Origin: Pseudanabaena sp. FACHB-1998
GTDB lineage: Bacteria > Cyanobacteriota > Cyanobacteriia > Pseudanabaenales > Pseudanabaenaceae
NCBI RefSeq assembly: GCF_014696355.1
Contig: NZ_JACJQA010000028.1
Span: 248,001 to 312,000, forward strand
DNA: 64,000 bases
Direction: 5' to 3'
Part shown: one piece after another, positions 1-64,000 of the stretch
Position numbering within the stretch: the stretch's first letter is position 1
Layout: every line of letters begins with the position of its first letter
Translations under genes and position numbers: made by a program
Notes under the pieces: generated by a model
Told to the model about the DNA's origin: nothing
Database searches by the model: none
What the model saw: the letters and a program-made list of their open reading frames with translations, nothing else

Positions 1-1
1 A

Positions 2-922
2 GCTAACCAAGCGGAGTTAAGTTCGCGATCGCAAGCTGCCGAAGCAAATATCGCCCAAACCATCGAACAACTCAATCAAACCCAAACTAAACGAATCGGT
101 CGGCAAGAATCGTTAGCAATTAACCGAAAGATTCTCAATGATATTAAAGGTGTAGCGGATGCAGGGGGGATTTCCAAAATTCAATACCTCAAGCAGCAGG
201 AAGATGTTCTGAATACAGAATCAGAAATTCGTCAACTCGAACAAGAGGAAATGCGCTTAAAAGCCGCGATATCCGAGGGGCGATCGCGACTTACAAACAC
301 CTTTGACTCCACTCGCAAAGAGCTAACTGTCCAAATCGGTGATAACACTAAACGGATTGCGGAAATTGATAGCCAATTTACCAAAGCTCTAGTGGATAAC
401 AATAAGCGCCTTGCCGAAATCGAAGGACAAATCAGCCAAGCGGAAGTGGCTCTGCAATATCAAGAACTCCGCGCTCCCGTATCAGGAACTGTGTTTGAAC
501 TCAAGGCGGGGCTGGGCTATGTTGCCAACACCAATAACAGCGAAAATGTTCTCAAAATCGTGCCTGATGATCAATTAGTCGCCAAGATATTTATCACCAA
601 CCAAGATATCGGCTTTGTAAAAGAGAATATGCCCGTGGATGTGCGGTTGGATTCTTTTCCCTTTAGTGAATTTGGCGATGTTAAAGGGAAGCTAATTTGG
701 ATTGGTTCTGATGCCTTGCCCCCCGATCAGGCAAATCCGACCTATCGCTTTCCTGCGAAGGTACAGATTGATCGGCAGACCCTTAAGATTAATGGTCGTG
801 ATATTCGCCTACAGTCAGGAATGTCCTTAACTGCTAATATCAAGATTCGCGATCGCACGGTGATCAGTCTCTTTACTGACTTCTTCTTTAAAAATACCGA
901 AAGCCTCAAATATGTCCGTTAA
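2..922 (+). CDS. HlyD-family secretion adaptor, C-terminal part (5' truncated by window)
   Basis: The frame is open from the first bases, so the true start lies upstream; 306 residues are visible. The first ~150 visible residues are a long Gln/Glu/Lys-rich coiled coil. A lipoyl-like half with 'ELRAPVSGTVFEL' and a beta-barrel domain with 'GMSLTANIKIRDRTV' near the end follow. This is the architecture of membrane-fusion (HlyD) proteins that link an inner-membrane ABC exporter to the outer-membrane channel in type I secretion. A parvulin-type isomerase gene follows after 30 bp on the same strand, a pairing often seen in cyanobacterial type I export loci. The ABC ATPase is presumably upstream of the window (inference). 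Confidence 0.85.
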   Translation, partial: ANQAELSSRSQAAEANIAQTIEQLNQTQTKRIGRQESLAINRKILNDIKGVADAGGISKIQYLKQQEDVLNTESEIRQLEQEEMRLKAAISEGRSRLTNTFDSTRKELTVQIGDNTKRIAEIDSQFTKALVDNNKRLAEIEGQISQAEVALQYQELRAPVSGTVFELKAGLGYVANTNNSENVLKIVPDDQLVAKIFITNQDIGFVKENMPVDVRLDSFPFSEFGDVKGKLIWIGSDALPPDQANPTYRFPAKVQIDRQTLKINGRDIRLQSGMSLTANIKIRDRTVISLFTDFFFKNTESLKYVR

Positions 923-952
923 TACGCTACTTCCTATACTCAAATTAACCCT

Positions 953-1684
953 ATGCAAACCCTAGAAATTAATGGAGATAAATTTCAGCCAGAACAACTA
1001 GTTGAGAAAATGATTAGCTCGGGCATGATGCCTCAGCTAATCAAAGAGATCACAATTGATCGCATTACTGCTGATATCTCTTTAACTTCAGAAGAACGAC
1101 AGATTGCCATCCAACAAGCTGTTCAACAGTTAGGTATTGACTCGGAAGAGAAGTTACAAGAATGGCTGAAGCGACAAGGCATGAGTTTTTCGGACTTAGA
1201 AAAAAGATCAGAAAGAGCATTAAAGCTCTCAAAATACAAACAAGCGATTTGGGGAGCAAAGGTTAATTCCATCTTTTTAGAACGGAAACCTCAACTAGAT
1301 CGAGTAGTTTATTCGCTGATCTGTACTAAAGACTTTTGTGTTGCTCAAGAATTATATTTCCGAATTAAGGAAGGTGAGCAATCCTTTGATGAACTAGCCA
1401 GAGAATATTCCCAAGGTCCCGAAGCTCAAACAGGAGGATTAATTGGCCCAGTGGAATTTGGTTCAATTAATGCTAACCTTGCCAAAATTCTGCTGGTTAG
1501 CGATGCGGGTCAAGTCCAGACTCCGACAGTTATTGGGGATTGGGTCGTTTTAGTCAGACTCGAAAAGTTATTACCAGTCAAGCTAGATGAATCCGTACAA
1601 CAACGTTTAATCGATGAGAGCTTTACTAAGTGGTTAGAAGAATCTGTATCTCAACAGGTTACTTCTATCAAGATTATGATGTAG
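953..1684 (+). CDS. Parvulin-type peptidyl-prolyl isomerase (PpiC/SurA-like)
   Basis: 243 residues. The N-terminal ~95 residues are helical and SurA-like. A PpiC-type rotamase domain lies at about residues 110-215, with the family pattern 'FDELAREYSQGPEAQTGG' followed by 'GPVEFGSI'. No signal peptide is visible, so it probably acts in the cytoplasm or at the inner face of the exporter. It starts 30 bp after the HlyD stop and is probably co-transcribed; a role in keeping an exported substrate foldable is inference. The start is the first ATG and no strong Shine-Dalgarno sequence is seen. Confidence 0.85.
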   Translation: MQTLEINGDKFQPEQLVEKMISSGMMPQLIKEITIDRITADISLTSEERQIAIQQAVQQLGIDSEEKLQEWLKRQGMSFSDLEKRSERALKLSKYKQAIWGAKVNSIFLERKPQLDRVVYSLICTKDFCVAQELYFRIKEGEQSFDELAREYSQGPEAQTGGLIGPVEFGSINANLAKILLVSDAGQVQTPTVIGDWVVLVRLEKLLPVKLDESVQQRLIDESFTKWLEESVSQQVTSIKIMM

Positions 1685-1727
1685 ATGAGCCAGTGAGAGC
1701 CTTATCAAGTATTCTTCCGTCCCCATT

Positions 1728-1766
1728 AATTCACGAAAGTGGACAACACTTTTGTGAATTGGTATA
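1728..1766. repeat. Partial copy of the TCACGAAAGTG palindromic element
   Basis: An inverted repeat reading AATTCACGAAAGTG ... CACTTTTGTGAATT followed by GGTAT. It matches the right half of the ~100-bp ATACCAAAT elements at 31827 and 44354. It lies between the parvulin gene and the convergent Uma2 gene. Confidence 0.7.
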
Positions 1767-1776
1767 AATCATAGTT

Positions 1777-2400
1777 TCACATCCCAGTATTCAGAATTTC
1801 CTTAGCAGTTAATTTCAAATTTGGAAATGTTGGTGAAGCGATCGCCTCATTACCGCGAAACAAATTAATTTCATACTCTCCATCTACCAACGCGCCGATT
1901 GAAAGAGTAGGTTGTTTAGGCTTACCAATATGTCGAATTCCGCCTAAACCTAAATAATCAGCAATCCAATATTCAGGAATACCTAAAGCCGCGTAATCCT
2001 CAACTTTACGTGCATAATCATTTTGCCAATTACTACTCACAACTTCTGCGACAAACTTGATTGAGCTACCCATTGTGATGATCGATTGTTCTTGCCAGAG
2101 CGATTCTTTCGCAACTTCCGTTCGATCTACAACTATTACATCAGGACGAAAAGCCGTCATACTTGCACTAGAGGGACGAAACAAGCCCCTTTGCAATACA
2201 AACCAAGGCAAGCCTAACTGCTCAATCTGAACACAGATTTTTGCTGTGATCAAAGCCGCAACTTCCTCATGCTGCCCCGTTGGTTCCAAATCGAACACCT
2301 CTCCATCAATCAATTCATAGCGATTATTTCCACCATAAAGCGCGATAAACTCATCTAGGCTTACAGGTTGATTCTGTACTGGTGCGATCGTCAGGGTCAT
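1777..2400 (-). CDS. Uma2-family (DUF820) putative restriction-endonuclease-fold protein
   Basis: 207 residues, typical for the Uma2 family, which is strongly expanded in cyanobacteria. Visible motifs are 'RYELIDGEV' near residue 27, the acidic 'RPDVIVVD' strand, 'VAEVVSSNW' and 'KVEDYAALGIPEYWIAD'. Together they give the PD-(D/E)XK nuclease core. The biological role of these proteins is not established. It is monocistronic and read toward the parvulin gene. A 112-bp palindromic repeat lies upstream of its start. Confidence 0.85.
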   Translation of the reverse strand: MTLTIAPVQNQPVSLDEFIALYGGNNRYELIDGEVFDLEPTGQHEEVAALITAKICVQIEQLGLPWFVLQRGLFRPSSASMTAFRPDVIVVDRTEVAKESLWQEQSIITMGSSIKFVAEVVSSNWQNDYARKVEDYAALGIPEYWIADYLGLGGIRHIGKPKQPTLSIGALVDGEYEINLFRGNEAIASPTFPNLKLTAKEILNTGM

Positions 2401-2468
2401 AGCTCACCTATCCCCAATTAGTCCTTTCAGCTTACCAAATTTTAGGGGTAGGGGCTACTTTATATAGA

Positions 2469-2580
2469 TATAGCAATGTAAGTTTTGCTTAGGACATAAA
2501 ACCCAAAAAGCGAGTTGCGGCGCTTCGCGCCGCAACTCGCTTTTTGGGTTTTGGTTTGTACTGGCTAACTCTTGCTTTGC
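2469..2580. repeat. 112-bp palindromic repeat, copy 1
   Basis: The centre is a perfect 26-bp stem with a TTC loop (2498-2552) built on the core GCGGCGC-TTC-GCGCCGC. The flanks are TATAGCAATGTAAG on the left and CTCTTGCTTTGC on the right. The whole unit recurs in inverted orientation at 50136-50247 with the same length and only about five differences, two of which are compensatory in the stem. Confidence 0.92.
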
Positions 2581-2638
2581 AATATTATAGATGCAACGCT
2601 GATGTTGCCGATTATTGCGGAAACTTAGTATGGTGAAA

Positions 2639-3475
2639 TCATTTTTTCTTGGTAAACCAAACCTCTAAATCCTCAAGAGTCTGAAAATCCAAAAGCGCTT
2701 CAGCAAGACTCTCTAAGCGAGGGATATGTAGTCTCATAATTCGAGTATGCAGCTTTGGTGGTACAGTCCCAAACTTATGAGTCAGCAACCTCCGAACAAT
2801 CGTAACTAATCCTTCTTTACGACCTTCTTTACGACCTTCTTGCCGACCTTCTTGCAAAATCTCTTGATATGTTACTGATTCACGCATGAGATCTCTCCTT
2901 AAAATTTGCTTAACAATATTTTTGTCTAAAACCAGACCAGCCAATACATAGGTTGCAGCTCCTATGGTTTTGCGAGTATTGAGATCAGGGATTTCGTCAA
3001 TTTTTTGAGCAATATCTTGCAGCAAGCGCTCCTTGTTACTCTCGTTTACAAGTATAGCAAAGGGGAGCATACCTGAATATTTTAAGAATTTAGTTGATTC
3101 TTGTTCCCATAGTCTGATTACTTCAAATTCATGATAAGTTTTGCCATCCTCAAATTTGTCCTGAAAAACCAAATCTGAGTTTGTCTCTTTCAAGTAAATC
3201 ACAACCTGACGTATTTTCTTATTGGGAAATCGCCTCTTACCGCGTACCCAATAGTCCAACATTCTGAAGGGAATTTGCAGATCCGCTTTAGTTTGAAATT
3301 CTAAATGCAGTAATAAACCCTCGGCTTCTAGCAAAATCAAACTATCGGCTCGAATCGGCTCAACTGCTAGCTCTTGCGGCTGGACTTGAGTTAATAAAAT
3401 GGGTTCACCCAATAACCAAGAGGCAATATCAGTAGAGTAAGTTTCGGCAAGAAATTTGCAAATATTGTCAAACAT
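2639..3475 (-). CDS. Rpn/PD-(D/E)XK nuclease family protein with DUF4351-like tail
   Basis: 278 residues. The N-terminal half has 'RADSLILLEAEGLLLHLEFQTKA', the D...E-x-Q/K catalytic pattern of Rpn/transposase_31-type nucleases. A short charged repeat 'EGRQEGRKEGRKEG' lies near residue 210. The C-terminal ~60 residues resemble the DUF4351 tail found in many cyanobacterial members. Rpn proteins are linked to recA-independent recombination in E. coli; the role here is unknown. No transposon ends are seen beside it. All catalytic-looking residues are present, so it is probably intact. Confidence 0.8.
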   Translation of the reverse strand: MFDNICKFLAETYSTDIASWLLGEPILLTQVQPQELAVEPIRADSLILLEAEGLLLHLEFQTKADLQIPFRMLDYWVRGKRRFPNKKIRQVVIYLKETNSDLVFQDKFEDGKTYHEFEVIRLWEQESTKFLKYSGMLPFAILVNESNKERLLQDIAQKIDEIPDLNTRKTIGAATYVLAGLVLDKNIVKQILRRDLMRESVTYQEILQEGRQEGRKEGRKEGLVTIVRRLLTHKFGTVPPKLHTRIMRLHIPRLESLAEALLDFQTLEDLEVWFTKKK

Positions 3476-3520
3476 TGACCGATTTTAGCTTTTTCAAAGA
3501 ATCTGCACAAATTTTGAGTT

Positions 3521-3586
3521 AAGTAGCTACCTAAAAAACTATATGGTATACGCGCAGCGTGCGCCACAGGTTTTAGATAGCTACTT
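3521..3586. repeat. Inverted repeat upstream of the Rpn gene
   Basis: AAGTAGCTACCTAAAA is matched by TTTTAGATAGCTACTT, with the CGCGCAGCGTGCGCC core motif in the loop. The same core occurs in the stems at 7051 and 37674. Confidence 0.65.
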
Positions 3587-3657
3587 ATAAACATTCACGC
3601 TAAGATGTAAAGGTTTGTTACAAATTTTCTAAATCGTCCTTCCATCGTTAGTGAACC

Positions 3658-5349
3658 GTGTCAGCTTTATCTTCTGAACCCAATTATCGCTGGAGTCGTG
3701 ACAACTACTCTGAATTCGCCCGTACCCTCGATATCTGGCGCACCGTTTTGACCTTTTCGTGGATGATCTGGTTAGATGGTAAAAAATGGAGCTATATCGG
3801 CGGCAAAACTGAAGCTAAGGTTAAAAAACGCACTAGAAGACGAGCGATCTGGCTGCGTGAATCCATGCTTCAACTGGGCCCCACATTTATTAAAGTTGGG
3901 CAGTTGCTTTCCACCCGCGCCGATATTTTGCCAACGGAGTCCGTTGAGGAGCTATCCAAATTACAGGACAAAGTTCCCGCCTTCACTGCCGAAAAGGCTA
4001 AACAAATTGTTGAGGCAGATTTAGGCAAACCCATTGATCAAATGTTTGGCTACTTTGATCCCATTCCCCTCGCGGCGGCAAGTCTGGGGCAAGTCCATAA
4101 AGCCCAACTGCATACGGGGGAAGAAATCGTCGTCAAAGTACAACGTCCGGGATTATTAAAACTATTTGCGATCGATTTGGGGATTCTCAAAAAAATTGCT
4201 CAGTATTTTCAAAATCATCCTAAATATGGCAGGGGACGTGACTGGGTTGGCATTTATGAAGAATGCAGCAAAATTCTGTATGAAGAAGCGGATTATTTAA
4301 AAGAAGGTAAGAATGCGGACACCTTTCGGCGAAACTTTCGGGGCGATCGCCGCATTATGGTTCCGCGAGTCTATTGGCGCTATGCTTCGCGCCGAGTACT
4401 GACTTTGGAATATATGCCGGGGATTAAGGTCAGTAACTATGAAGCCCTTGAAGCCGCAGGGATCGATCGCAAAATTATTGCGCGTATCGGAGCAGAGGCA
4501 TATCTCGAACAGTTACTAAATCATGGCTTTTTCCATGCCGATCCTCACCCCGGAAATTTGGCGGTAACAGGTAAGGGTGAATTAATTTTTTATGATTTCG
4601 GGATGATGGGGCAGATCCAATCCATCACCCGTGATAAATTGCTTCGCACCTTCTTTGGTATTGCCAAAAAAGATGCAGAGGCCGTGGTGAACTCCCTGAT
4701 CGAGCTAGGTGCTTTAGAGGTCAAAGGCGATACGGGTCCCATCAGACGATCGGTGCAATATATGCTCGATAACTTCATGGGTCAACCAATGGATAAGCAA
4801 TCCGTAGCATCTATTAGTGATGATTTATACGATATTGCTTATGACCAACCATTTCGGTTTCCCGCCACCTTTACCTTTGTGATGAGAGCGCTTTCGACGC
4901 TGGAAGGTTTAGGCAAAGGACTAGATCCTAATTTTAATTTTATGGAAGTCGCAAAACCCTACGCAACTAATCTTATGGAAAATGGCAGTACTAAAGAGTC
5001 AGGCAGTTTATCCACTGCTTTTCTGGGTGAGCTAGGCAGACAAGCGGCTCAGGTTAGTAATACGGCGATCGCTTTACCCCGCCGCATTGATGACACTCTT
5101 GCTAAGCTCGATCGTGGGGACATTCGCGTCAGGATTAAATCCCAAGAAACCGATCGCCTATTACGCAGGCTCAGTAACGTCGGTATCGGGGCAATTTATG
5201 CCCTTTTGGGTGCAACCTGCCTCATTTGCGCCACAATGCTATTAATTAATGGCTGGCAAATCCCCGCAGTTATGGCGGCGATTACCGCCATAATTTTTGT
5301 ATTAGTTTTATTGCGATTATTATCACGAATAGATCGTCCTGAACGATAA
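3658..5349 (+). CDS. AarF/ABC1/UbiB-family atypical kinase (copy 1)
   Basis: 563 residues starting at GTG. ABC1 signatures are present: 'FIKVGQLLSTRADILP' (KxGQ, ~79-82), the Ala-rich 'PLAAASLGQVHKAQL' that replaces the P-loop, the catalytic 'GFFHADPHPGNL' and 'FYDFGMMG' (DFG-like). Two hydrophobic segments lie in the last ~60 residues ('IGAIYALLGATCLICATMLLI' region). ABC1 proteins are linked to prenylquinone metabolism; the cyanobacterial and plastid members are associated with thylakoids. A second, divergent paralogue is at 45833. It is monocistronic, with a stem-loop 7 bp after the stop. Confidence 0.93.
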   Translation: MSALSSEPNYRWSRDNYSEFARTLDIWRTVLTFSWMIWLDGKKWSYIGGKTEAKVKKRTRRRAIWLRESMLQLGPTFIKVGQLLSTRADILPTESVEELSKLQDKVPAFTAEKAKQIVEADLGKPIDQMFGYFDPIPLAAASLGQVHKAQLHTGEEIVVKVQRPGLLKLFAIDLGILKKIAQYFQNHPKYGRGRDWVGIYEECSKILYEEADYLKEGKNADTFRRNFRGDRRIMVPRVYWRYASRRVLTLEYMPGIKVSNYEALEAAGIDRKIIARIGAEAYLEQLLNHGFFHADPHPGNLAVTGKGELIFYDFGMMGQIQSITRDKLLRTFFGIAKKDAEAVVNSLIELGALEVKGDTGPIRRSVQYMLDNFMGQPMDKQSVASISDDLYDIAYDQPFRFPATFTFVMRALSTLEGLGKGLDPNFNFMEVAKPYATNLMENGSTKESGSLSTAFLGELGRQAAQVSNTAIALPRRIDDTLAKLDRGDIRVRIKSQETDRLLRRLSNVGIGAIYALLGATCLICATMLLINGWQIPAVMAAITAIIFVLVLLRLLSRIDRPER

Positions 5350-5355
5350 ACCCTA

Positions 5356-5388
5356 ATAGAGTTGTGGCGCGAAGCGCCACAACTCTAT
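5356..5388. terminator. Stem-loop after the aarF-like gene
   Basis: Perfect 15-bp stem with a GAA loop and core GTGGCGC-GAA-GCGCCAC. It starts 7 bp after the stop. It lacks a long 3' T tract, so termination is inferred from position. Confidence 0.6.
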
Positions 5389-5396
5389 GGGGACAT

Positions 5397-5466
5397 TGTA
5401 GGATGGGTTCGCGATCACCTACCCCATCATCTCTACCAAATTGATGGGCTACTGATGCATCCTACA
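5397..5466. repeat. Element with TGTAGGATG terminal inverted repeats
   Basis: TGTAGGATG at 5397 is mirrored by CATCCTACA ending at 5466. The interior reads GGTTCGCGATCACC...CCCATC. It resembles a small dispersed cyanobacterial repeat; only one copy was noticed in this window. Confidence 0.5.
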
Positions 5467-5604
5467 TTTAGTTAAGCCTTCCTACTTAAATTGAAGTTTG
5501 GTGATAGTTTATGGATATTGTTATAGTTTTAGTCTCTGAAGGTTAAACTATAGATTGCTGTAGCAGAACTGGTCAATTCAATACGTCGAGCCAAACCACC
5601 TAAC

Positions 5605-6342
5605 ATGAAGCGTCTATTTGCGGGAGCTACCGATACTGGCTGTGTCAGATCAGCCAATCAAGATTCTTACCATATCGATCCTGAGGGACGATTTTTTGTA
5701 GTTGCGGATGGAATGGGAGGACACGCAGGAGGTGAGGTGGCAAGTCAAATTGCTGTCGATTCAATTCGCGCTTGTCTAGAGTCTCTTTGGGATGTTGAGA
5801 CTGATGTGCCGAAGTTGATGCAAGATGCGATCGACAAAGCTAATCAAGCCATTATTAACGATCAAATGTCTAATCCTGTGCGATCAGACATGGGAACAAC
5901 GGTTGTTGTATTGGTATTTCGCGACGAACAGCCTTGGTTTTGTCACATTGGCGACTCTCGCTTATATCGTTTGCGCGGAGCTAAGCTAGAACAAATTAGC
6001 GATGACCACACATGGATCGCAAGGGCTATTCAAACAGGTGTGGTGAATGCCGATGATGCCAAAAGCCATCCTTGGCGACATATGCTTTTGCAATGTTTAG
6101 GGCGCGAAGATCTCAAAGCGACAAGTGCTAAAGAAATCGAATGGCAACCTGGCGATCGCTTTTTGATCTGTAGTGACGGCTTAACCGAGGAACTCAGTGA
6201 CGATCGCATTGCTCATCAACTCAAGAGTATTCGGAATTGTCAGCAAGCCGCCCAAGCTTTGATTGAATCCGCAAAATTGCGGGGAGGACGCGACAACATT
6301 ACGGTAGTAATTGTGTCTAACGAATTAAATCCTCAGTCTTAA
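5605..6342 (+). CDS. PP2C-family Ser/Thr protein phosphatase (Stp1/PrpC type)
   Basis: 245 residues, a single PP2C domain without membrane segments. Metal-binding motifs are visible: 'SANQD' (16-20), 'VVADGMGGHAGGE' (D35-G36), 'SDMGTT', 'ICSDGLTEEL' and the terminal 'GGRDNITVVIV'. It removes phosphate from Ser/Thr of proteins in the cytoplasm. No partner kinase is adjacent; the preceding AarF-type kinase is of a different class. It starts at ATG in 'cctaacatgaag'. A long stem-loop follows. Confidence 0.93.
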   Translation: MKRLFAGATDTGCVRSANQDSYHIDPEGRFFVVADGMGGHAGGEVASQIAVDSIRACLESLWDVETDVPKLMQDAIDKANQAIINDQMSNPVRSDMGTTVVVLVFRDEQPWFCHIGDSRLYRLRGAKLEQISDDHTWIARAIQTGVVNADDAKSHPWRHMLLQCLGREDLKATSAKEIEWQPGDRFLICSDGLTEELSDDRIAHQLKSIRNCQQAAQALIESAKLRGGRDNITVVIVSNELNPQS

Positions 6343-6377
6343 AGTGGATTACCGCGCTTTGCGCTTTCTTCAAACTC

Positions 6378-6426
6378 AGAAATATTTTTAAAAGCGTCGC
6401 AAAGCACCGCTTTTAAAAATATTTCT
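6378..6426. repeat. Stem-loop of the TTACAG-type family after the PP2C gene
   Basis: 19-bp AT-rich arms (AGAAATATTTTTAAAAGCG and its complement) surround a short core. The left flank CGCGCTTTGCGCTTTCTTCAAA matches other members of the TTACAG-ended element family. Confidence 0.8.
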
Positions 6427-6452
6427 GTACTAATTAAACTGTGTGAAGTCCT

Positions 6453-7040
6453 ATGAACAGCATTCGCAGAATAGGCTTTTTAATTTTATTGACTCTTGCC
6501 CTAGTCGCAACCGTTAGTATTTCTGATAGTAATTTTTTGGGGAACTCTGAGGCAAAGTCTAGCTTAGTGGAAGAAGCTTGGGGACAAGCTGGCTCGATCG
6601 CCTATCAAGCCGCTTCTAAGACTATGCGCTCTAAAAATCCCGAAGGCGTGCCTTTAAATAATGTTCAAAAGCGTTATTTGCGGCGCTATTTCATTGACTA
6701 TATTGATCGCGTAACCGTTATTTACAATGCCCAAATGATGGATCGTTGGGTACTTGGTAATATTGCCGTGCATTTTGGCAAAGTGGAATCGATCGCACAA
6801 ACCTATTGCGATCGCGTCTATCTTCGCGATCAATACAAACCTGATGATGTCAAACAGTTAGCCGTATTAGCCCATGAAATGGTGCATGTGCGTCAGTGTG
6901 AACAAAATGGCGGTTTAGATCAGTTTGGTTATCAATACTTTGTGGAGTATAAACGCTCCAGTCAAAAGTATGAAAACAACGTGATGGAGCGTGAAGCTTA
7001 CGATCTCCAAAATAGGTTTATTACTAACAGCCTCTCTTAA
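6453..7040 (+). CDS. Secreted or anchored HExxH-motif protein (DUF4157-like)
   Basis: 195 residues. Residues ~4-25 ('RRIGFLILLTLALVATVSI') form a signal peptide or membrane anchor. The mature part contains 'LAVLAHEMVHVRQCEQNGG', an HExxH zinc site, and a downstream 'VMEREAYDLQNRF' that could give the third ligand. This layout resembles the DUF4157 domain. No protease activity has been shown for such stand-alone proteins. It is flanked by stem-loops on both sides, so probably a single transcript unit. Confidence 0.7.
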   Translation: MNSIRRIGFLILLTLALVATVSISDSNFLGNSEAKSSLVEEAWGQAGSIAYQAASKTMRSKNPEGVPLNNVQKRYLRRYFIDYIDRVTVIYNAQMMDRWVLGNIAVHFGKVESIAQTYCDRVYLRDQYKPDDVKQLAVLAHEMVHVRQCEQNGGLDQFGYQYFVEYKRSSQKYENNVMEREAYDLQNRFITNSLS

Positions 7041-7050
7041 TAAGTATCTA

Positions 7051-7097
7051 GACTAAAAGAGATGGCGCACGCGCAGCGTGCGCCATCTCTTTTAGTC
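7051..7097. terminator. Perfect 22-bp stem-loop after the HExxH gene
   Basis: Arms GACTAAAAGAGATGGCGCACGC with a GCA loop. The core GGCGCACGCGCAGCGTGCGCC is shared with 37674-37724. The right arm ends in a T-rich run. Confidence 0.75.
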
Positions 7098-7130
7098 TTA
7101 TAAAATGGCTATGCCATTTTATATTTTGGG

Positions 7131-7232
7131 ATTACAACGCTTTGCAAACAAACCCAAGAGATTTTTTAAAAGCGTTGCAAGGCAACGCTTTTAAAAAATC
7201 TCTTGGGTTTGTTTAATCGGAAATTACGGTAA
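7131..7232. repeat. TTACAG-family element with a perfect 33-bp stem
   Basis: Stem at 7146-7214 (33 bp, AAG loop). The outer flanks ATTACAACGCTTTGCAAAC and ATCGGAAATTACGGTAA match those of other family members, while the inner arm sequence is unrelated to most of them. Confidence 0.85.
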
Positions 7233-7268
7233 AAGAGAGTTGTGGCGCAAAGCGCCGCAACTCTCTTT
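7232..7268. repeat. Stem-loop upstream of recR
   Basis: 17-bp stem AAAGAGAGTTGTGGCGC with an AAA loop and one mismatch. It directly abuts the previous element. Confidence 0.75.
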
Positions 7269-7323
7269 GGGGTTCTAAGCTATAGCGTGTAAAATTATTA
7301 AGTTATTTCATGCCCATGCTGTT

Positions 7324-7920
7324 TTGTATACTCGCCCCTTAGCTAATCTCATCGAACAACTGCAACGACTCCCCGGAGTGGGGGCAAAAACGGCTCAGCG
7401 CTTATCACTTCACATCATTAAGCGCCCCACCGAAGAGATTGAAGCCCTTGCCCATGCATTATTGCAAGCTAAACAACAGGTTGGTAGTTGCACAATATGC
7501 GGACATCTTTCCGCCGAACCAATTTGTGAAATTTGCGCCCATCCCAGTCGTGATAATTCGACTATATGCGTAGTGGCGGACTCTCGCGATCTGATCGCTC
7601 TAGAAAAAACGCGCGAGTATCGTGGCAAATATCATGTTCTCGGTGGGTTAATTTCCCCCATGGATGGCATCAGCCCCGATCAGTTAAATATCCAAGGCTT
7701 AGTACGTCGCGTTAGTGGAAACAAAGTCAAAGAAGTAATTATGGCGATCGCCCCAAGCGTAGAAGGTGAAACCACCACCTTATATGTGGGGGGATTATTA
7801 AAGCCTTTTACAAAAGTTACGCGGATTGCCTTTGGTATTCCGATGGGTGGTGATTTAGAATATGCAGATGAGGTAACACTCGCTAAAGCGATCGAGGGCC
7901 GACGCGAATTAGATTTTTAG
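7324..7920 (+). CDS. recR: Recombination protein RecR
   Basis: 198 residues, the usual RecR length. The N-terminal helix-hairpin-helix '[12 protein letters not shown]' (16-27) is followed by a C4 zinc finger (C56, C59, C68, C71) and a Toprim domain beginning '[16 protein letters not shown]'. The C-terminal Walker-B-like '[19 protein letters not shown]' is present. RecR works with RecO/RecF to load RecA on SSB-coated single-stranded DNA. The reading frame starts at TTG; no closer ATG preserves the conserved N-terminus. Confidence 0.97.
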
Positions 7921-7957
7921 CTAGTTACAGTGCTTTACGCTCAAAACTAAGTTAAGA

Positions 7958-7998
7958 AGTTTTGCAAAAATGTTGCTTCGCAACATTTTTGCAAAACT
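7958..7998. repeat. Stem-loop between recR and the ydcF-like gene
   Basis: 19-bp arms around a TTC loop (AGTTTTGCAAAAATGTTGC). The preceding GTTACAGTGCTTTACGCTCAAAAC marks a TTACAG-family member. An ATG in the arm makes a spurious upstream extension of the next reading frame. Confidence 0.82.
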
Positions 7999-8141
7999 CG
8001 ATAATTACTGGGAGAGATTGCTCCGAATGGGGCAGTCCCTTAACAAAATCTTGTTGCATATTGTCCCATCATGCAGATAATATTTTGCTGATTCGCAGCG
8101 CCAAAATGATGATGCTTGATCCATTAACTAGAAGGAGTCCT

Positions 8142-8660
8142 ATGACAGCTTTATCAGGGTTAATTGGTTCTGGATGCATGATATTTGGGTTGCCTTGCGT
8201 TCCTCCAATCATCAGCAGTCCACCACCTAAAGAGCCACAGGCGATCCTTGTCTTAGGAGGCGCGCCCTCCCGCGAGAAATTTGCTGCTCAATTTGCTTTA
8301 CAACACCCCAGTCTCCCCATCTTTGTGTCTTCGGGAAGTCCCGAGGAATATGCCCAATATGTATTTGATAGTGCAGGAATAAATCGCAGTCGCGTTATTT
8401 TAGACTATCGGGCTGTCGATACAGTCACCAACTTCACCGTGATGGTGAAGGAGTTGCAGAGCCGCAAAATTACGGATGTCTATGTGCTGACTTCTGATTT
8501 CCATATGCCTCGCGCCCTTGTCATTGGCAAAATCGTTTTGGGCAGTCGTGGCATTGAGATGCATCCTGTGACGATTCCATCAAAAATTCAATCGGAAAAT
8601 CCTGCTAAGTCTTTACGTGATGGCTTGCGATCGGTTTTCTGGCTAGTTACAGGTTCATAA
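8142..8660 (+). CDS. YdcF/DUF218-family protein
   Basis: 172 residues from the ATG at 8142, chosen because AAGGAG lies just upstream (8132-8137). The longer frame would begin inside the stem-loop at 7958. Residues 3-20 are hydrophobic (signal anchor). The DUF218 core shows 'AILVLGGAPSRE', 'VSSGSPEEYAQYV', 'RAVDTVTNF' and 'VYVLTSDFHMPRALVI'. DUF218 proteins (SanA/YdcF/ElyC) are envelope-linked with no assigned reaction in most cases. Confidence 0.85.
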   Translation: MTALSGLIGSGCMIFGLPCVPPIISSPPPKEPQAILVLGGAPSREKFAAQFALQHPSLPIFVSSGSPEEYAQYVFDSAGINRSRVILDYRAVDTVTNFTVMVKELQSRKITDVYVLTSDFHMPRALVIGKIVLGSRGIEMHPVTIPSKIQSENPAKSLRDGLRSVFWLVTGS

Positions 8661-8665
8661 TCAAA

Positions 8666-8722
8666 GACTTAATCAAAAAATAATCGCGGCGCTTTGCGCC
8701 GCGATTATTTTTTGATTAAGTC
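8666..8722. terminator. Perfect 27-bp stem-loop after the ydcF-like gene
   Basis: Arms GACTTAATCAAAAAATAATC plus the core GCGGCGC-TTT-GCGCCGC. The right arm contains a run of six T, consistent with termination. Confidence 0.8.
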
Positions 8723-8779
8723 AAGAATGTTAGGACAAAAACTTGCATTGCTATATTTTCAAAAAAATTTCAAATTTTG

Positions 8780-8809
8780 TTGATCGAAAATGACCATCGG
8801 TGTTATCTT
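8780..8809 (+). promoter_or_regulatory. Putative promoter of tRNA-Phe
   Basis: TTGATC (8780) and TATCTT (8804) are separated by 18 bp and lie about 25 bp before the mature tRNA. Assigned by pattern only. Confidence 0.4.
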
Positions 8810-8834
8810 AATAAAGCGCTAAAAAAAGCGCCGA

Positions 8835-8907
8835 GCCGGGATAGCTCAGTTGGTAGAGCAGTGGACTGAAAATCCACGTGTCACGAGTTCAAATCTCGTT
8901 CCTGGCA
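8835..8907 (+). tRNA. tRNA-Phe (anticodon GAA)
   Basis: 73 nt. The acceptor stem GCCGGGA/TCCTGGC pairs with one G-T. D arm GCTC...GAGC, anticodon stem GTGGA/TCCAC with loop CTGAAAA (GAA at 8868-8870) and a standard T arm containing GTTCAAATC. CCA is not encoded. It is followed immediately by a terminator hairpin. Confidence 0.97.
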
Positions 8908-8914
8908 TCATTTT

Positions 8915-8943
8915 AAAAAGAGTTCGCTAAGCGAACTCTTTTT
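8915..8943 (+). terminator. Terminator of tRNA-Phe
   Basis: 13-bp stem AAAAAGAGTTCGC/GCGAACTCTTTTT with a TAA loop ending in a T run, 7 nt after the tRNA. Confidence 0.85.
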
Positions 8944-8978
8944 TGTTATGTCACATAGCCTCGGTCACTTGCATTAAA

Positions 8979-9029
8979 ACCCAAGGATTAGCGTTGCGGC
9001 GCGAAGCGCCGCAACGCTAATCCTTGGGT
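8979..9029. repeat. Perfect 24-bp stem-loop, GGTGGGAAG family
   Basis: Stem around a GAA loop with the GCGGCGC core. The right flank GGGTGGGAAGGAAGTAACAA matches the flank of the stem-loop at 59142, showing a shared element beyond the stem. Confidence 0.82.
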
Positions 9030-9051
9030 GGGAAGGAAGTAACAAGAATGG

Positions 9052-9087
9052 CAAAAATATAGCAATACTTACATTGCTATATTTTTG
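9052..9087. repeat. AT-rich inverted repeat
   Basis: 15-bp arms CAAAAATATAGCAAT / ATTGCTATATTTTTG with a 6-nt loop, in the gap before the FKBP gene. Confidence 0.65.
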
Positions 9088-9169
9088 GGCTTGGTTTGAT
9101 CGCCAATCACTGTAATTGGTATAAGATCCCAAAAGCTAAGTCATGACGTAATTGATTGGAGATATAGCC

Positions 9170-9688
9170 TTGAAAGGAATTTTGATTAGCTTTGGCATTA
9201 TGGCAGTTGCTGTACTGGTCATTGTAGTTGCTCAAATTACAGGTGGACAGCCAGCAGTTGCTAGTAGTGGAGCGCCTTCAACGGGTGCGCCAAACCAAAC
9301 AGAAGTAAAAGTAGCAGCAGCCCCTTTAATTAGTATGAGTGATTCTGAAGTCAAAGAAACTGGCACTGGTCTTAAATACCAAGTGATCACGTCTGGTACA
9401 GGTGCTACACCTAAAAAGGGTGACACGGTAATTGTGCATTATACGGGTACGCTCGAAGATGGCAGCAAGTTCGATAGTTCTCGCGATCGCAATAGTCCTT
9501 TTTCCTTCAAGCTTGGCGTTGGTCAAGTCATTAAGGGATGGGATGAAGGTTTGAGCTTGATGCGTGTTGGCGATCGCTACACCTTGATTATTCCGCCTGA
9601 TCTGGGTTATGGCGCTCGTGGAGCAGGTGGGGTGATTCCTCCTAATGCGACCTTGATTTTTGATGTAGAGCTATTGCGTATTTCTTAA
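9170..9688 (+). CDS. FKBP-type peptidyl-prolyl cis-trans isomerase
   Basis: 172 residues from the TTG at 9170, preferred because GGAG lies 8 nt upstream; an in-frame TTG at 9152 gives a 178-residue form. Residues 2-22 are a membrane anchor or signal segment ('[20 protein letters not shown]'). The FKBP domain occupies the C-terminal ~110 residues: '[21 protein letters not shown]', 'VIKGWDEGL', 'IPPDLGYG' and '[14 protein letters not shown]'. It catalyses prolyl isomerisation, probably in the thylakoid lumen or periplasm (inference from the leader). Confidence 0.93.
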
Positions 9689-9702
9689 TCGAAAGCTTTG
9701 CG

Positions 9703-9731
9703 AGAGAGTTACGGCAATGCCGCAACTCTCT
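9703..9731 (+). terminator. Stem-loop after the FKBP gene
   Basis: AGAGAGTT-ACGGC-AAT-GCCGC-AACTCTCT, one mismatch, followed by TTTG and a T-rich stretch; 15 bp after the stop. Confidence 0.6.
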
Positions 9732-9740
9732 TTGTTTTTT

Positions 9741-9775
9741 AATTCACGAAAGTGGGACAACACTTTTGTGAAGTC
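9741..9775. repeat. Partial copy of the TCACGAAAGTG palindromic element
   Basis: AATTCACGAAAGTG ... CACTTTTGTGAA, equivalent to the copy at 1728 but with a different right end. Confidence 0.65.
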
Positions 9776-9795
9776 TTAAAAAAAATCCAGTAATG

Positions 9796-9840
9796 ATTTT
9801 AAAAGTACAAAATGTCTACGACATTTTGTACTTTTAAAAT
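9796..9840. terminator. Perfect 21-bp stem-loop at the end of the next gene
   Basis: ATTTTAAAAGTACAAAATG... with a TAC loop. Its last base is the first base of the complementary stop codon of the minus-strand gene at 9840. Confidence 0.75.
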
Positions 9841-10265
9841 TACGTGCTTTTGTTAAACACCTCAAGGGTTTGCCTACTAAATTGGCGCAAATTTTCGGCT
9901 CCATCATCCATGGGCAAGGTATCACCAAAAAATTGCCAATTATCTACCGTCGAAAATCGCCAACGCTCGCCTTTGTAGTCATGTCCGCTCGCTTCCATAC
10001 CGATCGCACGCATATCTCCATCCACAGGATCTTCATAGAGTCTTATTTGAAAGAGAATGGATCGGACTTTAAGTCGCCAACTTACCCCCGGAAAGTGGAA
10101 GCCCACATCAATTGAGTCAGGATCAAGTAATTTGCGCGTATCTGAATTATTAATCCAAGGTTTTAAATCAGATCGCGCCGCAGGATAAATTTCTTTAAAC
10201 AAATTGACAATCGTGGCAATTTTAGTCGCTATTTCGACATTTCTAGCTTGTTCGGCAGCATTCAC
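9840..10265 (-). CDS. Conserved-looking hypothetical protein
   Basis: 141 residues from the GTG at 10265, chosen because GAGGG lies 8 nt upstream; the frame can extend to 10298. The protein is soluble, with aromatic-rich strands ('DVGFHFPGVSWRLKVRSILFQIRLYED', 'ERWRFSTVDNWQFFGD') and no recognised domain. I do not recognise a function. The stop codon touches a stem-loop, as for many genes here. Confidence 0.6.
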   Translation of the reverse strand: MNAAEQARNVEIATKIATIVNLFKEIYPAARSDLKPWINNSDTRKLLDPDSIDVGFHFPGVSWRLKVRSILFQIRLYEDPVDGDMRAIGMEASGHDYKGERWRFSTVDNWQFFGDTLPMDDGAENLRQFSRQTLEVFNKST

Positions 10266-10393
10266 GGGCAGTACCCTCACACAAAACCTACAAAACAAAG
10301 CCTTCTCAGCTTTTGGTAGCTGATTCTAGCATCTACCTACAATAGACGTGTTAAGTAGCGATCGCTGTAGCGATTGTTATAGTAATAAAACAC

Positions 10394-10430
10394 AAAAATA
10401 AAGGCGGCGCATTGCGCCGCCTTTATTTTT
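10394..10430. terminator. Perfect 17-bp stem-loop at the end of the next gene
   Basis: AAAAATAAAGGCGGCGC-ATT-complement. It overlaps the stop codon of the minus-strand gene at 10429. Confidence 0.78.
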
Positions 10431-11334
10431 AATACTTGATTGGTGCGAGATCTGGAGTATCCGCAAAGTTTTCTAAAACTGTGGAATCAAAACTTAAACG
10501 GTCAAGTAGCTTTGCGAATTCTTTGCAACATTCTGCCGAGTTTCGTAAGATTTGTTCTTGAGAGAATTTAATAATAATCCACCCAGAATCAACCAAATAT
10601 CTCTCTGCAAGGTCATTTCGCATAATTATTGCCGCATTGTCTGAAGGGAAACTAATTTCGATCGCAATGTGCAAATTCAACTCAGGATCGATATAAGCCA
10701 ATGCAGGAGACCAATCATAATCAATGCTGGGAATATATAGCTTTAAGCCTTGATAGAGCGTTCCCGATAGGTATTGCTGAAGAGTAATTCCAAAATAGTA
10801 AATAACGCCTTCGATCGCTTCTGCGTCACTCGGCTTGGCATTACCAAAGGGATTACTAGCTTCACGTAGGGCGATCGCATTTTCGGCGGGAGGCAGCTTT
10901 TCAAAAAAACTCTTAAACTGCTCATGGCGAAATGCTTGTATTCTCTCTGGTGCGTGAAGAATCGCCAACTCTCTTTGGTACTTAATTTCGTCGTGAGAAT
11001 AGGCTTCTAGCTTGGCTAAATAGCGTTGAAAAGTATCTTGATGCTTTTTGTAGCGTCTTTTATAGGATTGGAACTGATATCTAATTCTAAAAATAATAGA
11101 TATTGTGCCAACTATAAGCAAAATTATTCCTAATTCCTTAGCAATCAAAGTAACTAAAGCCACTACAATGACCAGCCCAATAGTCAGAAATAGCGCCTCC
11201 TGTATATGGATTGGCTTAGGCTGGCGATAGGAAGGAACACTAGGGAGTTCAATGTTAAAATCAGGCGCAACAGGTCTGGACTGAGCGATTCGCTGTACTT
11301 CGGGGGGGATAAGGATAACAGGAAACTGACGCAT
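10429..11334 (-). CDS. Membrane protein with a putative nuclease-like C-terminal domain
   Basis: 301 residues. A double hydrophobic segment at ~45-85 ('ALFLTIGLVIVVALVTLIAKELGIILLIVGTISIIF') is followed by a charged coiled coil (~90-150). The C-terminal ~110 residues contain 'PALAYIDPELNLHIAIEISF' and 'DSGWIIIKFSQEQIL'. This D-x(n)-ExE strand followed by GWxxxxF resembles the DUF559/Vsr-type PD-(D/E)XK fold. The nuclease assignment is inference from pattern only. It is monocistronic. Confidence 0.7.
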   Translation of the reverse strand: MRQFPVILIPPEVQRIAQSRPVAPDFNIELPSVPSYRQPKPIHIQEALFLTIGLVIVVALVTLIAKELGIILLIVGTISIIFRIRYQFQSYKRRYKKHQDTFQRYLAKLEAYSHDEIKYQRELAILHAPERIQAFRHEQFKSFFEKLPPAENAIALREASNPFGNAKPSDAEAIEGVIYYFGITLQQYLSGTLYQGLKLYIPSIDYDWSPALAYIDPELNLHIAIEISFPSDNAAIIMRNDLAERYLVDSGWIIIKFSQEQILRNSAECCKEFAKLLDRLSFDSTVLENFADTPDLAPIKY

Positions 11335-11400
11335 TGATAAGTGGCCTGAAGGTTCTATTGAATGAAGTTTTTATAGTGATTTTACAGTGCTTTATCAACT

Positions 11401-11459
11401 TTTTAGCTAAGTAATCAAGAAGGTGTGTGTGGTATCCCTTCTTGATTACTTGGCTAAAA
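11401..11459. repeat. 23-bp inverted repeat with 13-nt loop
   Basis: TTTTAGCTAAGTAATCAAGAAGG pairs with its near-complement ending at 11459 (one mismatch). It abuts the stem-loop at 11461. Confidence 0.75.
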
Positions 11460-11460
11460 T

Positions 11461-11513
11461 CCAAGATATTTTTTGAAAGTCTTGCTTAGCAAGACTTTCA
11501 AAAAATATCTTGG
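11461..11513. repeat. 25-bp stem-loop near the end of glgA
   Basis: CCAAGATATTTTTTGAAAG... with a TTA loop. The inner part TTTTTTGAAAGT(C/G)TTGC recurs in the stems at 12993 and 18014. Confidence 0.82.
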
Positions 11514-11552
11514 GATTGGTTTAATTACTTAATTGCCTTACAGCAATAGAAA

Positions 11553-12929
11553 TTAGGCGGATTCTAAGCCGGGAATTGAGCGATATAGCTGAACATATTT
11601 TTCGGCGGAGGCTTGCCAACTAAAGTTACTGTTCATGCCGCGTTGTTGTAATAACTTCCACGCATCCGTATAGCGGTAGCTTTCCCATGCTCTCACCATG
11701 CAGGTATACATATCCAATGGCTCGTAGCGATCGAAGCTAAAGCCTGTACCTAATTGGTTGATCGGATCGTGGAAAGAAACTGTATCGACTAAACCGCCAG
11801 TACGACGCACAATGGGTACGGAACCATAGCGCAAAGAAATTAGCTGACTGATGCCGCAAGGCTCGAAGCGACTAGGCATTAAAAAGGCATCCGTACCCGC
11901 ATAAACTCGATGGGATAGTGCCGAGTTAAATAAAATCTGGGCAGACATACGACCAGGGTAACGAGCCGCGATTTGCCATAGTTGCGATTCGTAGTAGCGA
12001 TCGCCTGTTCCTAAGACCACAAACTGCGCGTCGGTATAAGCCATATAGCGCTCTAGGATTTGGAGGAGCAAATCGATTCCCTTCTGCTCTACCAAGCGTC
12101 CCACCATCCCGATGAGAAAGGTATCAGGACTTACCACTAAACCTAATTCTTTTTGTAGAGCAATTTTGTTGGCGATGCGATCTTCAAGGGTGTCTACGGA
12201 ATAGTTTTGGACTAAAGCAGGATCAGTGGCTGGATCTTCCGCTTCCAGATCGATCCCGTTCAAAATGCCCCAAGGTTTGAGGAATGATAGCAAGCTCTCT
12301 AATCCTTCGCCATAGGCTGATGTGCAGATCTGCTGAGCATAGGTGGGCGAGACGGTATTAACGCGATCGGCATATTTGATCCCTGCTGCCATCGTGTTAT
12401 GAGCATCCATATACCAAGGAGTCCAAGTGATTTTATCTAAAAACCATTTCCAAGGACCTTGATAGGCAAGATTATGAATTGTAAAAACAGTACCAACGTC
12501 TGATACTTGGTGCATCCACACAGGAATCATCCCTGTATGCCAATCATGGCAATGAATTAAATTCGGTTTCCAATAGTTCCACGAGAATTCAGCGACAGCA
12601 TTGGCAAACATCGTGAACCGCCAATCTTCGTCTTCGCCACCGTAGATGCGTGAGGGAATAAATGAACCATGCCCCACAAGGTAGAGGGGGACATCTGTTC
12701 CTGGTAAAACTGTCTGAAAGATATCAAATTCCTGAAACATGGCATAGCCTTTCCAGATCCATTCAGGATTTTCTTTCAGTTTGTCTGGAATCACACCGTA
12801 GTAAGGCATGATGATCCGCACGTCATGTCCCATCTTCTTGAGAATTGGTGGGAGTGCGCCTACCACATCTGCCATACCGCCAACTTTGGCGAGAGGAGCA
12901 ACTTCAGCCGCCGCAAATAAAATTTTCAT
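11553..12929 (-). CDS. glgA: Glycogen synthase (ADP-glucose), GlgA1-type
   Basis: 458 residues. The GT5 domain starts '[23 protein letters not shown]', with the ADP-glucose-binding K15-V-G-G. The GT-B C-terminal half shows '[15 protein letters not shown]' and '[18 protein letters not shown]'. It transfers glucose from ADP-glucose to alpha-1,4-glucan in the cytoplasm. The sequence is closer in my memory to the Synechocystis GlgA1 (sll0945) type than to the GlgA2 type. It sits ~290 bp downstream of rpaA on the same strand, separated by two stem-loops, so a common transcript is doubtful. Confidence 0.96.
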
Positions 12930-12960
12930 TCGTTGATCATTACTCGTATTTCAGGCTATC

Positions 12961-13067
12961 TACAGCGCTTTGCGCTCAAACTCAAATCAAGGGATTTTTT
13001 GAAAGTGTTGCTTCGTAACACTTTCAAAAAATCGCTGGTCGGTTGTTTGATCCATAAGTGCTGTAAT
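12961..13067. repeat. TTACAG-family element between rpaA and glgA
   Basis: Ends TACAGCGCTTTGCGCTCAAAC and TGTTTGATC...GCTGTAAT. The central stem at 12993-13033 is 19 bp with a TTC loop (GATTTTTTGAAAGTGTTGC). Confidence 0.82.
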
Positions 13068-13117
13068 TATTTTCAGGCATAGAGCGATCGCTACAGCAGT
13101 AATTTTTATGTAGTAAC

Positions 13118-13170
13118 AAAACTAAAAAGAGGGTTGCAGTGCAAAGCACTACAACCCTCTTTTTAGTTTT
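13118..13170. repeat. 25-bp stem-loop downstream of rpaA
   Basis: AAAACTAAAAAGAGGGTTGC... with an AAA loop and one mismatch. Confidence 0.78.
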
Positions 13171-13180
13171 GTGGCTAAGA

Positions 13181-13220
13181 AAACAAACAAAAGGATGCCC
13201 ATGCATCCTTTTGTTTGTTT
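13181..13220 (-). terminator. Terminator stem-loop of rpaA
   Basis: 18-bp perfect stem AAACAAACAAAAGGATGC around CCAT. It overlaps the rpaA stop codon (13219-13221). Confidence 0.72.
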
Positions 13221-13974
13221 ATTCAACTGCTACCGCCTCTTCTTGAACAGTCTCTTGGCTAGTCTCATTATCATGAGGTAGCTCTAGACAATAGCCTGCA
13301 CCATAAACAGTCTTAATGTATTTAGGATGACGGGGATCGGGTTCTAGCTTGGTGCGAAGGTGGCGAATATGGACGCGAATGGTTTCAATATCATCATCAG
13401 GCTCATAACCCCAGACTTCTTTGAGGATTTCGCTAGGTGATACGGTCTGACCATGTCGTTGCAATAGACAATGCAGTAGCTCAAATTCTAAATGCGTAAG
13501 CTTGACAGTTTTATTAAACCAAATTGCTTCAAAACGTTCAGGAACAAGGGTTAGAGAACCAAAAATTAAAATTTCTCCATGTTTTGCTGTGTCAATTATG
13601 CGGTTAGTGCGCCGCAATAAAGCACGTACCCTTGCGAGCATTTCCTCAAGCTCAAAGGGCTTAGTCAGATAGTCATCAGCACCTGCGTTAAAACCCTCAA
13701 CCTTGTCTTGGGTTTGTCCCATTGCGGTGAGCATCATTACAGGAATTTCTCTAGTCCGTTCGTCGCGGCGTAATCTTTGGCAAACTGTAAAACCATCAAC
13801 CCTTGGCAGCATCAGATCAAGGATGATCATGTCGGGCATTAACTGAATGGCAAGAGCTTGTCCTTTAATGCCATCGCTTGCTTGAGTGACTTGATAACCA
13901 GCATGTTCAAGGTTTAGCGTAACCATTTCAGAGATTATTGGATCATCATCGATCAATAGCAGCCTAGGCATCAT
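13219..13974 (-). CDS. rpaA: OmpR-family response regulator RpaA (circadian output)
   Basis: 251 residues. The receiver domain (1-120) has the acidic pair D10/D11, the phosphoacceptor D53 in '[11 protein letters not shown]' and K in '[12 protein letters not shown]'. A winged-helix DNA-binding domain (~145-235) contains '[17 protein letters not shown]' and '[18 protein letters not shown]'. The close match to remembered RpaA sequences, including '[20 protein letters not shown]', supports RpaA rather than RpaB. RpaA is phosphorylated by SasA and controls clock-driven transcription, including glycogen metabolism; glgA is the next gene downstream. It is divergent from sds across a 329-bp gap. Confidence 0.9.
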
Positions 13975-14303
13975 CAGTCAAAGTTCCATCTATAAACGAT
14001 TGGATTAATAGAGTGTGTTGAATAATATATCCTATAGCAATTTTTCCTACAGATAGCTCTCAAATACTAGAGGTGAAGAGAAAAGCTTGGCTCTATATCC
14101 GTTATCTAGACTTTGTGGCGATCGCTAAGAAATTTCTGGCTAAAGGAATAGTAGGTACAGATTATCAGCTATTTAGCGTCATCTATATGCTGATATAGGT
14201 TGACGATCGCTAAAACAACCTTACTCTGTCTTCAACTCTTACAACATTACTCATACAATATATGAAGATATGTAAAAATTGATATAAAATCTGGTTTATT
14301 CGC
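13975..14303. promoter_or_regulatory. Divergent rpaA / sds promoter region
   Basis: 329 bp without a gene. It contains two HIP1-like GCGATCGC/ACGATCGC sites and an imperfect inverted repeat (AGCGTCATCTATAT ... ATATAGGTTGACGATCGCT, ~14177-14216). No clear -10/-35 pair was assigned. Confidence 0.4.
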
Positions 14304-15287
14304 ATGAGCCTTCCAACTACTTCTGTCACCGAACTTTTTGCACCAGTCAAGGATGACTTGCGTACTCTCACGGATAACCTGAAGCAGTTGGTTGGGGCAA
14401 GACATCCAATTCTTTATGCCGCCGCCGAGCATTTGTTTGAGGCAAAAGGCAAAAGTATGCGCCCAGCTTTGGTACTGCTAGCTTCACGGGCGACAATGAG
14501 CGATCGCGATATCACCTCTCGCCATCGCCGTCTCGCCGAAATTACAGAAATGATCCATACAGCGAGCTTAGTGCATGATGATGTCATTGACTCGGCTGAA
14601 CTCAGACGGGGGATGCCTACTGTTAACAATAGTTTTGGTAATCGCATCGCAGTGCTTGCTGGGGATTTCCTCTTTGCCCAAGCTTCTTGGTATCTTGCCA
14701 ATTTAGATCACCTTGAAGTGGTGAAGTTGCTTTCTAAGGTAATTACCGACTTTGCTGAGGGAGAAATTCGTCAAAGCCTCACAGCCTTTGATAGCAGTTT
14801 GACTCTAGAGGATTATTTAGAGAAGAGTTTTTATAAGACGGCTTCTTTGATGGCAGGTAGTGCCAAGGCGGCAGGTGTCCTCAGTGGGGTGAGCCAAGTA
14901 CAGGCGGAGCAGCTATTTAACTTTGGCAAGCATTTTGGGATCGCCTTTCAGGTGGTCGATGATATTCTCGATTTCACCAGTTCCACGGAGACTTTGGGCA
15001 AACCCGCAGGCTCTGACCTCAAGCAAGGTAATTTAACGGCTCCTGTATTATTTGCTTTAGAAGAATATCCTCAATTGCGCGGCTTGATTGAGCGTGAATT
15101 TAGTGAAGAAGGGGATTTAGATAAGGCGCTAGAACTCGTTTATAGTAGCGAGGGAATTTCGCGATCGCGTGAACTGGCGAAGAGTCATGTCAAGTCGGCG
15201 CTAACGGCGATCGAGTGGCTACCATCTTCGGCTCCTAAGCAATCTCTTATTGGGTTAACTAACTACGTTCTTGATCGCTTGTATTAA
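14304..15287 (+). CDS. sds: Solanesyl (all-trans polyprenyl) diphosphate synthase
   Basis: 327 residues. The first Asp-rich motif DDVID is at 92-96, followed by 'RRG'. The second motif DDILD is at 219-223 within 'FGIAFQVVDDILDFTSS'. 'GKSMRPALVLLASRA' and 'GDFLFAQASW' complete the family pattern. It condenses isopentenyl diphosphate onto an allylic starter to make the C40-C45 side chain of plastoquinone. The exact chain length cannot be read from sequence alone. Confidence 0.93.
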   Translation: MSLPTTSVTELFAPVKDDLRTLTDNLKQLVGARHPILYAAAEHLFEAKGKSMRPALVLLASRATMSDRDITSRHRRLAEITEMIHTASLVHDDVIDSAELRRGMPTVNNSFGNRIAVLAGDFLFAQASWYLANLDHLEVVKLLSKVITDFAEGEIRQSLTAFDSSLTLEDYLEKSFYKTASLMAGSAKAAGVLSGVSQVQAEQLFNFGKHFGIAFQVVDDILDFTSSTETLGKPAGSDLKQGNLTAPVLFALEEYPQLRGLIEREFSEEGDLDKALELVYSSEGISRSRELAKSHVKSALTAIEWLPSSAPKQSLIGLTNYVLDRLY

Positions 15288-15322
15288 GGTAAGGAGGAGG
15301 GCGTAAAGCGCCACCCTCCCAT

Positions 15323-15367
15323 CAATAATTAGGAGTGCGCTGCGAAGCCGCGCACTCCTAATTATTG
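15323..15367. repeat. 18-bp stem-loop between sds and the convergent gene
   Basis: CAATAATTAGGAGTGCGC with its perfect complement and a 9-nt loop. It lies between two convergent genes and can act on both. Confidence 0.78.
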
Positions 15368-15376
15368 GTGCGATCG

Positions 15377-16759
15377 CTAGGATGGGGAAATGCCATTGAC
15401 CTTGTTGGCTAGATATTTATCAGGTTCATTGGGATCGAAAACCGCACTGTCGAAAAATACTTCTACTCCTCGCGAAGTAGCAATTGGAATATTTGTATCA
15501 GGAACCCCAATCGCCTTTGCCGCATTTTTCCAAAGATCCTCACGGTTGACCGCATCGATAGTTTCTTTTATTTCTTTCATATTCGTTAATAGCCCCCATC
15601 GTCGATATTCGGTCAGGAACCAGAGGTCATGGCTTTTATAGGGATAAGACACAGAAATTCCATCATTTGACCAATATTTGATGGGATATTGCTGAAAGCG
15701 ATCGCCTTTACTTTCACTTTTGTTTTCATTTTTACTTTCACTTTTATTTTTAGGCTTAAATTGCCTTGGACTATTTTTGAATAATTGCGAAAACATTTGC
15801 AGGGGTTGGGAAATTAAGTTTCGACTATTGCTAAAACTCAAGGCTAGCAAAGTATTTAGCTCCTTCGCATTATTGGGATCATCACACCAAATTTGCGCCT
15901 CCATAATTCCTTGAATAAGCGCCTGTGTGGCAATGGGATATTTATCCACCCAATCCGCACGCATTGCTAGCACTTCCCCTGGGTGATTATGCCAAATCTC
16001 GGCAGTAGCGATCGCGGGATAGGCTAACTTTGTTTCGGAGAGCTTAAGCGTATGCCAGCTATCGAGACAGAGCAAATCTGCTTTATTCTGTTTGATTTGA
16101 GGTATCAGTTCATCAAAGGGAATTTCTAGAATGTCAATATTTAGTTTTGGAATAATACTCATGGATGCTAGCCAATAGCGTAGCCAGAGATCGTAGTTAC
16201 TCCCAAATTCGGCGATCGCGCAATTCATCGGGCTACCAAATAGCTTTGCTACATTCTGAAATGGAGTAAAAGGAGCGCGTTGGACTTGAATTCCAAAGGG
16301 GCGTAATCTTTGGGAAACGACAATATAGCCGCCATGCGTATGGAGTCGCATCAAGGTATACATCGCAGTTTTGCGGTTATAGCGTTTGATCAAGCCTTCA
16401 TTGAGAAGTTCAGGCAAAGGACTATAGAAATGTCCGCCATCGATGCCATCATTCTCACTCCCTAATTCTGTGCGATCGCTAATTTCTTGCCAAGATGCAA
16501 AAGGCACTAACTCCACATTAGTCATCCCATATTTAGCAAAGAGTTTCTGGTTCTGAGCGACTAATAAAGGTGCAACTTCAATAGAAGGAATAATTCCCAA
16601 ACGGACAGATTGCACTTCGGGAATATCGGAAGCTCCTCCGTAGAGATCATTAGGAAATGGCTGAATAGCTGGAGGTTTTGAGGCGCAGTTACTCAGCACT
16701 ACTGAGCTAGCCGCAACTCCTAAGGTTGTTAAAAATTTTCTTCGAGAAAGTTGATTCAT
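15377..16759 (-). CDS. NrtA/CmpA-like ABC substrate-binding lipoprotein (orphan)
   Basis: 460 residues from the ATG at 16759 ('MNQLSRRKFLTTLGVAAS'); a TTG four codons upstream is possible. The leader has a twin-arginine motif and a lipobox-like 'VVLSNC'. The body follows the nitrate/bicarbonate binding-protein pattern: 'VRLGIIPSIEVAPLLVAQNQKLFAKYGM', 'DGGHFYSPLPELL' and a DLLCLDSWHT segment. A Lys/Ser/Glu-rich insert lies at ~345-360. No permease or ATPase gene is adjacent, so the transporter, if any, is elsewhere. The ligand is unknown. Confidence 0.78.
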   Translation of the reverse strand: MNQLSRRKFLTTLGVAASSVVLSNCASKPPAIQPFPNDLYGGASDIPEVQSVRLGIIPSIEVAPLLVAQNQKLFAKYGMTNVELVPFASWQEISDRTELGSENDGIDGGHFYSPLPELLNEGLIKRYNRKTAMYTLMRLHTHGGYIVVSQRLRPFGIQVQRAPFTPFQNVAKLFGSPMNCAIAEFGSNYDLWLRYWLASMSIIPKLNIDILEIPFDELIPQIKQNKADLLCLDSWHTLKLSETKLAYPAIATAEIWHNHPGEVLAMRADWVDKYPIATQALIQGIMEAQIWCDDPNNAKELNTLLALSFSNSRNLISQPLQMFSQLFKNSPRQFKPKNKSESKNENKSESKGDRFQQYPIKYWSNDGISVSYPYKSHDLWFLTEYRRWGLLTNMKEIKETIDAVNREDLWKNAAKAIGVPDTNIPIATSRGVEVFFDSAVFDPNEPDKYLANKVNGISPS

Positions 16760-16771
16760 ACAATTGCTCAA

Positions 16772-16817
16772 TTCAAGGTTTTGAGAAAGGGAAAAGCTAC
16801 CTTCTCAAAACCTTGAA
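16772..16817 (-). terminator. Stem-loop between wecB and the binding-protein gene
   Basis: TTCAAGGTTTTGAGAAAGG pairs with CCTTCTCAAAACCTTGAA. It starts 2 bp beyond the wecB stop. Confidence 0.72.
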
Positions 16818-16818
16818 A

Positions 16819-17931
16819 TTATTTTGCTAAAAATGAATGCACTAGCTCTAGGATACGCTGACTCGATTGACCATCGCCAAAAGGGTTGGCAATATTTGCC
16901 ATTTGCTCATAGGCTTGGCGATCGCCTAATAACTTAGAGGCGGCTGCCACAATATCCTCGCTTTCTGTGCCGACCAGCTTACTTGTACCTGCGGTAACCG
17001 CTTCAGGGCGCTCCGTAGTAGTTCGCAAGACTAACACAGGTTTACCAAGACTCGGAGCCTCCTCTTGCAATCCGCCCGAATCACTCATGATCAGATAACA
17101 ACGTTGCATCGCGCCGACCAGCTGTTCATAGTCCAATGGTTCAATTAAAAAAATGCGCGGATGATTGCCTAGGGTTGTTTTTAAAGGCTCTCGCACCACA
17201 GGATTAAGATGCATCGGTAACACCAACGCCACATCAGGGAAATCCGCCAAGATCTTTAACCAAGCTTGCATAATCTGCTCTAACGGTTGTCCCCAATTTT
17301 CGCGACGATGCACCGTGGCAAGGATAACCCGATGGCTTGCCCAATCTAAGCCCTGAATTTCGCATTGAGGCGATCGCCCTGACACATAGAGCAAAGCATC
17401 AATTACCGTATTTCCTGTATTGTGAATTCCTATTTTCACTCCCGATGTTTGCAAATTCGCTACAGAGGCCCCTGTAGGCGCAAAATGGAGTTGGGCGATT
17501 TGGGAAACTAGGCGGCGATTGGCTTCTTCAGGAAAAGGATTGAAGAGATTGTCTGTCCGCAATCCTGCTTCGACATGACCGATAGGAATTTGCTGATAAA
17601 AGGCAGCTAAAGCGGCGGCAAAGGCGGTGGTCGTATCGCCTTGGACTAACACCATATCAGGTTTAATTTCTTTATAGAGATTCTCTAATCCCACTAAGCT
17701 ATTGCAGGTAATCTCCGTGAGAGTTTGCTTTGGCTTCATGATCTCTAGGTCATAATCCGCCTTAAGTTTAAATAATTGCATCACCTGCTCTACCATCTCG
17801 CGATGCTGCCCCGTTGAGACTACGGAAGTTTTAAATAAAGGGCTATTTTGGAAAGTGTGAATTACAGGTGCTAGTTTAATTGCCTCGGGGCGAGTGCCTA
17901 GGGTAATACAGACATGAAATTGGTTTGGCAA
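16819..17931 (-). CDS. wecB: UDP-N-acetylglucosamine 2-epimerase (non-hydrolysing)
   Basis: 370 residues. Family motifs: 'TLGTRPEAIKLAPVI', 'STGQHREMVEQV', 'VQGDTTTAFAAALAAFY', 'GHVEAGLRT', 'FPEEANRRLVSQIA', 'TVHRRENWG', 'SDSGGLQEEAPSLGKPVLVLR'. It interconverts UDP-GlcNAc and UDP-ManNAc for envelope polysaccharide in the cytoplasm. It is probably monocistronic and precedes the binding-protein gene on the same strand. Confidence 0.96.
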   Translation of the reverse strand: MPNQFHVCITLGTRPEAIKLAPVIHTFQNSPLFKTSVVSTGQHREMVEQVMQLFKLKADYDLEIMKPKQTLTEITCNSLVGLENLYKEIKPDMVLVQGDTTTAFAAALAAFYQQIPIGHVEAGLRTDNLFNPFPEEANRRLVSQIAQLHFAPTGASVANLQTSGVKIGIHNTGNTVIDALLYVSGRSPQCEIQGLDWASHRVILATVHRRENWGQPLEQIMQAWLKILADFPDVALVLPMHLNPVVREPLKTTLGNHPRIFLIEPLDYEQLVGAMQRCYLIMSDSGGLQEEAPSLGKPVLVLRTTTERPEAVTAGTSKLVGTESEDIVAAASKLLGDRQAYEQMANIANPFGDGQSSQRILELVHSFLAK

Positions 17932-17984
17932 AATAATCTCTCTTAGAAATAGTTAATCTGGCAAATTATACCAATGTAGCCACA

Positions 17985-18088
17985 TCCAGCGCTTTGCGCT
18001 CCCACCCAAAGCCCAATAAATTTTTTGAAAGTCTTACTCTGTAACACTTTCAAAAAATTTATTGAGATTTGTCCAATCAGAAATTTCT
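17985..18088. repeat. TTACAG-family element overlapping the 5' region of the efflux operon
   Basis: The left end CCAGCGCTTTGCGCTCCCACC is followed by a 19-bp stem (18014-18064). The right flank ATTTGTCCAATCAGAAATTTCT ends where the adaptor ATG begins, so the element forms the leader of that mRNA. Confidence 0.75.
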
Positions 18089-19564
18089 ATGAATGAACGT
18101 TTTATCGAGTATAAGAGTCTAAAGCCTTTAGCTATTAACATAACTTCTATGCAATCAGAGAAACAGCTAGAACCCAAGGAAGTAAATACAACTGAGGACT
18201 TATCCATTTCCTCTGATGAACTTGATATTCCTCCAAAATCATTTATAGGACGTTGGTGGAAACCTGTGGCGATCGTTTTAGTCTTAGCGGCACTGGGTGG
18301 CGGCGGCTACTATGCCTACACCCAAATGACCGCACCCGCCATTAATCAAGGAAGTCGTAAGCGCGATCGTTTGATTACGGTTAAGCGCGTCGATCTGCCA
18401 ATTATTGTCACCGCAAACGGAACTATTCAGCCTGAGAAGTCGATCAACGTTAGCCCTAAAAGTTCGGGAAGACTCAAGAGCTTATTGGTGAAAGAAGGGC
18501 AAAGCGTAACTGCGGGGCAGATTCTTGCCTATATGGATGAGTCGAATACTCTGGGGCAAATTACGCAGGCGGATGGTCAGTTAGCCTCCGCCCAAGCAAG
18601 TTTAGAATTATTAAAAGCGGGAAATCGTTCTCAAGATATTGCCCAAGCTCGAGCAAACCTCAACAATGCTTTGGCGACGCTGGAACAATCAGAGATTGTC
18701 TATCGCCAAAATCAACAGCTTTACAAAGAAGGGGCGATCGCCTCACGGGATCTCGATAGTGCGAGAACCACGACGGAAGCCAATAGTGCGAGGGTAAACC
18801 AAGCGAGAGAAGCCTTATCTTTGCAACAGGCGGGAGCGCGTCCTGAAGAAATAGATCGTGCCGAGGCGCAAGTTGTAGCCGCCGCAGGTTCGCTGCAATC
18901 GGTGCAATCGCAATTGGAGGATACGATTATTCGCGCTCCCTTTGATGGCGTGGTGGTGAGAAAATATGCAGACCCCGGAGCCTTCGTGACTCCGACGACT
19001 TCAGGCAGTTCGGTGAGTTCGGCAACCGCTTCTTCGATTTTGGCTCTAGCGAGTAACAATCAAGTTGTGGCAAATGTGGCGGAGTCGAATATTGCTCAGA
19101 TAGCGATCGGGCAGGAGGTGTCTCTCCAAGTTGATGCCTATCCTAATAAAAAATTCCGTGGTCGGGTCGTTTCCATTTCTCCACAGGCGATCGTGAACCA
19201 GAATGTAACTAGCTTTGAAGTTAAAGCCGAAATTACTTCTCAGGACAAGAAAATGTTGCGATCGGGGATGAATGCGAGTTTGGAATTTAAAGCAGGGCAA
19301 CTCAAAGATATTTTAGTTGTGCCGACAGTGGGGATCGTCAGACAGCAGGGTAGTACAGGTGTTTACGTTAAAACCGATCAGAGTGAAACTCCTGTATTTA
19401 CTCCCATTGAAACAGGTGTCACCGTTGATGACAAAACGGAAGTTAAGTCTGGCTTAACTGGTAACGAAAAGATATATGTATCTTTTCCTGAAGGATCTCG
19501 CCCCCGCTCTAATCCTAGCGGAATTCCGGGGCTATCGCCTTCGCCGCAGAGAAGTAGAGGTTGA
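18089..19564 (+). CDS. MacA/HlyD-like efflux adaptor (RND/MacB-type periplasmic subunit)
   Basis: 491 residues from the ATG at 18089; a TTG at 18062 lies in the stem-loop and another ATG is at 18149. The membrane anchor is 'KPVAIVLVLAALGGGGYYAYT' (~63-83). The lipoyl parts 'GTIQPEKSINVSPKSSGRLKSLLVKEGQSV' and 'DTIIRAPFDGVVVRKYADPGAFV' flank an alpha-helical hairpin. The C-terminal barrel carries 'LRSGMNASLEFKAG'. It bridges the MacB-like exporter encoded downstream to the outer membrane. It is the first gene of a three-gene unit. Confidence 0.9.
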   Translation: MNERFIEYKSLKPLAINITSMQSEKQLEPKEVNTTEDLSISSDELDIPPKSFIGRWWKPVAIVLVLAALGGGGYYAYTQMTAPAINQGSRKRDRLITVKRVDLPIIVTANGTIQPEKSINVSPKSSGRLKSLLVKEGQSVTAGQILAYMDESNTLGQITQADGQLASAQASLELLKAGNRSQDIAQARANLNNALATLEQSEIVYRQNQQLYKEGAIASRDLDSARTTTEANSARVNQAREALSLQQAGARPEEIDRAEAQVVAAAGSLQSVQSQLEDTIIRAPFDGVVVRKYADPGAFVTPTTSGSSVSSATASSILALASNNQVVANVAESNIAQIAIGQEVSLQVDAYPNKKFRGRVVSISPQAIVNQNVTSFEVKAEITSQDKKMLRSGMNASLEFKAGQLKDILVVPTVGIVRQQGSTGVYVKTDQSETPVFTPIETGVTVDDKTEVKSGLTGNEKIYVSFPEGSRPRSNPSGIPGLSPSPQRSRG

Positions 19565-19598
19565 GGAACAGCAATCATCAGAGAGTCGCTCAAAAGCT

Positions 19599-20888
19599 AT
19601 GCAATTATCGAAGTCTCAACCGAAAACACCGATCGCTAAATCACGGATTAAAGTCGCCAAGGTTCCCTTTGCCGAAATCCTGACGATGGCGGCGGAATCT
19701 CTATGGAATAATCGTTTACGAACGGCTCTAACCATGCTGGGCGTAATTATTGGTATCGCAGCCGTAATTGCGATTACATCTGTAGGGCAAGGGATTCAAA
19801 AGGCTACAGAAACTCAGCTACAAGCCCTTGGCACAAATTCGATTAATGTCCTCACAGGTTCAGCGCGGATAGGTGGGATTAATCAGGGAGGTGGATCTGC
19901 TTCTGCTTTAACCTTAGAGGATGCTCAAGCTGTGGCAAAAGCACCTGCGGTTAAGCTAGTATCTCCTTATTTGCAGCGAACCCGTCAAGTAGCCTATGGA
20001 GGTCAAAACACTTCTACATCTGTAATTGGAACAGATATTAATTATTCTCCAATTCGCAATACTTTCCCAAATGAGGGAAGATATTTCGAGCAGGCAGACA
20101 TTGATAATGCGAAGTCAGTGATCGTTCTTGGGGCAAAGGTTCGCTCTGATTTGTTTGGAGGAGAAAATGCTCTAGGTGAAAGAGTTAGGATTCAGGGAGA
20201 ACAATATCAAGTAATTGGAGTGATGGAACCGAAGGGTTCGGCTGGAGGTTTCGATCAGGACGATCGCGTATATATTCCTTTAAAAAATATGTCAGCTCGA
20301 CAGGTTGGTAATAATGCTTTGCAAGGGATTTCCGTAAGTGGTTTTTGGGTACAAGCTCTTGATGAATCAGAAATCGAAGCGGCTCAATTCCAATTAACTA
20401 ATCTCTTACGTCTGCGCCACAAGATTTACCCACCTCAGCCCGATGACTTTCGGATTGTCAATCAAACGGATATTGTCAGTGCCTTTACAAATATTGTCGG
20501 ATTGCTAACTCTCATGGTCGGCGCGATCGCCGCTATATCCCTAATCGTTGGCGGGATCGGCATCGCCAATATCATGCTAGTTTCTGTGGTCGAGCGTACT
20601 CGCGAAATCGGGGTACGCAAAGCTCTAGGAGCAACGCGAGCCGCGATTCTCAATCAGTTTCTGACTGAGGCTATTTTAGTTTCAGGGCTGGGGGGAATAG
20701 TGGGGATTGGCTTAGGAGTAGCGATCGCCTATGGATCAGCAACAATTTTTCAATTTCCTTTTCTGATATCAATTTGGGCAGTTTTGGCTGGTTTCGGCTT
20801 ATCGATGATTGTGGGACTAGTGGCCGGGGTAATTCCCGCCCGTAGTGCTGCCAAGCTCGATCCTATTCAAGCCCTTAGAAGTGATTAG
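19599..20888 (+). CDS. MacB/FtsX-type ABC transporter permease
   Basis: 429 residues from the ATG at 19599; the frame extends upstream inside the adaptor gene but without family character. Layout: N-terminal membrane segment ('NRLRTALTMLGVIIGIAAVIAITSV'), a large periplasmic MacB-PCD domain, then three C-terminal membrane segments, with the FtsX signature 'VERTREIGVRKALGATRAAILNQFLTEA'. Unlike E. coli MacB, the ATPase is encoded by a separate gene. The start is 34 bp after the adaptor stop. Confidence 0.92.
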   Translation: MQLSKSQPKTPIAKSRIKVAKVPFAEILTMAAESLWNNRLRTALTMLGVIIGIAAVIAITSVGQGIQKATETQLQALGTNSINVLTGSARIGGINQGGGSASALTLEDAQAVAKAPAVKLVSPYLQRTRQVAYGGQNTSTSVIGTDINYSPIRNTFPNEGRYFEQADIDNAKSVIVLGAKVRSDLFGGENALGERVRIQGEQYQVIGVMEPKGSAGGFDQDDRVYIPLKNMSARQVGNNALQGISVSGFWVQALDESEIEAAQFQLTNLLRLRHKIYPPQPDDFRIVNQTDIVSAFTNIVGLLTLMVGAIAAISLIVGGIGIANIMLVSVVERTREIGVRKALGATRAAILNQFLTEAILVSGLGGIVGIGLGVAIAYGSATIFQFPFLISIWAVLAGFGLSMIVGLVAGVIPARSAAKLDPIQALRSD

Positions 20889-20895
20889 CAAAATT

Positions 20896-20932
20896 ATTTT
20901 CGGTTTCGATGCTTCGCATCGAAACCGAAAAT
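20896..20932. repeat. Perfect 17-bp stem-loop inside the efflux operon
   Basis: ATTTTCGGTTTCGATGC-TTC-complement, between the permease stop and the ATPase start. It may lower or stabilise part of the transcript (inference). Confidence 0.8.
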
Positions 20933-20946
20933 TAGTGAGAAATATT

Positions 20947-21612
20947 ATGATTCGTTTAGAAAATATCCGCAAAGCCTACCGACTCGGTGAAGTTGATGTT
21001 CCCGTTCTCAAAGGGATAGATCTCGAAATTCAGTCAGGAGAATATGCCGCAATCATGGGGATGTCAGGCTCAGGCAAATCCACCCTTATGAATATCATCG
21101 GCTGCCTCGATCGCCCGACTAAAGGGAAATATTATCTCGAAGATCGAGAGTTAACCACCTATAACGATGATGAACTCGCCTATATTCGCAATCGTCGCAT
21201 TGGATTTGTATTTCAGCAATTTAATCTACTATCGCGTTCCACGGCGATTGAGAATGTGATGTTGCCGATGATTTATTCTAATATTCCCAAAGAGAAGCGT
21301 TGTCGTCTTGCCACTGAAGCCTTAACGAAAGTGGGACTTGGCGATCGCATGGCTAATCGTCCTAATCAACTATCAGGTGGACAACAGCAACGGGTCGCGA
21401 TCGCTCGCGCCTTAGCCAATCGACCTGCCTTAATTCTTGCCGATGAGCCAACGGGAGCCTTAGACACGCAAACATCCCATGAGGTGATGAATTTGCTGGC
21501 TGACTTAAATGAGCAAGGGATTACGATTGTGTTAGTAACTCACGAGCCAGATGTCGCTGAAAGAACTCGCCGCATTATTCGTATTCAAGATGGGTTAATC
21601 TGCTCGACTTAA
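20947..21612 (+). CDS. MacB/LolD-type ABC transporter ATPase
   Basis: 221 residues from the ATG at 20947; an upstream extension to 20845 would run through the stem-loop and the permease end and is not supported. Walker A '[15 protein letters not shown]', Q-loop 'FVFQQFNLL', signature '[15 protein letters not shown]', Walker B '[12 protein letters not shown]' and H-switch 'VTHEPDVA' are all intact. It energises the MacB-like permease. Confidence 0.95.
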
Positions 21613-21633
21613 GAAACCATTTAAGAATTGTCT

Positions 21634-21858
21634 AGATCCCCCCAGCCCTCCTTAAAAAGGCGTTAATATACTTGACACACTTTACAAATTCTTACCCCCC
21701 TCAGTCCCCCCTTGGAAGGGGGGAAGTCTGAGTTCTCCCCCTTCCAAGGGGGAGTTAGAGGGGGTTCTAGATATTTGGTGTGTCAAGTATATGAACGCCC
21801 TTAAAAAGGGGGGAGAATTAAATTCTTCCCCCTTTTTAAGGGGGATTGAGGGGGATCT
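21634..21858. repeat. Palindromic element (outer) interrupted by a second element
   Basis: AGATCCCCCCAGCCCTCCTTAAAAAGG on the left mirrors CCCTTTTTAAGGGGGATTGAGGGGGATCT on the right. Joining the two parts across the inserted element gives a ~76-bp near-palindrome centred on GAATTAAATTC. Confidence 0.8.
21661..21797. mobile_element. 137-bp MITE-like element with 20-bp terminal inverted repeats
   Basis: The left end CGTTAATATACTTGACACAC and the complement of the right end CGTTCATATACTTGACACAC differ at one base. It is flanked by CCTTAAAAAGG at 21650-21660 and 21799-21809, probably a target duplication. The interior holds further inverted repeats of the CCCCCTTGGAAGGGGG type. No coding capacity. 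Confidence 0.82.
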
Positions 21859-21889
21859 CTTAAGGCTTTCAATCATTTGATTGGAAAGT

Positions 21890-21950
21890 GCAATAAAGTC
21901 CAGAGAGGAAGGCGGCGCGAAGCACCGCCTTCCTCTTTGGACTTTATTGC
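21890..21950. terminator. 29-bp stem-loop at the end of the GGDEF-EAL gene
   Basis: GCAATAAAGTCCAGAGAGG... around a GAA loop, one mismatch. It contains the stop codon of the minus-strand gene at 21944. Confidence 0.8.
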
Positions 21951-23755
21951 GAAGGGCTAACTATACCTTTGATTAATAAATCTCTAGCGGCTTCAGCACT
22001 CAGAGGTTTAGAAAATAAATAACCCTGACAGAAATCACAATTTAGTTCGCAAATTTGATCTAGTTGCTCTTGCGTTTCCACACCTTCCGCGATCGTACAC
22101 ATATCAAGACTCTTAGCTAAAGCAATAATCGCTCTAATAATTTCCACATTCTTCCCATGCTTCCCAATTCTCATAATAAAAGAACGATCTATTTTTAGAT
22201 GGTCGATGGGTAGGCGATGAAGATAACTAAGCGAAGAGTAACCTGTGCCAAAGTCATCAATACTTAATTGAATATGACGCTCTTGTAACTGCTCAATGAT
22301 CCTGCCTGCAAACCCCGCATTTTCCATAATGTCACTTTCCGTAATCTCCAGCCTTAAGCACTGCCCATCAATATTTGTTTCCAGCAAAATTAGATCGATC
22401 TGCTCTAGCAAATTAAAACTCATGAAGTGTTTCACCGAGAGATTAACACTCATGGTTAGAGATAGTTCGCAAATTCCCTCATTTTGCCAACTTCTCAACT
22501 GCTGACAAGCTTGGCGTAACACAAATAAATCGATCGCTGTTACTAACCCCGTCTCCTCAGCGATCGGAATAAAATTATTGGGAGTGATGATTCCTTTCAG
22601 GGGTTGATTCCATCGAACTAAAGCTTCAAAGGAAGTGATTTTGTTAGTTTTTAATTCCACTATTGGTTGGAAATAAGTGATTAGCTCATTGCGTTCTATG
22701 GCTTGCCTGAGTTCTGACTCTAGCTGAAAATTGCTAAAAGCCCGTCGATGCATAGTTGGCTCAAACAATTGATAACAAGCCTTGCCATTTGCCTTGGCGC
22801 GATACATGGCAGTATCAGCATCCCGCAAAATATGCTCAGGTTGTTTGTATATTTCATTGCCCATGACAATGCCAATACTGACATTCGTAAATACTTGATA
22901 GACCCCTATTTGAAAGGGAGTCGCTAGTTCCCGATGAATATCATTGGCGATTTTAGTTGCTTCTTCGGGCGCATGGATATCTTGGAGCAAGATCGTAAAC
23001 TCATCGCCGCCGAGCCGACAAAGGGTAGTGCCGGGGCGAAGGCATAACTCAATGCGCCTTGCAATTAGCACCAATAGTTGATCGCCTACTAAATGCCCCA
23101 AGGAATCATTGACAGACTGAAAGCGATCGCAATCTAAAAATAAAACCGCAAAATGTGAGCCAGTCTGCTGATGTACCTGCTGAAGTAACTGCTCTAAATT
23201 CTTCATAAACCAAGTGCGGTTTGGTAGACCTGTGAGGACATCATGCAAAGCTAGATGCAAAAGTCTTTCTTGGACTTGTAAACGCTCGGCGATTTCTTTT
23301 TCGAGTTGGGCAGTACGTTGGCGCACACGTAGCTCAAGTTCGGCATTGAGTTTGTTAATTTCTTTTTGAGCTTCACGCAAGCTCAAATGGGTTTGGATAC
23401 GCGCTAAAACTTCTTCTAGCTGAAAGGGCTTAGTAATATAGTCAACTCCCCCCACACTAAAGGCTTTGACTTTGTCCAACACCTCATCTAAGGCACTCAG
23501 AAAAATCACAGGAATATCACAGGTCTGCTCATTTGCCTTGAGGCGCTGGCAGACTTCGTAGCCATCAATATTCGGCATCATGATGTCTAGCAAAATCAGA
23601 TCGGGCTTAGCGGCTTGGGCTACGGTCATAGCCATTAAGCCGTCGGTTACGCTACGAACTTTATAGCCCTGCTCGGTCAAAGTTGTTGATAGAAACCGCA
23701 AGTTATTGGGCGTATCGTCAACTATGAGTATGTCTCCACTGTATTCTCTAGTCAT
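21944..23755 (-). CDS. Response regulator with GGDEF and EAL domains
   Basis: 603 residues: receiver (~1-125, phosphoacceptor in 'LILLDIMMPNIDGYE', K in 'YITKPFQLEEV'), a coiled coil (~130-165), GGDEF (~170-330; intact 'LCRLGGDEFTILLQ') and EAL (~345-595; intact 'SFEALVRW', 'DDFGTGYSSLSYL'). With both motifs intact it could make and break c-di-GMP; which dominates cannot be read from sequence. It lies 146 bp downstream of a giant hybrid kinase on the same strand and is a natural candidate for its output. Confidence 0.95.
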   Translation of the reverse strand: MTREYSGDILIVDDTPNNLRFLSTTLTEQGYKVRSVTDGLMAMTVAQAAKPDLILLDIMMPNIDGYEVCQRLKANEQTCDIPVIFLSALDEVLDKVKAFSVGGVDYITKPFQLEEVLARIQTHLSLREAQKEINKLNAELELRVRQRTAQLEKEIAERLQVQERLLHLALHDVLTGLPNRTWFMKNLEQLLQQVHQQTGSHFAVLFLDCDRFQSVNDSLGHLVGDQLLVLIARRIELCLRPGTTLCRLGGDEFTILLQDIHAPEEATKIANDIHRELATPFQIGVYQVFTNVSIGIVMGNEIYKQPEHILRDADTAMYRAKANGKACYQLFEPTMHRRAFSNFQLESELRQAIERNELITYFQPIVELKTNKITSFEALVRWNQPLKGIITPNNFIPIAEETGLVTAIDLFVLRQACQQLRSWQNEGICELSLTMSVNLSVKHFMSFNLLEQIDLILLETNIDGQCLRLEITESDIMENAGFAGRIIEQLQERHIQLSIDDFGTGYSSLSYLHRLPIDHLKIDRSFIMRIGKHGKNVEIIRAIIALAKSLDMCTIAEGVETQEQLDQICELNCDFCQGYLFSKPLSAEAARDLLIKGIVSPSQ

Positions 23756-23856
23756 TGGTTAGCCGCACCCATGAAGTTATTACTTAAAGCCCTTTAAATG
23801 ACTAGTCATTGAATATTTTATTGCGTTTATGGCGATCGCTGCTCTGGTTGATTTAT

Positions 23857-23909
23857 AAAACTGAAAAGATATTTATAGCGCGAAGCGGGGCAAATATCTT
23901 TTCAGTTTT
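23857..23909. repeat. Stem-loop at the end of the hybrid kinase gene
   Basis: 18-bp arms AAAACTGAAAAGATATTT with a 17-nt loop. It contains the stop codon at 23902-23904. Confidence 0.75.
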
Positions 23910-26900
23910 CAAGAGCTTGCTGCGTTAAATTCATAAGCTGAGTATAGCAAAAATTATCGACAAGGCTGACTAAAGACTGAATTAAAACAGTGTTATTTAT
24001 GGGAATTTCCTTGATTAAATCTGCGATTAATTCATTGTCGGCAAGGGTGGCGGCTTGATAAAGTCGAGCATTCCAACTATCGGACATGTGACAGAGATGA
24101 GCTTGGAGATTAGATTCTAAGATCGCTAAATCATCACTCTCGTTTTTAGTTCTATCGGTCTCCGTTTCGTATAGATAAATTACCCCTAAATACTCGGCTA
24201 ATTTATCTAAAATGAGCGACTCCCGAAAAGGTTTACGCACAAAATCATCGCAACCTGCCGATAGAATAATCGCTTTCTCCTCTTCCAAGGCACTGGCTGT
24301 GAGGGCAATAATCACCGTAGCCTGTCCCTTGAGATGGGATTTAATCTGGCGGGTGGCTTCATATCCGTCCATAACGGGCATCCGCATATCCATCCAGATT
24401 AGGTGTGGTTGCCATTCCTCCCAAATCGCGATCGCTTGAGCGCCATTTTCTGCTTCGCGGACTTGGAAGCCTACAGCTTCTAGCAACTTAACCAATAAGT
24501 GCCGACTTTCCCAACGATCTTCTACCACTAGGAGCCGATATTCGGACTGATTAGGAGCTAAACCCATCACATAGCGTTCGGGCGATCGCTCCGCAATCGT
24601 ACTGCTTGGGGGGATGTGGATAGGCAGGAGGAGCCGAAAAACGCTGCCATTACCTAATTTGCTGGTGACTGTAATTGCACCTCCTAATAATTCGGCAAAT
24701 TTACGGCTAATTGGTAAGCCCAGCCCTGTACCTTCGGAGGCAAGTTTACCGATATCGGTTTGCTCAAAGGCTTCAAAAATCTTTTCTAAGAGATGAGATG
24801 GAATCCCATCACCCGTGTCCGCGATCGCCAATCTTAAAAAGATAGGGGAATCCATAGGAGGAGGCTCGAGATCATTATTGGCTAAGTTTTCTAGGTTGGC
24901 TAATTCTAGAAAACTGTCCCTTGGGTCTAAGACTTCCACGGATAAGGTAATGGAACCTACATTGGTAAATTTAATCGCATTGCTAAGTAGATTTATTAAA
25001 ATCTGTCGTAATTTTCCTTCATCGGTATTAATCCATTGCGGAGTTTCTCGCGATCGCTTAAAGGTTAATTGCAAAGACTTAGAATTAGCTTTAAGCCGAA
25101 ACATTTTCTCTAGGGTATCGAGTAAATGGTAGAGGTCAAAGCTATTGAGATTTAAGCTGATGCGTCCAGATTCAATTTTGGACATATCTAAAACATCATT
25201 AATTAATTCCAGTAAATGTTCGCCACTGTCATAGATAATCCGTAGATAGGATCGGTGGCTATCGCGCAATCCTGTATCCCGCGCCATCAGTTGTGTAAAT
25301 CCAAGGATGGCATTGAGCGGCGTTCTTAGTTCATGGCTCATATTGGCTAAAAACTGCCCCTTAGCGTGGCTAGCGTCTTCAGCTATTTGTTTTGCTTGCT
25401 TGAGTTGTTGTTCAGTTTTTTTGCGATCGCTAATATCCGTGGCGACCCAAATCACCGTATCTTGATCGATTGGCGAAATACTCGCATCCCACCAAAGCAG
25501 GTGCTGATCGTTACCTCTACTTGATGGCAAAGCGTATTCGATATGAGAAGTTTGTTGAGTATCTAATACCTTCTGGATATGGGTGGTTAATAGTTCCACA
25601 TATTCGGGAGGATAAATTTCCGATGGTAATTTGCCAAGTACTTCTTCGGGGATGAGCCAGCTTACTAACTCGCGCCGAGTTTGGGGAATTTTGATAATTC
25701 TTCCTAAGCGATCGCGCACTAAGATCACTTCATCCATGGCAGCAAATAGAGCCGTCATTTCCGCATTGGTGGTTTTAAGCTTTTCCTCCGATTGCTTGCG
25801 ATCAATCCCGATGGCGATCGCATTGGCTACGGATTCGATAATTTGAATATCCATACGAAGATGGGATTGGGAGATTAATAGCATCACGCCAATACCTCTA
25901 TCTTTTAGCATTAGAGGAAATCCGACGATGGATACAATCCCTTCATTTTGGAGCCATACTTGATCGGCTTCCGTTAACTCATCAAAAATTATTTCTGTGA
26001 GGAGTGGTTGGAGACTTCCTTTAATAATCGCCAAGATTTTGTCCGAAGGGATGAGCAAGCGAAGGCGGTTGCTATCGATTTGATTAAACTGACCCGCACT
26101 TGCTTGGATCTCTAATGCATCCCCTCGGACATTAATTGTCCAAATATGGGCAAAAGCTACTTGCATATGTCGCCATAGGGATTCCACATAGGATTGAATG
26201 ACTTCTTCTAAGGTAATCATTTGGGTAGAAGCTGCTCCAATTTCCGCCATCAAGATCGACAGATGGACGCGCTCAAGGAGTTGAGATTCAACTTGTTTGC
26301 GATCGCTAATATCAAAAATTGCTCCATCGAGCCAGAGCAATTGGTCGTTGCTGAATACCCCTTGTCCCTTCTCGTACAACCAATGGATATTGCCTTGGGC
26401 ATCAATAATGCGGAATTCAATAATATAGGGATGGCGGCAAATTAAAGCTTCATCGACAACTCTTTCCACCATCTCCCGATCTTCAGGATGAATGATGCTT
26501 GCCCAAGTGCGTTTGGTATTGCCAATAAAGTCTTGAGGTTGATAGCCAGTAATTTCCGTAACGGCTCCGCCTAAAAACTCCATTGTCCAATCGCGATCGC
26601 AAGAGCAACGATAGAGAATCCCCGTGAGATTAGAAATTAAACTCCTAAACTTCTCTTGTGAGGTCTGTAAATCTAAAGTACGCTCTTGAATCCGCCGTTC
26701 TAAACCCTCATTAGCATTTTCTAATTCTGCAAAGGATTGCTTTAATTGAGTTGCCATTTGATTAAAGGCTTGAGAGAGAAGATCAAGTTCCTTAATCTTA
26801 GTGGTGGGGACTTCCCGTTCTAGTTCTCCATTGGCAAGGGCTTGGCTTGCCAAGGTTAGGCGACGCAAGGATTTATTAATATATTGCGTAGTGAAAAGCC

Positions 26901-28047
26901 CCAAGGCGATCGCACTCCCAAGGGCTAAACAAGTCAACAAAATCGTAGTTTTTCGCTTGACATCGATCTGTTCTGTAAAGTCAGACTCAGGCATAGCTAC
27001 GGCAATTAGCCAATTAAGCCCCCGTTGATCGCGATAGGGTAATACTTTCAGGAAAACATGTTTCCCTTCCGACCAGAAATTGAGATTCTGCTCAGTGTTT
27101 ATTTTCTCTAAACTCCCCACCTGTTGTTCTAGATAATTAGCCGCATCTCTAATCATGGGCTGACTGCTATTTTTGACAAGCATTCTAGACTTAGGTGATG
27201 ATTGATTAGCGATCGCTTGCTCTGGATGAGACTTGGAGCTAGCCACTAATAGCCCTGAGGGTTCAAGGATAAAAGCTTGTCCTGATTTGCCAATCTGTAA
27301 TTCTTGCAAAAATTGACAAATATTTTCTAAGGAAAAGTCTGCACCTAAAACGCCAATTCGCTCATTCTGGGTGTTGTAGATAGGCAGAGTCGCGGTGATG
27401 ACTTGATCGGGTAAAGTCGAATCGGGATAAATGGGACTCCAACTAGGTTGATTAGTCTTGATTGCCGATCGATACCAAGGACGTTGTCTTGCGTCATAAA
27501 ATTCAGGTTTTCGCTTAGTTTCCACCCGATTTCCCTGTTGATCGAGGTTGTAGTAATAGCGCTGAAAGCCATTCATATTCACCGCTAATTGCAGCGATCG
27601 CTCTGGACTTTGCCTCTTATCGAGGCGTGTAATTCCGATAAATTCCCCAGCCTTCTCTCCCCCATAATAAATCCAAGATACGCTAGGAAAATTCTGGATC
27701 TGTCTCCAAAGATAGGTTTCACTAGCCTGTCCCTGCGGCTTAAAAAAACCCTGCTTCAACGCATCGGCATTAATTTTATTAATTAAATGCGGAGTTTCTA
27801 AATAGAATGTTAACTTCTGTTCGATGCGATCGCCGATCTCATCTTGAAGTTGACCGACTAAGTTCGCCACGGTCTCCTGTTCGCTACGCCATGATAGCCA
27901 AGCCATCAACCCTGATATACCCACAATCAAGATCACAAATTGGCTAATTAAAATTAATTTCAGGGGATGTTTGCGAGATGGTTGAACCACAGCGATACTC
28001 CTTGGAAAAATCTTCAATGATTTAAAAGAGTGCGCCCTTTGGGGCAT
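23902..28047 (-). CDS. Hybrid sensor histidine kinase (Cache-HAMP-PAS-GAF-PAS-HisKA-HATPase-REC)
   Basis: 1,381 residues. TM1 ~29-50, an extracytoplasmic Cache-like sensor (~55-365), TM2 ('TTILLTCLALGSAIALGLFTT') and HAMP follow. Next come PAS ('FLGGAVTEITGYQPQDFIG'), a GAF-like region and a second PAS-like region. HisKA has 'FLANMSHELRTPLNAILGF', and HATPase has 'GKLRQILINLLSNAIKFT' and 'GTGLGLPISRKFAELLGG'. A receiver follows ('LIWMDMRMPVMDGYEATR'). About 90 residues follow the receiver, with no clear Hpt histidine. It senses an external small molecule and relays phosphate, probably to the downstream GGDEF-EAL regulator. Confidence 0.93.
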   Translation of the reverse strand: MPQRAHSFKSLKIFPRSIAVVQPSRKHPLKLILISQFVILIVGISGLMAWLSWRSEQETVANLVGQLQDEIGDRIEQKLTFYLETPHLINKINADALKQGFFKPQGQASETYLWRQIQNFPSVSWIYYGGEKAGEFIGITRLDKRQSPERSLQLAVNMNGFQRYYYNLDQQGNRVETKRKPEFYDARQRPWYRSAIKTNQPSWSPIYPDSTLPDQVITATLPIYNTQNERIGVLGADFSLENICQFLQELQIGKSGQAFILEPSGLLVASSKSHPEQAIANQSSPKSRMLVKNSSQPMIRDAANYLEQQVGSLEKINTEQNLNFWSEGKHVFLKVLPYRDQRGLNWLIAVAMPESDFTEQIDVKRKTTILLTCLALGSAIALGLFTTQYINKSLRRLTLASQALANGELEREVPTTKIKELDLLSQAFNQMATQLKQSFAELENANEGLERRIQERTLDLQTSQEKFRSLISNLTGILYRCSCDRDWTMEFLGGAVTEITGYQPQDFIGNTKRTWASIIHPEDREMVERVVDEALICRHPYIIEFRIIDAQGNIHWLYEKGQGVFSNDQLLWLDGAIFDISDRKQVESQLLERVHLSILMAEIGAASTQMITLEEVIQSYVESLWRHMQVAFAHIWTINVRGDALEIQASAGQFNQIDSNRLRLLIPSDKILAIIKGSLQPLLTEIIFDELTEADQVWLQNEGIVSIVGFPLMLKDRGIGVMLLISQSHLRMDIQIIESVANAIAIGIDRKQSEEKLKTTNAEMTALFAAMDEVILVRDRLGRIIKIPQTRRELVSWLIPEEVLGKLPSEIYPPEYVELLTTHIQKVLDTQQTSHIEYALPSSRGNDQHLLWWDASISPIDQDTVIWVATDISDRKKTEQQLKQAKQIAEDASHAKGQFLANMSHELRTPLNAILGFTQLMARDTGLRDSHRSYLRIIYDSGEHLLELINDVLDMSKIESGRISLNLNSFDLYHLLDTLEKMFRLKANSKSLQLTFKRSRETPQWINTDEGKLRQILINLLSNAIKFTNVGSITLSVEVLDPRDSFLELANLENLANNDLEPPPMDSPIFLRLAIADTGDGIPSHLLEKIFEAFEQTDIGKLASEGTGLGLPISRKFAELLGGAITVTSKLGNGSVFRLLLPIHIPPSSTIAERSPERYVMGLAPNQSEYRLLVVEDRWESRHLLVKLLEAVGFQVREAENGAQAIAIWEEWQPHLIWMDMRMPVMDGYEATRQIKSHLKGQATVIIALTASALEEEKAIILSAGCDDFVRKPFRESLILDKLAEYLGVIYLYETETDRTKNESDDLAILESNLQAHLCHMSDSWNARLYQAATLADNELIADLIKEIPINNTVLIQSLVSLVDNFCYTQLMNLTQQALEN

Positions 28048-28063
28048 ACTCTCTTAAATCATT
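28016..28063. repeat. Stem-loop spanning the DUF309 stop and hybrid kinase start
   Basis: AATGATTTAAAAGAGTGCGCCC-TTT-near-complement, ending in AATCATT. It lies in the 11-bp gap and spills into both genes. Confidence 0.75.
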
Positions 28064-28454
28064 GGGAATTGCTATATAAGTGAATGATTTTAGGAATTTT
28101 AATATCTCCCTGCTCAATACTTTTTAGCACATTGGCTATTCCTTCTTTACCACTGATCTGGACAGTGCGTAATATTTCTAAACTATCTTCTAACAGAGTT
28201 TCCACATCAATGGATTGATAATCAGGCAGATAGGCAGGTAAGCGACTTGTGCCTTCGCCTAATAGAATTGTCGCGCCATGCCAATTAGCATTGCTTAAAT
28301 GATATAGTCCCACCGCAATTTGTAAAATCCCTTGATAAAAAGCCCGATCGCTTTGCCAAGCATCATTCCAAATCGCCTCTAGGGTATCGTGACAGGTGTA
28401 ATAGTCGCCATTATTAAATTGGGCGATCGCTTCTCCAAACATCGCATTTTCCAT
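28059..28454 (-). CDS. DUF309 domain protein
   Basis: 131 residues from the ATG at 28454, chosen because AGGGA lies 7 nt upstream; the frame extends to 28487. The DUF309 pattern 'FNNGDYYTCHDTLEAIWND' and 'FYQGILQIAVGLYHLSNANWHGA' is clear. It is an all-helical small protein found in many cyanobacteria, function unknown. It reads into the hybrid kinase gene with 11 bp between them, so the two may be co-transcribed. Confidence 0.85.
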   Translation of the reverse strand: MENAMFGEAIAQFNNGDYYTCHDTLEAIWNDAWQSDRAFYQGILQIAVGLYHLSNANWHGATILLGEGTSRLPAYLPDYQSIDVETLLEDSLEILRTVQISGKEGIANVLKSIEQGDIKIPKIIHLYSNSQ

Positions 28455-28496
28455 TTCAAATTCCCTTAGAGTCCCTGCGCTGACCATTTCCAGTAT

Positions 28497-28985
28497 TTAG
28501 AGTATTTGCGCGATCGCTTGTTTCTGCTCCGCATCATATCCCCACTTGTCCAAAAAATTAACGTATTCACCGCTATTGTTGAGCGCCGAATCCTTCATGG
28601 TGATTGCAATGGTGCGAACTTCCGCAAGATCAACCTTCTCAATTAAAAGAGCCGTACGACGTGCGACGCGATCGGAACCTTGGGCTTGATCTTCATGACC
28701 CGAACGACGGTGGGTAATTGCCATCGCCGTAGACATTGCTAAATTTTTGACTAGTAATTCGGCGATCGCGTCAGGAGCCGATTGCAAAGCGCGAATCACG
28801 CTAGGGCTAGGGGCATCGGCAAGTTGCCATTCACCTGTGAGAAAGCATACAAAAAAACCTCTTGCCCCATTAGATGTTTGGACAAGCTGAGCTATTTCAG
28901 TTTCTAGACTCACCTCATCTAGATCGCTACGCGATAGTAAGGCTTCGGTATAGGCGATCGCTTCTTCAAAGGTCATAACTGTCAT
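28497..28985 (-). CDS. Hypothetical protein, probably cyanobacterial
   Basis: 162 residues, helical, no membrane segment. The opening 'MTVMTFEEAIAYTEALLSRSDLDEV' is followed by 'LVQTSNGARGFFVCFLTGEW' and 'GSDRVARRTALLIEKVDL'. I do not recognise a named domain. It lies 42 bp upstream of the DUF309 gene on the same strand and may share its transcript. Confidence 0.75.
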   Translation of the reverse strand: MTVMTFEEAIAYTEALLSRSDLDEVSLETEIAQLVQTSNGARGFFVCFLTGEWQLADAPSPSVIRALQSAPDAIAELLVKNLAMSTAMAITHRRSGHEDQAQGSDRVARRTALLIEKVDLAEVRTIAITMKDSALNNSGEYVNFLDKWGYDAEQKQAIAQIL

Positions 28986-29000
28986 TAATTGGATAAGTCC

Positions 29001-29059
29001 ATCATATATAAAGAAAGAAAAGGCTTGCGAAGCAAGCCTTTTCTTTCTTTATATATGAT
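29001..29059. terminator. Perfect 28-bp stem-loop at the end of the next gene
   Basis: ATCATATATAAAGAAAGAAA... around GAA. It includes the stop codon at 29049-29051. Confidence 0.82.
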
Positions 29060-29696
29060 CTAAACAATGGTTGGGTAGAAAGGCAGTCCAGCCATTATCG
29101 AGCTTCACTCGACAGCTAACACTAATAACTTGCTCAACAACTCCCTTGTGATTGGCGTACTGCTGACGATTAGCATTTACACAAACGCGATCGCCAACCT
29201 TGAAAGCTTTATTTTTAGAACCCGTTTCTTGCTTCTTTTCAGTCAAGTTCGGAATAGCTGCCTTCTTGAGGGTGGGAGCCGAATGAAAAGTTAGTGAAGC
29301 TGCTTGCTGCCCATTGACTTGATAGTTATAGCCCCGTCCTTGAATTAGTTGCAAACTACCAATCTGGATATTGGCTAGATACTGCACAAAGCGATCGACC
29401 GAGATCTCCATCGTCTCCGCCAAATCTTCAAACATGACAGGATAACTCCAATAATTTTCACCAACCTGTAAATCAGCAAGTTCTTTCCATGCTTCAAATA
29501 ACTTCTGCCCAAACTGCGCGGCAACATCTTCAATGCGATCGCTGGCTGACTTTGTAACAGAATTTGTAGAAGAATTACTAGTGAGGGTTTCTAGGGTTCT
29601 TAGCAAGTTTTGAGCAACGCGATCGCTGGATTCTGTCCTCGTGCGTAGATATGCGAGGATTTGCTCAAACAAAGAATCACTAACATTAACAGCCAT
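29049..29696 (-). CDS. Hypothetical protein with C-terminal SH3/KOW-like domain
   Basis: 215 residues. The N-terminal 110 residues are helical. The C-terminal ~50 residues, 'FKVGDRVCVNANRQQYANHKGVVEQVISVSCRVKLDNGWTAFL', look like a small SH3/KOW-type beta barrel, often seen in RNA- or ribosome-associated proteins. The function is unknown. It is flanked by a stem-loop downstream and a ~260-bp gap upstream. Confidence 0.7.
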   Translation of the reverse strand: MAVNVSDSLFEQILAYLRTRTESSDRVAQNLLRTLETLTSNSSTNSVTKSASDRIEDVAAQFGQKLFEAWKELADLQVGENYWSYPVMFEDLAETMEISVDRFVQYLANIQIGSLQLIQGRGYNYQVNGQQAASLTFHSAPTLKKAAIPNLTEKKQETGSKNKAFKVGDRVCVNANRQQYANHKGVVEQVISVSCRVKLDNGWTAFLPNHCLDHI

Positions 29697-29904
29697 ATGC
29701 TTACTCGCACTAATCGCCTCAAAAAATACCTAAAAATGTCTAAAAAATGCCTAAGAATACTTTTTTGCAAGCTCAGCATAGAAAAAACCTAGTTTATAGA
29801 CAGTTCTAATATGCTTATTGACCTGCTTTAAGCTAACACCAATAAGTTAACACCAATTTGTCTACGAACTAAATCTTGCAACATTTTTCCAGATTTTTGT
29901 CCTC

Positions 29905-29973
29905 GGCTATATAAAACGCAAAAGAAGGTGGTGGCGCTTTGCGCCACCACCTTCTTTTGCGTTTTATATAGCC
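29905..29973. terminator. Perfect 33-bp stem-loop at the end of the GST gene
   Basis: GGCTATATAAAACGCAAAAG... with a TTT loop and the core GGTGGCGC-TTT-GCGCCACC. The last codons and stop of the minus-strand GST gene lie in the right arm. Confidence 0.88.
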
Positions 29974-30641
29974 TTGTCCCAATTTTTTGGTAAAGGTTCA
30001 TTACAAAGCTGATGAATTTCGGTAATGCGATCAAATAACCAAGGGTAGTTATGGCGATAGTGGGGGATCAATCCCAGAGGCGATAGTAATGCGGCGGCGG
30101 TTAAGTCGGCAACACTAAAGCGATCGCCTACTAAATAGCCATCCTGCCAAAATTCACTGAGCATAGCGATCGCGTCAGCAATACGTTGGGCGGCTTGTTT
30201 TGCAGTTTGGGCATTAATGCCATATTGCGATCGCACAATGGCAATCACCGCCTGACTCATTAACGAAGGATCAAGCTGTTTCCCCTCTTTAGCGCGAAAT
30301 TCGTAATAGACGAATCTCGTAGCCGTACCAATTGATTCATCAAAATGATCCTCTAAGCGTAAAGCTTCTTTCTGGTCTAAAGGCTCCTCCAGATAAAGAG
30401 GCGGATTAGGTTGATAAGCCTCCAGAAAGCGAATAATTTCGGTCGAGTCCGCAACTACGGCGGGGCAGTTTTTTTGTTGCGGTAATAAAACGGGAACAGT
30501 CTTATTACCTGACAGGGGCTTAACTCTCAATATATGTAGCCCCGGGGTGAGATTTTCGACTTGATAGGAAATTTGCTTGTAGCCAAGGGCTAACCTAGCT
30601 TTGCGGCAATAGTGGGAAGTACTGAACTGTAGTAAAAGCAT
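29964..30641 (-). CDS. Glutathione S-transferase family protein
   Basis: 225 residues. The N-terminal thioredoxin-like domain (1-80) has 'STSHYCRKARLALGYK', 'NKTVPVLL' and 'ADSTEIIRFLEAY', the glutathione-binding pattern. The C-terminal helical domain includes 'DGYLVGDRFSVADLTAAALLSPL'. The substrate is unknown. It is monocistronic, with stem-loops at both ends. Confidence 0.9.
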   Translation of the reverse strand: MLLLQFSTSHYCRKARLALGYKQISYQVENLTPGLHILRVKPLSGNKTVPVLLPQQKNCPAVVADSTEIIRFLEAYQPNPPLYLEEPLDQKEALRLEDHFDESIGTATRFVYYEFRAKEGKQLDPSLMSQAVIAIVRSQYGINAQTAKQAAQRIADAIAMLSEFWQDGYLVGDRFSVADLTAAALLSPLGLIPHYRHNYPWLFDRITEIHQLCNEPLPKNWDKAI

Positions 30642-30654
30642 GAAAATAATTTTA

Positions 30655-30691
30655 TATAAAAGTGGCGGCGCTTCGCGTCGCCACTTTTATA
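30655..30691. repeat. 17-bp stem-loop upstream of the GST gene
   Basis: TATAAAAGTGGCGGCGC-TTC-near-complement (one G-T). Confidence 0.78.
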
Positions 30692-30699
30692 GGTGTTGC

Positions 30700-30801
30700 C
30701 ATTCTTGTTAAGCTCCAAAACCAGAAGACGAGTTGCGGCGCTTCGCGCCGCAACTCGTCTTCTGGTTTTGATTTGTTCTAACGCAAGTAACCACAGCTAT
30801 A
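30700..30801. repeat. GTGACCACAGCTATA-ended element, copy 1
   Basis: The central stem 30716-30770 is perfect (AAAACCAGAAGACGAGTTGC..., TTC loop). The right flank GATTTGTTCTAACGCAAGTAACCACAGCTATA matches the element at ~31933-32031. Confidence 0.8.
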
Positions 30802-30816
30802 TATTTAGGATTTTTT

Positions 30817-30855
30817 AAAAAGTGTGGCGCTTGCTTTGCAAGCACCACACTTTTT
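30817..30855. repeat. 18-bp stem-loop
   Basis: AAAAAGTGTGGCGCTTGC-TTT-near-complement, 58 bp before the next gene. Confidence 0.75.
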
Positions 30856-30924
30856 TGTAGGCATCTCGCGGCAAATATGATATAGTCTCGACTAAATTTT
30901 TACGCTTTTAGAGTGCTGTCGCCT

Positions 30925-31692
30925 ATGCAAGCCAATCCAGTCTTCAAACCTACAACTTCTCAATCTGGTTATCAGACTGCTCAGTCTGGTTATCAAGCAT
31001 CCGTACCTGTAACGGTATATCGAGAACTAGCTGCGGAGTTGCAATCTACTCAAGCTAAGCTGTCTTTTTTTCAGTTACAAAATGAGCAGTTAACTCGACA
31101 AAATCAGATGTTGCTGCAAGAGTTTGAAGCGATCGCCCAAGCGACAGACCGAGTGCAAGCAATTCTGACCCAGTCAAATCTGCCTGATGCCAAGCTATCC
31201 GAAGTTTTAGCAGGTATTCGCGCCTCTTCTCAAATCAACCCTGCCCCATCTCGAAGCAATTCCCCTAATCAAGGTCGTCCCCCTGCCTCGAAGCCCGTGC
31301 CTGCGGATAAGCCCACAACCCAGACAAGTCCCCGCAAAACCTCGGTGCAACAAACCAGCAATGCGATTCAAGAAGCGATTTCTAGGGCTAGACAAATCGC
31401 CAATGAGCCATCTCCCGCTAACGCTAATGAGCCAGCTTTAGGTGACGCTTTATATTACGACAGTTCCTTTGCGGCTTTTGATACACCTACTCCCATGGCA
31501 ACGCCACCGAAGACATTACCTAAGCTAGAAATTCGTGAGGAAGTGTCGTCGCGTCCTCTGCGTAATGAAGCAAGGGAAGAAGCGAGCGAGTCGAGTGGTT
31601 TAAGTGGTTGGGTGTTAACCCTCACGATTGTCGCGATCGTGCTTACCTCCTTTGGGGCTGGCTATTTACTCATGCGCCCCTTTGTTAAATAG
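30925..31692 (+). CDS. Hypothetical protein with coiled coil and C-terminal membrane anchor
   Basis: 255 residues from the ATG at 30925; a GTG at 30913 is equally possible. A coiled coil (~25-75, 'LAAELQSTQAKLSFFQLQNEQLTRQNQMLLQ') is followed by a Ser/Pro/Thr/Ala-rich disordered middle. A single C-terminal membrane helix ends the protein ('GWVLTLTIVAIVLTSFGAGYLLM'). A short repeat 'SGYQTAQSGYQ' lies near the N-terminus. The topology suggests a tail-anchored protein with a cytoplasmic coiled coil; the function is not recognised. Confidence 0.75.
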   Translation: MQANPVFKPTTSQSGYQTAQSGYQASVPVTVYRELAAELQSTQAKLSFFQLQNEQLTRQNQMLLQEFEAIAQATDRVQAILTQSNLPDAKLSEVLAGIRASSQINPAPSRSNSPNQGRPPASKPVPADKPTTQTSPRKTSVQQTSNAIQEAISRARQIANEPSPANANEPALGDALYYDSSFAAFDTPTPMATPPKTLPKLEIREEVSSRPLRNEAREEASESSGLSGWVLTLTIVAIVLTSFGAGYLLMRPFVK

Positions 31693-31826
31693 ATTTTTCA
31701 AAAGTTTAGCTTGGCAATTTTTCCCAGAAAGCGAGTTGTGGTGCGAAGATCCCCAACTCGCTTTTTATTTTTTTAATAGCAGGGCGGCGCTTTGTGACGC
31801 CTATCTCTCTCCCTTCTATTGTTGTT

Positions 31827-31929
31827 ATACCAAATGAAGAAATGGCTACGCCATTTCTTCATTTAAAAACCTTACTGGGTTTGGTTTTTAAATCACAAAA
31901 GTGTGGCAACACTTTCGTGATTTGGTATT
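31827..31929. repeat. ATACCAAAT-ended composite palindromic element, copy 1
   Basis: Ends ATACCAAAT/ATTTGGTAT. It has two internal stems: GAAGAAATGG-CTA-CGCCATTTCTTC and AAATCACAAAAGTG...CACTTTCGTGATTT. It is nearly identical to 44354-44452. Confidence 0.88.
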
Positions 31930-31932
31930 AAT

Positions 31933-32031
31933 ATAGCTGTGGTCAATCTTATTAGGACACAAAACCAGAAGGCGAGTTGCGGCGCTTCTTAGGTTTTGAT
32001 TTGTCCTAACGCAAGTGACCACAGCTATACC
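31933..32031. repeat. GTGACCACAGCTATA-ended element, copy 2 (half stem lost)
   Basis: Terminal inverted repeats ATAGCTGTGGTCA / TGACCACAGCTAT are perfect. The central AAAACCAGAAGGCGAGTTGCGGCGCTTC has lost most of its right arm relative to the copy at 30700. Confidence 0.8.
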
Positions 32032-32075
32032 TTTAACGACAGCGATATAATTGGTAAAGTTTGTATAAAAGATGC

Positions 32076-33167
32076 ATGGATAGACGTAAGTTTTTAGTAT
32101 TAGGTGGAGCCGCGATCGCTGGTATTGGGGGATGCCAATGGTCAAATCCTTTTGATCAAAGAGAACGTCTCCGAATTGCAGGACTACTGGGTGCTTTGCC
32201 TAGCAAAGTTATTAATCAATTTGAGTCTAGCTCTCCCCAAAAAATAGAATTTAAAGCTGAAAACTTACCCTCAAAACTTTGGCAAGAACTACAAAATTAC
32301 GCCAATCTCAAAGAGCCAGACAAGGAAAAAATACCGCATCTGACCAGTATTGGTGACGCATGGCTAGATCTGGCGATCGCCCAGTCCTTAATTCAGCCGA
32401 TCCCCCCCAATCTCTTAGCCAAAATTCCGCAATGGCAAAAGTTATCGCCTCTTTGGCAACAAAGCGTAACCCGTGAAAATCAAGTATGGGGAATTCCCTA
32501 TCGGTGGGGCGCAACAGCGATCGCCTACCGTAGCGATAAACTCAAATTTCCCATTACCCAATGGTCAGATCTATGGCGATCGGAACTTAAGGGGAAACTG
32601 ACTCTGCCCGATGATGCTCGCGAAGTAATTGGGTTAGTCCTCAAAAAAATGGGGCAGTCCTACCAACACGAAAATTTATTAGCCCATCCAGATATTGGCA
32701 AAATTACCCAAGAACTTAAAAGTCTCCATGCTCAAGTTCTGACCTATTCTTCAGATAATTATTTGCAATCTCTGCTTTCCGATGACAGCTTAGTTGCCGT
32801 GGGCTGGACAAGTGATATGTATAAAGCCCAGCGCCAAAACCCCGATCTCAAAGTCGTCATTCCTCAAGAGGGAACTGCCATTTGGCATGATATGTGGGTA
32901 ATACCTAAAGGAGCAGTGGCGATCTCGGCGGCGGAATGGATGAATTTTTGTCTGACTCCTGCGATCGCGGCGCAAATTACATCTTTAACGGATGCGGTGA
33001 GTCCTTCTAGTGAATTAGAGCAAGTACCAGCGAGCGTGAAGGCTGATCCGATCAAGTTTTTTGCTCAGGATATTTTTGCGAAAAGTGAATTAATCGCCAC
33101 CTTACCGCCTTCGGCTGTAACCCAATACAAAGATCTCTGGACTAAGCTGCGATCGGGAATGTTATAA
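32076..33167 (+). CDS. Extracellular solute-binding lipoprotein (spermidine/putrescine or iron type)
   Basis: 363 residues from the ATG at 32076 ('MDRRKFLVLGGAAIAGIGGC'): an RR motif plus lipobox G-x-G-G-C, so probably Tat-exported and lipid-anchored. The body has type 2 periplasmic-binding features: 'GIPYRWGATAIAYRSDKLKFPITQWSDLW', 'LKGKLTLPDDAREVIGLVL' and 'PQEGTAIWHDMWVIPKGA'. These resemble PotD-like binding proteins. No permease genes are adjacent. The ligand is not determined. Confidence 0.82.
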   Translation: MDRRKFLVLGGAAIAGIGGCQWSNPFDQRERLRIAGLLGALPSKVINQFESSSPQKIEFKAENLPSKLWQELQNYANLKEPDKEKIPHLTSIGDAWLDLAIAQSLIQPIPPNLLAKIPQWQKLSPLWQQSVTRENQVWGIPYRWGATAIAYRSDKLKFPITQWSDLWRSELKGKLTLPDDAREVIGLVLKKMGQSYQHENLLAHPDIGKITQELKSLHAQVLTYSSDNYLQSLLSDDSLVAVGWTSDMYKAQRQNPDLKVVIPQEGTAIWHDMWVIPKGAVAISAAEWMNFCLTPAIAAQITSLTDAVSPSSELEQVPASVKADPIKFFAQDIFAKSELIATLPPSAVTQYKDLWTKLRSGML

Positions 33168-33174
33168 ATAAATT

Positions 33175-33227
33175 ACCAAAGCCCGTAAAGTTGCGCCCCG
33201 TAGGGGCGCAACTTTACGGGCTTTGGT
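33175..33227. terminator. Perfect 25-bp stem-loop between convergent genes
   Basis: ACCAAAGCCCGTAAAGTTGC... with GTA loop; 7 bp after the binding-protein stop and 5 bp before the ComFB-gene stop. Confidence 0.82.
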
Positions 33228-33232
33228 TAGTA

Positions 33233-34297
33233 TTACTGATTGAAAGGGTAATTATAATCACTGCGTTTGCGCCAATCAATTTCATTGTTGATAGATCTAT
33301 GCAAACATTCCTCCACAATAAATGGAGCATTGCGCCAAGTAATATCATCCCTTTGCAAAATCCAACACACCTGCTCGATCGCCTCTTCCACCTCGGCTTC
33401 AAATCTAGCTAAGGGCAAAGGCATTTTTTCGAGATTAGGAGACTCTACACAGACGGAGATCGCTTCCTTTAAAACGGCAACAACTTCCTTTCCATAAACT
33501 TCTCTAGCCCTTAGTCTCAAAGATTTATAGCCCTTCTCCGAAGTGGCATACATGGGAGGCAACCGATTCAACACATAGGCAGTTGCTTCGCCTAGATCTA
33601 CTGTTTCCGCGATCGCAGGATGGAGCTTTTGGACTTGGTGATACGCAAGGGACAGTACTAACTTTTCTAAGACATTACTGAACTGATAATTGGCATCAAC
33701 CATATAGGTTTGAAAGTCTTTAGCCTTCTGCTCATCCTTAGCAATACTGGACACATTTTGGACTTGTCTACCTTTCCAAGTAATTTCAGGAGGTCGGCGA
33801 CTAAAAGCAGTTTCGTCTTTGCCTACTGCTTCGCGCTTGGCTGTATAGCTGTAGGTGTTACTGACCGCACTTTTAAGCTTGACGGTCATCAAGGCATTTT
33901 CGAGCGCCGTGGGGACATCTTTCCAAGTCGCATTTTCTGCGCCTAAAATTTGTTGGAGGGCGGCAAGCGCTCGCGCATGACTGGCTACTTCTTGCACAGG
34001 CAATGGACTCGCATCTCTTAGAGCATCAGGTTTGACACTGACTAAGGCACGCCTGACCGCCGATTCAATCTGGGGTCGCATTTCACTTATTGCCTTTTTG
34101 CGTTGTCTTACCCATCCCGCTTTTGATGTGGCATACATCGGCGGGAGGCGATTAAGCGCATAGGCTGCGACTTCACTTAAATTAATTTGATCTCGGCGGT
34201 ACTGGGGTAAATGTGAAATTTGCAAATCAATTTCAGCAATTACCAACTCCTCTATTGCATTTTTGCAACTTTGCATATCAAGCCTTCCCAAACCCAA
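33233..34297 (-). CDS. Protein with two tandem ComFB domains
   Basis: 354 residues. A ComFB-type signature appears twice: 'VAAYALNRLPPMYATSKAGW' (~45-64) and 'ATAYVLNRLPPMYATSEKGY' (~234-253). Each is preceded by a short helical segment and followed by a basic helix. A ~100-residue linker lies between them. Single-domain ComFB proteins have been reported to bind cyclic dinucleotides in cyanobacteria; the duplicated form is unusual. The start is the first frame ATG/TTG-type codon and could be 4 codons later at 'MQSCKN'. Confidence 0.83.
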   Translation of the reverse strand: MGLGRLDMQSCKNAIEELVIAEIDLQISHLPQYRRDQINLSEVAAYALNRLPPMYATSKAGWVRQRKKAISEMRPQIESAVRRALVSVKPDALRDASPLPVQEVASHARALAALQQILGAENATWKDVPTALENALMTVKLKSAVSNTYSYTAKREAVGKDETAFSRRPPEITWKGRQVQNVSSIAKDEQKAKDFQTYMVDANYQFSNVLEKLVLSLAYHQVQKLHPAIAETVDLGEATAYVLNRLPPMYATSEKGYKSLRLRAREVYGKEVVAVLKEAISVCVESPNLEKMPLPLARFEAEVEEAIEQVCWILQRDDITWRNAPFIVEECLHRSINNEIDWRKRSDYNYPFNQ

Positions 34298-34594
34298 TAT
34301 GAAATTGAATTTTTACTAAAACAAAAAACATCACATTTCAACTACTGTAAATTTTTTAAGCTTTCTTAAGTCTTTAAATAAATTCTTAAATAATTGCAAA
34401 TTTAGTTAAGCTAATTTAGTCGAAATAAATATGTGATTTACATGTAATTGACATTAGGATTGAGGGTTTTAGATTTAAAAAACATCCAGTCATTATAACA
34501 AGCCCAGATCAGATCAGGAATAAACAATTGATATAGCAAGGCTAGTTTTTTTAACCCTAAAAGCTGTGGCGCACATGCAAGGTACGTCACTTTG

Positions 34595-34840
34595 TTATTT
34601 GCTGCGATCAATTCGGTAAAGCCATATCATTAGCGCTAAAACCCCAATTTGCAAAGCAAAATTCCCTAAATTCGCTTCCAGTTCACCATTTCCAGCGATC
34701 AGTCTCGCAAAAAATACCACCGCACCAATAAATCCCGATCCTGCAAAGGCTAAATAAATAAATATGCGGAGACCCCGATAGGGAGATTTTGCTTCACGTC
34801 TTAGGCGATCGTATTGTTGTTGATTAAGTTTTGACATCAC
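34595..34840 (-). CDS. DUF3493 (LPA1/Rep27-related) small membrane protein
   Basis: 81 residues, two membrane helices ('GLRIFIYLAFAGSGFIGAVVFFARLIAG' and 'NFALQIGVLALMIWLYRI'). 'RLRREAKSPYRGLRIFIYLAFAGSG' is the family hallmark. The family is tied to photosystem II accumulation in plants and algae (recalled, moderate certainty). It is monocistronic. The ~300 bp between it and the ComFB gene are AT-rich with no clear feature. Confidence 0.85.
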   Translation of the reverse strand: MMSKLNQQQYDRLRREAKSPYRGLRIFIYLAFAGSGFIGAVVFFARLIAGNGELEANLGNFALQIGVLALMIWLYRIDRSK

Positions 34841-34911
34841 AAATTTTATTATTTTATCTTTTTAATTTTTATTCAATAGTAAAATCTTCATCAATTCAAC
34901 AATTCTCTTCG

Positions 34912-34968
34912 GAAACTAGTTTTGGTATTTCCAGCACCTTCGGTGCTGGAAATACCAAAACTAGTTTC
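34912..34968. repeat. Perfect 27-bp stem-loop upstream of the porin gene
   Basis: GAAACTAGTTTTGGTATTTC... with TTC loop, 60 bp before the porin ATG. Confidence 0.82.
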
Positions 34969-35028
34969 TAAAAACCAATTTTTACCATGAGAATTGCTGC
35001 AATGATTTTGGTATGAGGATTTGGTTCA

Positions 35029-36774
35029 ATGCTTAATATGCCCCGATGCTATCAATTTTGTAGTTTGTCATTTTTGTCATTACTCAGCTTAGCGATCGCC
35101 TTGCCTGCGATCGCCGACGAAAATGCTCAGCGATCGCTCGACATTATGCTTGATACTTCGCTTAAGCCAGTATCAAGCGAGCAAAATAATTCTGTCGCAC
35201 AGGTAAATGCCGTATCTCAGCTTAGCGATGTCCGCACCACAGACTGGGCTTTTACCTCTTTGCAGTCCCTCGTCGAGCGCTATGGCTGTATCTCTGGTTA
35301 TCCCGATCGCACCTTTCGCGGTAAACAAGCTCTAAGCCGTTATGAATTTGCCGCAGGTTTAAATGCTTGCTTAGACAAAGTCAATGAGATTATTTCCGCA
35401 GGGCTAGCCGACAAAGTTAGCAAGGAAGATTTGGCAACTTTGAGCAAGTTGCAAGAAGAATTTGCCGTTGAACTTGCCACATTGCGAGGTAGGGTTGATA
35501 GCCTTGAGGCAAAAACTAGCAAACTCGAAGCCCAACAATTTTCTACTACTACCAAGCTCTCTGGCGAAGCAATTTTTGCTGTTAGCGGCGTTTCCACAGG
35601 TGGCGACACGCTGGCAAGTCCTTTTGGTGGCACTGCTCCGAGTAAACAAAATATTGTTTTCCAAAACCGTGTCCGTTTAAACTTGCTCACCAGTTTTACA
35701 GGTAGCGATCGCCTGCGTACTCGCTTACAGGCAGGTAATGCTCAGCCCTTACTCACTTTCAATAACAGTTTGGGAGCCGCAAGTCTTCTCGCCTCCAATG
35801 ATGGACGATTAGGCTTCGATGATTCCACGATCGCCACCAATAATAATTCGGTCTTTCTAGAAGCCTTAGACTATAGCTTTTCCCTAGGCAATCGGGCACG
35901 AGTGACAGTTTTTGCTAATGGCGGCAATCATTTTTATTATGCCGATACCCTTAATCCTTACCTAGATGATCAAGGTGGTGGTAAAGGCGCAATTTCCCGT
36001 TTTGGTGAGCGCAATCCCATCTATGGCATCAATGGCAATGGTGCTGGGATTGGCTTTAACTACAAAATCAGCGACAACTTTAAACTTGATGCTGGCTACT
36101 TGGCAAATACCGCCAATGTACCCACAAGCACTACAGGTAGCGGACTTACGGGTGGTAATTACTCGGCTCTAGCGCAGTTAGTATTTCAACCTAGCGATCG
36201 CTTTAAGGCGGGACTCACCTATGTGCTTGCCTATAACGGTATAAGTAGTGGTCAAACAGGATTTCGCTATGGTGGAGCAGGGCAGGCTACAGGTAGTTTC
36301 CTTGGCAATTTAATTGCTGGGGCGAGATTAATTCCTACGGATGCGGCTAGTGCGACAATTCCTGCAACCCCAGTTTCCAGCAATTCCTATGGCGCACAAG
36401 TTTCCTATAGCTTCAGTCCTAGCTTTGTCGTGGGCGGCTGGGCTGGCTACACCTCCGCTAGACTCTTTAGCCTTGGTGATGCCGACATTTGGAACTATGC
36501 CATTTCCTTTGCTTTTCCAAATCTTGGCAAAGAAGGCAATCTATTAGGAATTGTGGTGAGTGTAGAACCAACGCTCAAAGGTATCAAAACCTATGCAGGG
36601 ACTTCATTGCCGCTAGCCAATAGTGATGTCTGGCATATTGAAGCGTTTTACAAATATCAAGTCACCAACAATATTTCGATTACCCCGGGAGTTGTGTGGA
36701 TTGCCAATCCTAACCAAGTCTCCTCCAACAGTAATTTATTCGTTGGCACGGTCAGAACTACGTTTTCTTTCTAA
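35029..36774 (+). CDS. Iron-uptake porin (SLH domain + OprB-like barrel)
   Basis: 581 residues. Signal peptide 1-28 ('LSFLSLLSLAIALPAIADE'). One SLH domain at ~60-120 ('VRTTDWAFTSLQSLVERYGCISGYPDRTFRGKQALSRYEFAAGL'), a coiled coil at ~130-175, then a beta-barrel domain ending in 'FVGTVRTTFSF' with a terminal Phe. This is the standard cyanobacterial major outer-membrane protein layout: SLH binds the peptidoglycan layer and the barrel passes small solutes and iron. Usually highly expressed; the upstream stem-loop may affect the leader. Confidence 0.93.
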   Translation: MLNMPRCYQFCSLSFLSLLSLAIALPAIADENAQRSLDIMLDTSLKPVSSEQNNSVAQVNAVSQLSDVRTTDWAFTSLQSLVERYGCISGYPDRTFRGKQALSRYEFAAGLNACLDKVNEIISAGLADKVSKEDLATLSKLQEEFAVELATLRGRVDSLEAKTSKLEAQQFSTTTKLSGEAIFAVSGVSTGGDTLASPFGGTAPSKQNIVFQNRVRLNLLTSFTGSDRLRTRLQAGNAQPLLTFNNSLGAASLLASNDGRLGFDDSTIATNNNSVFLEALDYSFSLGNRARVTVFANGGNHFYYADTLNPYLDDQGGGKGAISRFGERNPIYGINGNGAGIGFNYKISDNFKLDAGYLANTANVPTSTTGSGLTGGNYSALAQLVFQPSDRFKAGLTYVLAYNGISSGQTGFRYGGAGQATGSFLGNLIAGARLIPTDAASATIPATPVSSNSYGAQVSYSFSPSFVVGGWAGYTSARLFSLGDADIWNYAISFAFPNLGKEGNLLGIVVSVEPTLKGIKTYAGTSLPLANSDVWHIEAFYKYQVTNNISITPGVVWIANPNQVSSNSNLFVGTVRTTFSF

Positions 36775-36808
36775 ACAAAACAAATGGCAGAGCCATTTGT
36801 TTTGTTTA
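36772..36808. terminator. 17-bp stem-loop at the porin stop codon
   Basis: TAAACAAAACAAATGGC-AGA-complement. It begins with the porin TAA. Confidence 0.8.
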
Positions 36809-36844
36809 AGTATAAAGGCGGCGCAAAGCGCCGCCTTTATACTT
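36808..36844. terminator. 17-bp stem-loop at the pgl stop codon
   Basis: AAGTATAAAGGCGGCGC-AAA-complement. It shares one base with the preceding stem and ends in the pgl stop, so two hairpins serve the convergent pair. Confidence 0.8.
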
Positions 36845-37556
36845 ATTTTTTTTGATTCATGGCTGTGCGATCGCATAGCCAAATCGTATTCCCAGTAATC
36901 AAACGAGATGGATATTGATTCACATCTCCCTTGGGCGCGAGGACAGCACTAAGCGCCTTAGCCTTAGCCGCCCCCTCCACCATAAAGACAATTTCCTTGG
37001 CTTTATTAATTAAAGGAACCGTCATCGTGATCCGTGGTTGACCATCTTTATTGCCAAGGGTGACAAGGCGATCGCTAACCTTCAGAGCAGGAGTATGGGG
37101 AAATAGTGACGCAGTATGTCCGTCATCGCCCATCCCTAACAAAATCATGTCAAACTGCGGAACTTCGCCAGCATTAATACCAAAGAACTCTTGAATATGC
37201 TGTTCGTATTGAGTAGCGGCGATCGCAGGATCGTCTGCCTCCGTGGGAATCGGGTGAATATTACTAGCGGGAATATCCACGCGATCGAGCCAAGCTTGTC
37301 GCGTCATCCCCTCATTACTTTGTGGATCGGTCGCAGGGACATAGCGCTCATCGCCCCAAAACACATGCACCTTTGACCAATCCCAATCCTTTGTGGCTAA
37401 AAGTTCATACAAAACGCGAGGAGTACTCCCCCCTGCGGCAACTATGGTAAATCTTTCACCTTTAGCGATCGCCTCATTATAGGCAAGTTGACATAGTAAC
37501 AATGCTCTAGAGGCTATTTCAGCGCGATCGTTCCAAATTTCTACCTGTCTAGCCAT
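36843..37556 (-). CDS. pgl: 6-phosphogluconolactonase
   Basis: 237 residues from the ATG at 37556 ('MARQVEIWND'); the frame runs 6 codons further up. Family motifs: 'FTIVAAGGSTPRVLYELL', 'VHVFWGDERYVPATDPQSNEGM', 'FDMILLGMGDDGHTASLFPHT' and 'RITMTVPLINKAKEIVFMVEG'. It hydrolyses 6-phosphoglucono-lactone in the oxidative pentose phosphate pathway. Confidence 0.95.
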   Translation of the reverse strand: MARQVEIWNDRAEIASRALLLCQLAYNEAIAKGERFTIVAAGGSTPRVLYELLATKDWDWSKVHVFWGDERYVPATDPQSNEGMTRQAWLDRVDIPASNIHPIPTEADDPAIAATQYEQHIQEFFGINAGEVPQFDMILLGMGDDGHTASLFPHTPALKVSDRLVTLGNKDGQPRITMTVPLINKAKEIVFMVEGAAKAKALSAVLAPKGDVNQYPSRLITGNTIWLCDRTAMNQKK

Positions 37557-37875
37557 AAAAATTCCTCTGGGCAAAATTTAGTAAAGAACCGATTTTTGGG
37601 AGTGTGGCTTTGTTACACCACCAAAAATCGGTTCCTTATTTTACTGTGTGTCCCTAAAATAACTATGACTTAAAACTCAAAAACCTGTGGCGCACGCGCA
37701 GCGTGCGCCACAGGTTTTTGAGTTATGAACTAATAACACTTTTTGTATAGATATTTATCAATCAATCTATGGGATGGTGTCTTTTATTTCAATTTGTGTG
37801 AATTTTGACAGTACTAACGCGCAAATGTATTAATCTATGAATGTTAGGAAAACATTAAGGTTAAGGTAAACAATC
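37557..37875. repeat. Gap with two stem-loops
   Basis: 319 bp with no gene. It contains the stem-loops at 37583-37637 (AAAGAACCGATTTTTGG..., imperfect, with an inner GTGTGGC/GTTACAC stem) and 37674-37724. The rest is AT-rich leader of the small gene at 37876. Confidence 0.7.
37674..37724. repeat. Perfect 24-bp stem-loop with CGCACGCGCAGCGTGCG core
   Basis: AACTCAAAAACCTGTGGCGC... around GCA. Core identical to 7051-7097. Confidence 0.8.
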
Positions 37876-38085
37876 ATGTCACCTGCTATTATACGCCTCT
37901 TCTGGGACTCAGTTAACCAAGCTCATCCTAATTTGCTCCTCAATTTGGATGATGATGGTCTAATGAGTTGGTTAGTCGATCAAGTCACGCAGCGCTCTTC
38001 CCTAGATTCTCATCAGCAAAACGATCTTAGTGACTATATTAGCGATCGCTTGCCCTTGATTCGTGAAATGGCTTATCAAAATTAA
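37876..38085 (+). CDS. Small hypothetical protein (69 residues)
   Basis: Acidic helical protein, 'MSPAIIRLFWDSVNQAHPNLLLNLDDDGLMSWLVDQVTQ', without signal or membrane segments. ATG start preceded by 'aaggtaaacaatc' (AAGG 10-13 nt upstream). It resembles small conserved cyanobacterial proteins, but I cannot name a family. Coding is supported by length, start context and GCGATCGC (codons for SDR) late in the frame. Confidence 0.65.
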   Translation: MSPAIIRLFWDSVNQAHPNLLLNLDDDGLMSWLVDQVTQRSSLDSHQQNDLSDYISDRLPLIREMAYQN

Positions 38086-38451
38086 GACTAGTTTCACATA
38101 GAACTTCTTTAGCATCAATTTTAGCAGCTCCCATTTATTGCGGGGATGATTGGGTTTTTAATAGTTAGTTTTTGTGAAATCTCTTAGTTAAGGCTTTAGA
38201 GAAATTATTCAGATATTTCCCACTAAACAATACTAAACAATATTGATTGTCTAAGCTGTTAAATCTTAACTTCTTAGTACTTAGTTAATTTTGCGAGTAA
38301 GAGTCTCTAATCTCTTGACTCTCAATCAACTAATTCCTCTTAACTAATCTCTACCTAATTAGTCTCTAAGTGGAAGAATTGGGGAATAGTTCACAGCCCT
38401 TTGAGACTCTCCTTCTAATTAGTTTTTTTATAAAAATTAGGACTTACGCAT

Positions 38452-38494
38452 TTACTAGATGTAGCGCGGGCTTCGCTCGCGCCACATCTAGTAA
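38452..38494. repeat. 17-bp stem-loop upstream of asnS
   Basis: TTACTAGATGTAGCGCG / CGCGCCACATCTAGTAA (one mismatch) with a 9-nt loop. Confidence 0.7.
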
Positions 38495-38527
38495 GGTTTT
38501 CTTCATGAAAAACCTGTAATCGTTTTA

Positions 38528-38560
38528 AAAACACAAAATAGCGACGCTATTTTGTGTTTT
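38528..38560. repeat. Perfect 15-bp stem-loop upstream of asnS
   Basis: AAAACACAAAATAGC-GAC-complement, ~50 bp before the asnS start. Confidence 0.75.
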
Positions 38561-38610
38561 GGTATAACCTATACCTATTGACAGTTATTTCTAGCGGTTA
38601 TTTCTAGCGT

Positions 38611-40011
38611 ATGGCATCTGCAAGAATTAGTGACCTATTGCGTAGCGGTCAGATTAATGAATCCTATACCGTTCGTGGCTGGGTACGCACCAAGCGAGAA
38701 GGGAAGGGAATCGCCTTCTTAGAACTAAATGATGGTTCATCTTTGCAGGGATTACAAATCGTTGTGCCTCAGACCCTTGATGGCTATGAGTCCTTGATCA
38801 AGCAAATTACCACAGGTGCATCGATCGCCGTATCTGGTCATCTGGTGGAGTCCATGGGCAAAGGGCAAAGAGTGGAAATGCAAGCCACGGATATCTCCCT
38901 GTTCGGCACTGCCGATCCTGAGACCTATCCCCTGCAAAAGAAGCGCCATTCCATCGAATTTTTAAGAACGATCGCCCATTTGCGCCCCCGAACCAATATG
39001 TTTGGGTCAGTCTTTCGGGTACGAAATGCCTGTGCCTTTGCGATTCACAAATTTTTTCAAGAGCGCGGTTTTTTATGGGTACATACGCCGATCATTACTG
39101 CTAGTGACTGTGAAGGTGCTGGGGAAATGTTTGGGGTAACCACCTTTGATTTAAATAAAGTAGCGGCAACTGGTAAATCCGTCGATTTTGCCGAAGATTT
39201 TTTTGGTAAGCCTGCCTTCTTAACCGTTAGTGGTCAGCTAGAAGCGGAAATCATGGCGATGGCTTTTTCTAATGTCTATACCTTTGGTCCCACCTTTCGC
39301 GCCGAAAATTCTAATACTTCCCGTCACCTTGCCGAATTTTGGATGATTGAGCCAGAAATGGCTTTTTGCGATCTTGAAGGTGATGCGGATCTTGCCGAAG
39401 ACTTTCTCAAATATATTTTCAATCACGTTTTGGAAACTTGTCCTGAAGATATGGAGTTCTTCCAAGAACGGGTGAATGACACCGTGATGGCAAATGCGCG
39501 GAAGATTGTCGATGAAAAATTTGAGCGGATTACCTACACCGAGGCGATCGCCATTCTCGAAAAGTGTAGCAAGACATTTGAGTTTCCTGTATCGTGGGGC
39601 TTAGATCTGCAATCGGAGCATGAAAGATTCTTAGCAGAGGAGCATTTCCAAAAGCCCGTAATTGTGATGGATTACCCTCTGGGGATCAAGGCTTTTTATA
39701 TGCGGGTGAATGACGGTACGAGTAGCGATCGCCAAACTGTCCGCGCCATGGATATCCTTGCCCCCGGGGTTGGCGAAATTATTGGCGGCTCTCAGCGCGA
39801 AGAACGTCTTGATGTTTTGGAAGCCAGAATCCGCAGTGTCGGCTTAAATCCAGAGGACTATTGGTGGTATCTCGACTTACGCCGTTATGGCACTGTGCCT
39901 CATGCCGGTTTTGGGCTTGGCTTTGAGCGTTTGGTGCAGTTCATCACAGGCATGGGCAATATCCGTGATGTGATTCCTTTTCCACGTTTTCCCCAAAGTG
40001 CGGAATTTTAA
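38611..40011 (+). CDS. asnS: Asparaginyl-tRNA synthetase
   Basis: 466 residues. An N-terminal OB-fold anticodon-binding domain ('[25 protein letters not shown]') is followed by a class II catalytic core: motif 2 '[26 protein letters not shown]' and motif 3 '[27 protein letters not shown]'. The '[10 protein letters not shown]' form and '[10 protein letters not shown]' ending separate it from AspRS. It charges tRNA-Asn. Confidence 0.97.
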
Positions 40012-40042
40012 AAATAAAGAACGCTCTGCGCTCTTTATTTTT
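40010..40042. terminator. Stem-loop at the asnS stop codon
   Basis: AAAAATAAAGAACGC... / ...CTCTTTATTTTT, imperfect, starting inside the TAA. Confidence 0.65.
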
Positions 40043-40090
40043 GAATGCTGAATTTTAAGAATAAAGAACACAGAATGTTCTGGATTTTTT

Positions 40091-40127
40091 TAAAGCATAA
40101 AGAACGCGGAGCGTTCTTTATGCTTTA
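40091..40127. terminator. Perfect 17-bp stem-loop at the guaD stop codon
   Basis: TAAAGCATAAAGAACGC-GGA-complement. It contains the guaD stop at 40118-40120. The arm AATAAAGAACGC is shared in part with the asnS stem. Confidence 0.78.
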
Positions 40128-41452
40128 TGTGCTAATTCACCCATGATGTAAGTGGCGGCGATCGCGCGATCGTCGCCCATGATAATAGTGGCGAATAATT
40201 GGTCGGAGATTTCGGCTAGCGTTAAAGGTTCAGCTTGATTGAGAGGTTTATTTCGCAACGCCATAATCGGAGTTGATCGCGGATCTAGCACCACAAAATC
40301 AGCCTCTTTCCCGATCTCAAAATTACCTAATTTATCCTCAAGGCATAAGGCTCTAGCGCCGCCTAAAGTTGCTAAAAATAACGCCTGAAAAGCTGATAAC
40401 TTTTGCGATCGCAATTGGGCAACTTGATAGGCAGCACAGGCAGTTTTTAAAATTGAGAAACTAGTTCCTGCGCCCACATCAGTCCCCAATCCTACCTTAA
40501 CAGGAGTTTCCTGCGACTTTGCCTTTTCGATTTTAAATAGCCCACTGCCTAGAAACATATTGGAAGTCGGGCAAAAGGCGATCGCCGAATTTGCCGCCGA
40601 GAGTCGGGCAAATTCTTGATCGGTCAGTTGCACACCATGAGCAAATATTGATCGTTCCCCCACTAAGCCCGCCTGATCATAAACATCTAAATAACCTGCA
40701 CTCTCAGGAAAAACTTCGGCAACAAATTCCACTTCTTTCACATTTTCCGAAAGATGGGTATGCATGTAAACATCGGGAAATTCGGCTAATAATTTACCTG
40801 CGTTACTCAATTGCTCAGGAGAAGACGTAACCGCAAAACGGGGCGTAACGGCATAGAGCAAGCGATCGCACTTATGCCATTTCTCAATTAGCTGCTTAGT
40901 TTCTATGTAAGAGGAATCGGCAGTGTCAGTCAAAAAATCTGGAGCATTACGATCCATCATCACTTTCCCCGCAATCATCCGCAAATTGCGGCGCTGAGCC
41001 TCCTCAAAAAAAGCATCCGTTGATTGGGGAAATACGGACGTAAATACTAGCGCTGTCGTAGTTCCATTGCGTAATAGCTCATCTAGAAAAATGGAGGCAA
41101 TTTCTAAAGCATAATTGCGATCGGCAAATTTTCTTTCGGTAGGAAATGTATAGGTACTCAGCCATTCTAATAACTGCTCCCCATAGGCGGCGATCATTTC
41201 TGTCTGGGGGAAATGAATATGGGTATCGATAAATCCTGAAACGATCAGATTGTGGAGATACTCTGTAATCGGAATCTCGGCATATTTTGTTCGTAAATCT
41301 TGGTAATTGCCTAAATCCTTAACCTTGCCATTTTCCACTACCAGCAAGCCATCAGAAAAATATCGAATACAATCGGTTTCAGGTAAATAAAAAGGATCAG
41401 CGATCGTATCTAAAAAGCTGGCTCGAAATCCTTGGATGGTTTGGCTTGGCAT
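40118..41452 (-). CDS. guaD: Guanine deaminase
   Basis: 444 residues, amidohydrolase fold. Zinc ligands: 'GFIDTHIHFPQTEMI' (HxH), 'MHTHLSEN', 'SIFAHGVQLTD' and 'VGLGTDVGAGTSFSILKT'. Substrate region 'YGEQLLEWLSTYTFPTE' is typical of guanine deaminase. It converts guanine to xanthine plus ammonia in the cytoplasm, for purine salvage or nitrogen supply. Monocistronic. Confidence 0.93.
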   Translation of the reverse strand: MPSQTIQGFRASFLDTIADPFYLPETDCIRYFSDGLLVVENGKVKDLGNYQDLRTKYAEIPITEYLHNLIVSGFIDTHIHFPQTEMIAAYGEQLLEWLSTYTFPTERKFADRNYALEIASIFLDELLRNGTTTALVFTSVFPQSTDAFFEEAQRRNLRMIAGKVMMDRNAPDFLTDTADSSYIETKQLIEKWHKCDRLLYAVTPRFAVTSSPEQLSNAGKLLAEFPDVYMHTHLSENVKEVEFVAEVFPESAGYLDVYDQAGLVGERSIFAHGVQLTDQEFARLSAANSAIAFCPTSNMFLGSGLFKIEKAKSQETPVKVGLGTDVGAGTSFSILKTACAAYQVAQLRSQKLSAFQALFLATLGGARALCLEDKLGNFEIGKEADFVVLDPRSTPIMALRNKPLNQAEPLTLAEISDQLFATIIMGDDRAIAATYIMGELAHKA

Positions 41453-41562
41453 TGGTAGAAGGCATTTTTGAGAGAAGTCAAGATATCTTTATCATCTATC
41501 TTGTTTTAGCAAACATATTCTTTTCTCTTTTGGTAATGAGCGTAGTCACAAAAATTACAAAC

Positions 41563-41613
41563 CCATAACTTTAAAAAGATTGTCCCTTTGGGACAATCTT
41601 TTTAAAGTTATGG
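41563..41613. repeat. Perfect 24-bp stem-loop between guaD and the RNase D-like gene
   Basis: CCATAACTTTAAAAAGATTG... with TTT loop. Confidence 0.8.
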
Positions 41614-41680
41614 CTGTCGTCGCTGGGGTTAATTCTAAGCCCAGAGGTTTTTAAAAGCGTTCTAAGTAGCTGGGCGCAAT

Positions 41681-41713
41681 TAAAAAGTGCGCGGTAAAGC
41701 CGCGCACTTTTTA
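41681..41713 (-). terminator. 14-bp stem-loop after the RNase D-like gene
   Basis: TAAAAAGTGCGCGG / CCGCGCACTTTTTA, 6 bp beyond the stop; contains a T run on the transcribed strand. Confidence 0.72.
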
Positions 41714-41718
41714 TAACG

Positions 41719-42342
41719 TTAATGGGCAAAAACGTCAGCATAACCCATTAAATCTAGATATATCAGCGTAGGAATATGAGCAAAGCAAGCTTTGGCTAGA
41801 TCGTAACGATTTTCGCGAATTAACATATCAATTAACTTCCGTTGCACTGGCAACAGGTAGCGCACATCATTGGCAGCATATTTTAATTGCGCCTCCGAAA
41901 GCACATGGACATTGCCCCAATCAGAGGATTGTGAGGTTTTGTCCAGTTCTACTTTCTCCAGTTCTTTTACTAGCTCCTTTAAGCCATGCTTATCGGTATA
42001 TGTCCTTGCTAACTTACTCGCTATTTTGGTGCAAAAAATGGGATGGGTGGCAATGCTGAGATGGGCTTCGAGCATGGCAACATCAAAACGAGCAAAGTGA
42101 AAAACTTTGGTTACATCAGGAGCTTCAAACAAAATCTTTAGATTTGGGGCAAGATTAATACCTCGCTCAATGCGTACTAAGCTGACGCTATCCTGTTCGT
42201 TGCAAATTTGAATTAAGCATAGGCGATCGCGTCGGGGAATCAGCCCCATCGTTTCCGTGTCAACCGCGATCGCCTCACAACCCAGATATTCTTGGAGGGT
42301 GTCAAAATCGATATCGTTGTCAAAAATTTTAAAAGCTGGCAT
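41719..42342 (-). CDS. RNase D-like 3'-5' exonuclease (DEDDy, catalytic domain only)
   Basis: 207 residues, so it lacks the HRDC domains of E. coli RNase D. Exo I 'AIAVDTETMGL', Exo II 'KVFHFARFDVAML' and Exo III 'YAANDVRYLLPVQ' are all present, giving the DEDDy set. Probably trims structured RNA 3' ends. It is monocistronic. Confidence 0.92.
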   Translation of the reverse strand: MPAFKIFDNDIDFDTLQEYLGCEAIAVDTETMGLIPRRDRLCLIQICNEQDSVSLVRIERGINLAPNLKILFEAPDVTKVFHFARFDVAMLEAHLSIATHPIFCTKIASKLARTYTDKHGLKELVKELEKVELDKTSQSSDWGNVHVLSEAQLKYAANDVRYLLPVQRKLIDMLIRENRYDLAKACFAHIPTLIYLDLMGYADVFAH

Positions 42343-42981
42343 TTTTATCGTTGAGATTAAATCTTTAGTTTAGCTCCAGCCATATTTATACCCCCTTTAT
42401 GCTGCTTAGTATCAATTTTAAAAACTTCACAATCTCTTTTAGTTATGCAAGCTACTGTATATAGACAAAATGATTTTTAATCCTTAGAATTAGGGACTAA
42501 CTAGTAATTGATATAGATTGGATGAAATCATCGAAGTAAAAGCTTCGTAACCCTGAGCAAGTATTTTGCAGGAAAGTTAAATAATGCAAATAGAGCTTGT
42601 ACGTGAGATCATCCAAATCTTAAATCAATCTTTAATCCGAGACTCGTCCCAAAAATTATTACCACAGATAGAGTATCCCTAAATGCTCGCGTCGATAGAC
42701 AAGAGAGCTTAAGCGCTCTTGCCACTAGTAGCCACTGATAAATAGTTCTACAAGACATTTAGGATTGCTATCGATCAAACTGAAACAATAAATTTGATTT
42801 CAAGTCAAGTTTATTAGTTTTTTATCATTTTATTTTTGATGAAATGATATTTACAAAAGAATTTTCTTGCCATTTGTTAAGAATATTAGTTTAAATTAGA
42901 ATTTTTCTAAATTAATTCTTTTAAATGTTGAGCAAATTGAGTTCTGATATTTGACGATTTTGTTATTTATTCAATAAATAT
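42343..42981. other. 639-bp AT-rich gap before an orphan gene
   Basis: No stem-loop of the common families is present, unusual for this window. A possible 32-codon ORF (42584-42682, MQIELVREIIQILNQS...) follows AGGA by 10 nt, but its reality is doubtful. The last 200 bp are strongly AT-rich and may be the promoter of the gene at 42982. Confidence 0.4.
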
Positions 42982-44364
42982 ATGTCTAAAATCTTTAATG
43001 AGAATGATAGTTATTATTCAGATCATAATACGGATATTACTGCGGGAAGCATTGAAAAAGCTCAGCAATATATCTATGATTTTTTCTTGGATATCGTCAA
43101 ATTCTATCGTCCCCAAGATATTTTAATTCAATTTGAAAAGCTTTTTATTAAATATGAAGCGATTCATAATATTTCGGCTTATAATGCCTTGGGCGAAATA
43201 ATTTTTCACCATAAAGAAATAGAATTTAAAAATACACTCTTACGCTGTTGTTATATTCTTAATAACAATTGGGTTGTCAATGGCAATATTAAATTTTCTC
43301 ATCAGTTAGTCGATCTTTTTTTGGCTGACTATATTAATATTCCCACTAAAATCACCAAGCTAAAAACTCTTAAGTCTTGGCTCCAAAGTTTTGTCCAAAG
43401 CGAAGAATATAGTACTTTGCGATCGCTATCTGGTAGACCTTCGGTTAGGAAAACCTATCACAATTGGTCAGAGCGATTTTCTTCCTATTTGTTGACTTCC
43501 GAATGTATTGACCTCAATAAATCTAAAGAACAAAGGCAATATGCGGAGATCGTCTCTCGCAAACTCAAAAAGCAGTTTAAGTTTGATCTTGCTTTATATA
43601 CAGCCCGTCTTGACTCTCAAGCTAAGGCAAATGTGACTCAACCAAATCCCACCACTTTAGGAGATGGGGTATTAATTTTAATTAAAAGAATTTTAAGTAA
43701 ACAAGGTGGTGAAAACTTTAGAAATATCGCTAAAGCTTTTCGGAAAAGAAGTCATAAAATGAATTTCAAAGAATTTAAAGATAGTCTACTGGCATATTTA
43801 GGTATATCTCAAGATGACTTAGAAGTTACCGAGGTCATGAGAATAAATGTGGTGCAGAAGCTGCAACATTTCCAAGAATATGCCGATGATCAACCGATGA
43901 CTTTGAGCTTACTTTATGTAACCTGTAATCGAGTTTTACAATACCTACTCTTGAATGAAAAGCGTAAGCCTTCAGAGTTTTTACGACTGTCTTTAGAATA
44001 TAACAATTTGCTAAATCCCGTAATTTTGTTATTAAAAACTGTCCTCATTTGCCCTCATAGTCGGTTGTATTTGGAAAGCTACACTGCGGAATTAATTAAG
44101 TTTTATAGTGGCTATGAGGAGTCAGAATGTCGTTCTTTTATTAATTTTCTGGATATGCTAAATGTGATCTTAGCTGTCTTTGATGAAGACACTGACTATA
44201 GCTTGATCAAAATGAAACAAGAGAAAAATGCCTGTGCTTTTTCAGATACTAATTTAGACGATTATCGGATTTTCTCTCAAACAAAAAAAACAGAAAATTC
44301 AATTGTCCCAAATAACGATCCTCAAAACACGACAAAAACCTTGCCGCCTTCTAATACCAAATGA
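42982..44364 (+). CDS. Hypothetical protein, helical, AT-rich gene
   Basis: 460 residues. No signal peptide or membrane span. It is mostly alpha-helical with many Leu/Lys/Tyr/Phe ('FFLDIVKFYRPQDILIQFEKLFIKYEAIHNISAYNALGE', 'LLAYLGISQDDLEV') and ends in an Asn/Thr/Lys-rich tail. I recognise no domain. The gene is AT-richer than its neighbours and almost without GCGATCGC sites, so recent acquisition is possible. Its final codons and TGA stop come from a dispersed repeat that begins at 44354, so the original end may have been different. Confidence 0.75.
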   Translation: MSKIFNENDSYYSDHNTDITAGSIEKAQQYIYDFFLDIVKFYRPQDILIQFEKLFIKYEAIHNISAYNALGEIIFHHKEIEFKNTLLRCCYILNNNWVVNGNIKFSHQLVDLFLADYINIPTKITKLKTLKSWLQSFVQSEEYSTLRSLSGRPSVRKTYHNWSERFSSYLLTSECIDLNKSKEQRQYAEIVSRKLKKQFKFDLALYTARLDSQAKANVTQPNPTTLGDGVLILIKRILSKQGGENFRNIAKAFRKRSHKMNFKEFKDSLLAYLGISQDDLEVTEVMRINVVQKLQHFQEYADDQPMTLSLLYVTCNRVLQYLLLNEKRKPSEFLRLSLEYNNLLNPVILLLKTVLICPHSRLYLESYTAELIKFYSGYEESECRSFINFLDMLNVILAVFDEDTDYSLIKMKQEKNACAFSDTNLDDYRIFSQTKKTENSIVPNNDPQNTTKTLPPSNTK

Positions 44365-44454
44365 AGAAATGGCTACGCCATTTCTTCATTAAAAAACTTA
44401 CTGGGTTTAGTTTTTAAATCACGAAAGTGGGGAAACACTTTCGTGATTTGGCAT
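44354..44454. repeat. ATACCAAAT-ended composite palindromic element, copy 2
   Basis: Near-identical to 31827-31929: the same two stems GAAGAAATGG-CTA-CGCCATTTCTTC and AAATCACGAAAGTG...CACTTTCGTGATTT. Ends ATACCAAAT/ATTTGGCAT. It overlaps the 3' end of the gene at 42982. Confidence 0.88.
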
Positions 44455-44463
44455 AAATAACTA

Positions 44464-44560
44464 GGCAATTAAACCTGAACCAAGAAATTTTTAAAAAAGT
44501 CTTGTTTTGCAAGACTTTTTTAAAAATTTCTTGGTTCGTTTGATTGGAAATTTCTGTAGA
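44464..44560. repeat. TTACAG-family element with 28-bp stem
   Basis: The stem 44477-44537 (GAACCAAGAAATTTTTAAAA..., 5-nt loop) is followed by GTTTGATTGGAAATTTCTGTAGA, matching the right end of other family members. Confidence 0.8.
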
Positions 44561-44595
44561 TAAAGAATAGGAGTGCGAGGTACTCCTATTCTTTA
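44561..44595 (-). terminator. 14-bp stem-loop at the hydrolase stop codon
   Basis: TAAAGAATAGGAGT / ACTCCTATTCTTTA; ends with the complement of the stop of the gene at 44593. Confidence 0.75.
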
Positions 44596-45633
44596 GGTTT
44601 CGGCAAGCCATTCAAAAATACGATTCCATGCCCACCACCGATCGCGATCGCCCGATTGAAGTTGGCATTCTTTGCTGCTGACATAGCCCACATGACCGCC
44701 ATGTTGAGTAACAACGAGCTTAATTGCAGGATTATTTTCGGCAATCTTTTGGAGATCCGCAATAATTGACGGGTCAAACATCGGATCATCGGCGGCATAC
44801 AAAACAAAAGTGGGCTTTTGCAAGTGGGGCATGAAATATAAAGGACAGCTAGCATCGTAATATTCCTCAACGCTAGAAAATCCTAATTTGGCGATCGTTA
44901 ACTCATTATCAAAGCCCCAAATACTATTGGCGCGTTCGACGGCGGCGGGATCGATCGCTTCAGGATAATTTTTCGCCATATTTCGCGCCAGCTTTTTTAG
45001 CTCACGGGCGATCGCTTTTTCTAAAAAGCGCCCTAATTCATCTTTGACTAAATAGGTCAGCGATCTATTGGAGTCCACACTCGGACAAATCACGGCTCCG
45101 CCTGCAATATCCGCCGAGGTGATTTCCAAATCTTGTCCCCAACTAGCGATCGTTTCCCCCGCTTTAACGGCCCATAGCGCCAACTGTCCGCCCAGCGAGT
45201 AACCCATTACCCAAAATTTGCTCGGACATCCCAATTGTTTAGCCGTATTCGCGATCCGAATAAAATCTTCGCCTTCGTAAAGTCCATCGGAAGTAAGCGT
45301 TGGCGATAGTTCTGAGGTTTTGCCATGCGCCCGCCAATCAAATAAAACTACGGCATATCCGCGATCGAAAGCTTTACGCCCCAGAATTTTCAAAAACCAT
45401 TGATTATCTAAATCCCCCGTAATGCCATAGGTTGCCACAATCGTGCCTTTAGCATTAGCAGGAATTGCATACTTGCCAAAAATAGGAACTCCATTTGCCC
45501 CTGTAAAAATATGCTCTTGATAAGTAGGCTCTGGTTCAACGGTAAAGTTTTCCCATTTTTTGCTGACTCGCAGGGCTGTGTAAAGGGTCATCAGCAAGCC
45601 ATTGCTAAGATGCCAAGGGGGTGAGTAGAGCAT
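44593..45633 (-). CDS. Alpha/beta hydrolase, YheT/EMB8-like
   Basis: 346 residues from the ATG at 45633, chosen because AAGGAAGGA lies 6 nt upstream; the frame extends to 45750 through a stem-loop. Nucleophile elbow 'VMGYSLGGQLA' (GxSxG), oxyanion 'ATYGITGDLDNQW', acid 'LYAADDPMFD' and 'QHGGHVGYV' for the catalytic His. YheT-type hydrolases have unknown natural substrates. Monocistronic. Confidence 0.88.
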   Translation of the reverse strand: MLYSPPWHLSNGLLMTLYTALRVSKKWENFTVEPEPTYQEHIFTGANGVPIFGKYAIPANAKGTIVATYGITGDLDNQWFLKILGRKAFDRGYAVVLFDWRAHGKTSELSPTLTSDGLYEGEDFIRIANTAKQLGCPSKFWVMGYSLGGQLALWAVKAGETIASWGQDLEITSADIAGGAVICPSVDSNRSLTYLVKDELGRFLEKAIARELKKLARNMAKNYPEAIDPAAVERANSIWGFDNELTIAKLGFSSVEEYYDASCPLYFMPHLQKPTFVLYAADDPMFDPSIIADLQKIAENNPAIKLVVTQHGGHVGYVSSKECQLQSGDRDRWWAWNRIFEWLAET

Positions 45634-45669
45634 AGAGTATCCTTCCTTCATTTTGACGTACTTAGATCG

Positions 45670-45730
45670 AGCCACGAACCAAAGAGAGGTTGCGGCGCTT
45701 TGCACCGCAACCTCTCTTTGGCTTGTGGCT
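45670..45730. repeat. ~29-bp stem-loop upstream of the hydrolase gene
   Basis: AGCCACGAACCAAAGAGAGG... around TTT, with a few mismatches. It lies between two divergent genes, so it is not only a terminator. Confidence 0.78.
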
Positions 45731-45832
45731 ATTGTTAGAAATTGCGGCAACTCTTTAAAAATTATTACAACTATATTATGTAGTTTTGTATACTGATAGG
45801 TTGAATGGGATATAAAAAAGGTATTTAACAGC

Positions 45833-47527
45833 GTGAGTCAGCATCCCCTAGAAGAGCTAAATCGCTACGATGCTAAAGCCAATGCCGAATATTACGGTCG
45901 TCGCCCTTGGTTAGCGATTAGTCGCATTTTAAAAATCATTTATTTTGCCTTGAGTTTCGGCTTAGCCTTTGGCTGGGATGTATTGACTGGCAATACTGTA
46001 AGTCAACCCAAACTTGCCGAACAGTTACGACGCATTATCACGGCTCTAGGTCCAACCTATATCAAGGTTGGTCAGGCTTTATCGACCCGACCTGACTTGG
46101 TGCGGGTCGATTTCCTCGAGGAGTTAACCAAACTCCAAGATCAGTTGCCGCCCTTTGCCAACGACCAAGCCTTCGGAATTATCGAGTCTGAACTTGGTAA
46201 ACCAGTGCATACGGTTTATCGCACTATTTCTGAAGATCCGATCGCGGCGGCAAGTTTAGGACAAGTTTACAAGGCAACTCTTTATTCTGGTGAAGAAGTT
46301 GCGGTGAAGGTGCAACGTCCTGACTTAATCCCCACTTTAACCCTCGATTTATTCATTCTCCGATGGTTTGCTGGTTGGTTAGGACCACTTTTGCCTTTAA
46401 ATCTTGGTAATAGCCTAGAGGCGATCGTGGATGAGTTTGGGTTGAAGTTATTTGAAGAAATTAACTATGCCCACGAAGCGACCAATGCTGAAAGATTTGC
46501 GGGTTATTTCAAAAATGACCCCTATGTGAAAGTTCCTTCCATTTATCGTCAGTACAGCACCCACAAAGTCCTAACCTTGGAATGGATTAATGGCATCAAG
46601 CTTAACGAAATCGAACAAATTAAATCCGCAGGACTCGATACGGATTCCCTAGTGCGAATTGGGGTGATGTCTGGATTGCGACAACTGCTGGAGTTTGGCT
46701 TTTTCCATGCCGATCCTCACCCCGGAAATCTCTTTGCTACCTATGACGGCAAGATGGCATATATCGATTTTGGGATGATGGATCAATTAGATCTGCAAAC
46801 GAAAGAGCAGTTAGTGGATTCTGTGGTACATCTTCTCAATAAAGACTATGACGAGCTTGGACAGGACTATGTAAGACTTGGCTTTTTACAGCCAGATATC
46901 GAGATGAAGCCGATCGTGAATGCCCTCGAATCGGTGCTAGGCGATATTATGTCTGAGAAAGTGAAGGACTTTAACTTTAAAGTTGTGACCGATCGCTTCT
47001 CAAAGGTGATGTATGACTATCCCTTCTGCTTACCTGCGAAGTTTGCGCTCATCATTCGCTCGGTAATTACCCAAGAAGGCGTGGCTCTCAGCCTTAACCC
47101 TGAATTTCAGATTGTGCAGGTTGCCTATCCCTATGTGGCGAGACGTTTGCTCACCGATGAGTCCGAAAGTCTAAGATCAAGATTATTGGAAGTTCTGTTT
47201 AAAGACGATAAGTTCCAATGGTCAAGATTAGAGAATTTATTAGCGATCGCTAAGTCCGATGGTCAATTTGATATCATCCCTACAGCAAGGATGGGCTTTA
47301 AGTTCTTAACTTCTAAGGATGGTGAATATATTCGTCGCCGCATCTTACTAGCTCTTACGGAGGATAATCGCCTCCATACTGAGGAGATCATGCGAATCTG
47401 GAGTATGCTCAGCGTCGATATTGAGCCAGCGAAGTTATGGGATATGGCTCTCAAAGCTGTAACTAGCACTATGCCTAAAGCGATCGCGGCGGCGCTTCCC
47501 TTTGCGGCTTTCCAAAATATAAATTAA
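45833..47527 (+). CDS. AarF/ABC1/UbiB-family atypical kinase (copy 2)
   Basis: 564 residues starting at GTG. KxGQ 'YIKVGQALSTRPDLV' (78-81), Ala-rich loop 'PIAAASLGQVYKATL', 'FFHADPHPGNLF' and 'AYIDFGMMD' are present. Divergent from the copy at 3658, mainly in the N-terminal 60 residues and the C-terminal third, which has an extended helical region rather than two clear membrane spans. Cyanobacteria usually carry several ABC1 paralogues of unequal function; the substrate is unknown. Confidence 0.92.
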   Translation: MSQHPLEELNRYDAKANAEYYGRRPWLAISRILKIIYFALSFGLAFGWDVLTGNTVSQPKLAEQLRRIITALGPTYIKVGQALSTRPDLVRVDFLEELTKLQDQLPPFANDQAFGIIESELGKPVHTVYRTISEDPIAAASLGQVYKATLYSGEEVAVKVQRPDLIPTLTLDLFILRWFAGWLGPLLPLNLGNSLEAIVDEFGLKLFEEINYAHEATNAERFAGYFKNDPYVKVPSIYRQYSTHKVLTLEWINGIKLNEIEQIKSAGLDTDSLVRIGVMSGLRQLLEFGFFHADPHPGNLFATYDGKMAYIDFGMMDQLDLQTKEQLVDSVVHLLNKDYDELGQDYVRLGFLQPDIEMKPIVNALESVLGDIMSEKVKDFNFKVVTDRFSKVMYDYPFCLPAKFALIIRSVITQEGVALSLNPEFQIVQVAYPYVARRLLTDESESLRSRLLEVLFKDDKFQWSRLENLLAIAKSDGQFDIIPTARMGFKFLTSKDGEYIRRRILLALTEDNRLHTEEIMRIWSMLSVDIEPAKLWDMALKAVTSTMPKAIAAALPFAAFQNIN

Positions 47528-47547
47528 AAATCTGCTACTCCCTTCCC

Positions 47548-47598
47548 ACCCAATGATTAATGGTGCGGCGCGTAGCGCCGCACCATTAATCATTGGGT
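47548..47598. terminator. Perfect 24-bp stem-loop after the second aarF-like gene
   Basis: ACCCAATGATTAATGGTGCGGCGC-GTA-complement, preceded by CCTTCCC as in the 59142 element. Confidence 0.8.
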
Positions 47599-47630
47599 TT
47601 TGATTTTCAGTGCTTTACGTTTTTTAAAAA

Positions 47631-47661
47631 CCCCGATAACTTGCAAAGCAAGCTATCGGGG
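47631..47661 (-). terminator. 14-bp stem-loop downstream of ilvH
   Basis: CCCCGATAACTTGC-AAA-near-complement, one G-T pair, 29 bp beyond the ilvH stop. It follows CAGTGCTTTACG, a TTACAG-family left end. Confidence 0.7.
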
Positions 47662-47689
47662 CTACTTTAGATCTGGCGATCGCTAAAAA

Positions 47690-48229
47690 TTAGAAGTTAG
47701 AAATAGGATTTTTGACCGTATTCTTAGCAATTTTGAGATATTCCGTATTAACGCCCGACTCACGGGTGAGAGACACCTTCCCAGTACGCGCAATTTCGCG
47801 AATGCCAAACTTGTTCAACATCTTTAAAATCGCGACCATCTTCCCGGGATCTCCCACCACCTCAATCGTTAGGGAATCATCGGCAACATCAACAATACGG
47901 GCGCGGAAAATTTGCGAGATTTCAATAATTTCCGATCGCACATTGGGAGCCGCATTCACCTTAACGAGCATCAACTCGCGCTCAACACAAGGAATATCAG
48001 TAAAGTCTAAAATGGTGATCACATTGATCAGTTTATGCAACTGCTTCGTGATTTGCTCAATCGTATGATCGTCGCCTGAGACAACCATCGTAATGCGCGT
48101 AAATCCATCTTGCTCGGCAGTCCCTACCGCAAGGCTCTCGATATTAAAACCTCGGCGGGCGAACAAGCTAGCAATACGGGTCAGTACGCCTGCCTCATCT
48201 TGGACGACAACGGAGAGAGTATGTTTCAT
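47690..48229 (-). CDS. ilvH: Acetolactate synthase small (regulatory) subunit
   Basis: 179 residues, the common length. An N-terminal ACT domain '[34 protein letters not shown]' is followed by the C-terminal ALS_ss domain. It binds the catalytic subunit IlvB/IlvG and confers valine feedback control in branched-chain amino-acid synthesis. The large subunit is not in this window. Confidence 0.96.
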
Positions 48230-48493
48230 GGTGACAAATAAGGCAAATAAACAGCACAGTAGACTATATTAATGACTTTAGTTACTTTATTACGACTATC
48301 CAGTTACATATTGCATAGCTTTTCTAAAGGTATTGCGTTACACCGCTTTAGAATTTGTCCTCCAGCAATTATGGGCGCTGATGTCAGGTGACATAATTTA
48401 AAAAATAGCAATTCACCCCTTAAGCAAATTCTAATTTTGATATTTACTGCTATATATTTAACTGTGGTTAAAACTTAAAGGTTTATAACACCT

Positions 48494-49447
48494 ATGCCTA
48501 CCCAAAACGATATCCCCGTTGCCCAAAGGCTCAGCGATCCCAAACGTTTACCCCAAAAAACAGTAACCGCTAACCCAGTTGCGCGATCGCTACAGGCTGT
48601 ACCTTGGTGGGGATATGGTTTAGCCGTCCTCGCTTTTTTGTCCCCCATCGTCACCACAAGGATTTGGTTTGCTCTTAATACGGCGAATTCGGCACAAGTT
48701 TCCGCACAAGTGAATGTTGCGCCATCGGAAACTAATCAAACCGTTGCCACTGATTCGCAAGCACCTCAGTCGTCAGACAAACCCAACCTAATCCCCTTTA
48801 CCAATTCCCCATCTAGCTCCCAAAATCCTTCATCGGCTAGCGCCACTAATGCAAAAGCTCCGATTAATAGCCCTGAAGCTAGTAATAAAGATGCTGACAC
48901 TCCGCCCGATCTATTTGGTCACCATCCCTATCCAGAAGCTCCTGTCAGTCAATTACGCACTATCGGTCGCGCCAGTGATGGCTATGAAATTCGTCTTCGC
49001 GAAGTAGCAGCTAAAAACTTCTTAAATATGCAAGCGGCGGCAAAGGCTGAAGGTGTTGATCTAGTCGTAATTTCAGGCTTTCGGACGATCGCCGAACAAC
49101 AACAACTATTTTTTGAAATCAGCAAGCAACGCAACCAGACTCCAGCCCAACGCGCTAAGGTTAGCGCTCCTCCGGGACATAGCGAACATCACACAGGTTA
49201 TGCTTTAGATATTGGCGATGCAGATGTGCCGAGCGCGACCCTTTCAACCAGTTTTGAAAAGACGGCTGCTTTTCAATGGTTACAAAGTAATGCGGCGAAG
49301 TATGGCTTTGAAATGTCATTTCCTCCTAACAACACTCAAGGGGTAATGTATGAGCCTTGGCATTGGCGCTTTGTAGGTGATGATGACAGTCTCATTACTT
49401 TCTATAAAAAGCAAAATCGTGGCGGATCATCCTTTATTAAGAGATAG
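48494..49447 (+). CDS. VanY-type D-alanyl-D-alanine carboxypeptidase (M15)
   Basis: 317 residues. A membrane anchor at ~34-54 ('WGYGLAVLAFLSPIVTTRIWFAL') is followed by a Ser/Asn/Pro-rich linker (~60-150) and an M15 domain (~150-310). Zinc-site motifs 'PGHSEHHTGYALDIGDADV' (SxHxxGxAxD) and 'YEPWHWRFVGD' are intact, as is 'VVISGFRTIAEQQQLF'. It trims the terminal D-Ala of peptidoglycan stems in the periplasm. The stop overlaps the next gene's leader (2-bp gap), so the two are probably co-transcribed. Confidence 0.92.
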   Translation: MPTQNDIPVAQRLSDPKRLPQKTVTANPVARSLQAVPWWGYGLAVLAFLSPIVTTRIWFALNTANSAQVSAQVNVAPSETNQTVATDSQAPQSSDKPNLIPFTNSPSSSQNPSSASATNAKAPINSPEASNKDADTPPDLFGHHPYPEAPVSQLRTIGRASDGYEIRLREVAAKNFLNMQAAAKAEGVDLVVISGFRTIAEQQQLFFEISKQRNQTPAQRAKVSAPPGHSEHHTGYALDIGDADVPSATLSTSFEKTAAFQWLQSNAAKYGFEMSFPPNNTQGVMYEPWHWRFVGDDDSLITFYKKQNRGGSSFIKR

Positions 49448-49449
49448 AC

Positions 49450-50130
49450 ATGAATGTTACGTCTACTGATGTTTTGGCGATCGCTATTTTTACGATTACC
49501 ATGATGTCTCTCGTCGGTACGATGGTGGGTTTATCCCCCGTTGTACCTGCCGCGATCGCGATAACGCTTCTTAGTTTGTGGGGTATTGACGTTGGCTTTT
49601 GGCAGGGCAAGTTTGGCGCATATTTCCAAGTATGGTTGAGAGCGAGAGATCCCAAATATCGCCAACGGGTCTGCTATCACGAAGCAGGACATTTTCTCGC
49701 CGCCCATGTCTTGGGGTTTAAGGTAGTGAACTATGCGATCGCGGGAGTGGTTGGGCAATCCTTGGGGGAGTTTCTCGCTAGCGAAAATTTTAGCGGACTC
49801 GAAGGTGGTGTAGAAATAGAGATAGGCTCAGATTTTAATTCTGCAAACCTATTAGATCGTTATTGCACTGTCTATATGGCGGGAATTGCTGCGGAACAAT
49901 TAATGTGTGAAGGTGAAACGGAAGGTGGATTAGATGATATTCAGCGCTTACGCCAAGCAATTTCTAATCTGCCCAATCCCATGACTCAAGAACGTTGGGC
50001 GTTATTAAATGCCAAAAATTTACTTGGCGATCGCCGTGACATTTTAATATCCCTCGCCGCCCAAATGCAAAGTGGAGCTTCGATTGAAGCTTGCTATCAA
50101 ACTATTAAGATTAAGGTTCCTACCATCTAA
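49450..50130 (+). CDS. M41-like membrane metalloprotease without AAA domain
   Basis: 226 residues. Two hydrophobic segments in the first ~45 residues ('VLAIAIFTITMMSLVGTMVGLSPVVPAAIAITLLSL'). The zinc motif 'VCYHEAGHFLAAHVLGFKV' (HEAGH) and 'YMAGIAAEQLMCEGETEGGLDDIQRL' match the FtsH protease domain, but no ATPase domain exists. Such proteins occur in cyanobacteria and plants as FtsH-related proteins with unclear activity. It starts 2 bp after the VanY-like gene. Confidence 0.85.
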   Translation: MNVTSTDVLAIAIFTITMMSLVGTMVGLSPVVPAAIAITLLSLWGIDVGFWQGKFGAYFQVWLRARDPKYRQRVCYHEAGHFLAAHVLGFKVVNYAIAGVVGQSLGEFLASENFSGLEGGVEIEIGSDFNSANLLDRYCTVYMAGIAAEQLMCEGETEGGLDDIQRLRQAISNLPNPMTQERWALLNAKNLLGDRRDILISLAAQMQSGASIEACYQTIKIKVPTI

Positions 50131-50135
50131 ATAGA

Positions 50136-50247
50136 GCAAAGCAAGAGTTAGACAGTACAAACCAAAACCCAAAAAGCGAGTGGCGGCGCGAAGCGCCGCC
50201 ACTCGCTTTTTGGGTTTTATCTCCTAAGCAAAACTTACGTTGCTATA
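50136..50247. repeat. 112-bp palindromic repeat, copy 2 (inverted)
   Basis: Reverse complement of 2469-2580 with the same length. The central 55-bp stem-loop (50164-50218) is perfect. The stem pair GTTGC/GCAAC of copy 1 is GTGGC/GCCAC here, so both arms changed together. Confidence 0.92.
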
Positions 50248-50306
50248 AGTAGCTGGGCATAATTAAAAAAACAAAATCAAAGTCTTTGCCGCGCATCATT
50301 ACTTAT

Positions 50307-51623
50307 CTACTGAGATAAATTAACGGTAAATGTTGTTCCTTGTCCGACTTTGCTTTCAACGTGGATTTGTCCTTGATGGCTCTCCGCGATCGCCTTCGCA
50401 ATGGCTAAACCCAATCCCGATCCACTAGTGCTAGCACTTCCTGACTTCGTACTAGATTTGCTACTTTTTTGCGGTTGATAGCGATAGAAGCGTTCAAAAA
50501 TTTGGGATAACTCCGCTTCAGGAATACCAATACCCGTATCTTGTACTTTTACCTGTACTTGACCTTGGGAAGCCTGAGCCGTAATCTGTACCTTGCCCTC
50601 CTTTGGGGTATAGGCGATCGCATTGCTCACCAGATTCGTAAATAACCGTCCTAACCGATCACGATCGCCAGATACAAAAAGATTTGGGTCAGCAATTGGC
50701 AAATTGAGCGTGATTTGCTTTTGCTGGGCGATCGCTAATTGTTCTTCAGCAACTTCCTTCAAAATTTGCGATAAATTGCAAGACTCGCGTTTCTGATTAG
50801 TAATTCCCCCGTCATGCCTTGCTAAAAATAACAAATCCTCAATTAATCGACCTAAGCGGCGCGTAATTCGCTCAATCGTTTCCAGTTGAGTCTTCTGGAA
50901 TTCTAAGTCAGGATTAGGATCGCTGAGAGCTACTTGCACATTGGTTTGAATTACGGCGATCGGATTACGCAACTCATGGGAAGCATCCGCCGTAAACTGT
51001 TTCAAACGCTGGTAAGACTCGCGGACAGGTTCCATCGCAATGCCTGCTAGCCACCAGCCACATAGCGACACTACCCCGACCATGAGCGTAGTGCCTAGAG
51101 CAAGATCAAGAAATAGCTGCTTAACTGGCTTAGTGACTTCAAACCAAGGATGACTAATCCGTAAATATCCTAATAGTTTTCCATTAATCACAATCGGTTC
51201 TGTCATTTGACGGAGAGGTTCTGCTTCCGATAAATGCACAGTGCGATAGAGCGGCTTCAAAATCCCTCTTTCCCTCGGTTGTAGAGAATCAAAATTACTA
51301 TTAGTCGTCCATAGCACTTCGCCACTAGGGCTAAACCAATCTATATCAATGTGATCAGCATCAATCTCTTGAGCATTTACTGATAAGTTCCGACTAAAAT
51401 CTGATTCCAAATCAATTAAATTGGAACGAATTAGCGATCGCTCGATTACTTCCGCAACATGGTCAATCGTGTCATCAATGCGATCAATCAAAGTTGACTG
51501 CACATAGAGATAGAAACCTGTAGCAAATACAATCAATAAAACTGCGGTAACAATCGCATACCAAAGTGCCAAGCGACGACGCATCGCTTGGAACACGGGA
51601 TTAGGGGCAGGATTAGTACTCAA
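50307..51623 (-). CDS. Two-component sensor histidine kinase
   Basis: 438 residues: TM1 (~17-38), a periplasmic sensor (~40-165), TM2 (~172-196), HisKA with 'FTADASHELRNPIAVIQTNVQVAL', then HATPase with 'DRLGRLFTNLVSNAIAYTPKEG', 'DTGIGIPEAEL' and 'GSGLGLAIAKAIAESHQG'. A Ser-rich loop precedes the G2 box. It lacks an adjacent response regulator; the stimulus is unknown. Its start overlaps the DUF3181 gene by ~11 bp, so they share a transcript. Confidence 0.93.
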   Translation of the reverse strand: MSTNPAPNPVFQAMRRRLALWYAIVTAVLLIVFATGFYLYVQSTLIDRIDDTIDHVAEVIERSLIRSNLIDLESDFSRNLSVNAQEIDADHIDIDWFSPSGEVLWTTNSNFDSLQPRERGILKPLYRTVHLSEAEPLRQMTEPIVINGKLLGYLRISHPWFEVTKPVKQLFLDLALGTTLMVGVVSLCGWWLAGIAMEPVRESYQRLKQFTADASHELRNPIAVIQTNVQVALSDPNPDLEFQKTQLETIERITRRLGRLIEDLLFLARHDGGITNQKRESCNLSQILKEVAEEQLAIAQQKQITLNLPIADPNLFVSGDRDRLGRLFTNLVSNAIAYTPKEGKVQITAQASQGQVQVKVQDTGIGIPEAELSQIFERFYRYQPQKSSKSSTKSGSASTSGSGLGLAIAKAIAESHQGQIHVESKVGQGTTFTVNLSQ

Positions 51624-51906
51624 ACTCTTCTAAAATAGTTAACAAGCGATTTTGACAGGAACTAGGAATTAAATCGCTCAAAGCAATCTCTCGTTTACCG
51701 CCACCAACCGAAATCTTAGTGTCATTGAGAACTTTACTAACATCTGCGGAAGTAATATTGCCATCTAAGAGCATGGGATAAAACTTTTCCGCAAGGGGAC
51801 GGTGCAGATGGGCATCATTTAGATACAAATGCCACTTAGCGATGTCAATGTAGACATCCTCAGCGATCGCGGCAGCTAACTGCTCAACACGTTCTGTAGT
51901 ACTCAT
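51613..51906 (-). CDS. DUF3181 family protein
   Basis: 97 residues. The family pattern 'LAAAIAEDVYIDIAKWHLYLNDAHLHRPLAEKFYPML' is clear. Small soluble cyanobacterial protein of unknown function. It lies upstream of, and overlaps, a histidine kinase gene, so a role in that signalling pair is possible. Confidence 0.88.
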   Translation of the reverse strand: MSTTERVEQLAAAIAEDVYIDIAKWHLYLNDAHLHRPLAEKFYPMLLDGNITSADVSKVLNDTKISVGGGKREIALSDLIPSSCQNRLLTILEEFEY

Positions 51907-51977
51907 TAGGTTTTTAGTGCTTTTTAGATTTTCAGTAATCAGAATTTAAATTACAGGGCTTTGTGCTTTTTTAAGAG

Positions 51978-52030
51978 CCAGAAAAATTTGGAAAAAGCTG
52001 ACGAAGCGAGCTTTTTCCAAATTTTTCTGG
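51978..52030. repeat. 22-bp stem-loop
   Basis: CCAGAAAAATTTGGAAAAAGCT / complement with a 9-nt loop, between DUF3181 and pstS (divergent). Confidence 0.8.
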
Positions 52031-52164
52031 ACTACACTAGATAAGGATAAGCGGAGCGAAACGCCGTCCCTCTTTAACCCCACAAATTCTTTCGTTTTTA
52101 GGACTACTAAGAAATCTATTACTTGTTGTCAAGTCTTGACTCAAAAACCAATTGGCTACCCAAA

Positions 52165-52205
52165 CTTAACTCCACCTTTAACATTCCTTAACCTTTGGTT
52201 GACGG
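52165..52205 (+). promoter_or_regulatory. Pho box upstream of pstS
   Basis: Four 8-mers at exact 11-bp spacing: CTTAACTC, CTTTAACA, CTTAACCT and GTTGACGG, each separated by 3 bp. The 3rd is the known cyanobacterial PhoB/SphR half-site CTTAACCT. Ends 76 bp before the pstS ATG. Predicts induction by phosphate starvation. Confidence 0.85.
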
Positions 52206-52281
52206 ATGCAGTTTAGTATCAAATTTGTCTAGTTTTAAATGTTCAGTCAACCGTAACAGATATAATCGCAGTAAGATTTCT

Positions 52282-53382
52282 ATGATGTCCAAAAAGAATA
52301 TCAATCGTAGTGTCGCAACTTTTGTAGCAGGCGTTACACTAGCCGCAACACTTGCATCCTGTAGCGGAAGCGACACCAAACCTAGTACTCCTAGTGCAAC
52401 TAATCCCGCAGCAACCACCACCACAGCGGCTAAAGAACCTGCTAAGGAACCAGCTAAAGCTCCTTCCAACCTATCTGGCAACATCACCATTGATGGTTCT
52501 AGCACCGTTGCCCCAATCAGCAAAGCAGTTGCCGAAGATTTTGCAAAATCAAATCCTGGTGTTAAAGTTCCTGTTGGTACAAGTGGCACTGGCGGTGGAT
52601 TTAAGAAATTCTGTTCTGGAGATACTGACATTTCCAATGCATCTCGTCCGATCAAGTCGAAAGAAGCCGAAGATTGTAAGAAAGCAGGGGTCGAATTTAT
52701 TGAGTTGCCCGTTGCTATTGATGGTTTGACTGTCGTTGTTAACAAGGAAAACACTTGGGCAAAGTGCTTAACAACCGCAGAACTTAAAACAATCTGGAGT
52801 CCTGAGTCAGAAGGTAAGATCACCAACTGGAATCAAGTGCGTCCTGACTTCCCTAGTGAGCCTCTAGCTCTGTTTGGTGCTGGTGCTGACTCTGGTACAT
52901 TTGACTACTTCACCGAAGCTATCAATAAGAAAGAGAAAGTGATTCGTAAGGATTACCAACCTAGCGAAGATGACAACATTATCGTCAAGGGTGTGCAAGG
53001 TGGTAAAGGCGGAATGGGCTTCTTTGGGGTTGCTTACTTTGAAGAAAACGCCAAAACTTTAAATGCTGTTGAAGTCGATGGCGGCAAGGGTTGCGTTGCT
53101 CCAACTGCTGAGAATATTAACAGTGGTAAATACACACCTTTATCTCGTCCTCTATTCATTTACGTTAACAAGAAGTCCCTTGCTCGTCCTGAAGTAAAGG
53201 CTTTTGTTGAGTACTACTTTAAGGACATTAAAGTTGTCAAAGAAGTTGGTTATGTACCACTTCCTACTGACGCATTGCCTAAGATCATTGAGCGTGTGAC
53301 CTCTGCTAAGGCAGGTACAACCTTTATGGGTGCTGAAGCTGGCGTACCGATCGCTGAATTGTTGGCTAAGGACTTGAAATAA
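52282..53382 (+). CDS. pstS: Phosphate ABC transporter substrate-binding protein PstS
   Basis: 366 residues from the ATG at 52282; the frame runs back through the Pho box to 52195 but this is regulatory DNA. Lipoprotein leader ends in 'TLAATLASC'. A Thr/Ala/Pro/Lys linker precedes the PBP domain: 'GNITIDGSSTVAPISKAVAEDF', 'VPVGTSGTGGGFKKFCSGDTDISNASRPI' and 'GAGADSGTFDYF'. It binds phosphate and delivers it to PstC/PstA. First gene of pstSCAB. Confidence 0.96.
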   Translation: MMSKKNINRSVATFVAGVTLAATLASCSGSDTKPSTPSATNPAATTTTAAKEPAKEPAKAPSNLSGNITIDGSSTVAPISKAVAEDFAKSNPGVKVPVGTSGTGGGFKKFCSGDTDISNASRPIKSKEAEDCKKAGVEFIELPVAIDGLTVVVNKENTWAKCLTTAELKTIWSPESEGKITNWNQVRPDFPSEPLALFGAGADSGTFDYFTEAINKKEKVIRKDYQPSEDDNIIVKGVQGGKGGMGFFGVAYFEENAKTLNAVEVDGGKGCVAPTAENINSGKYTPLSRPLFIYVNKKSLARPEVKAFVEYYFKDIKVVKEVGYVPLPTDALPKIIERVTSAKAGTTFMGAEAGVPIAELLAKDLK

Positions 53383-53459
53383 TTTTGAGTTAGTTTTGAG
53401 CTAAGCCCTCCTAATCGCTGGAGGGCTTTGACTTTTGATGTACTTGATTAGGAACCTTT

Positions 53460-54422
53460 ATGACAAGTCCTGTAATTCCCCCTCCCGTCGAAGATCTTGA
53501 TCTTTATCAACGCCGCGATCGCAATATTCGTGAAAGTGCGATCGGCTATGCATTGCTTTTTTGTGCCTTCGTTTCGGTACTGACCACAATCGCGATCGTC
53601 TATGTACTTGCATCAGAAACAGTTAGTTTCTTTGGCAAAGTCAGCGTTGGTGAGTTTTTATTTGGTAAAACCTTAGAAAATGGCAGCTATAGCTGTAGCT
53701 GGACTCCCCAATTTGCTGATAAAGGTTTTTGTGTTTGGCCCACCGTAAACGGCACAATAATGGTTGCGCTAATTGCGATGCTAGTTGCCACACCCCTAGG
53801 TTTAGCAACCGCTGTCTATTTGTCAGAGTACGCATCACCGAAAGTAGGTAAGTTCTTACGCCCTATAATTGAGTTGTTAGCTGGTGTACCTACAGTTGTA
53901 TATGGGTATTTTGCTCTGACATTTATTACCCCAATCCTTGCCAAAATCATTCCTGGGTTAAACGGGTTTAATGCTCTTAGTGCAGGTTTGATCATGGGTG
54001 TGATGATTATCCCGACGATCGCCTCGATTAGCACTGACGCAATGATTGCCGTACCACAGTCTTTACGCGAAGCCGCCTATGGACTTGGCTCCACCAAAAA
54101 AGAAGTTGCTACGAGTATTGTTTTTCCTGCGGCTTTGTCTGGCATCTGTGCTGCCATCATTTTGGGTATATCCCGAGCAGTTGGGGAAACCATGATTGTA
54201 GCGATCGCGGCAGGGCAACGTCCTATTTTAACCCTCGATCCTAGGCAAACAGTTGGGACAATGACCGCCTATATCGCTCAAGTTGCTAAAGGTGACTCGC
54301 GAGTCGGCAGCGTTGAATATCAAGCCCTCTTTGCCGTTGGGATGACGCTATTTCTGATCACGCTTCTTCTCAACATTATCAGTAAGCAAATTAGCAAACG
54401 TTTCCAAGAAACCTATGAGTAA
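53460..54422 (+). CDS. pstC: Phosphate ABC transporter permease PstC
   Basis: 320 residues, six predicted membrane helices, with the permease motif '[42 protein letters not shown]' (EAA loop). 77 bp after pstS; its final codons overlap the start of pstA by 8 bp (ATGAGTAA). Confidence 0.95.
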
Positions 54423-55386
54423 AGGGTTAGACATCCTAGAGAATATTGACGGACAACCTAGCGAGTCAAAATTTGATCCAAAGCTTGAGTCAAGGCAAAT
54501 GTGGGGGAAAATATTTGCAGCGTTCTGCATATTTGCGACATCCCTCGGACTAATTATCCTTGCATTCTTGATCTATGACGTGATAAGCGATGCTGCTCCT
54601 CGTCTCAACTTGGATTTATTTCAACTATATCCATCTCGCCGTCCGCTAGAGTCGGGATACAAAGCAGCCATTTGGGGATCAGTTTGGATGCTTGCCTATG
54701 TATTGCTGTTGGTAATTCCACTGGGAGTTTGTTCAGCCATTTACTTAGAAGAATATGCGAAGAAAAATTGGTTTTCAGAGCTAATTGAGCTAAATATTTA
54801 TAACTTGGCTGGTATTCCCTCGATTATCTATGGTTTGCTAGGACTAGGGCTGTTTGTACGCGGTATATATAGTGGTAGGGCTGTCTTAGTTACAGGGATT
54901 TTGACAATTACATTACTAATTTTACCGCCAGTTATTGTGATTTCTAGAGAGGCAATCCGAGCCGTGCCTCAATCAATACGTCAAGCTTCCTACGGAGTTG
55001 GCGCAACTAAGTGGCAAACTATTCGCCATCACGTTTTGCCTGCGGCTTTGCCAGGGATTTTGACTGCGGTGATTATCTCTACTTCGAGAGGGATTGGGGA
55101 GACTGCTCCAATTGTTGTGCTTGGTGCTGGGACGGTTTTGTTCGATCCTAAGTTTTCTCCAATTAATTTTGGAGCTTTGACTAGTGGTAAACTAGGAGAT
55201 GTATTTATCGATACATTATGGTCAAACGATAACTTTTTCTCAGTTCTTCCATATCAAATATATGAATGGGTAGGCGACCCTAAACCAGAATTTCAGGTAC
55301 TAGCTTCTGCTGGTATTGTTGTGCTTTTGCTATTGGTTTTAGGCATGAATTTAATTGCCATATTTTTACGCAGTCGGACAAAATAA
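54415..55386 (+). CDS. pstA: Phosphate ABC transporter permease PstA
   Basis: 323 residues, six membrane helices. EAA loop '[51 protein letters not shown]'. Translation is probably coupled to pstC through the 8-bp overlap. It forms the channel with PstC. Confidence 0.95.
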
Positions 55387-55500
55387 GTTAGTTTGCTGGG
55401 CATTAGGTTCAACTTTGCTTTAGGTAAATTTAAAAAGAAAAATAGACCTTGTCCAGAATATTGATTGCATGATAAACATCACGAACTTGGTTTTTTTACA

Positions 55501-56316
55501 ATGAACTTCAATAGCAGTGCTTCTGACAGTCAATCAGTTTTAAAAGTTGAAGATGTTAATGTTTTTTATAACTCTAACTCTCCCGCCGTTGCTGGAGTTA
55601 ACTTAGAAATCTTCAAAAATCAAATTACTGCTTTTATTGGTCCCTCGGGATGTGGTAAAAGCACAATTTTGAGATGCTTCAATCGTCTTAATGATTTGAT
55701 TGAAGGCGCAAAAGTAAGGGGTACGATCACTTTTAATGGTCATAATCTTTATGATCCTAAAATTGATCCCGTAGCAGTACGTCGTCATATTGGGATGGTA
55801 TTTCAGCGACCCAATCCTTTTCCAAAGTCAATTTATGAAAATATTGCCTTTGGCCCCCGTATTAATGGGTTTAAAGGTTCTAAGAGTGATATGGATGACT
55901 TAGTAGAAAAGTCATTGCGCTCGGCGGCGATTTGGGAGGAGGTAAAGGATAAGCTCAAAGAAAGCGGTTTAGCCCTTTCAGGTGGTCAACAACAACGTTT
56001 GTGTATTGCTAGAGCGATCGCGGTTGAGCCACAGGTAATTTTAATGGATGAGCCTTGCTCGGCACTCGACCCCATCTCAACTCTGAGAATCGAGGAGTTA
56101 ATGCAAGAACTCAAGCAAAAATTTACCTTGATTATTGTGACCCACAATATGCAACAAGCTTCACGCTCGGCTGATATGACCGCATTTTTTAACACGGAAC
56201 TCAGCGAGACAGGTAAGCGTACTGGCAAGTTAGTCGAAATCGATCGCACTTCCGTAATTTTCAGCAGCCCCAAACAGACGGCGACTGAAGAATATATCAG
56301 TGGTAGGTTTGGCTAA
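55501..56316 (+). CDS. pstB: Phosphate ABC transporter ATPase PstB
   Basis: 271 residues from the ATG at 55501, an upstream TTG at 55465 being less likely. Walker A '[19 protein letters not shown]', Q-loop '[18 protein letters not shown]', signature '[17 protein letters not shown]', Walker B '[12 protein letters not shown]', H-switch '[13 protein letters not shown]'. No phoU follows. A stem-loop closes the operon. Confidence 0.96.
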
Positions 56317-56327
56317 TTTTAAAACAT

Positions 56328-56382
56328 AAACCCCAAGATGAAAATGGCGGCGCTTCGCACCGCCATTTTCATCTTGGGGTTT
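56328..56382 (+). terminator. 26-bp stem-loop ending the pst operon
   Basis: AAACCCCAAGATGAAAATGG... around TTC (one mismatch in the core), 11 bp after the pstB stop. Confidence 0.78.
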
Positions 56383-56393
56383 GAATTAATCTC

Positions 56394-56418
56394 AAAGGCA
56401 ACGCTAAGCGTTGCCTTT
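56394..56418. repeat. Perfect 11-bp stem-loop
   Basis: AAAGGCAACGC-TAA-GCGTTGCCTTT, followed by T-rich sequence. A second terminator-like stem before the next unit. Confidence 0.65.
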
Positions 56419-56498
56419 TCTTTTGAGAGTTTTTAGGAAAAGTTTCTGAAAAAGTGATAGCTTTTTCTAAAGCAGATTTTTTCAATCAGCAAATCATA

Positions 56499-57338
56499 AT
56501 GGAGCCAGACCAACCACTGTTCAAGAATAGCAACAGCAGCAATGTTGTTACCCCCTTACTGGAACTGCGGGGAATAAAAAAAAGCTTTGGCATGAACGCC
56601 GTGCTAAATGGTGTTGATCTGACTGTGCATAGTGGGGAGGCGATCGCCATTATTGGTCCCTCTGGCACAGGCAAATCAACGATTTTGCGGGTGGTTTGTG
56701 GATTGCTTACTCCCGATGTCGGCGAGGTTTATATCAATGGCAATCTCATTGAAGCCGAAGATGACATTCAGGACGATGGCTACGGACTAAGCATTGGCAT
56801 GGTGTTTCAGAATGCGGCGCTGTTTGACTCGCTGACGGTTGCTGAAAATGTGGGGTTTTCGCTATTTGAGCATTCCCGCTTGTCTCGACGCGAGATTAAT
56901 CGGCTAGTCGAGCATAAGCTGACTTTGGTGGGACTAGAAAACATTGGCGATCGCTATCCCAGTGAGCTATCGGGCGGAATGCGAAAGCGGGTCAGTTTTG
57001 CCCGTGCAATTATGGATGACCCATCTGCTAAAAGTAAAACTAAAAAAGTATTACTTTACGATGAGCCAACCGCAGGGCTTGATCCTGTAGCCTCAACGAT
57101 TATTGAGGATCTGATGCGATCGCTCCGAGAGCAAGAGGTTTGTGATAGCTACATTGTTGTCACCCACCAAGAAAGCACAATCCGCCGTACTGCTGATCGC
57201 TTGATCGTGCTTTATCGTGGTTTAGTGAGATATGCAGGAAACGTGAGTACAATTGATACGACAGACGATCCGTATGTCAGACAATTTTTTAGCGGCAGTA
57301 CTGAAGGTCCGATTCAACTTTTGACTAAGGAGGTATAA
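56499..57338 (+). CDS. MlaF/TGD3-like lipid ABC transporter ATPase
   Basis: 279 residues from the ATG at 56499; a GTG at 56454 would add 15. Walker A 'GPSGTGKSTILRVVCG', signature 'LSGGMRKRVSFARAIMDDP' (the 'GGMRKR' form is characteristic of MlaF-type ATPases), Walker B 'LLYDEPTAGLDP', 'VVTHQES'. Energises lipid exchange across the periplasm together with an MCE protein (next gene) and an MlaE permease not present in this window. Confidence 0.92.
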   Translation: MEPDQPLFKNSNSSNVVTPLLELRGIKKSFGMNAVLNGVDLTVHSGEAIAIIGPSGTGKSTILRVVCGLLTPDVGEVYINGNLIEAEDDIQDDGYGLSIGMVFQNAALFDSLTVAENVGFSLFEHSRLSRREINRLVEHKLTLVGLENIGDRYPSELSGGMRKRVSFARAIMDDPSAKSKTKKVLLYDEPTAGLDPVASTIIEDLMRSLREQEVCDSYIVVTHQESTIRRTADRLIVLYRGLVRYAGNVSTIDTTDDPYVRQFFSGSTEGPIQLLTKEV

Positions 57339-57343
57339 GGCTC

Positions 57344-58681
57344 GTGCGGCGAAAAAACTTACGCGACGGTGCGCTTGGCTTATTTATCATCGGTGGAGTA
57401 GTGGCTCTTGGGGGCGCGTTGTTATGGCTACGTGGTCTGCAACTAAATAGCTCCAAATTTTCTTTTTCGATCAAAATGCCCGATGCAAGCGGACTGAATA
57501 CTGGTTCAGTGGTGAGGTTTCGTGGGGTCGAAGTTGGTCGGGTAACGGCGCTGACACCACAGGTGGATGGTGTGAGTGTGCAGGTCGGTATTGATAATCC
57601 GAAGTTGATTATTCCTAAACAAGCGATCGCCGAAACTAATCAAAGCGGCTTTTTGGGCAATACAAATATTGATATTTTTCCGCCTAAGGAGAAAGTCGCC
57701 CTTGACGCTAATCTCAATCCCCTCGCCAAAGAGTGCAATGGGGAATTGATTGTCTGTCAAGGCGGAGAAATTGAGGGAACCCGTGGCGTGAGCTTTACGG
57801 TTTTGCTGAAGGATATGAGTGTCACCCTTCGCAAAATCAATGATCAGAGCTTGATTGATAACCTCAACGATACTTTAATCGTCACTAAATCAACCGCCCG
57901 TAGCATTCAAAAATTAACTGATTCCGCTAATCGGGTTGTCGGAACCTTTGAAAATCAGATCGTTAAATTTGGTGATACTGCTGAAGCAATTAGTGGCGCA
58001 GCCGTTAAAGTCGGTAGTGTCGCCAATAGCGCCCAAGACTTGATCGAGGTGAATCGGGAGAAATTAGCCCAAACCCTTGATGGCATTGCGGCTGCCTCAA
58101 GGGAGGCGCGATCACTACTCGCCAGCGCTAAACCCCTCTTGAATGATGGCAAGTTTATCGAAAATCTGCAAAAGCTCTCCGAAAACGCTGCCGAAACTGC
58201 CGCTAATCTCCGCAAAGTCTCTGGCGAACTCAACGATCCGACCACGATCGCTTCGCTGCGAGAAACCTTAGATTCGGCGCGATCAACCTTTGCGAATGCA
58301 AAAAAAATTACGGCGGATCTCGATGAGCTAACGGGCGATCCCAAATTGCGAAGTAACATTCGCAATTTGATTAATGGCTTGGGTGGACTGCTCTCCACAG
58401 CACCAAATCTTGATGCTCCGCCCACAGCTAGCAATTCGCGCTCAACGGAGGTAAGCGAGCGTCTAAAATCATCTACATCGGGAGAAGTCAATCGCAGTAA
58501 ACAAAATCAAAATCTGAAGACAACTCCAGACGTTCCTTTTAAGCGAGAAAAGTCTCTGGAATCTGGGGATTTTAATCAGGAAAAAATAAAAATCAATAGC
58601 CCCACACCAAGTACGACAATTGGTAACCCAAGTACTGAAATTTTGGAGCCAAAAACTAAAGTTGATAATCCCAGTAACTAA
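57344..58681 (+). CDS. MCE-domain lipid transfer protein (MlaD/TGD2-like)
   Basis: 445 residues starting at GTG, preceded by AAGGAGGT 9 nt upstream that overlaps the ATPase stop region. An N-terminal membrane helix ('GALGLFIIGGVVALGGALLWL') is followed by a single MCE domain (~38-120, 'SGLNTGSVVRFRGVEVGRVTAL', 'GFLGNTNIDIFPP'), a long amphipathic helix (~150-345) and a Ser/Thr/Lys-rich tail. It likely forms the periplasmic ring or needle of an Mla-type system. Six bp after the ATPase. Confidence 0.9.
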   Translation: MRRKNLRDGALGLFIIGGVVALGGALLWLRGLQLNSSKFSFSIKMPDASGLNTGSVVRFRGVEVGRVTALTPQVDGVSVQVGIDNPKLIIPKQAIAETNQSGFLGNTNIDIFPPKEKVALDANLNPLAKECNGELIVCQGGEIEGTRGVSFTVLLKDMSVTLRKINDQSLIDNLNDTLIVTKSTARSIQKLTDSANRVVGTFENQIVKFGDTAEAISGAAVKVGSVANSAQDLIEVNREKLAQTLDGIAAASREARSLLASAKPLLNDGKFIENLQKLSENAAETAANLRKVSGELNDPTTIASLRETLDSARSTFANAKKITADLDELTGDPKLRSNIRNLINGLGGLLSTAPNLDAPPTASNSRSTEVSERLKSSTSGEVNRSKQNQNLKTTPDVPFKREKSLESGDFNQEKIKINSPTPSTTIGNPSTEILEPKTKVDNPSN

Positions 58682-58708
58682 TCAAGTAACTAATCAAGTA
58701 ACTAATGA
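58673..58708. repeat. Three tandem 12-bp repeats across a gene junction
   Basis: AGTAACTAATCA, AGTAACTAATCA, AGTAACTAATGA. The first unit contains the MCE stop and the last contains the ATG of the NfeD-like gene; the in-frame TAA in every unit means that unit-number change would not fuse the genes. Confidence 0.9.
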
Positions 58709-59139
58709 ATTTACCGCCTAGTCAAGTCTGGCTAATAATCGGTATAGCCTTTTGGCTTACAGAGTTACTAGTGCCATTGCCGACGTTCTTGATTGCTGGG
58801 GCAATGGGAATTGCAGCTTTAGTGGTGGCGGCGATCGCTTTGATTTTGCCCATACCAGCGCTCCAGATATTAGCTTGGATGGTGATATCTGGAGTCTTGG
58901 TTAATGTATCGCGTCGATTTATTCCCAAGGATTCTCATCAACTTCAAGAAGCGCGAGAAGGTATTACCATTGCCGAAATTCCCGCAGGGAAATCGGGACG
59001 GGTTCAGCACGAGGGTGTTTCGTGGAAAGCAAAATGTGATGATCCCCAAATAGCGATCGCTTCACAACAAAAGGTAATTATTCTGCGAAGAGAAGGAACG
59101 ACGTTAATCGTTGTTCCTGAAAATTGGCTTAGAGATTAA
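58705..59139 (+). CDS. NfeD-like membrane protein (short type)
   Basis: 144 residues: two to three membrane helices (~8-75; 'WLIIGIAFWLTELLVPLPTFLIAGAMGIAALVVAAIALILPIPALQIL') and a C-terminal OB-fold-like barrel (~85-140, 'AGKSGRVQHEGVSWKAKCDDPQIAIASQQKVIIL'). This is the short NfeD (1b-type) layout, usually paired with a stomatin-like protein, which is not adjacent here. It follows the MCE gene by 23 bp and may be part of its operon. Confidence 0.88.
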   Translation: MNLPPSQVWLIIGIAFWLTELLVPLPTFLIAGAMGIAALVVAAIALILPIPALQILAWMVISGVLVNVSRRFIPKDSHQLQEAREGITIAEIPAGKSGRVQHEGVSWKAKCDDPQIAIASQQKVIILRREGTTLIVVPENWLRD

Positions 59140-59141
59140 GC

Positions 59142-59204
59142 CTTCCCACCAAAGAATTAGATATGCGGCGCTTCGCGCCGCATATCTAATTCTTTGGTGG
59201 GAAG
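59142..59204 (+). terminator. Perfect 30-bp stem-loop after the NfeD-like gene
   Basis: CTTCCCACCAAAGAATTAGA... around TTC; 3 bp after the stop. Flank GGTGGGAAG(A/G)(G/A)AGTAACAA shared with 8979-9048. Confidence 0.85.
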
Positions 59205-59211
59205 AGAGTAA

Positions 59212-59242
59212 CAACAAAAGACGACATTGTCGTCTTTTGTTG
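59212..59242. repeat. Perfect 14-bp stem-loop
   Basis: CAACAAAAGACGAC-ATT-complement. Confidence 0.75.
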
Positions 59243-59301
59243 CGGGTTTAATCCCCCATAAACATTAAAAAAAAATAATTTTCAAATATCTGACAAAAAA
59301 G

Positions 59302-59364
59302 TTTTCCACAGAGTTTTCCACAGATATTAAAGACTTTTCCACAGATAAAAGTTAGTTTTCCACA
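59302..59364 (+). other. Cluster of four DnaA boxes (candidate replication origin or DnaA-controlled site)
   Basis: The 9-mer TTTTCCACA occurs at 59302, 59314, 59335 and 59356, all on the plus strand, with spacings of 12, 21 and 21 bp. TTTTCCACA is the DnaA box form known from cyanobacteria (E. coli TTATCCACA). The surrounding DNA is AT-rich, starting with runs of A at 59268-59280. No dnaA or dnaN is adjacent. Confidence 0.7.
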
Positions 59365-59649
59365 GGGCTTTTTAGATTGAGAGATGTCTTCGCCTTACTA
59401 GTTAAGGATTCGTTAAAGAGAAAGGAACTGAGACTGGGGAAACTTTTGAATGGTTGCGTACTATGAATATATGTAAATAAATACCTATGATAATGCCGAT
59501 TCCATCAAAATTAAATCATTAAATCTTCATTTATGTTGAACCTTTCGTTACGTTGACAAGATCGGCAGGTTGAACGCACAATAAAATCCCGACCTCTGAA
59601 AATGGTTGCGACATCCCTACAGAACTTGTTTAAAAGTTGAGGTTTCAGC

Positions 59650-59871
59650 ATGAGTACGACCGTCAGCATCCTTGCCGAAATTCCCGAAGAATTGCACGAA
59701 ACTCTCAAAAATTATCTAGAGTCCCATCCTGATTGGGATCAAGACCGTGTATTTGCCGCAGCCCTATCTTTATTCCTACTTCAAAATGGGGGTAGCGATC
59801 GCCTTGGTGCATCCCACAGCTATCGCAGTACCGCCAAAGTCTATCTAAATGCCCTATTCCAGCACTCATAA
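59650..59871 (+). CDS. DUF2811 family small protein
   Basis: 73 residues. 'VSILAEIPEELHETLKNYLESHPDWDQDRVFAAALSLFLLQNG' is the DUF2811 hallmark, found only in cyanobacteria to my knowledge; function unknown. It looks like a small helical dimerisation or DNA-binding fold (ribbon-helix-helix-like at the N-terminus; inference). Flanked by the DnaA-box region and a stem-loop. Confidence 0.85.
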   Translation: MSTTVSILAEIPEELHETLKNYLESHPDWDQDRVFAAALSLFLLQNGGSDRLGASHSYRSTAKVYLNALFQHS

Positions 59872-59877
59872 ACCTGT

Positions 59878-59930
59878 TTAAGGAAATCAATAAAAATTTT
59901 GCAAAGCAGAATTTTTATTGATTTCCTTAA
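59878..59930. terminator. 21-bp stem-loop after DUF2811
   Basis: TTAAGGAAATCAATAAAAATT / complement, 11-nt loop; 7 bp after the stop. Confidence 0.78.
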
Positions 59931-60020
59931 GTTAAACTTTGAGCTTGTACTGACTACAGTGTTCAACAGAACCGCTTAGTTGTAATAGACTGAGAATTGC
60001 TCAATTACCCTCTCCCTACT

Positions 60021-61460
60021 ATGACGGCTCCATCCTCAGCAACAAATCAACCATTAGATGTTCTTGTCGTTGGCGCAGGAATTTCTGGACTCACGATTGC
60101 CCATGAATTAGCGATCGCCAAAAATTACAGCGTGATGGTTGCCGAAGCTCAGGATCGCGTTGGCGGCGCAATCACTAGTGCCAAAAATGATGAGGGCTAT
60201 CTCTGGGAAGAGGGTCCCAATAGCTTTCAGCCAGCACCTGAGCTATTACGACTTGCGGTACAGGTGGGTTTAAAAGATGAGTTAGTGCTAGCGGATGGCA
60301 AGTTACCAAGATTTGTCTTTCTCAATGGCAAGCTGAATGAATTGCCGATGAGTCCGCCCAAGGCGATCGCCACTCAAATTTTGAATTGGGGCGCAAAAAT
60401 TCGTCTCGCGTTGGGAGCGATGGGTTTTGCCCGCCCCGCTATGGCAGGCGAAGAATCTGTCGATCAGTTCTTTTCACGTTTACTAGGCAAACAAGCCGTA
60501 GAAAGATTAGTTGCCCCTTTTATTTCGGGAGTCTATGCAGGCGATCCTAAACAACTTAGCGCTCAAGCCGCTTTTTCTAAAATCTTCTGCCTAGAAAATA
60601 GCTATGGTGGCTTACTTGCAGGTGCTATCTTATCGGCAAAAGAACGCAAAGCCCAAAAGTTGCAAGATCCGAATATTCCGAAGATCAAATCTGGCGAGCT
60701 TGGCTCTTTTCGTCAAGGTATCAAAATGCTGCCCGAAGCGATCGCCACTAAATTACGAGAACAAGGTACAGCGATCAAGCAGCAATGGACTCTGCAATCA
60801 ATCTCCAAAGAAGGCGATATTTACACTTCCATTTTTGATACGCCGCTAGGTGAAGAGGTCGTGCAATCGCGAACTGTGGTGCTCAGTACTCCCGCCTATG
60901 TCAGTGCAAAACTACTTAAAGACCATTTACCAGCCGCTAGCCAAGCGCTTAGCGAAATTTTTTATCCCACTGTAGCGTGCGTGGTGTTGGCTTACCCTAA
61001 GAGCGAATTTATCTATGACATGAAGGGCTTTGGCAACCTCATTCCCCGTACGCAAAATATCCGTACCCTTGGCACTATCTGGTCATCCAGTTTATTTGCA
61101 GGACGCGCTCCCGAAGGTTGGCAATTGCTGCTCAATTTTATCGGTGGTACTCTCGATCCTGCTCTGGCAAAACTTTCGGAATCAGAAATTGTGCAAGCCG
61201 TACACCAAGATCTAAAAAAGACTCTATTACGGGTCGGAACGAAGGTAGAACCGAAAGCGATCGCCGTCCATGTTTGGGATAAAGCGATTCCTCAATATGC
61301 GATCGGGCATTTAGATCGTCTCGCTACCGTCGAAAGAGAACTCCAAAAGTCTCAAGGTTTATATGTCAGCGCTAACTTTATCGGTGGAGTTGCGTTAGGT
61401 GATTGCATCAAACGTGGTCTCCAAGAAGCTAACAAAATCGAAGCATTCTTACAGGCATAA
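60021..61460 (+). CDS. hemY: Protoporphyrinogen oxidase (HemG/HemY type, oxygen-dependent)
   Basis: 479 residues from the ATG at 60021; a TTG 8 codons upstream is less likely. FAD-binding 'DVLVVGAGISGLTIAHELA' (GxGxxG), 'EEGPNSFQP' and the C-terminal 'GLYVSANFIGGVALGDCIKRG'. It oxidises protoporphyrinogen IX to protoporphyrin IX on the way to haem and chlorophyll. Some cyanobacteria use HemJ instead, so presence of this form is informative. The symbol may appear as hemG in other annotations. Confidence 0.93.
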   Translation: MTAPSSATNQPLDVLVVGAGISGLTIAHELAIAKNYSVMVAEAQDRVGGAITSAKNDEGYLWEEGPNSFQPAPELLRLAVQVGLKDELVLADGKLPRFVFLNGKLNELPMSPPKAIATQILNWGAKIRLALGAMGFARPAMAGEESVDQFFSRLLGKQAVERLVAPFISGVYAGDPKQLSAQAAFSKIFCLENSYGGLLAGAILSAKERKAQKLQDPNIPKIKSGELGSFRQGIKMLPEAIATKLREQGTAIKQQWTLQSISKEGDIYTSIFDTPLGEEVVQSRTVVLSTPAYVSAKLLKDHLPAASQALSEIFYPTVACVVLAYPKSEFIYDMKGFGNLIPRTQNIRTLGTIWSSSLFAGRAPEGWQLLLNFIGGTLDPALAKLSESEIVQAVHQDLKKTLLRVGTKVEPKAIAVHVWDKAIPQYAIGHLDRLATVERELQKSQGLYVSANFIGGVALGDCIKRGLQEANKIEAFLQA

Positions 61461-61495
61461 AGAAGGGGGGCGCTTCGCGCCCCCCTTCTTTATGC
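61455..61495. terminator. Perfect 19-bp bidirectional stem-loop
   Basis: GCATAAAGAAGGGGGGCGC-TTC-complement. The left arm contains the protoporphyrinogen oxidase stop (61458-61460) and the right arm the acs stop (61490-61492). Confidence 0.88.
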
Positions 61496-63460
61496 ACCTT
61501 CGCGCAATTTATCCAAGATAGAACGATCTTCTAAAGTGGAAGTATCGCTGGTGATTTCTTGACCAGCCGCTAGCGATCGCAGTAAGCGCCGCATGATTTT
61601 ACCCGATCGCGTTTTGGGTAAAGCCTCGGCAAAACGAATCTCATTGGGACGGGCGATCGCGCCAATTTCACCAACAACGTGCTTTTTAAGTTCCTTCGCA
61701 AGTTCTTCGCTAGGTTGGCGATCGCCTTCCAGAATCACAAAGGCAAAAATATCTTCACCCTTAATTTCATCAGGCTTGCCAACTACAGCAGCTTCCGCCA
61801 CCGCAGGATGGGAAACTAGCGCCGATTCGATTTCCATTGTGCCTAAGCGATGTCCTGCGACGTTGATTACATCATCCACGCGACCCATCACCCAGTAATA
61901 ACCATCCTCATCCTTACGAGCGCCATCACCAGCAAAGTAGACATATTTACCATCTTTGGATGGAATATGCTCCCAATAGCTCTTACGGAATCTTTCTGGA
62001 TCGCCGTAAACAGTTCGCATCATCCCCGGCCAAGGATGGCGCACAATCAGATATCCACCTTCGTTAGATTCCGCAGGATCGCCATCAAGATCAACAATAT
62101 CAGGGATAATTCCCGGAAAGGGAAGTGTTGCCGAACCAGGTTTCGTAGGAATTGCCCCTGGTAATGCGGTGATCATAATTCCGCCTGTTTCTGTTTGCCA
62201 CCAAGTATCGACAATAGGACAACGCCCACCACCGATCACCCGTTGATACCACATCCAAGATTCAGGGTTAATCGGTTCACCTACAGTTCCTAATAGGCGC
62301 AGAGAAGTCAAATCGCGAGTATTAGGATGATGTTCACCCATTTTAATAAAGGAACGAATGGCGGTAGGTGCAGTATAGAAAACTGTAACCTGATACTTCT
62401 CAATCACATCCCAGAAACAGCCCAGATTGGAAGCTCTCGGCGCTCCTTCATACATTAAAGTGGTGGCTCCATTGGAAAGGGGACCGTAGACAATATAGCT
62501 ATGTCCTGTAATCCAACCCACATCAGCAGTACACCAATAAACATCGGTATCTTTAAGATCAAAAATCCATTTAGTAGTGATATGGCTATAGAGGTTATAA
62601 CCTGCGGTCGTATGCACGACTCCCTTTGGTTTGCCAGTACTGCCCGAAGTATAGAGAACGAAGAGCATGTCTTCACTATCCATTGGTTCTGCTTCACACT
62701 TGGCGGAAACGCCTTGCTGTAAGTCATGCCACCAATGGTCGCGCCCTGCACTCATTTGGATATGCTGACCTGTGCGCTTCACTACTAAAACATCAGTAAC
62801 AGAAGGAACTGCGCCGTTGGCGATCGCTTTATCAACTTGTTCCTTCAAAGGCACAATTACATCCTTGCGCCAGCCACCATCGGCAGTGATCACTAATTTG
62901 GCTTCAGCATCAACGAGGCGATCGCGTAGAGCTTCGGCACTAAATCCACCAAATACCACACCATGCACCGCACCGATTCTGGCACAGGCAAGCATGGCGA
63001 TCGCCGCTTCAGGAATCATCGGCATATAAATTCCAACGCGATCGCCTTTTTTAACTCCTAATTGCTTAAGGGCATTGGCAAACTGACAAACTTCGCGATG
63101 GAGTTGAGCATAGGTAAGAGTGCGCGAATCGCCATTTTCACCTTCCCAAATCAGCGCCGCTTTATTTTTGCGCCATGTCGTCAAGTGGCGATCGAGGCAG
63201 TTATAGGAAATATTGATTTTGCCGCCATCAAACCATTTCACCGATGGCGGTTGCCAATCGAGAACGGTATGCCATTTCTCAAACCAATGTAGTTCTTTGT
63301 CCGCGAGGTCTGCCCAAAAGGCAGCAGGATCGGCAGCAGCGCGATCGTATATTTGTTGATATTCTTCTAAACTTTTAATGTGAGCCGCTTGTGAGAACTC
63401 AGCCGATGGCTCAAATAAGCGCTTTTCATTTAAGACCGATTCAATTGTGGGTTGAGACAT
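61490..63460 (-). CDS. acs: Acetyl-CoA synthetase
   Basis: 656 residues, the usual length. AMP-binding motifs '[20 protein letters not shown]', '[18 protein letters not shown]' and '[27 protein letters not shown]'. The acetylatable Lys is in '[14 protein letters not shown]' near the C-terminus. It converts acetate, ATP and CoA into acetyl-CoA; activity is commonly controlled by lysine acetylation. Monocistronic. Confidence 0.97.
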
Positions 63461-63597
63461 AGGTATGGCGAAATCTATAGTTAAATCAATTTAAATCAGA
63501 AAAAATTGAGGTTTAAGCTAAATATGGTTATAAACCTAGTGTAATTTACGAAGATTATTTAATCGAGAAATAAGTAGGTAGGCATAATTAAATATAA

Positions 63598-63650
63598 AAC
63601 CCAAATAAGCGGATTCGCCCGCGAAGCGGGCGAATCCGCTTATTTGGGTT
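63598..63650. repeat. Perfect 25-bp stem-loop between the TPR gene and acs
   Basis: AACCCAAATAAGCGGATTCG... with GAA loop; lies ~85 bp downstream of the TPR gene stop. Confidence 0.82.
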
Positions 63651-63735
63651 CTTGGTTTTATTAAGCCGAGGTACTTACTAAGGAGAGTGTACAGTGAAAT
63701 GTGTAAAGTCTGAGAAGTGGACAAGACTCTTCCTC

Positions 63736-64000
63736 TTAGCCACCTAATTCTCTAATTCGCTGTTGTGCATCGTCATAGTCTGACATTTTATTTTGCTGTT
63801 GATAGAGCCGCGCCGCCGCTCGATAATCTGCTAAAGCTTTTTGTGTTGCATCTAACTGCATATAAACAATTCCCCGATTGTAGTAAGCATCCGCATAATT
63901 AGAATTGAGGCGAATCGCTTCGCTATAGTCAGCGATCGCGCCTTGTTTATCGCCTAAATCATCCTTTGCAATTCCGCGTCCATAATAGGCATCATCATAA
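63736..64000 (-). CDS. TPR-repeat protein, C-terminal end (5' truncated by window)
   Basis: The minus-strand frame is open from 64000 to the stop at 63736-63738; 87 residues are visible. Two TPR units are readable: 'AYYGRGIAKDDLGDKQGAIADYSEAIRLN' and 'AYYNRGIVYMQLDATQKALADYRAAARLY', followed by a short capping helix 'DYDDAQQRIRELGG'. A scaffold for protein interactions, of a type abundant in cyanobacteria; the full length and any N-terminal domain lie outside the window. Confidence 0.85.
   Translation of the reverse strand, partial: YDDAYYGRGIAKDDLGDKQGAIADYSEAIRLNSNYADAYYNRGIVYMQLDATQKALADYRAAARLYQQQNKMSDYDDAQQRIRELGG

Follow-up and report, generated by a model that had tools for sequence, protein, structure and literature searches.

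The locus and its four-box array

The window, as we call the whole 64-kb stretch of DNA that was analysed, contains four exact copies of the species DnaA box TTTTCCACA in an intergenic gap, with an NfeD-like gene on one side and DUF2811 and hemY on the other. The features of the locus, in window coordinates, are:

59260–59301, no strand: A+T-rich stretch preceding the array (86% A+T by composition), partly conserved in the genus
59302–59310, plus strand: DnaA box 1, TTTTCCACA, exact match, offset −54 of the conserved array
59314–59322, plus strand: DnaA box 2, TTTTCCACA, exact match, offset −42
59335–59343, plus strand: DnaA box 3, TTTTCCACA, exact match, offset −21
59356–59364, plus strand: DnaA box 4, TTTTCCACA, exact match, offset 0; the last box and reference point of the array
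59402–59416, plus strand: genus-conserved block TTAAGGATTCGTTAA, from the genus alignment and the consensus of the 196/197 spacing class
59435–59443, minus strand: weak box-like site in inverted orientation, reading GTTTCCCCA when reverse-complemented, two mismatches to TTTTCCACA
59460–59477, minus strand: degenerate HLR1-type (RpaB) site from a motif scan, three mismatches; much better in other families
59553–59582, plus strand: probable core promoter of DUF2811, with −35 TTGACA (59553–59558), an 18-nt spacer and −10-like CACAAT (59577–59582)
59650–59871, plus strand: DUF2811 (PF10929) gene, 73 aa, Pfam E-value 1.1e-27
59878–59930, no strand: hairpin 3′ of DUF2811 with 25-nt arms, from an inverted repeat search

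The preliminary description had reported four same-strand boxes within 63 bp, and these are exact, starting at 59302, 59314, 59335 and 59356 on the plus strand with spacings of 12, 21 and 21 bp. It had also called the gap AT-rich and had noticed no second such cluster. Both observations hold: the gap (59140–59649) is 63% A+T against 57% across the window, and no further exact copy of TTTTCCACA is present on either strand of the whole 64 kb. We infer from its sequence that CACAAT at 59577–59582 serves as the −10 element of the DUF2811 promoter, and the hairpin at 59878–59930 is probably a terminator between DUF2811 and hemY.

A chance cluster without function would be in keeping with the frequency of single-mismatch copies of the box in the window, which are no commoner than expected (26 found, 23.7 expected). 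Against this, 300 simulated 64-kb windows, generated by a Markov model with the same dinucleotide transitions as the window, gave a maximum of one exact same-strand box per 63 bp, with two boxes within 63 bp in none of them. The phylum-wide conservation described below refutes coincidence, to which we assign a negligible probability.

The gap upstream of DUF2811 also holds one copy, with perfect 30-nt arms, of an interspersed hairpin family with the core GCGGCGCTTCGCGCCGC (59142–59204). Other copies lie, for example, at 2517, 8686, 8996, 30735 and 50183, and at three or fewer mismatches the family has 29 matches where 0.08 would be expected; as many of the sites count once per strand, these represent about 20 separate sites.

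Conservation of the array upstream of DUF2811

The array was sought upstream of DUF2811 in related genomes, counting loci with at least 400 bp of upstream sequence and boxes within 730 bp, with strand-windows of equal size from other parts of these loci as controls. At least two exact same-strand boxes are present in 120 of 160 DUF2811 loci; of the 2,412 control windows, none has as many. Because the loci include near-duplicates, counting by family is more cautious. Two or more exact boxes occur in 20 of 27 families, and the cluster, which the preliminary description had suggested looking for in relatives, is conserved as at least two boxes with no more than one mismatch in 25 of the 27. A clear array is absent from families f9 and f14 among these 27, and family f17 has TTATCCACA in place of TTTTCCACA.

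The common layout, seen in 133 distinct loci, comprises sites at −65, −54, −43/−42, −21 and 0, taking the first base of the last box as 0. The site at −65 is usually a weak TTTTCCCCA. Near +44, many loci also have a weak block resembling an inverted box, which lies closer to the array than its counterpart in the window. The usual spacings of 11/12, 21 and 22 bp correspond to about one and two helical turns. By these sequence comparisons, the array is kept across nearly all cyanobacteria before one small gene, DUF2811.

Spacing to the promoter and an HLR1-type site

An exact TTGACA follows the array in 120 of 131 loci, where shuffled sequences give 9% expected. The distance from the last box to this hexamer is 182–184 bp in 65 of the 120 loci and 196/197 bp in 24 (89 of 120 in these two classes); in the window it is 197 bp, from 59356 to 59553. 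Between TTGACA and the ATG lie anywhere from 60 to 445 bp. A cis-acting promoter element would be expected to show this combination, a constrained distance between array and promoter and a leader of variable length. At ~190 bp from the −35 hexamer, the array is more distant than classical activator or repressor sites usually are.

RpaB, a light-acclimation regulator, targets HLR1, which has the consensus (G/T)TTACA(T/A)(T/A)NN(G/T)TTACA(T/A)(T/A) (PMC11633204). Of 120 loci, 71 have an HLR1-type site with two or fewer mismatches between the array and the promoter, usually on the minus strand near +91. Shuffled sequences would give 1.6, and such a site is present in 10 of 858 control segments. 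The DUF2811 promoters resemble HLR1/RpaB light-response promoters (PMC11633204) in this enriched element, although the match in the window itself is weak, with three mismatches. Elsewhere, to our knowledge, the combination of an HLR1 site with a DnaA-box array has not been reported.

Neighbouring genes

The genes upstream of DUF2811 fall into 72 different clusters, and the array is present in 84 of 89 loci whose upstream gene is co-directional. Downstream, the commonest genes encode protoporphyrinogen oxidases of two unrelated types, hemY-like in 55 loci and hemJ-like in 30 (85 of ~163; loci L011–L197), placed after DUF2811 as if one had replaced the other in situ. The clusters that we take to be hemJ and pth were named by eye from their sequences.

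The frequency of these downstream genes is what would recommend a site regulating hemY, which would couple tetrapyrrole synthesis to replication; the preliminary description had offered hemY as one possible target. This proposal fares poorly, as the array is kept in all 18 loci with pth downstream and in 29 of 33 where the downstream gene runs in the other direction, and a hairpin separates DUF2811 from hemY in the window. We regard regulation of hemY as very unlikely. The other target named there, DUF2811 itself, is strongly supported as a DnaA-regulated gene by the sequence evidence of conservation, near-fixed promoter spacing and co-loss with dnaA (see below).

Relation to the chromosomal origin

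The source genome (4.78 Mb in 64 contigs), which by its DUF2811 is closest to Pseudanabaena among named relatives, contains one other dense cluster of TTTTCCACA. It lies in an A+T-rich part of contig C20 (C20:30120-30325) and comprises nine exact boxes, five in plus and four in minus orientation, with dnaN as its left neighbour within ~1 kb. In the published layout of the cyanobacterial oriC, TTTTCCACA boxes stand beside dnaN (PMC4674748). The C20 cluster matches this layout, which argues that the array in the window is not oriC. The array, with four boxes against nine, is also not the main species-box cluster of the genome, and it lies beside neither dnaN nor dnaA. The latter gene is on a third contig, C23. 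Autoregulation of dnaA through the same boxes was considered and rejected for the source genome, in which no exact box adjoins or lies near dnaA.

One arm of the oriC of the source genome aligns with the array without gaps and in the same register, with 49 of 63 positions identical, so the array resembles an oriC-type DnaA assembly module. Compared with the cyanobacterial oriC (PMC4674748), it is alike in box sequence and in the 21-bp head-to-tail spacing; it differs in having a single orientation, no adjacent dnaN or dnaA, a position distant from oriC and a tie to a promoter. In a complete congener (G002), the DUF2811 array (0.071 Mb) and a two-orientation, oriC-type cluster (1.749 Mb) are separated by 1.68 Mb, and in a second (G023) the corresponding clusters are 1.37 Mb apart; the oriC-type clusters of these two genomes were identified by their boxes, dnaN having been located in neither. 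The GC skew of G002 (40 samples of 20 kb) is weak, fits no better than shuffles and favours neither site.

The preliminary description had proposed the array as a candidate oriC, a role that falls instead to the nine-box, two-orientation cluster near dnaN. An origin function of the array, as the main chromosomal origin or as a further active one, would draw on its four copies of the right species box at helical spacing, its A+T-rich flank and its gap-free likeness to the oriC arm, and some cyanobacteria fire from several sites (PMC7198777). The larger cluster beside dnaN in the same genome and the separation of 1.37–1.68 Mb in complete congeners tell against an origin, as does the near-fixed distance to the DUF2811 promoter, of which an origin would have no need. 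We therefore judge an origin in the window highly improbable.

Other box clusters and a datA/DARS-type site

A different role away from oriC would be that of a datA/DARS-type site, which titrates DnaA or changes its nucleotide state, with DUF2811 merely adjacent. The array has in common with E. coli datA, DARS1 and DARS2 (e.g. PMC5010248) that it is a DnaA-box cluster off oriC and probably a DnaA control site. Those are non-coding control regions, whereas the array is tied to the promoter of a single gene that shares the fate of dnaA. Dense head-to-tail boxes away from oriC and the array–promoter distance of ~190 bp are compatible with such a site, and several genomes have, 3′ of guaA, another triplet cluster that lacks a promoter, an indication that datA/DARS-type sites may exist in cyanobacteria. 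The phylum-wide linkage to DUF2811 while other neighbours change, the near-fixed distance to its promoter and the loss of DUF2811 itself with dnaA all weigh against mere adjacency, and we consider this explanation unlikely, if less so than an origin. The array could also do both jobs, as a datA/DARS-type site and as a promoter element.

The guaA cluster is a conserved triplet of boxes at 20/21-bp spacing, intergenic and 3′ of guaA in several families (L082–L087 and L089, near position 6000 of each). Its other neighbours vary and it has no obvious target promoter, making it a datA-like candidate; the source genome has no guaA-type pair of exact boxes. In one genome lacking dnaA (G265:C2:18150-18200), a box repeated three times without change, spacers included (TTTTCCACAAACTCTGTTACT), is probably an unrelated tandem repeat. 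Our literature search found nothing on point concerning cyanobacterial datA/DARS-type clusters or cyanobacterial DnaA ChIP-seq.

Loss of DUF2811 together with dnaA

We surveyed 390 genomes of the class, each at least 95% complete, for dnaA (PF08299) and DUF2811. dnaA is present in 372 and absent from 18. DUF2811 is found in 370 of the 372 genomes with dnaA, and the two exceptions (G014 and G063) are drafts of 460 and 380 contigs. Among the 18 genomes without dnaA, DUF2811 is absent from 13, is a frame with stops in two (G378 and G305) and is intact in three (G162, G325 and G365). The association is strong (Fisher p ~3e-22, for genomes that are not independent). Where DUF2811 is intact and dnaA is missing, the array has decayed: G162 has no box, and G325 and G365 have one exact box each. 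The length-matched, pan-cyanobacterial control ndhO (PF11910) is present in 18 of 18 genomes lacking dnaA, so the absence of DUF2811 is not an effect of detection or completeness.

Four genera (g83, g87, g133 and g137) contain both dnaA states. Their examined members with dnaA keep DUF2811 and the array (weaker in g83), and each member without dnaA either has no DUF2811 or has a decayed array. Taxonomic labels, rather than a tree, suggest at least six separate losses of dnaA. Such loss is known in free-living cyanobacteria, of which several lineages gave up DnaA (PMC7198777); we found no report in the literature of a gene lost along with dnaA in cyanobacteria. The usual disappearance of DUF2811 with dnaA makes it a good candidate for a piece of cyanobacterial replication control that is still missing.

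The DUF2811 protein and copies on other replicons

Outside the class, no DUF2811 scored above the cut-off in the genomes sampled, and searches of PDB, Pfam, NCBIfam and PHROGs gave no significant remote homologue. Two AlphaFold models of the protein have low confidence and contain helices only. The sequence layout had hinted at a ribbon-helix-helix protein (strand-helix-helix fold), which neither a match in Pfam, NCBIfam or PDB nor a confident model supports. No paper naming ‘DUF2811’ was found in a literature search that had most subscription journals outside its reach.

Copies are also present on large plasmids of Nostoc and Acaryochloris (L198–L201), with the array kept at the Nostoc copies L200 and L201, and on two putative viral contigs from IMG/VR (L242:4001-4183 and L243:4001-4189) that have no boxes upstream; no characterised phage was found to encode the protein. 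These plasmid and viral copies are weak evidence, which suggests that the protein is useful to other replicons. Small-genome cyanobacteria of family f2 (e.g. G062, G286 and G401) have 2–5 copies of DUF2811, and some of the paralogues examined there likewise have box-like arrays upstream.

A proposed role in DnaA-dependent initiation

Taken from sequence evidence, the four boxes are probably a DnaA-assembly array that forms a distal upstream element of the DUF2811 promoter, and not a chromosomal origin. On this reading, DnaA would occupy the array across the phylum as an upstream element, and the gene that it serves would work in the DnaA pathway; we infer the binding by DnaA, and likewise the direction of regulation and what DUF2811 does biochemically. 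DnaA from three cyanobacteria binds the oriC boxes of S. elongatus in ChIP-qPCR (PMC7198777), and the DnaA proteins of E. coli and B. subtilis act as transcription factors (PMC11317965, PMC4447404). As at DnaA-regulated promoters of other bacteria, several DnaA boxes lie upstream of the promoter. The array differs from those in its position ~190 bp upstream, in its near-fixed spacing and in having a single phylum-wide target that is co-lost with dnaA. What would mark a DnaA-regulated promoter is seen here in the constrained box–promoter distance (89 of 120 loci) and in the decay of the array or loss of the gene where dnaA is missing.

For the DUF2811 promoter, we envisage that DnaA would bind the array cooperatively, as at the similarly spaced oriC module, and that array occupancy would set DUF2811 expression by the available DnaA, jointly with an RpaB-type regulator reporting on light. 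Binding would be read out at the promoter ~190 bp away, possibly via looping that involves the HLR1 site. As the gene appears to have little use in the absence of DnaA, DUF2811 may in turn feed back on initiation that depends on DnaA and oriC. Negative feedback would fit, with more free DnaA giving more DUF2811 and hence less initiation; a positive cofactor would fit equally, and activation and repression are both possible.

More tentatively, and with somewhat less than even confidence, we propose that DUF2811 is a cyanobacteria-specific protein that regulates DnaA-dependent initiation or serves it as a cofactor, and whose level DnaA availability and light would jointly set through the oriC-like array and the HLR1-type site. 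This would form a feedback loop from photosynthetic state to replication that is usually discarded when DnaA is lost.

We know of no equivalent of SeqA, YabA or SirA in cyanobacteria. DUF2811, with its conserved DnaA-box array, near-universal where dnaA is present and mostly gone where it is not, provides a concrete partner to test. As DUF2811 is a family of unknown function, a role in the DnaA pathway would be its first functional context. The result is a predicted phylum-wide DnaA-box promoter element together with a candidate DnaA-pathway gene, and the composite promoter suggests a direct route from light signalling to replication control.
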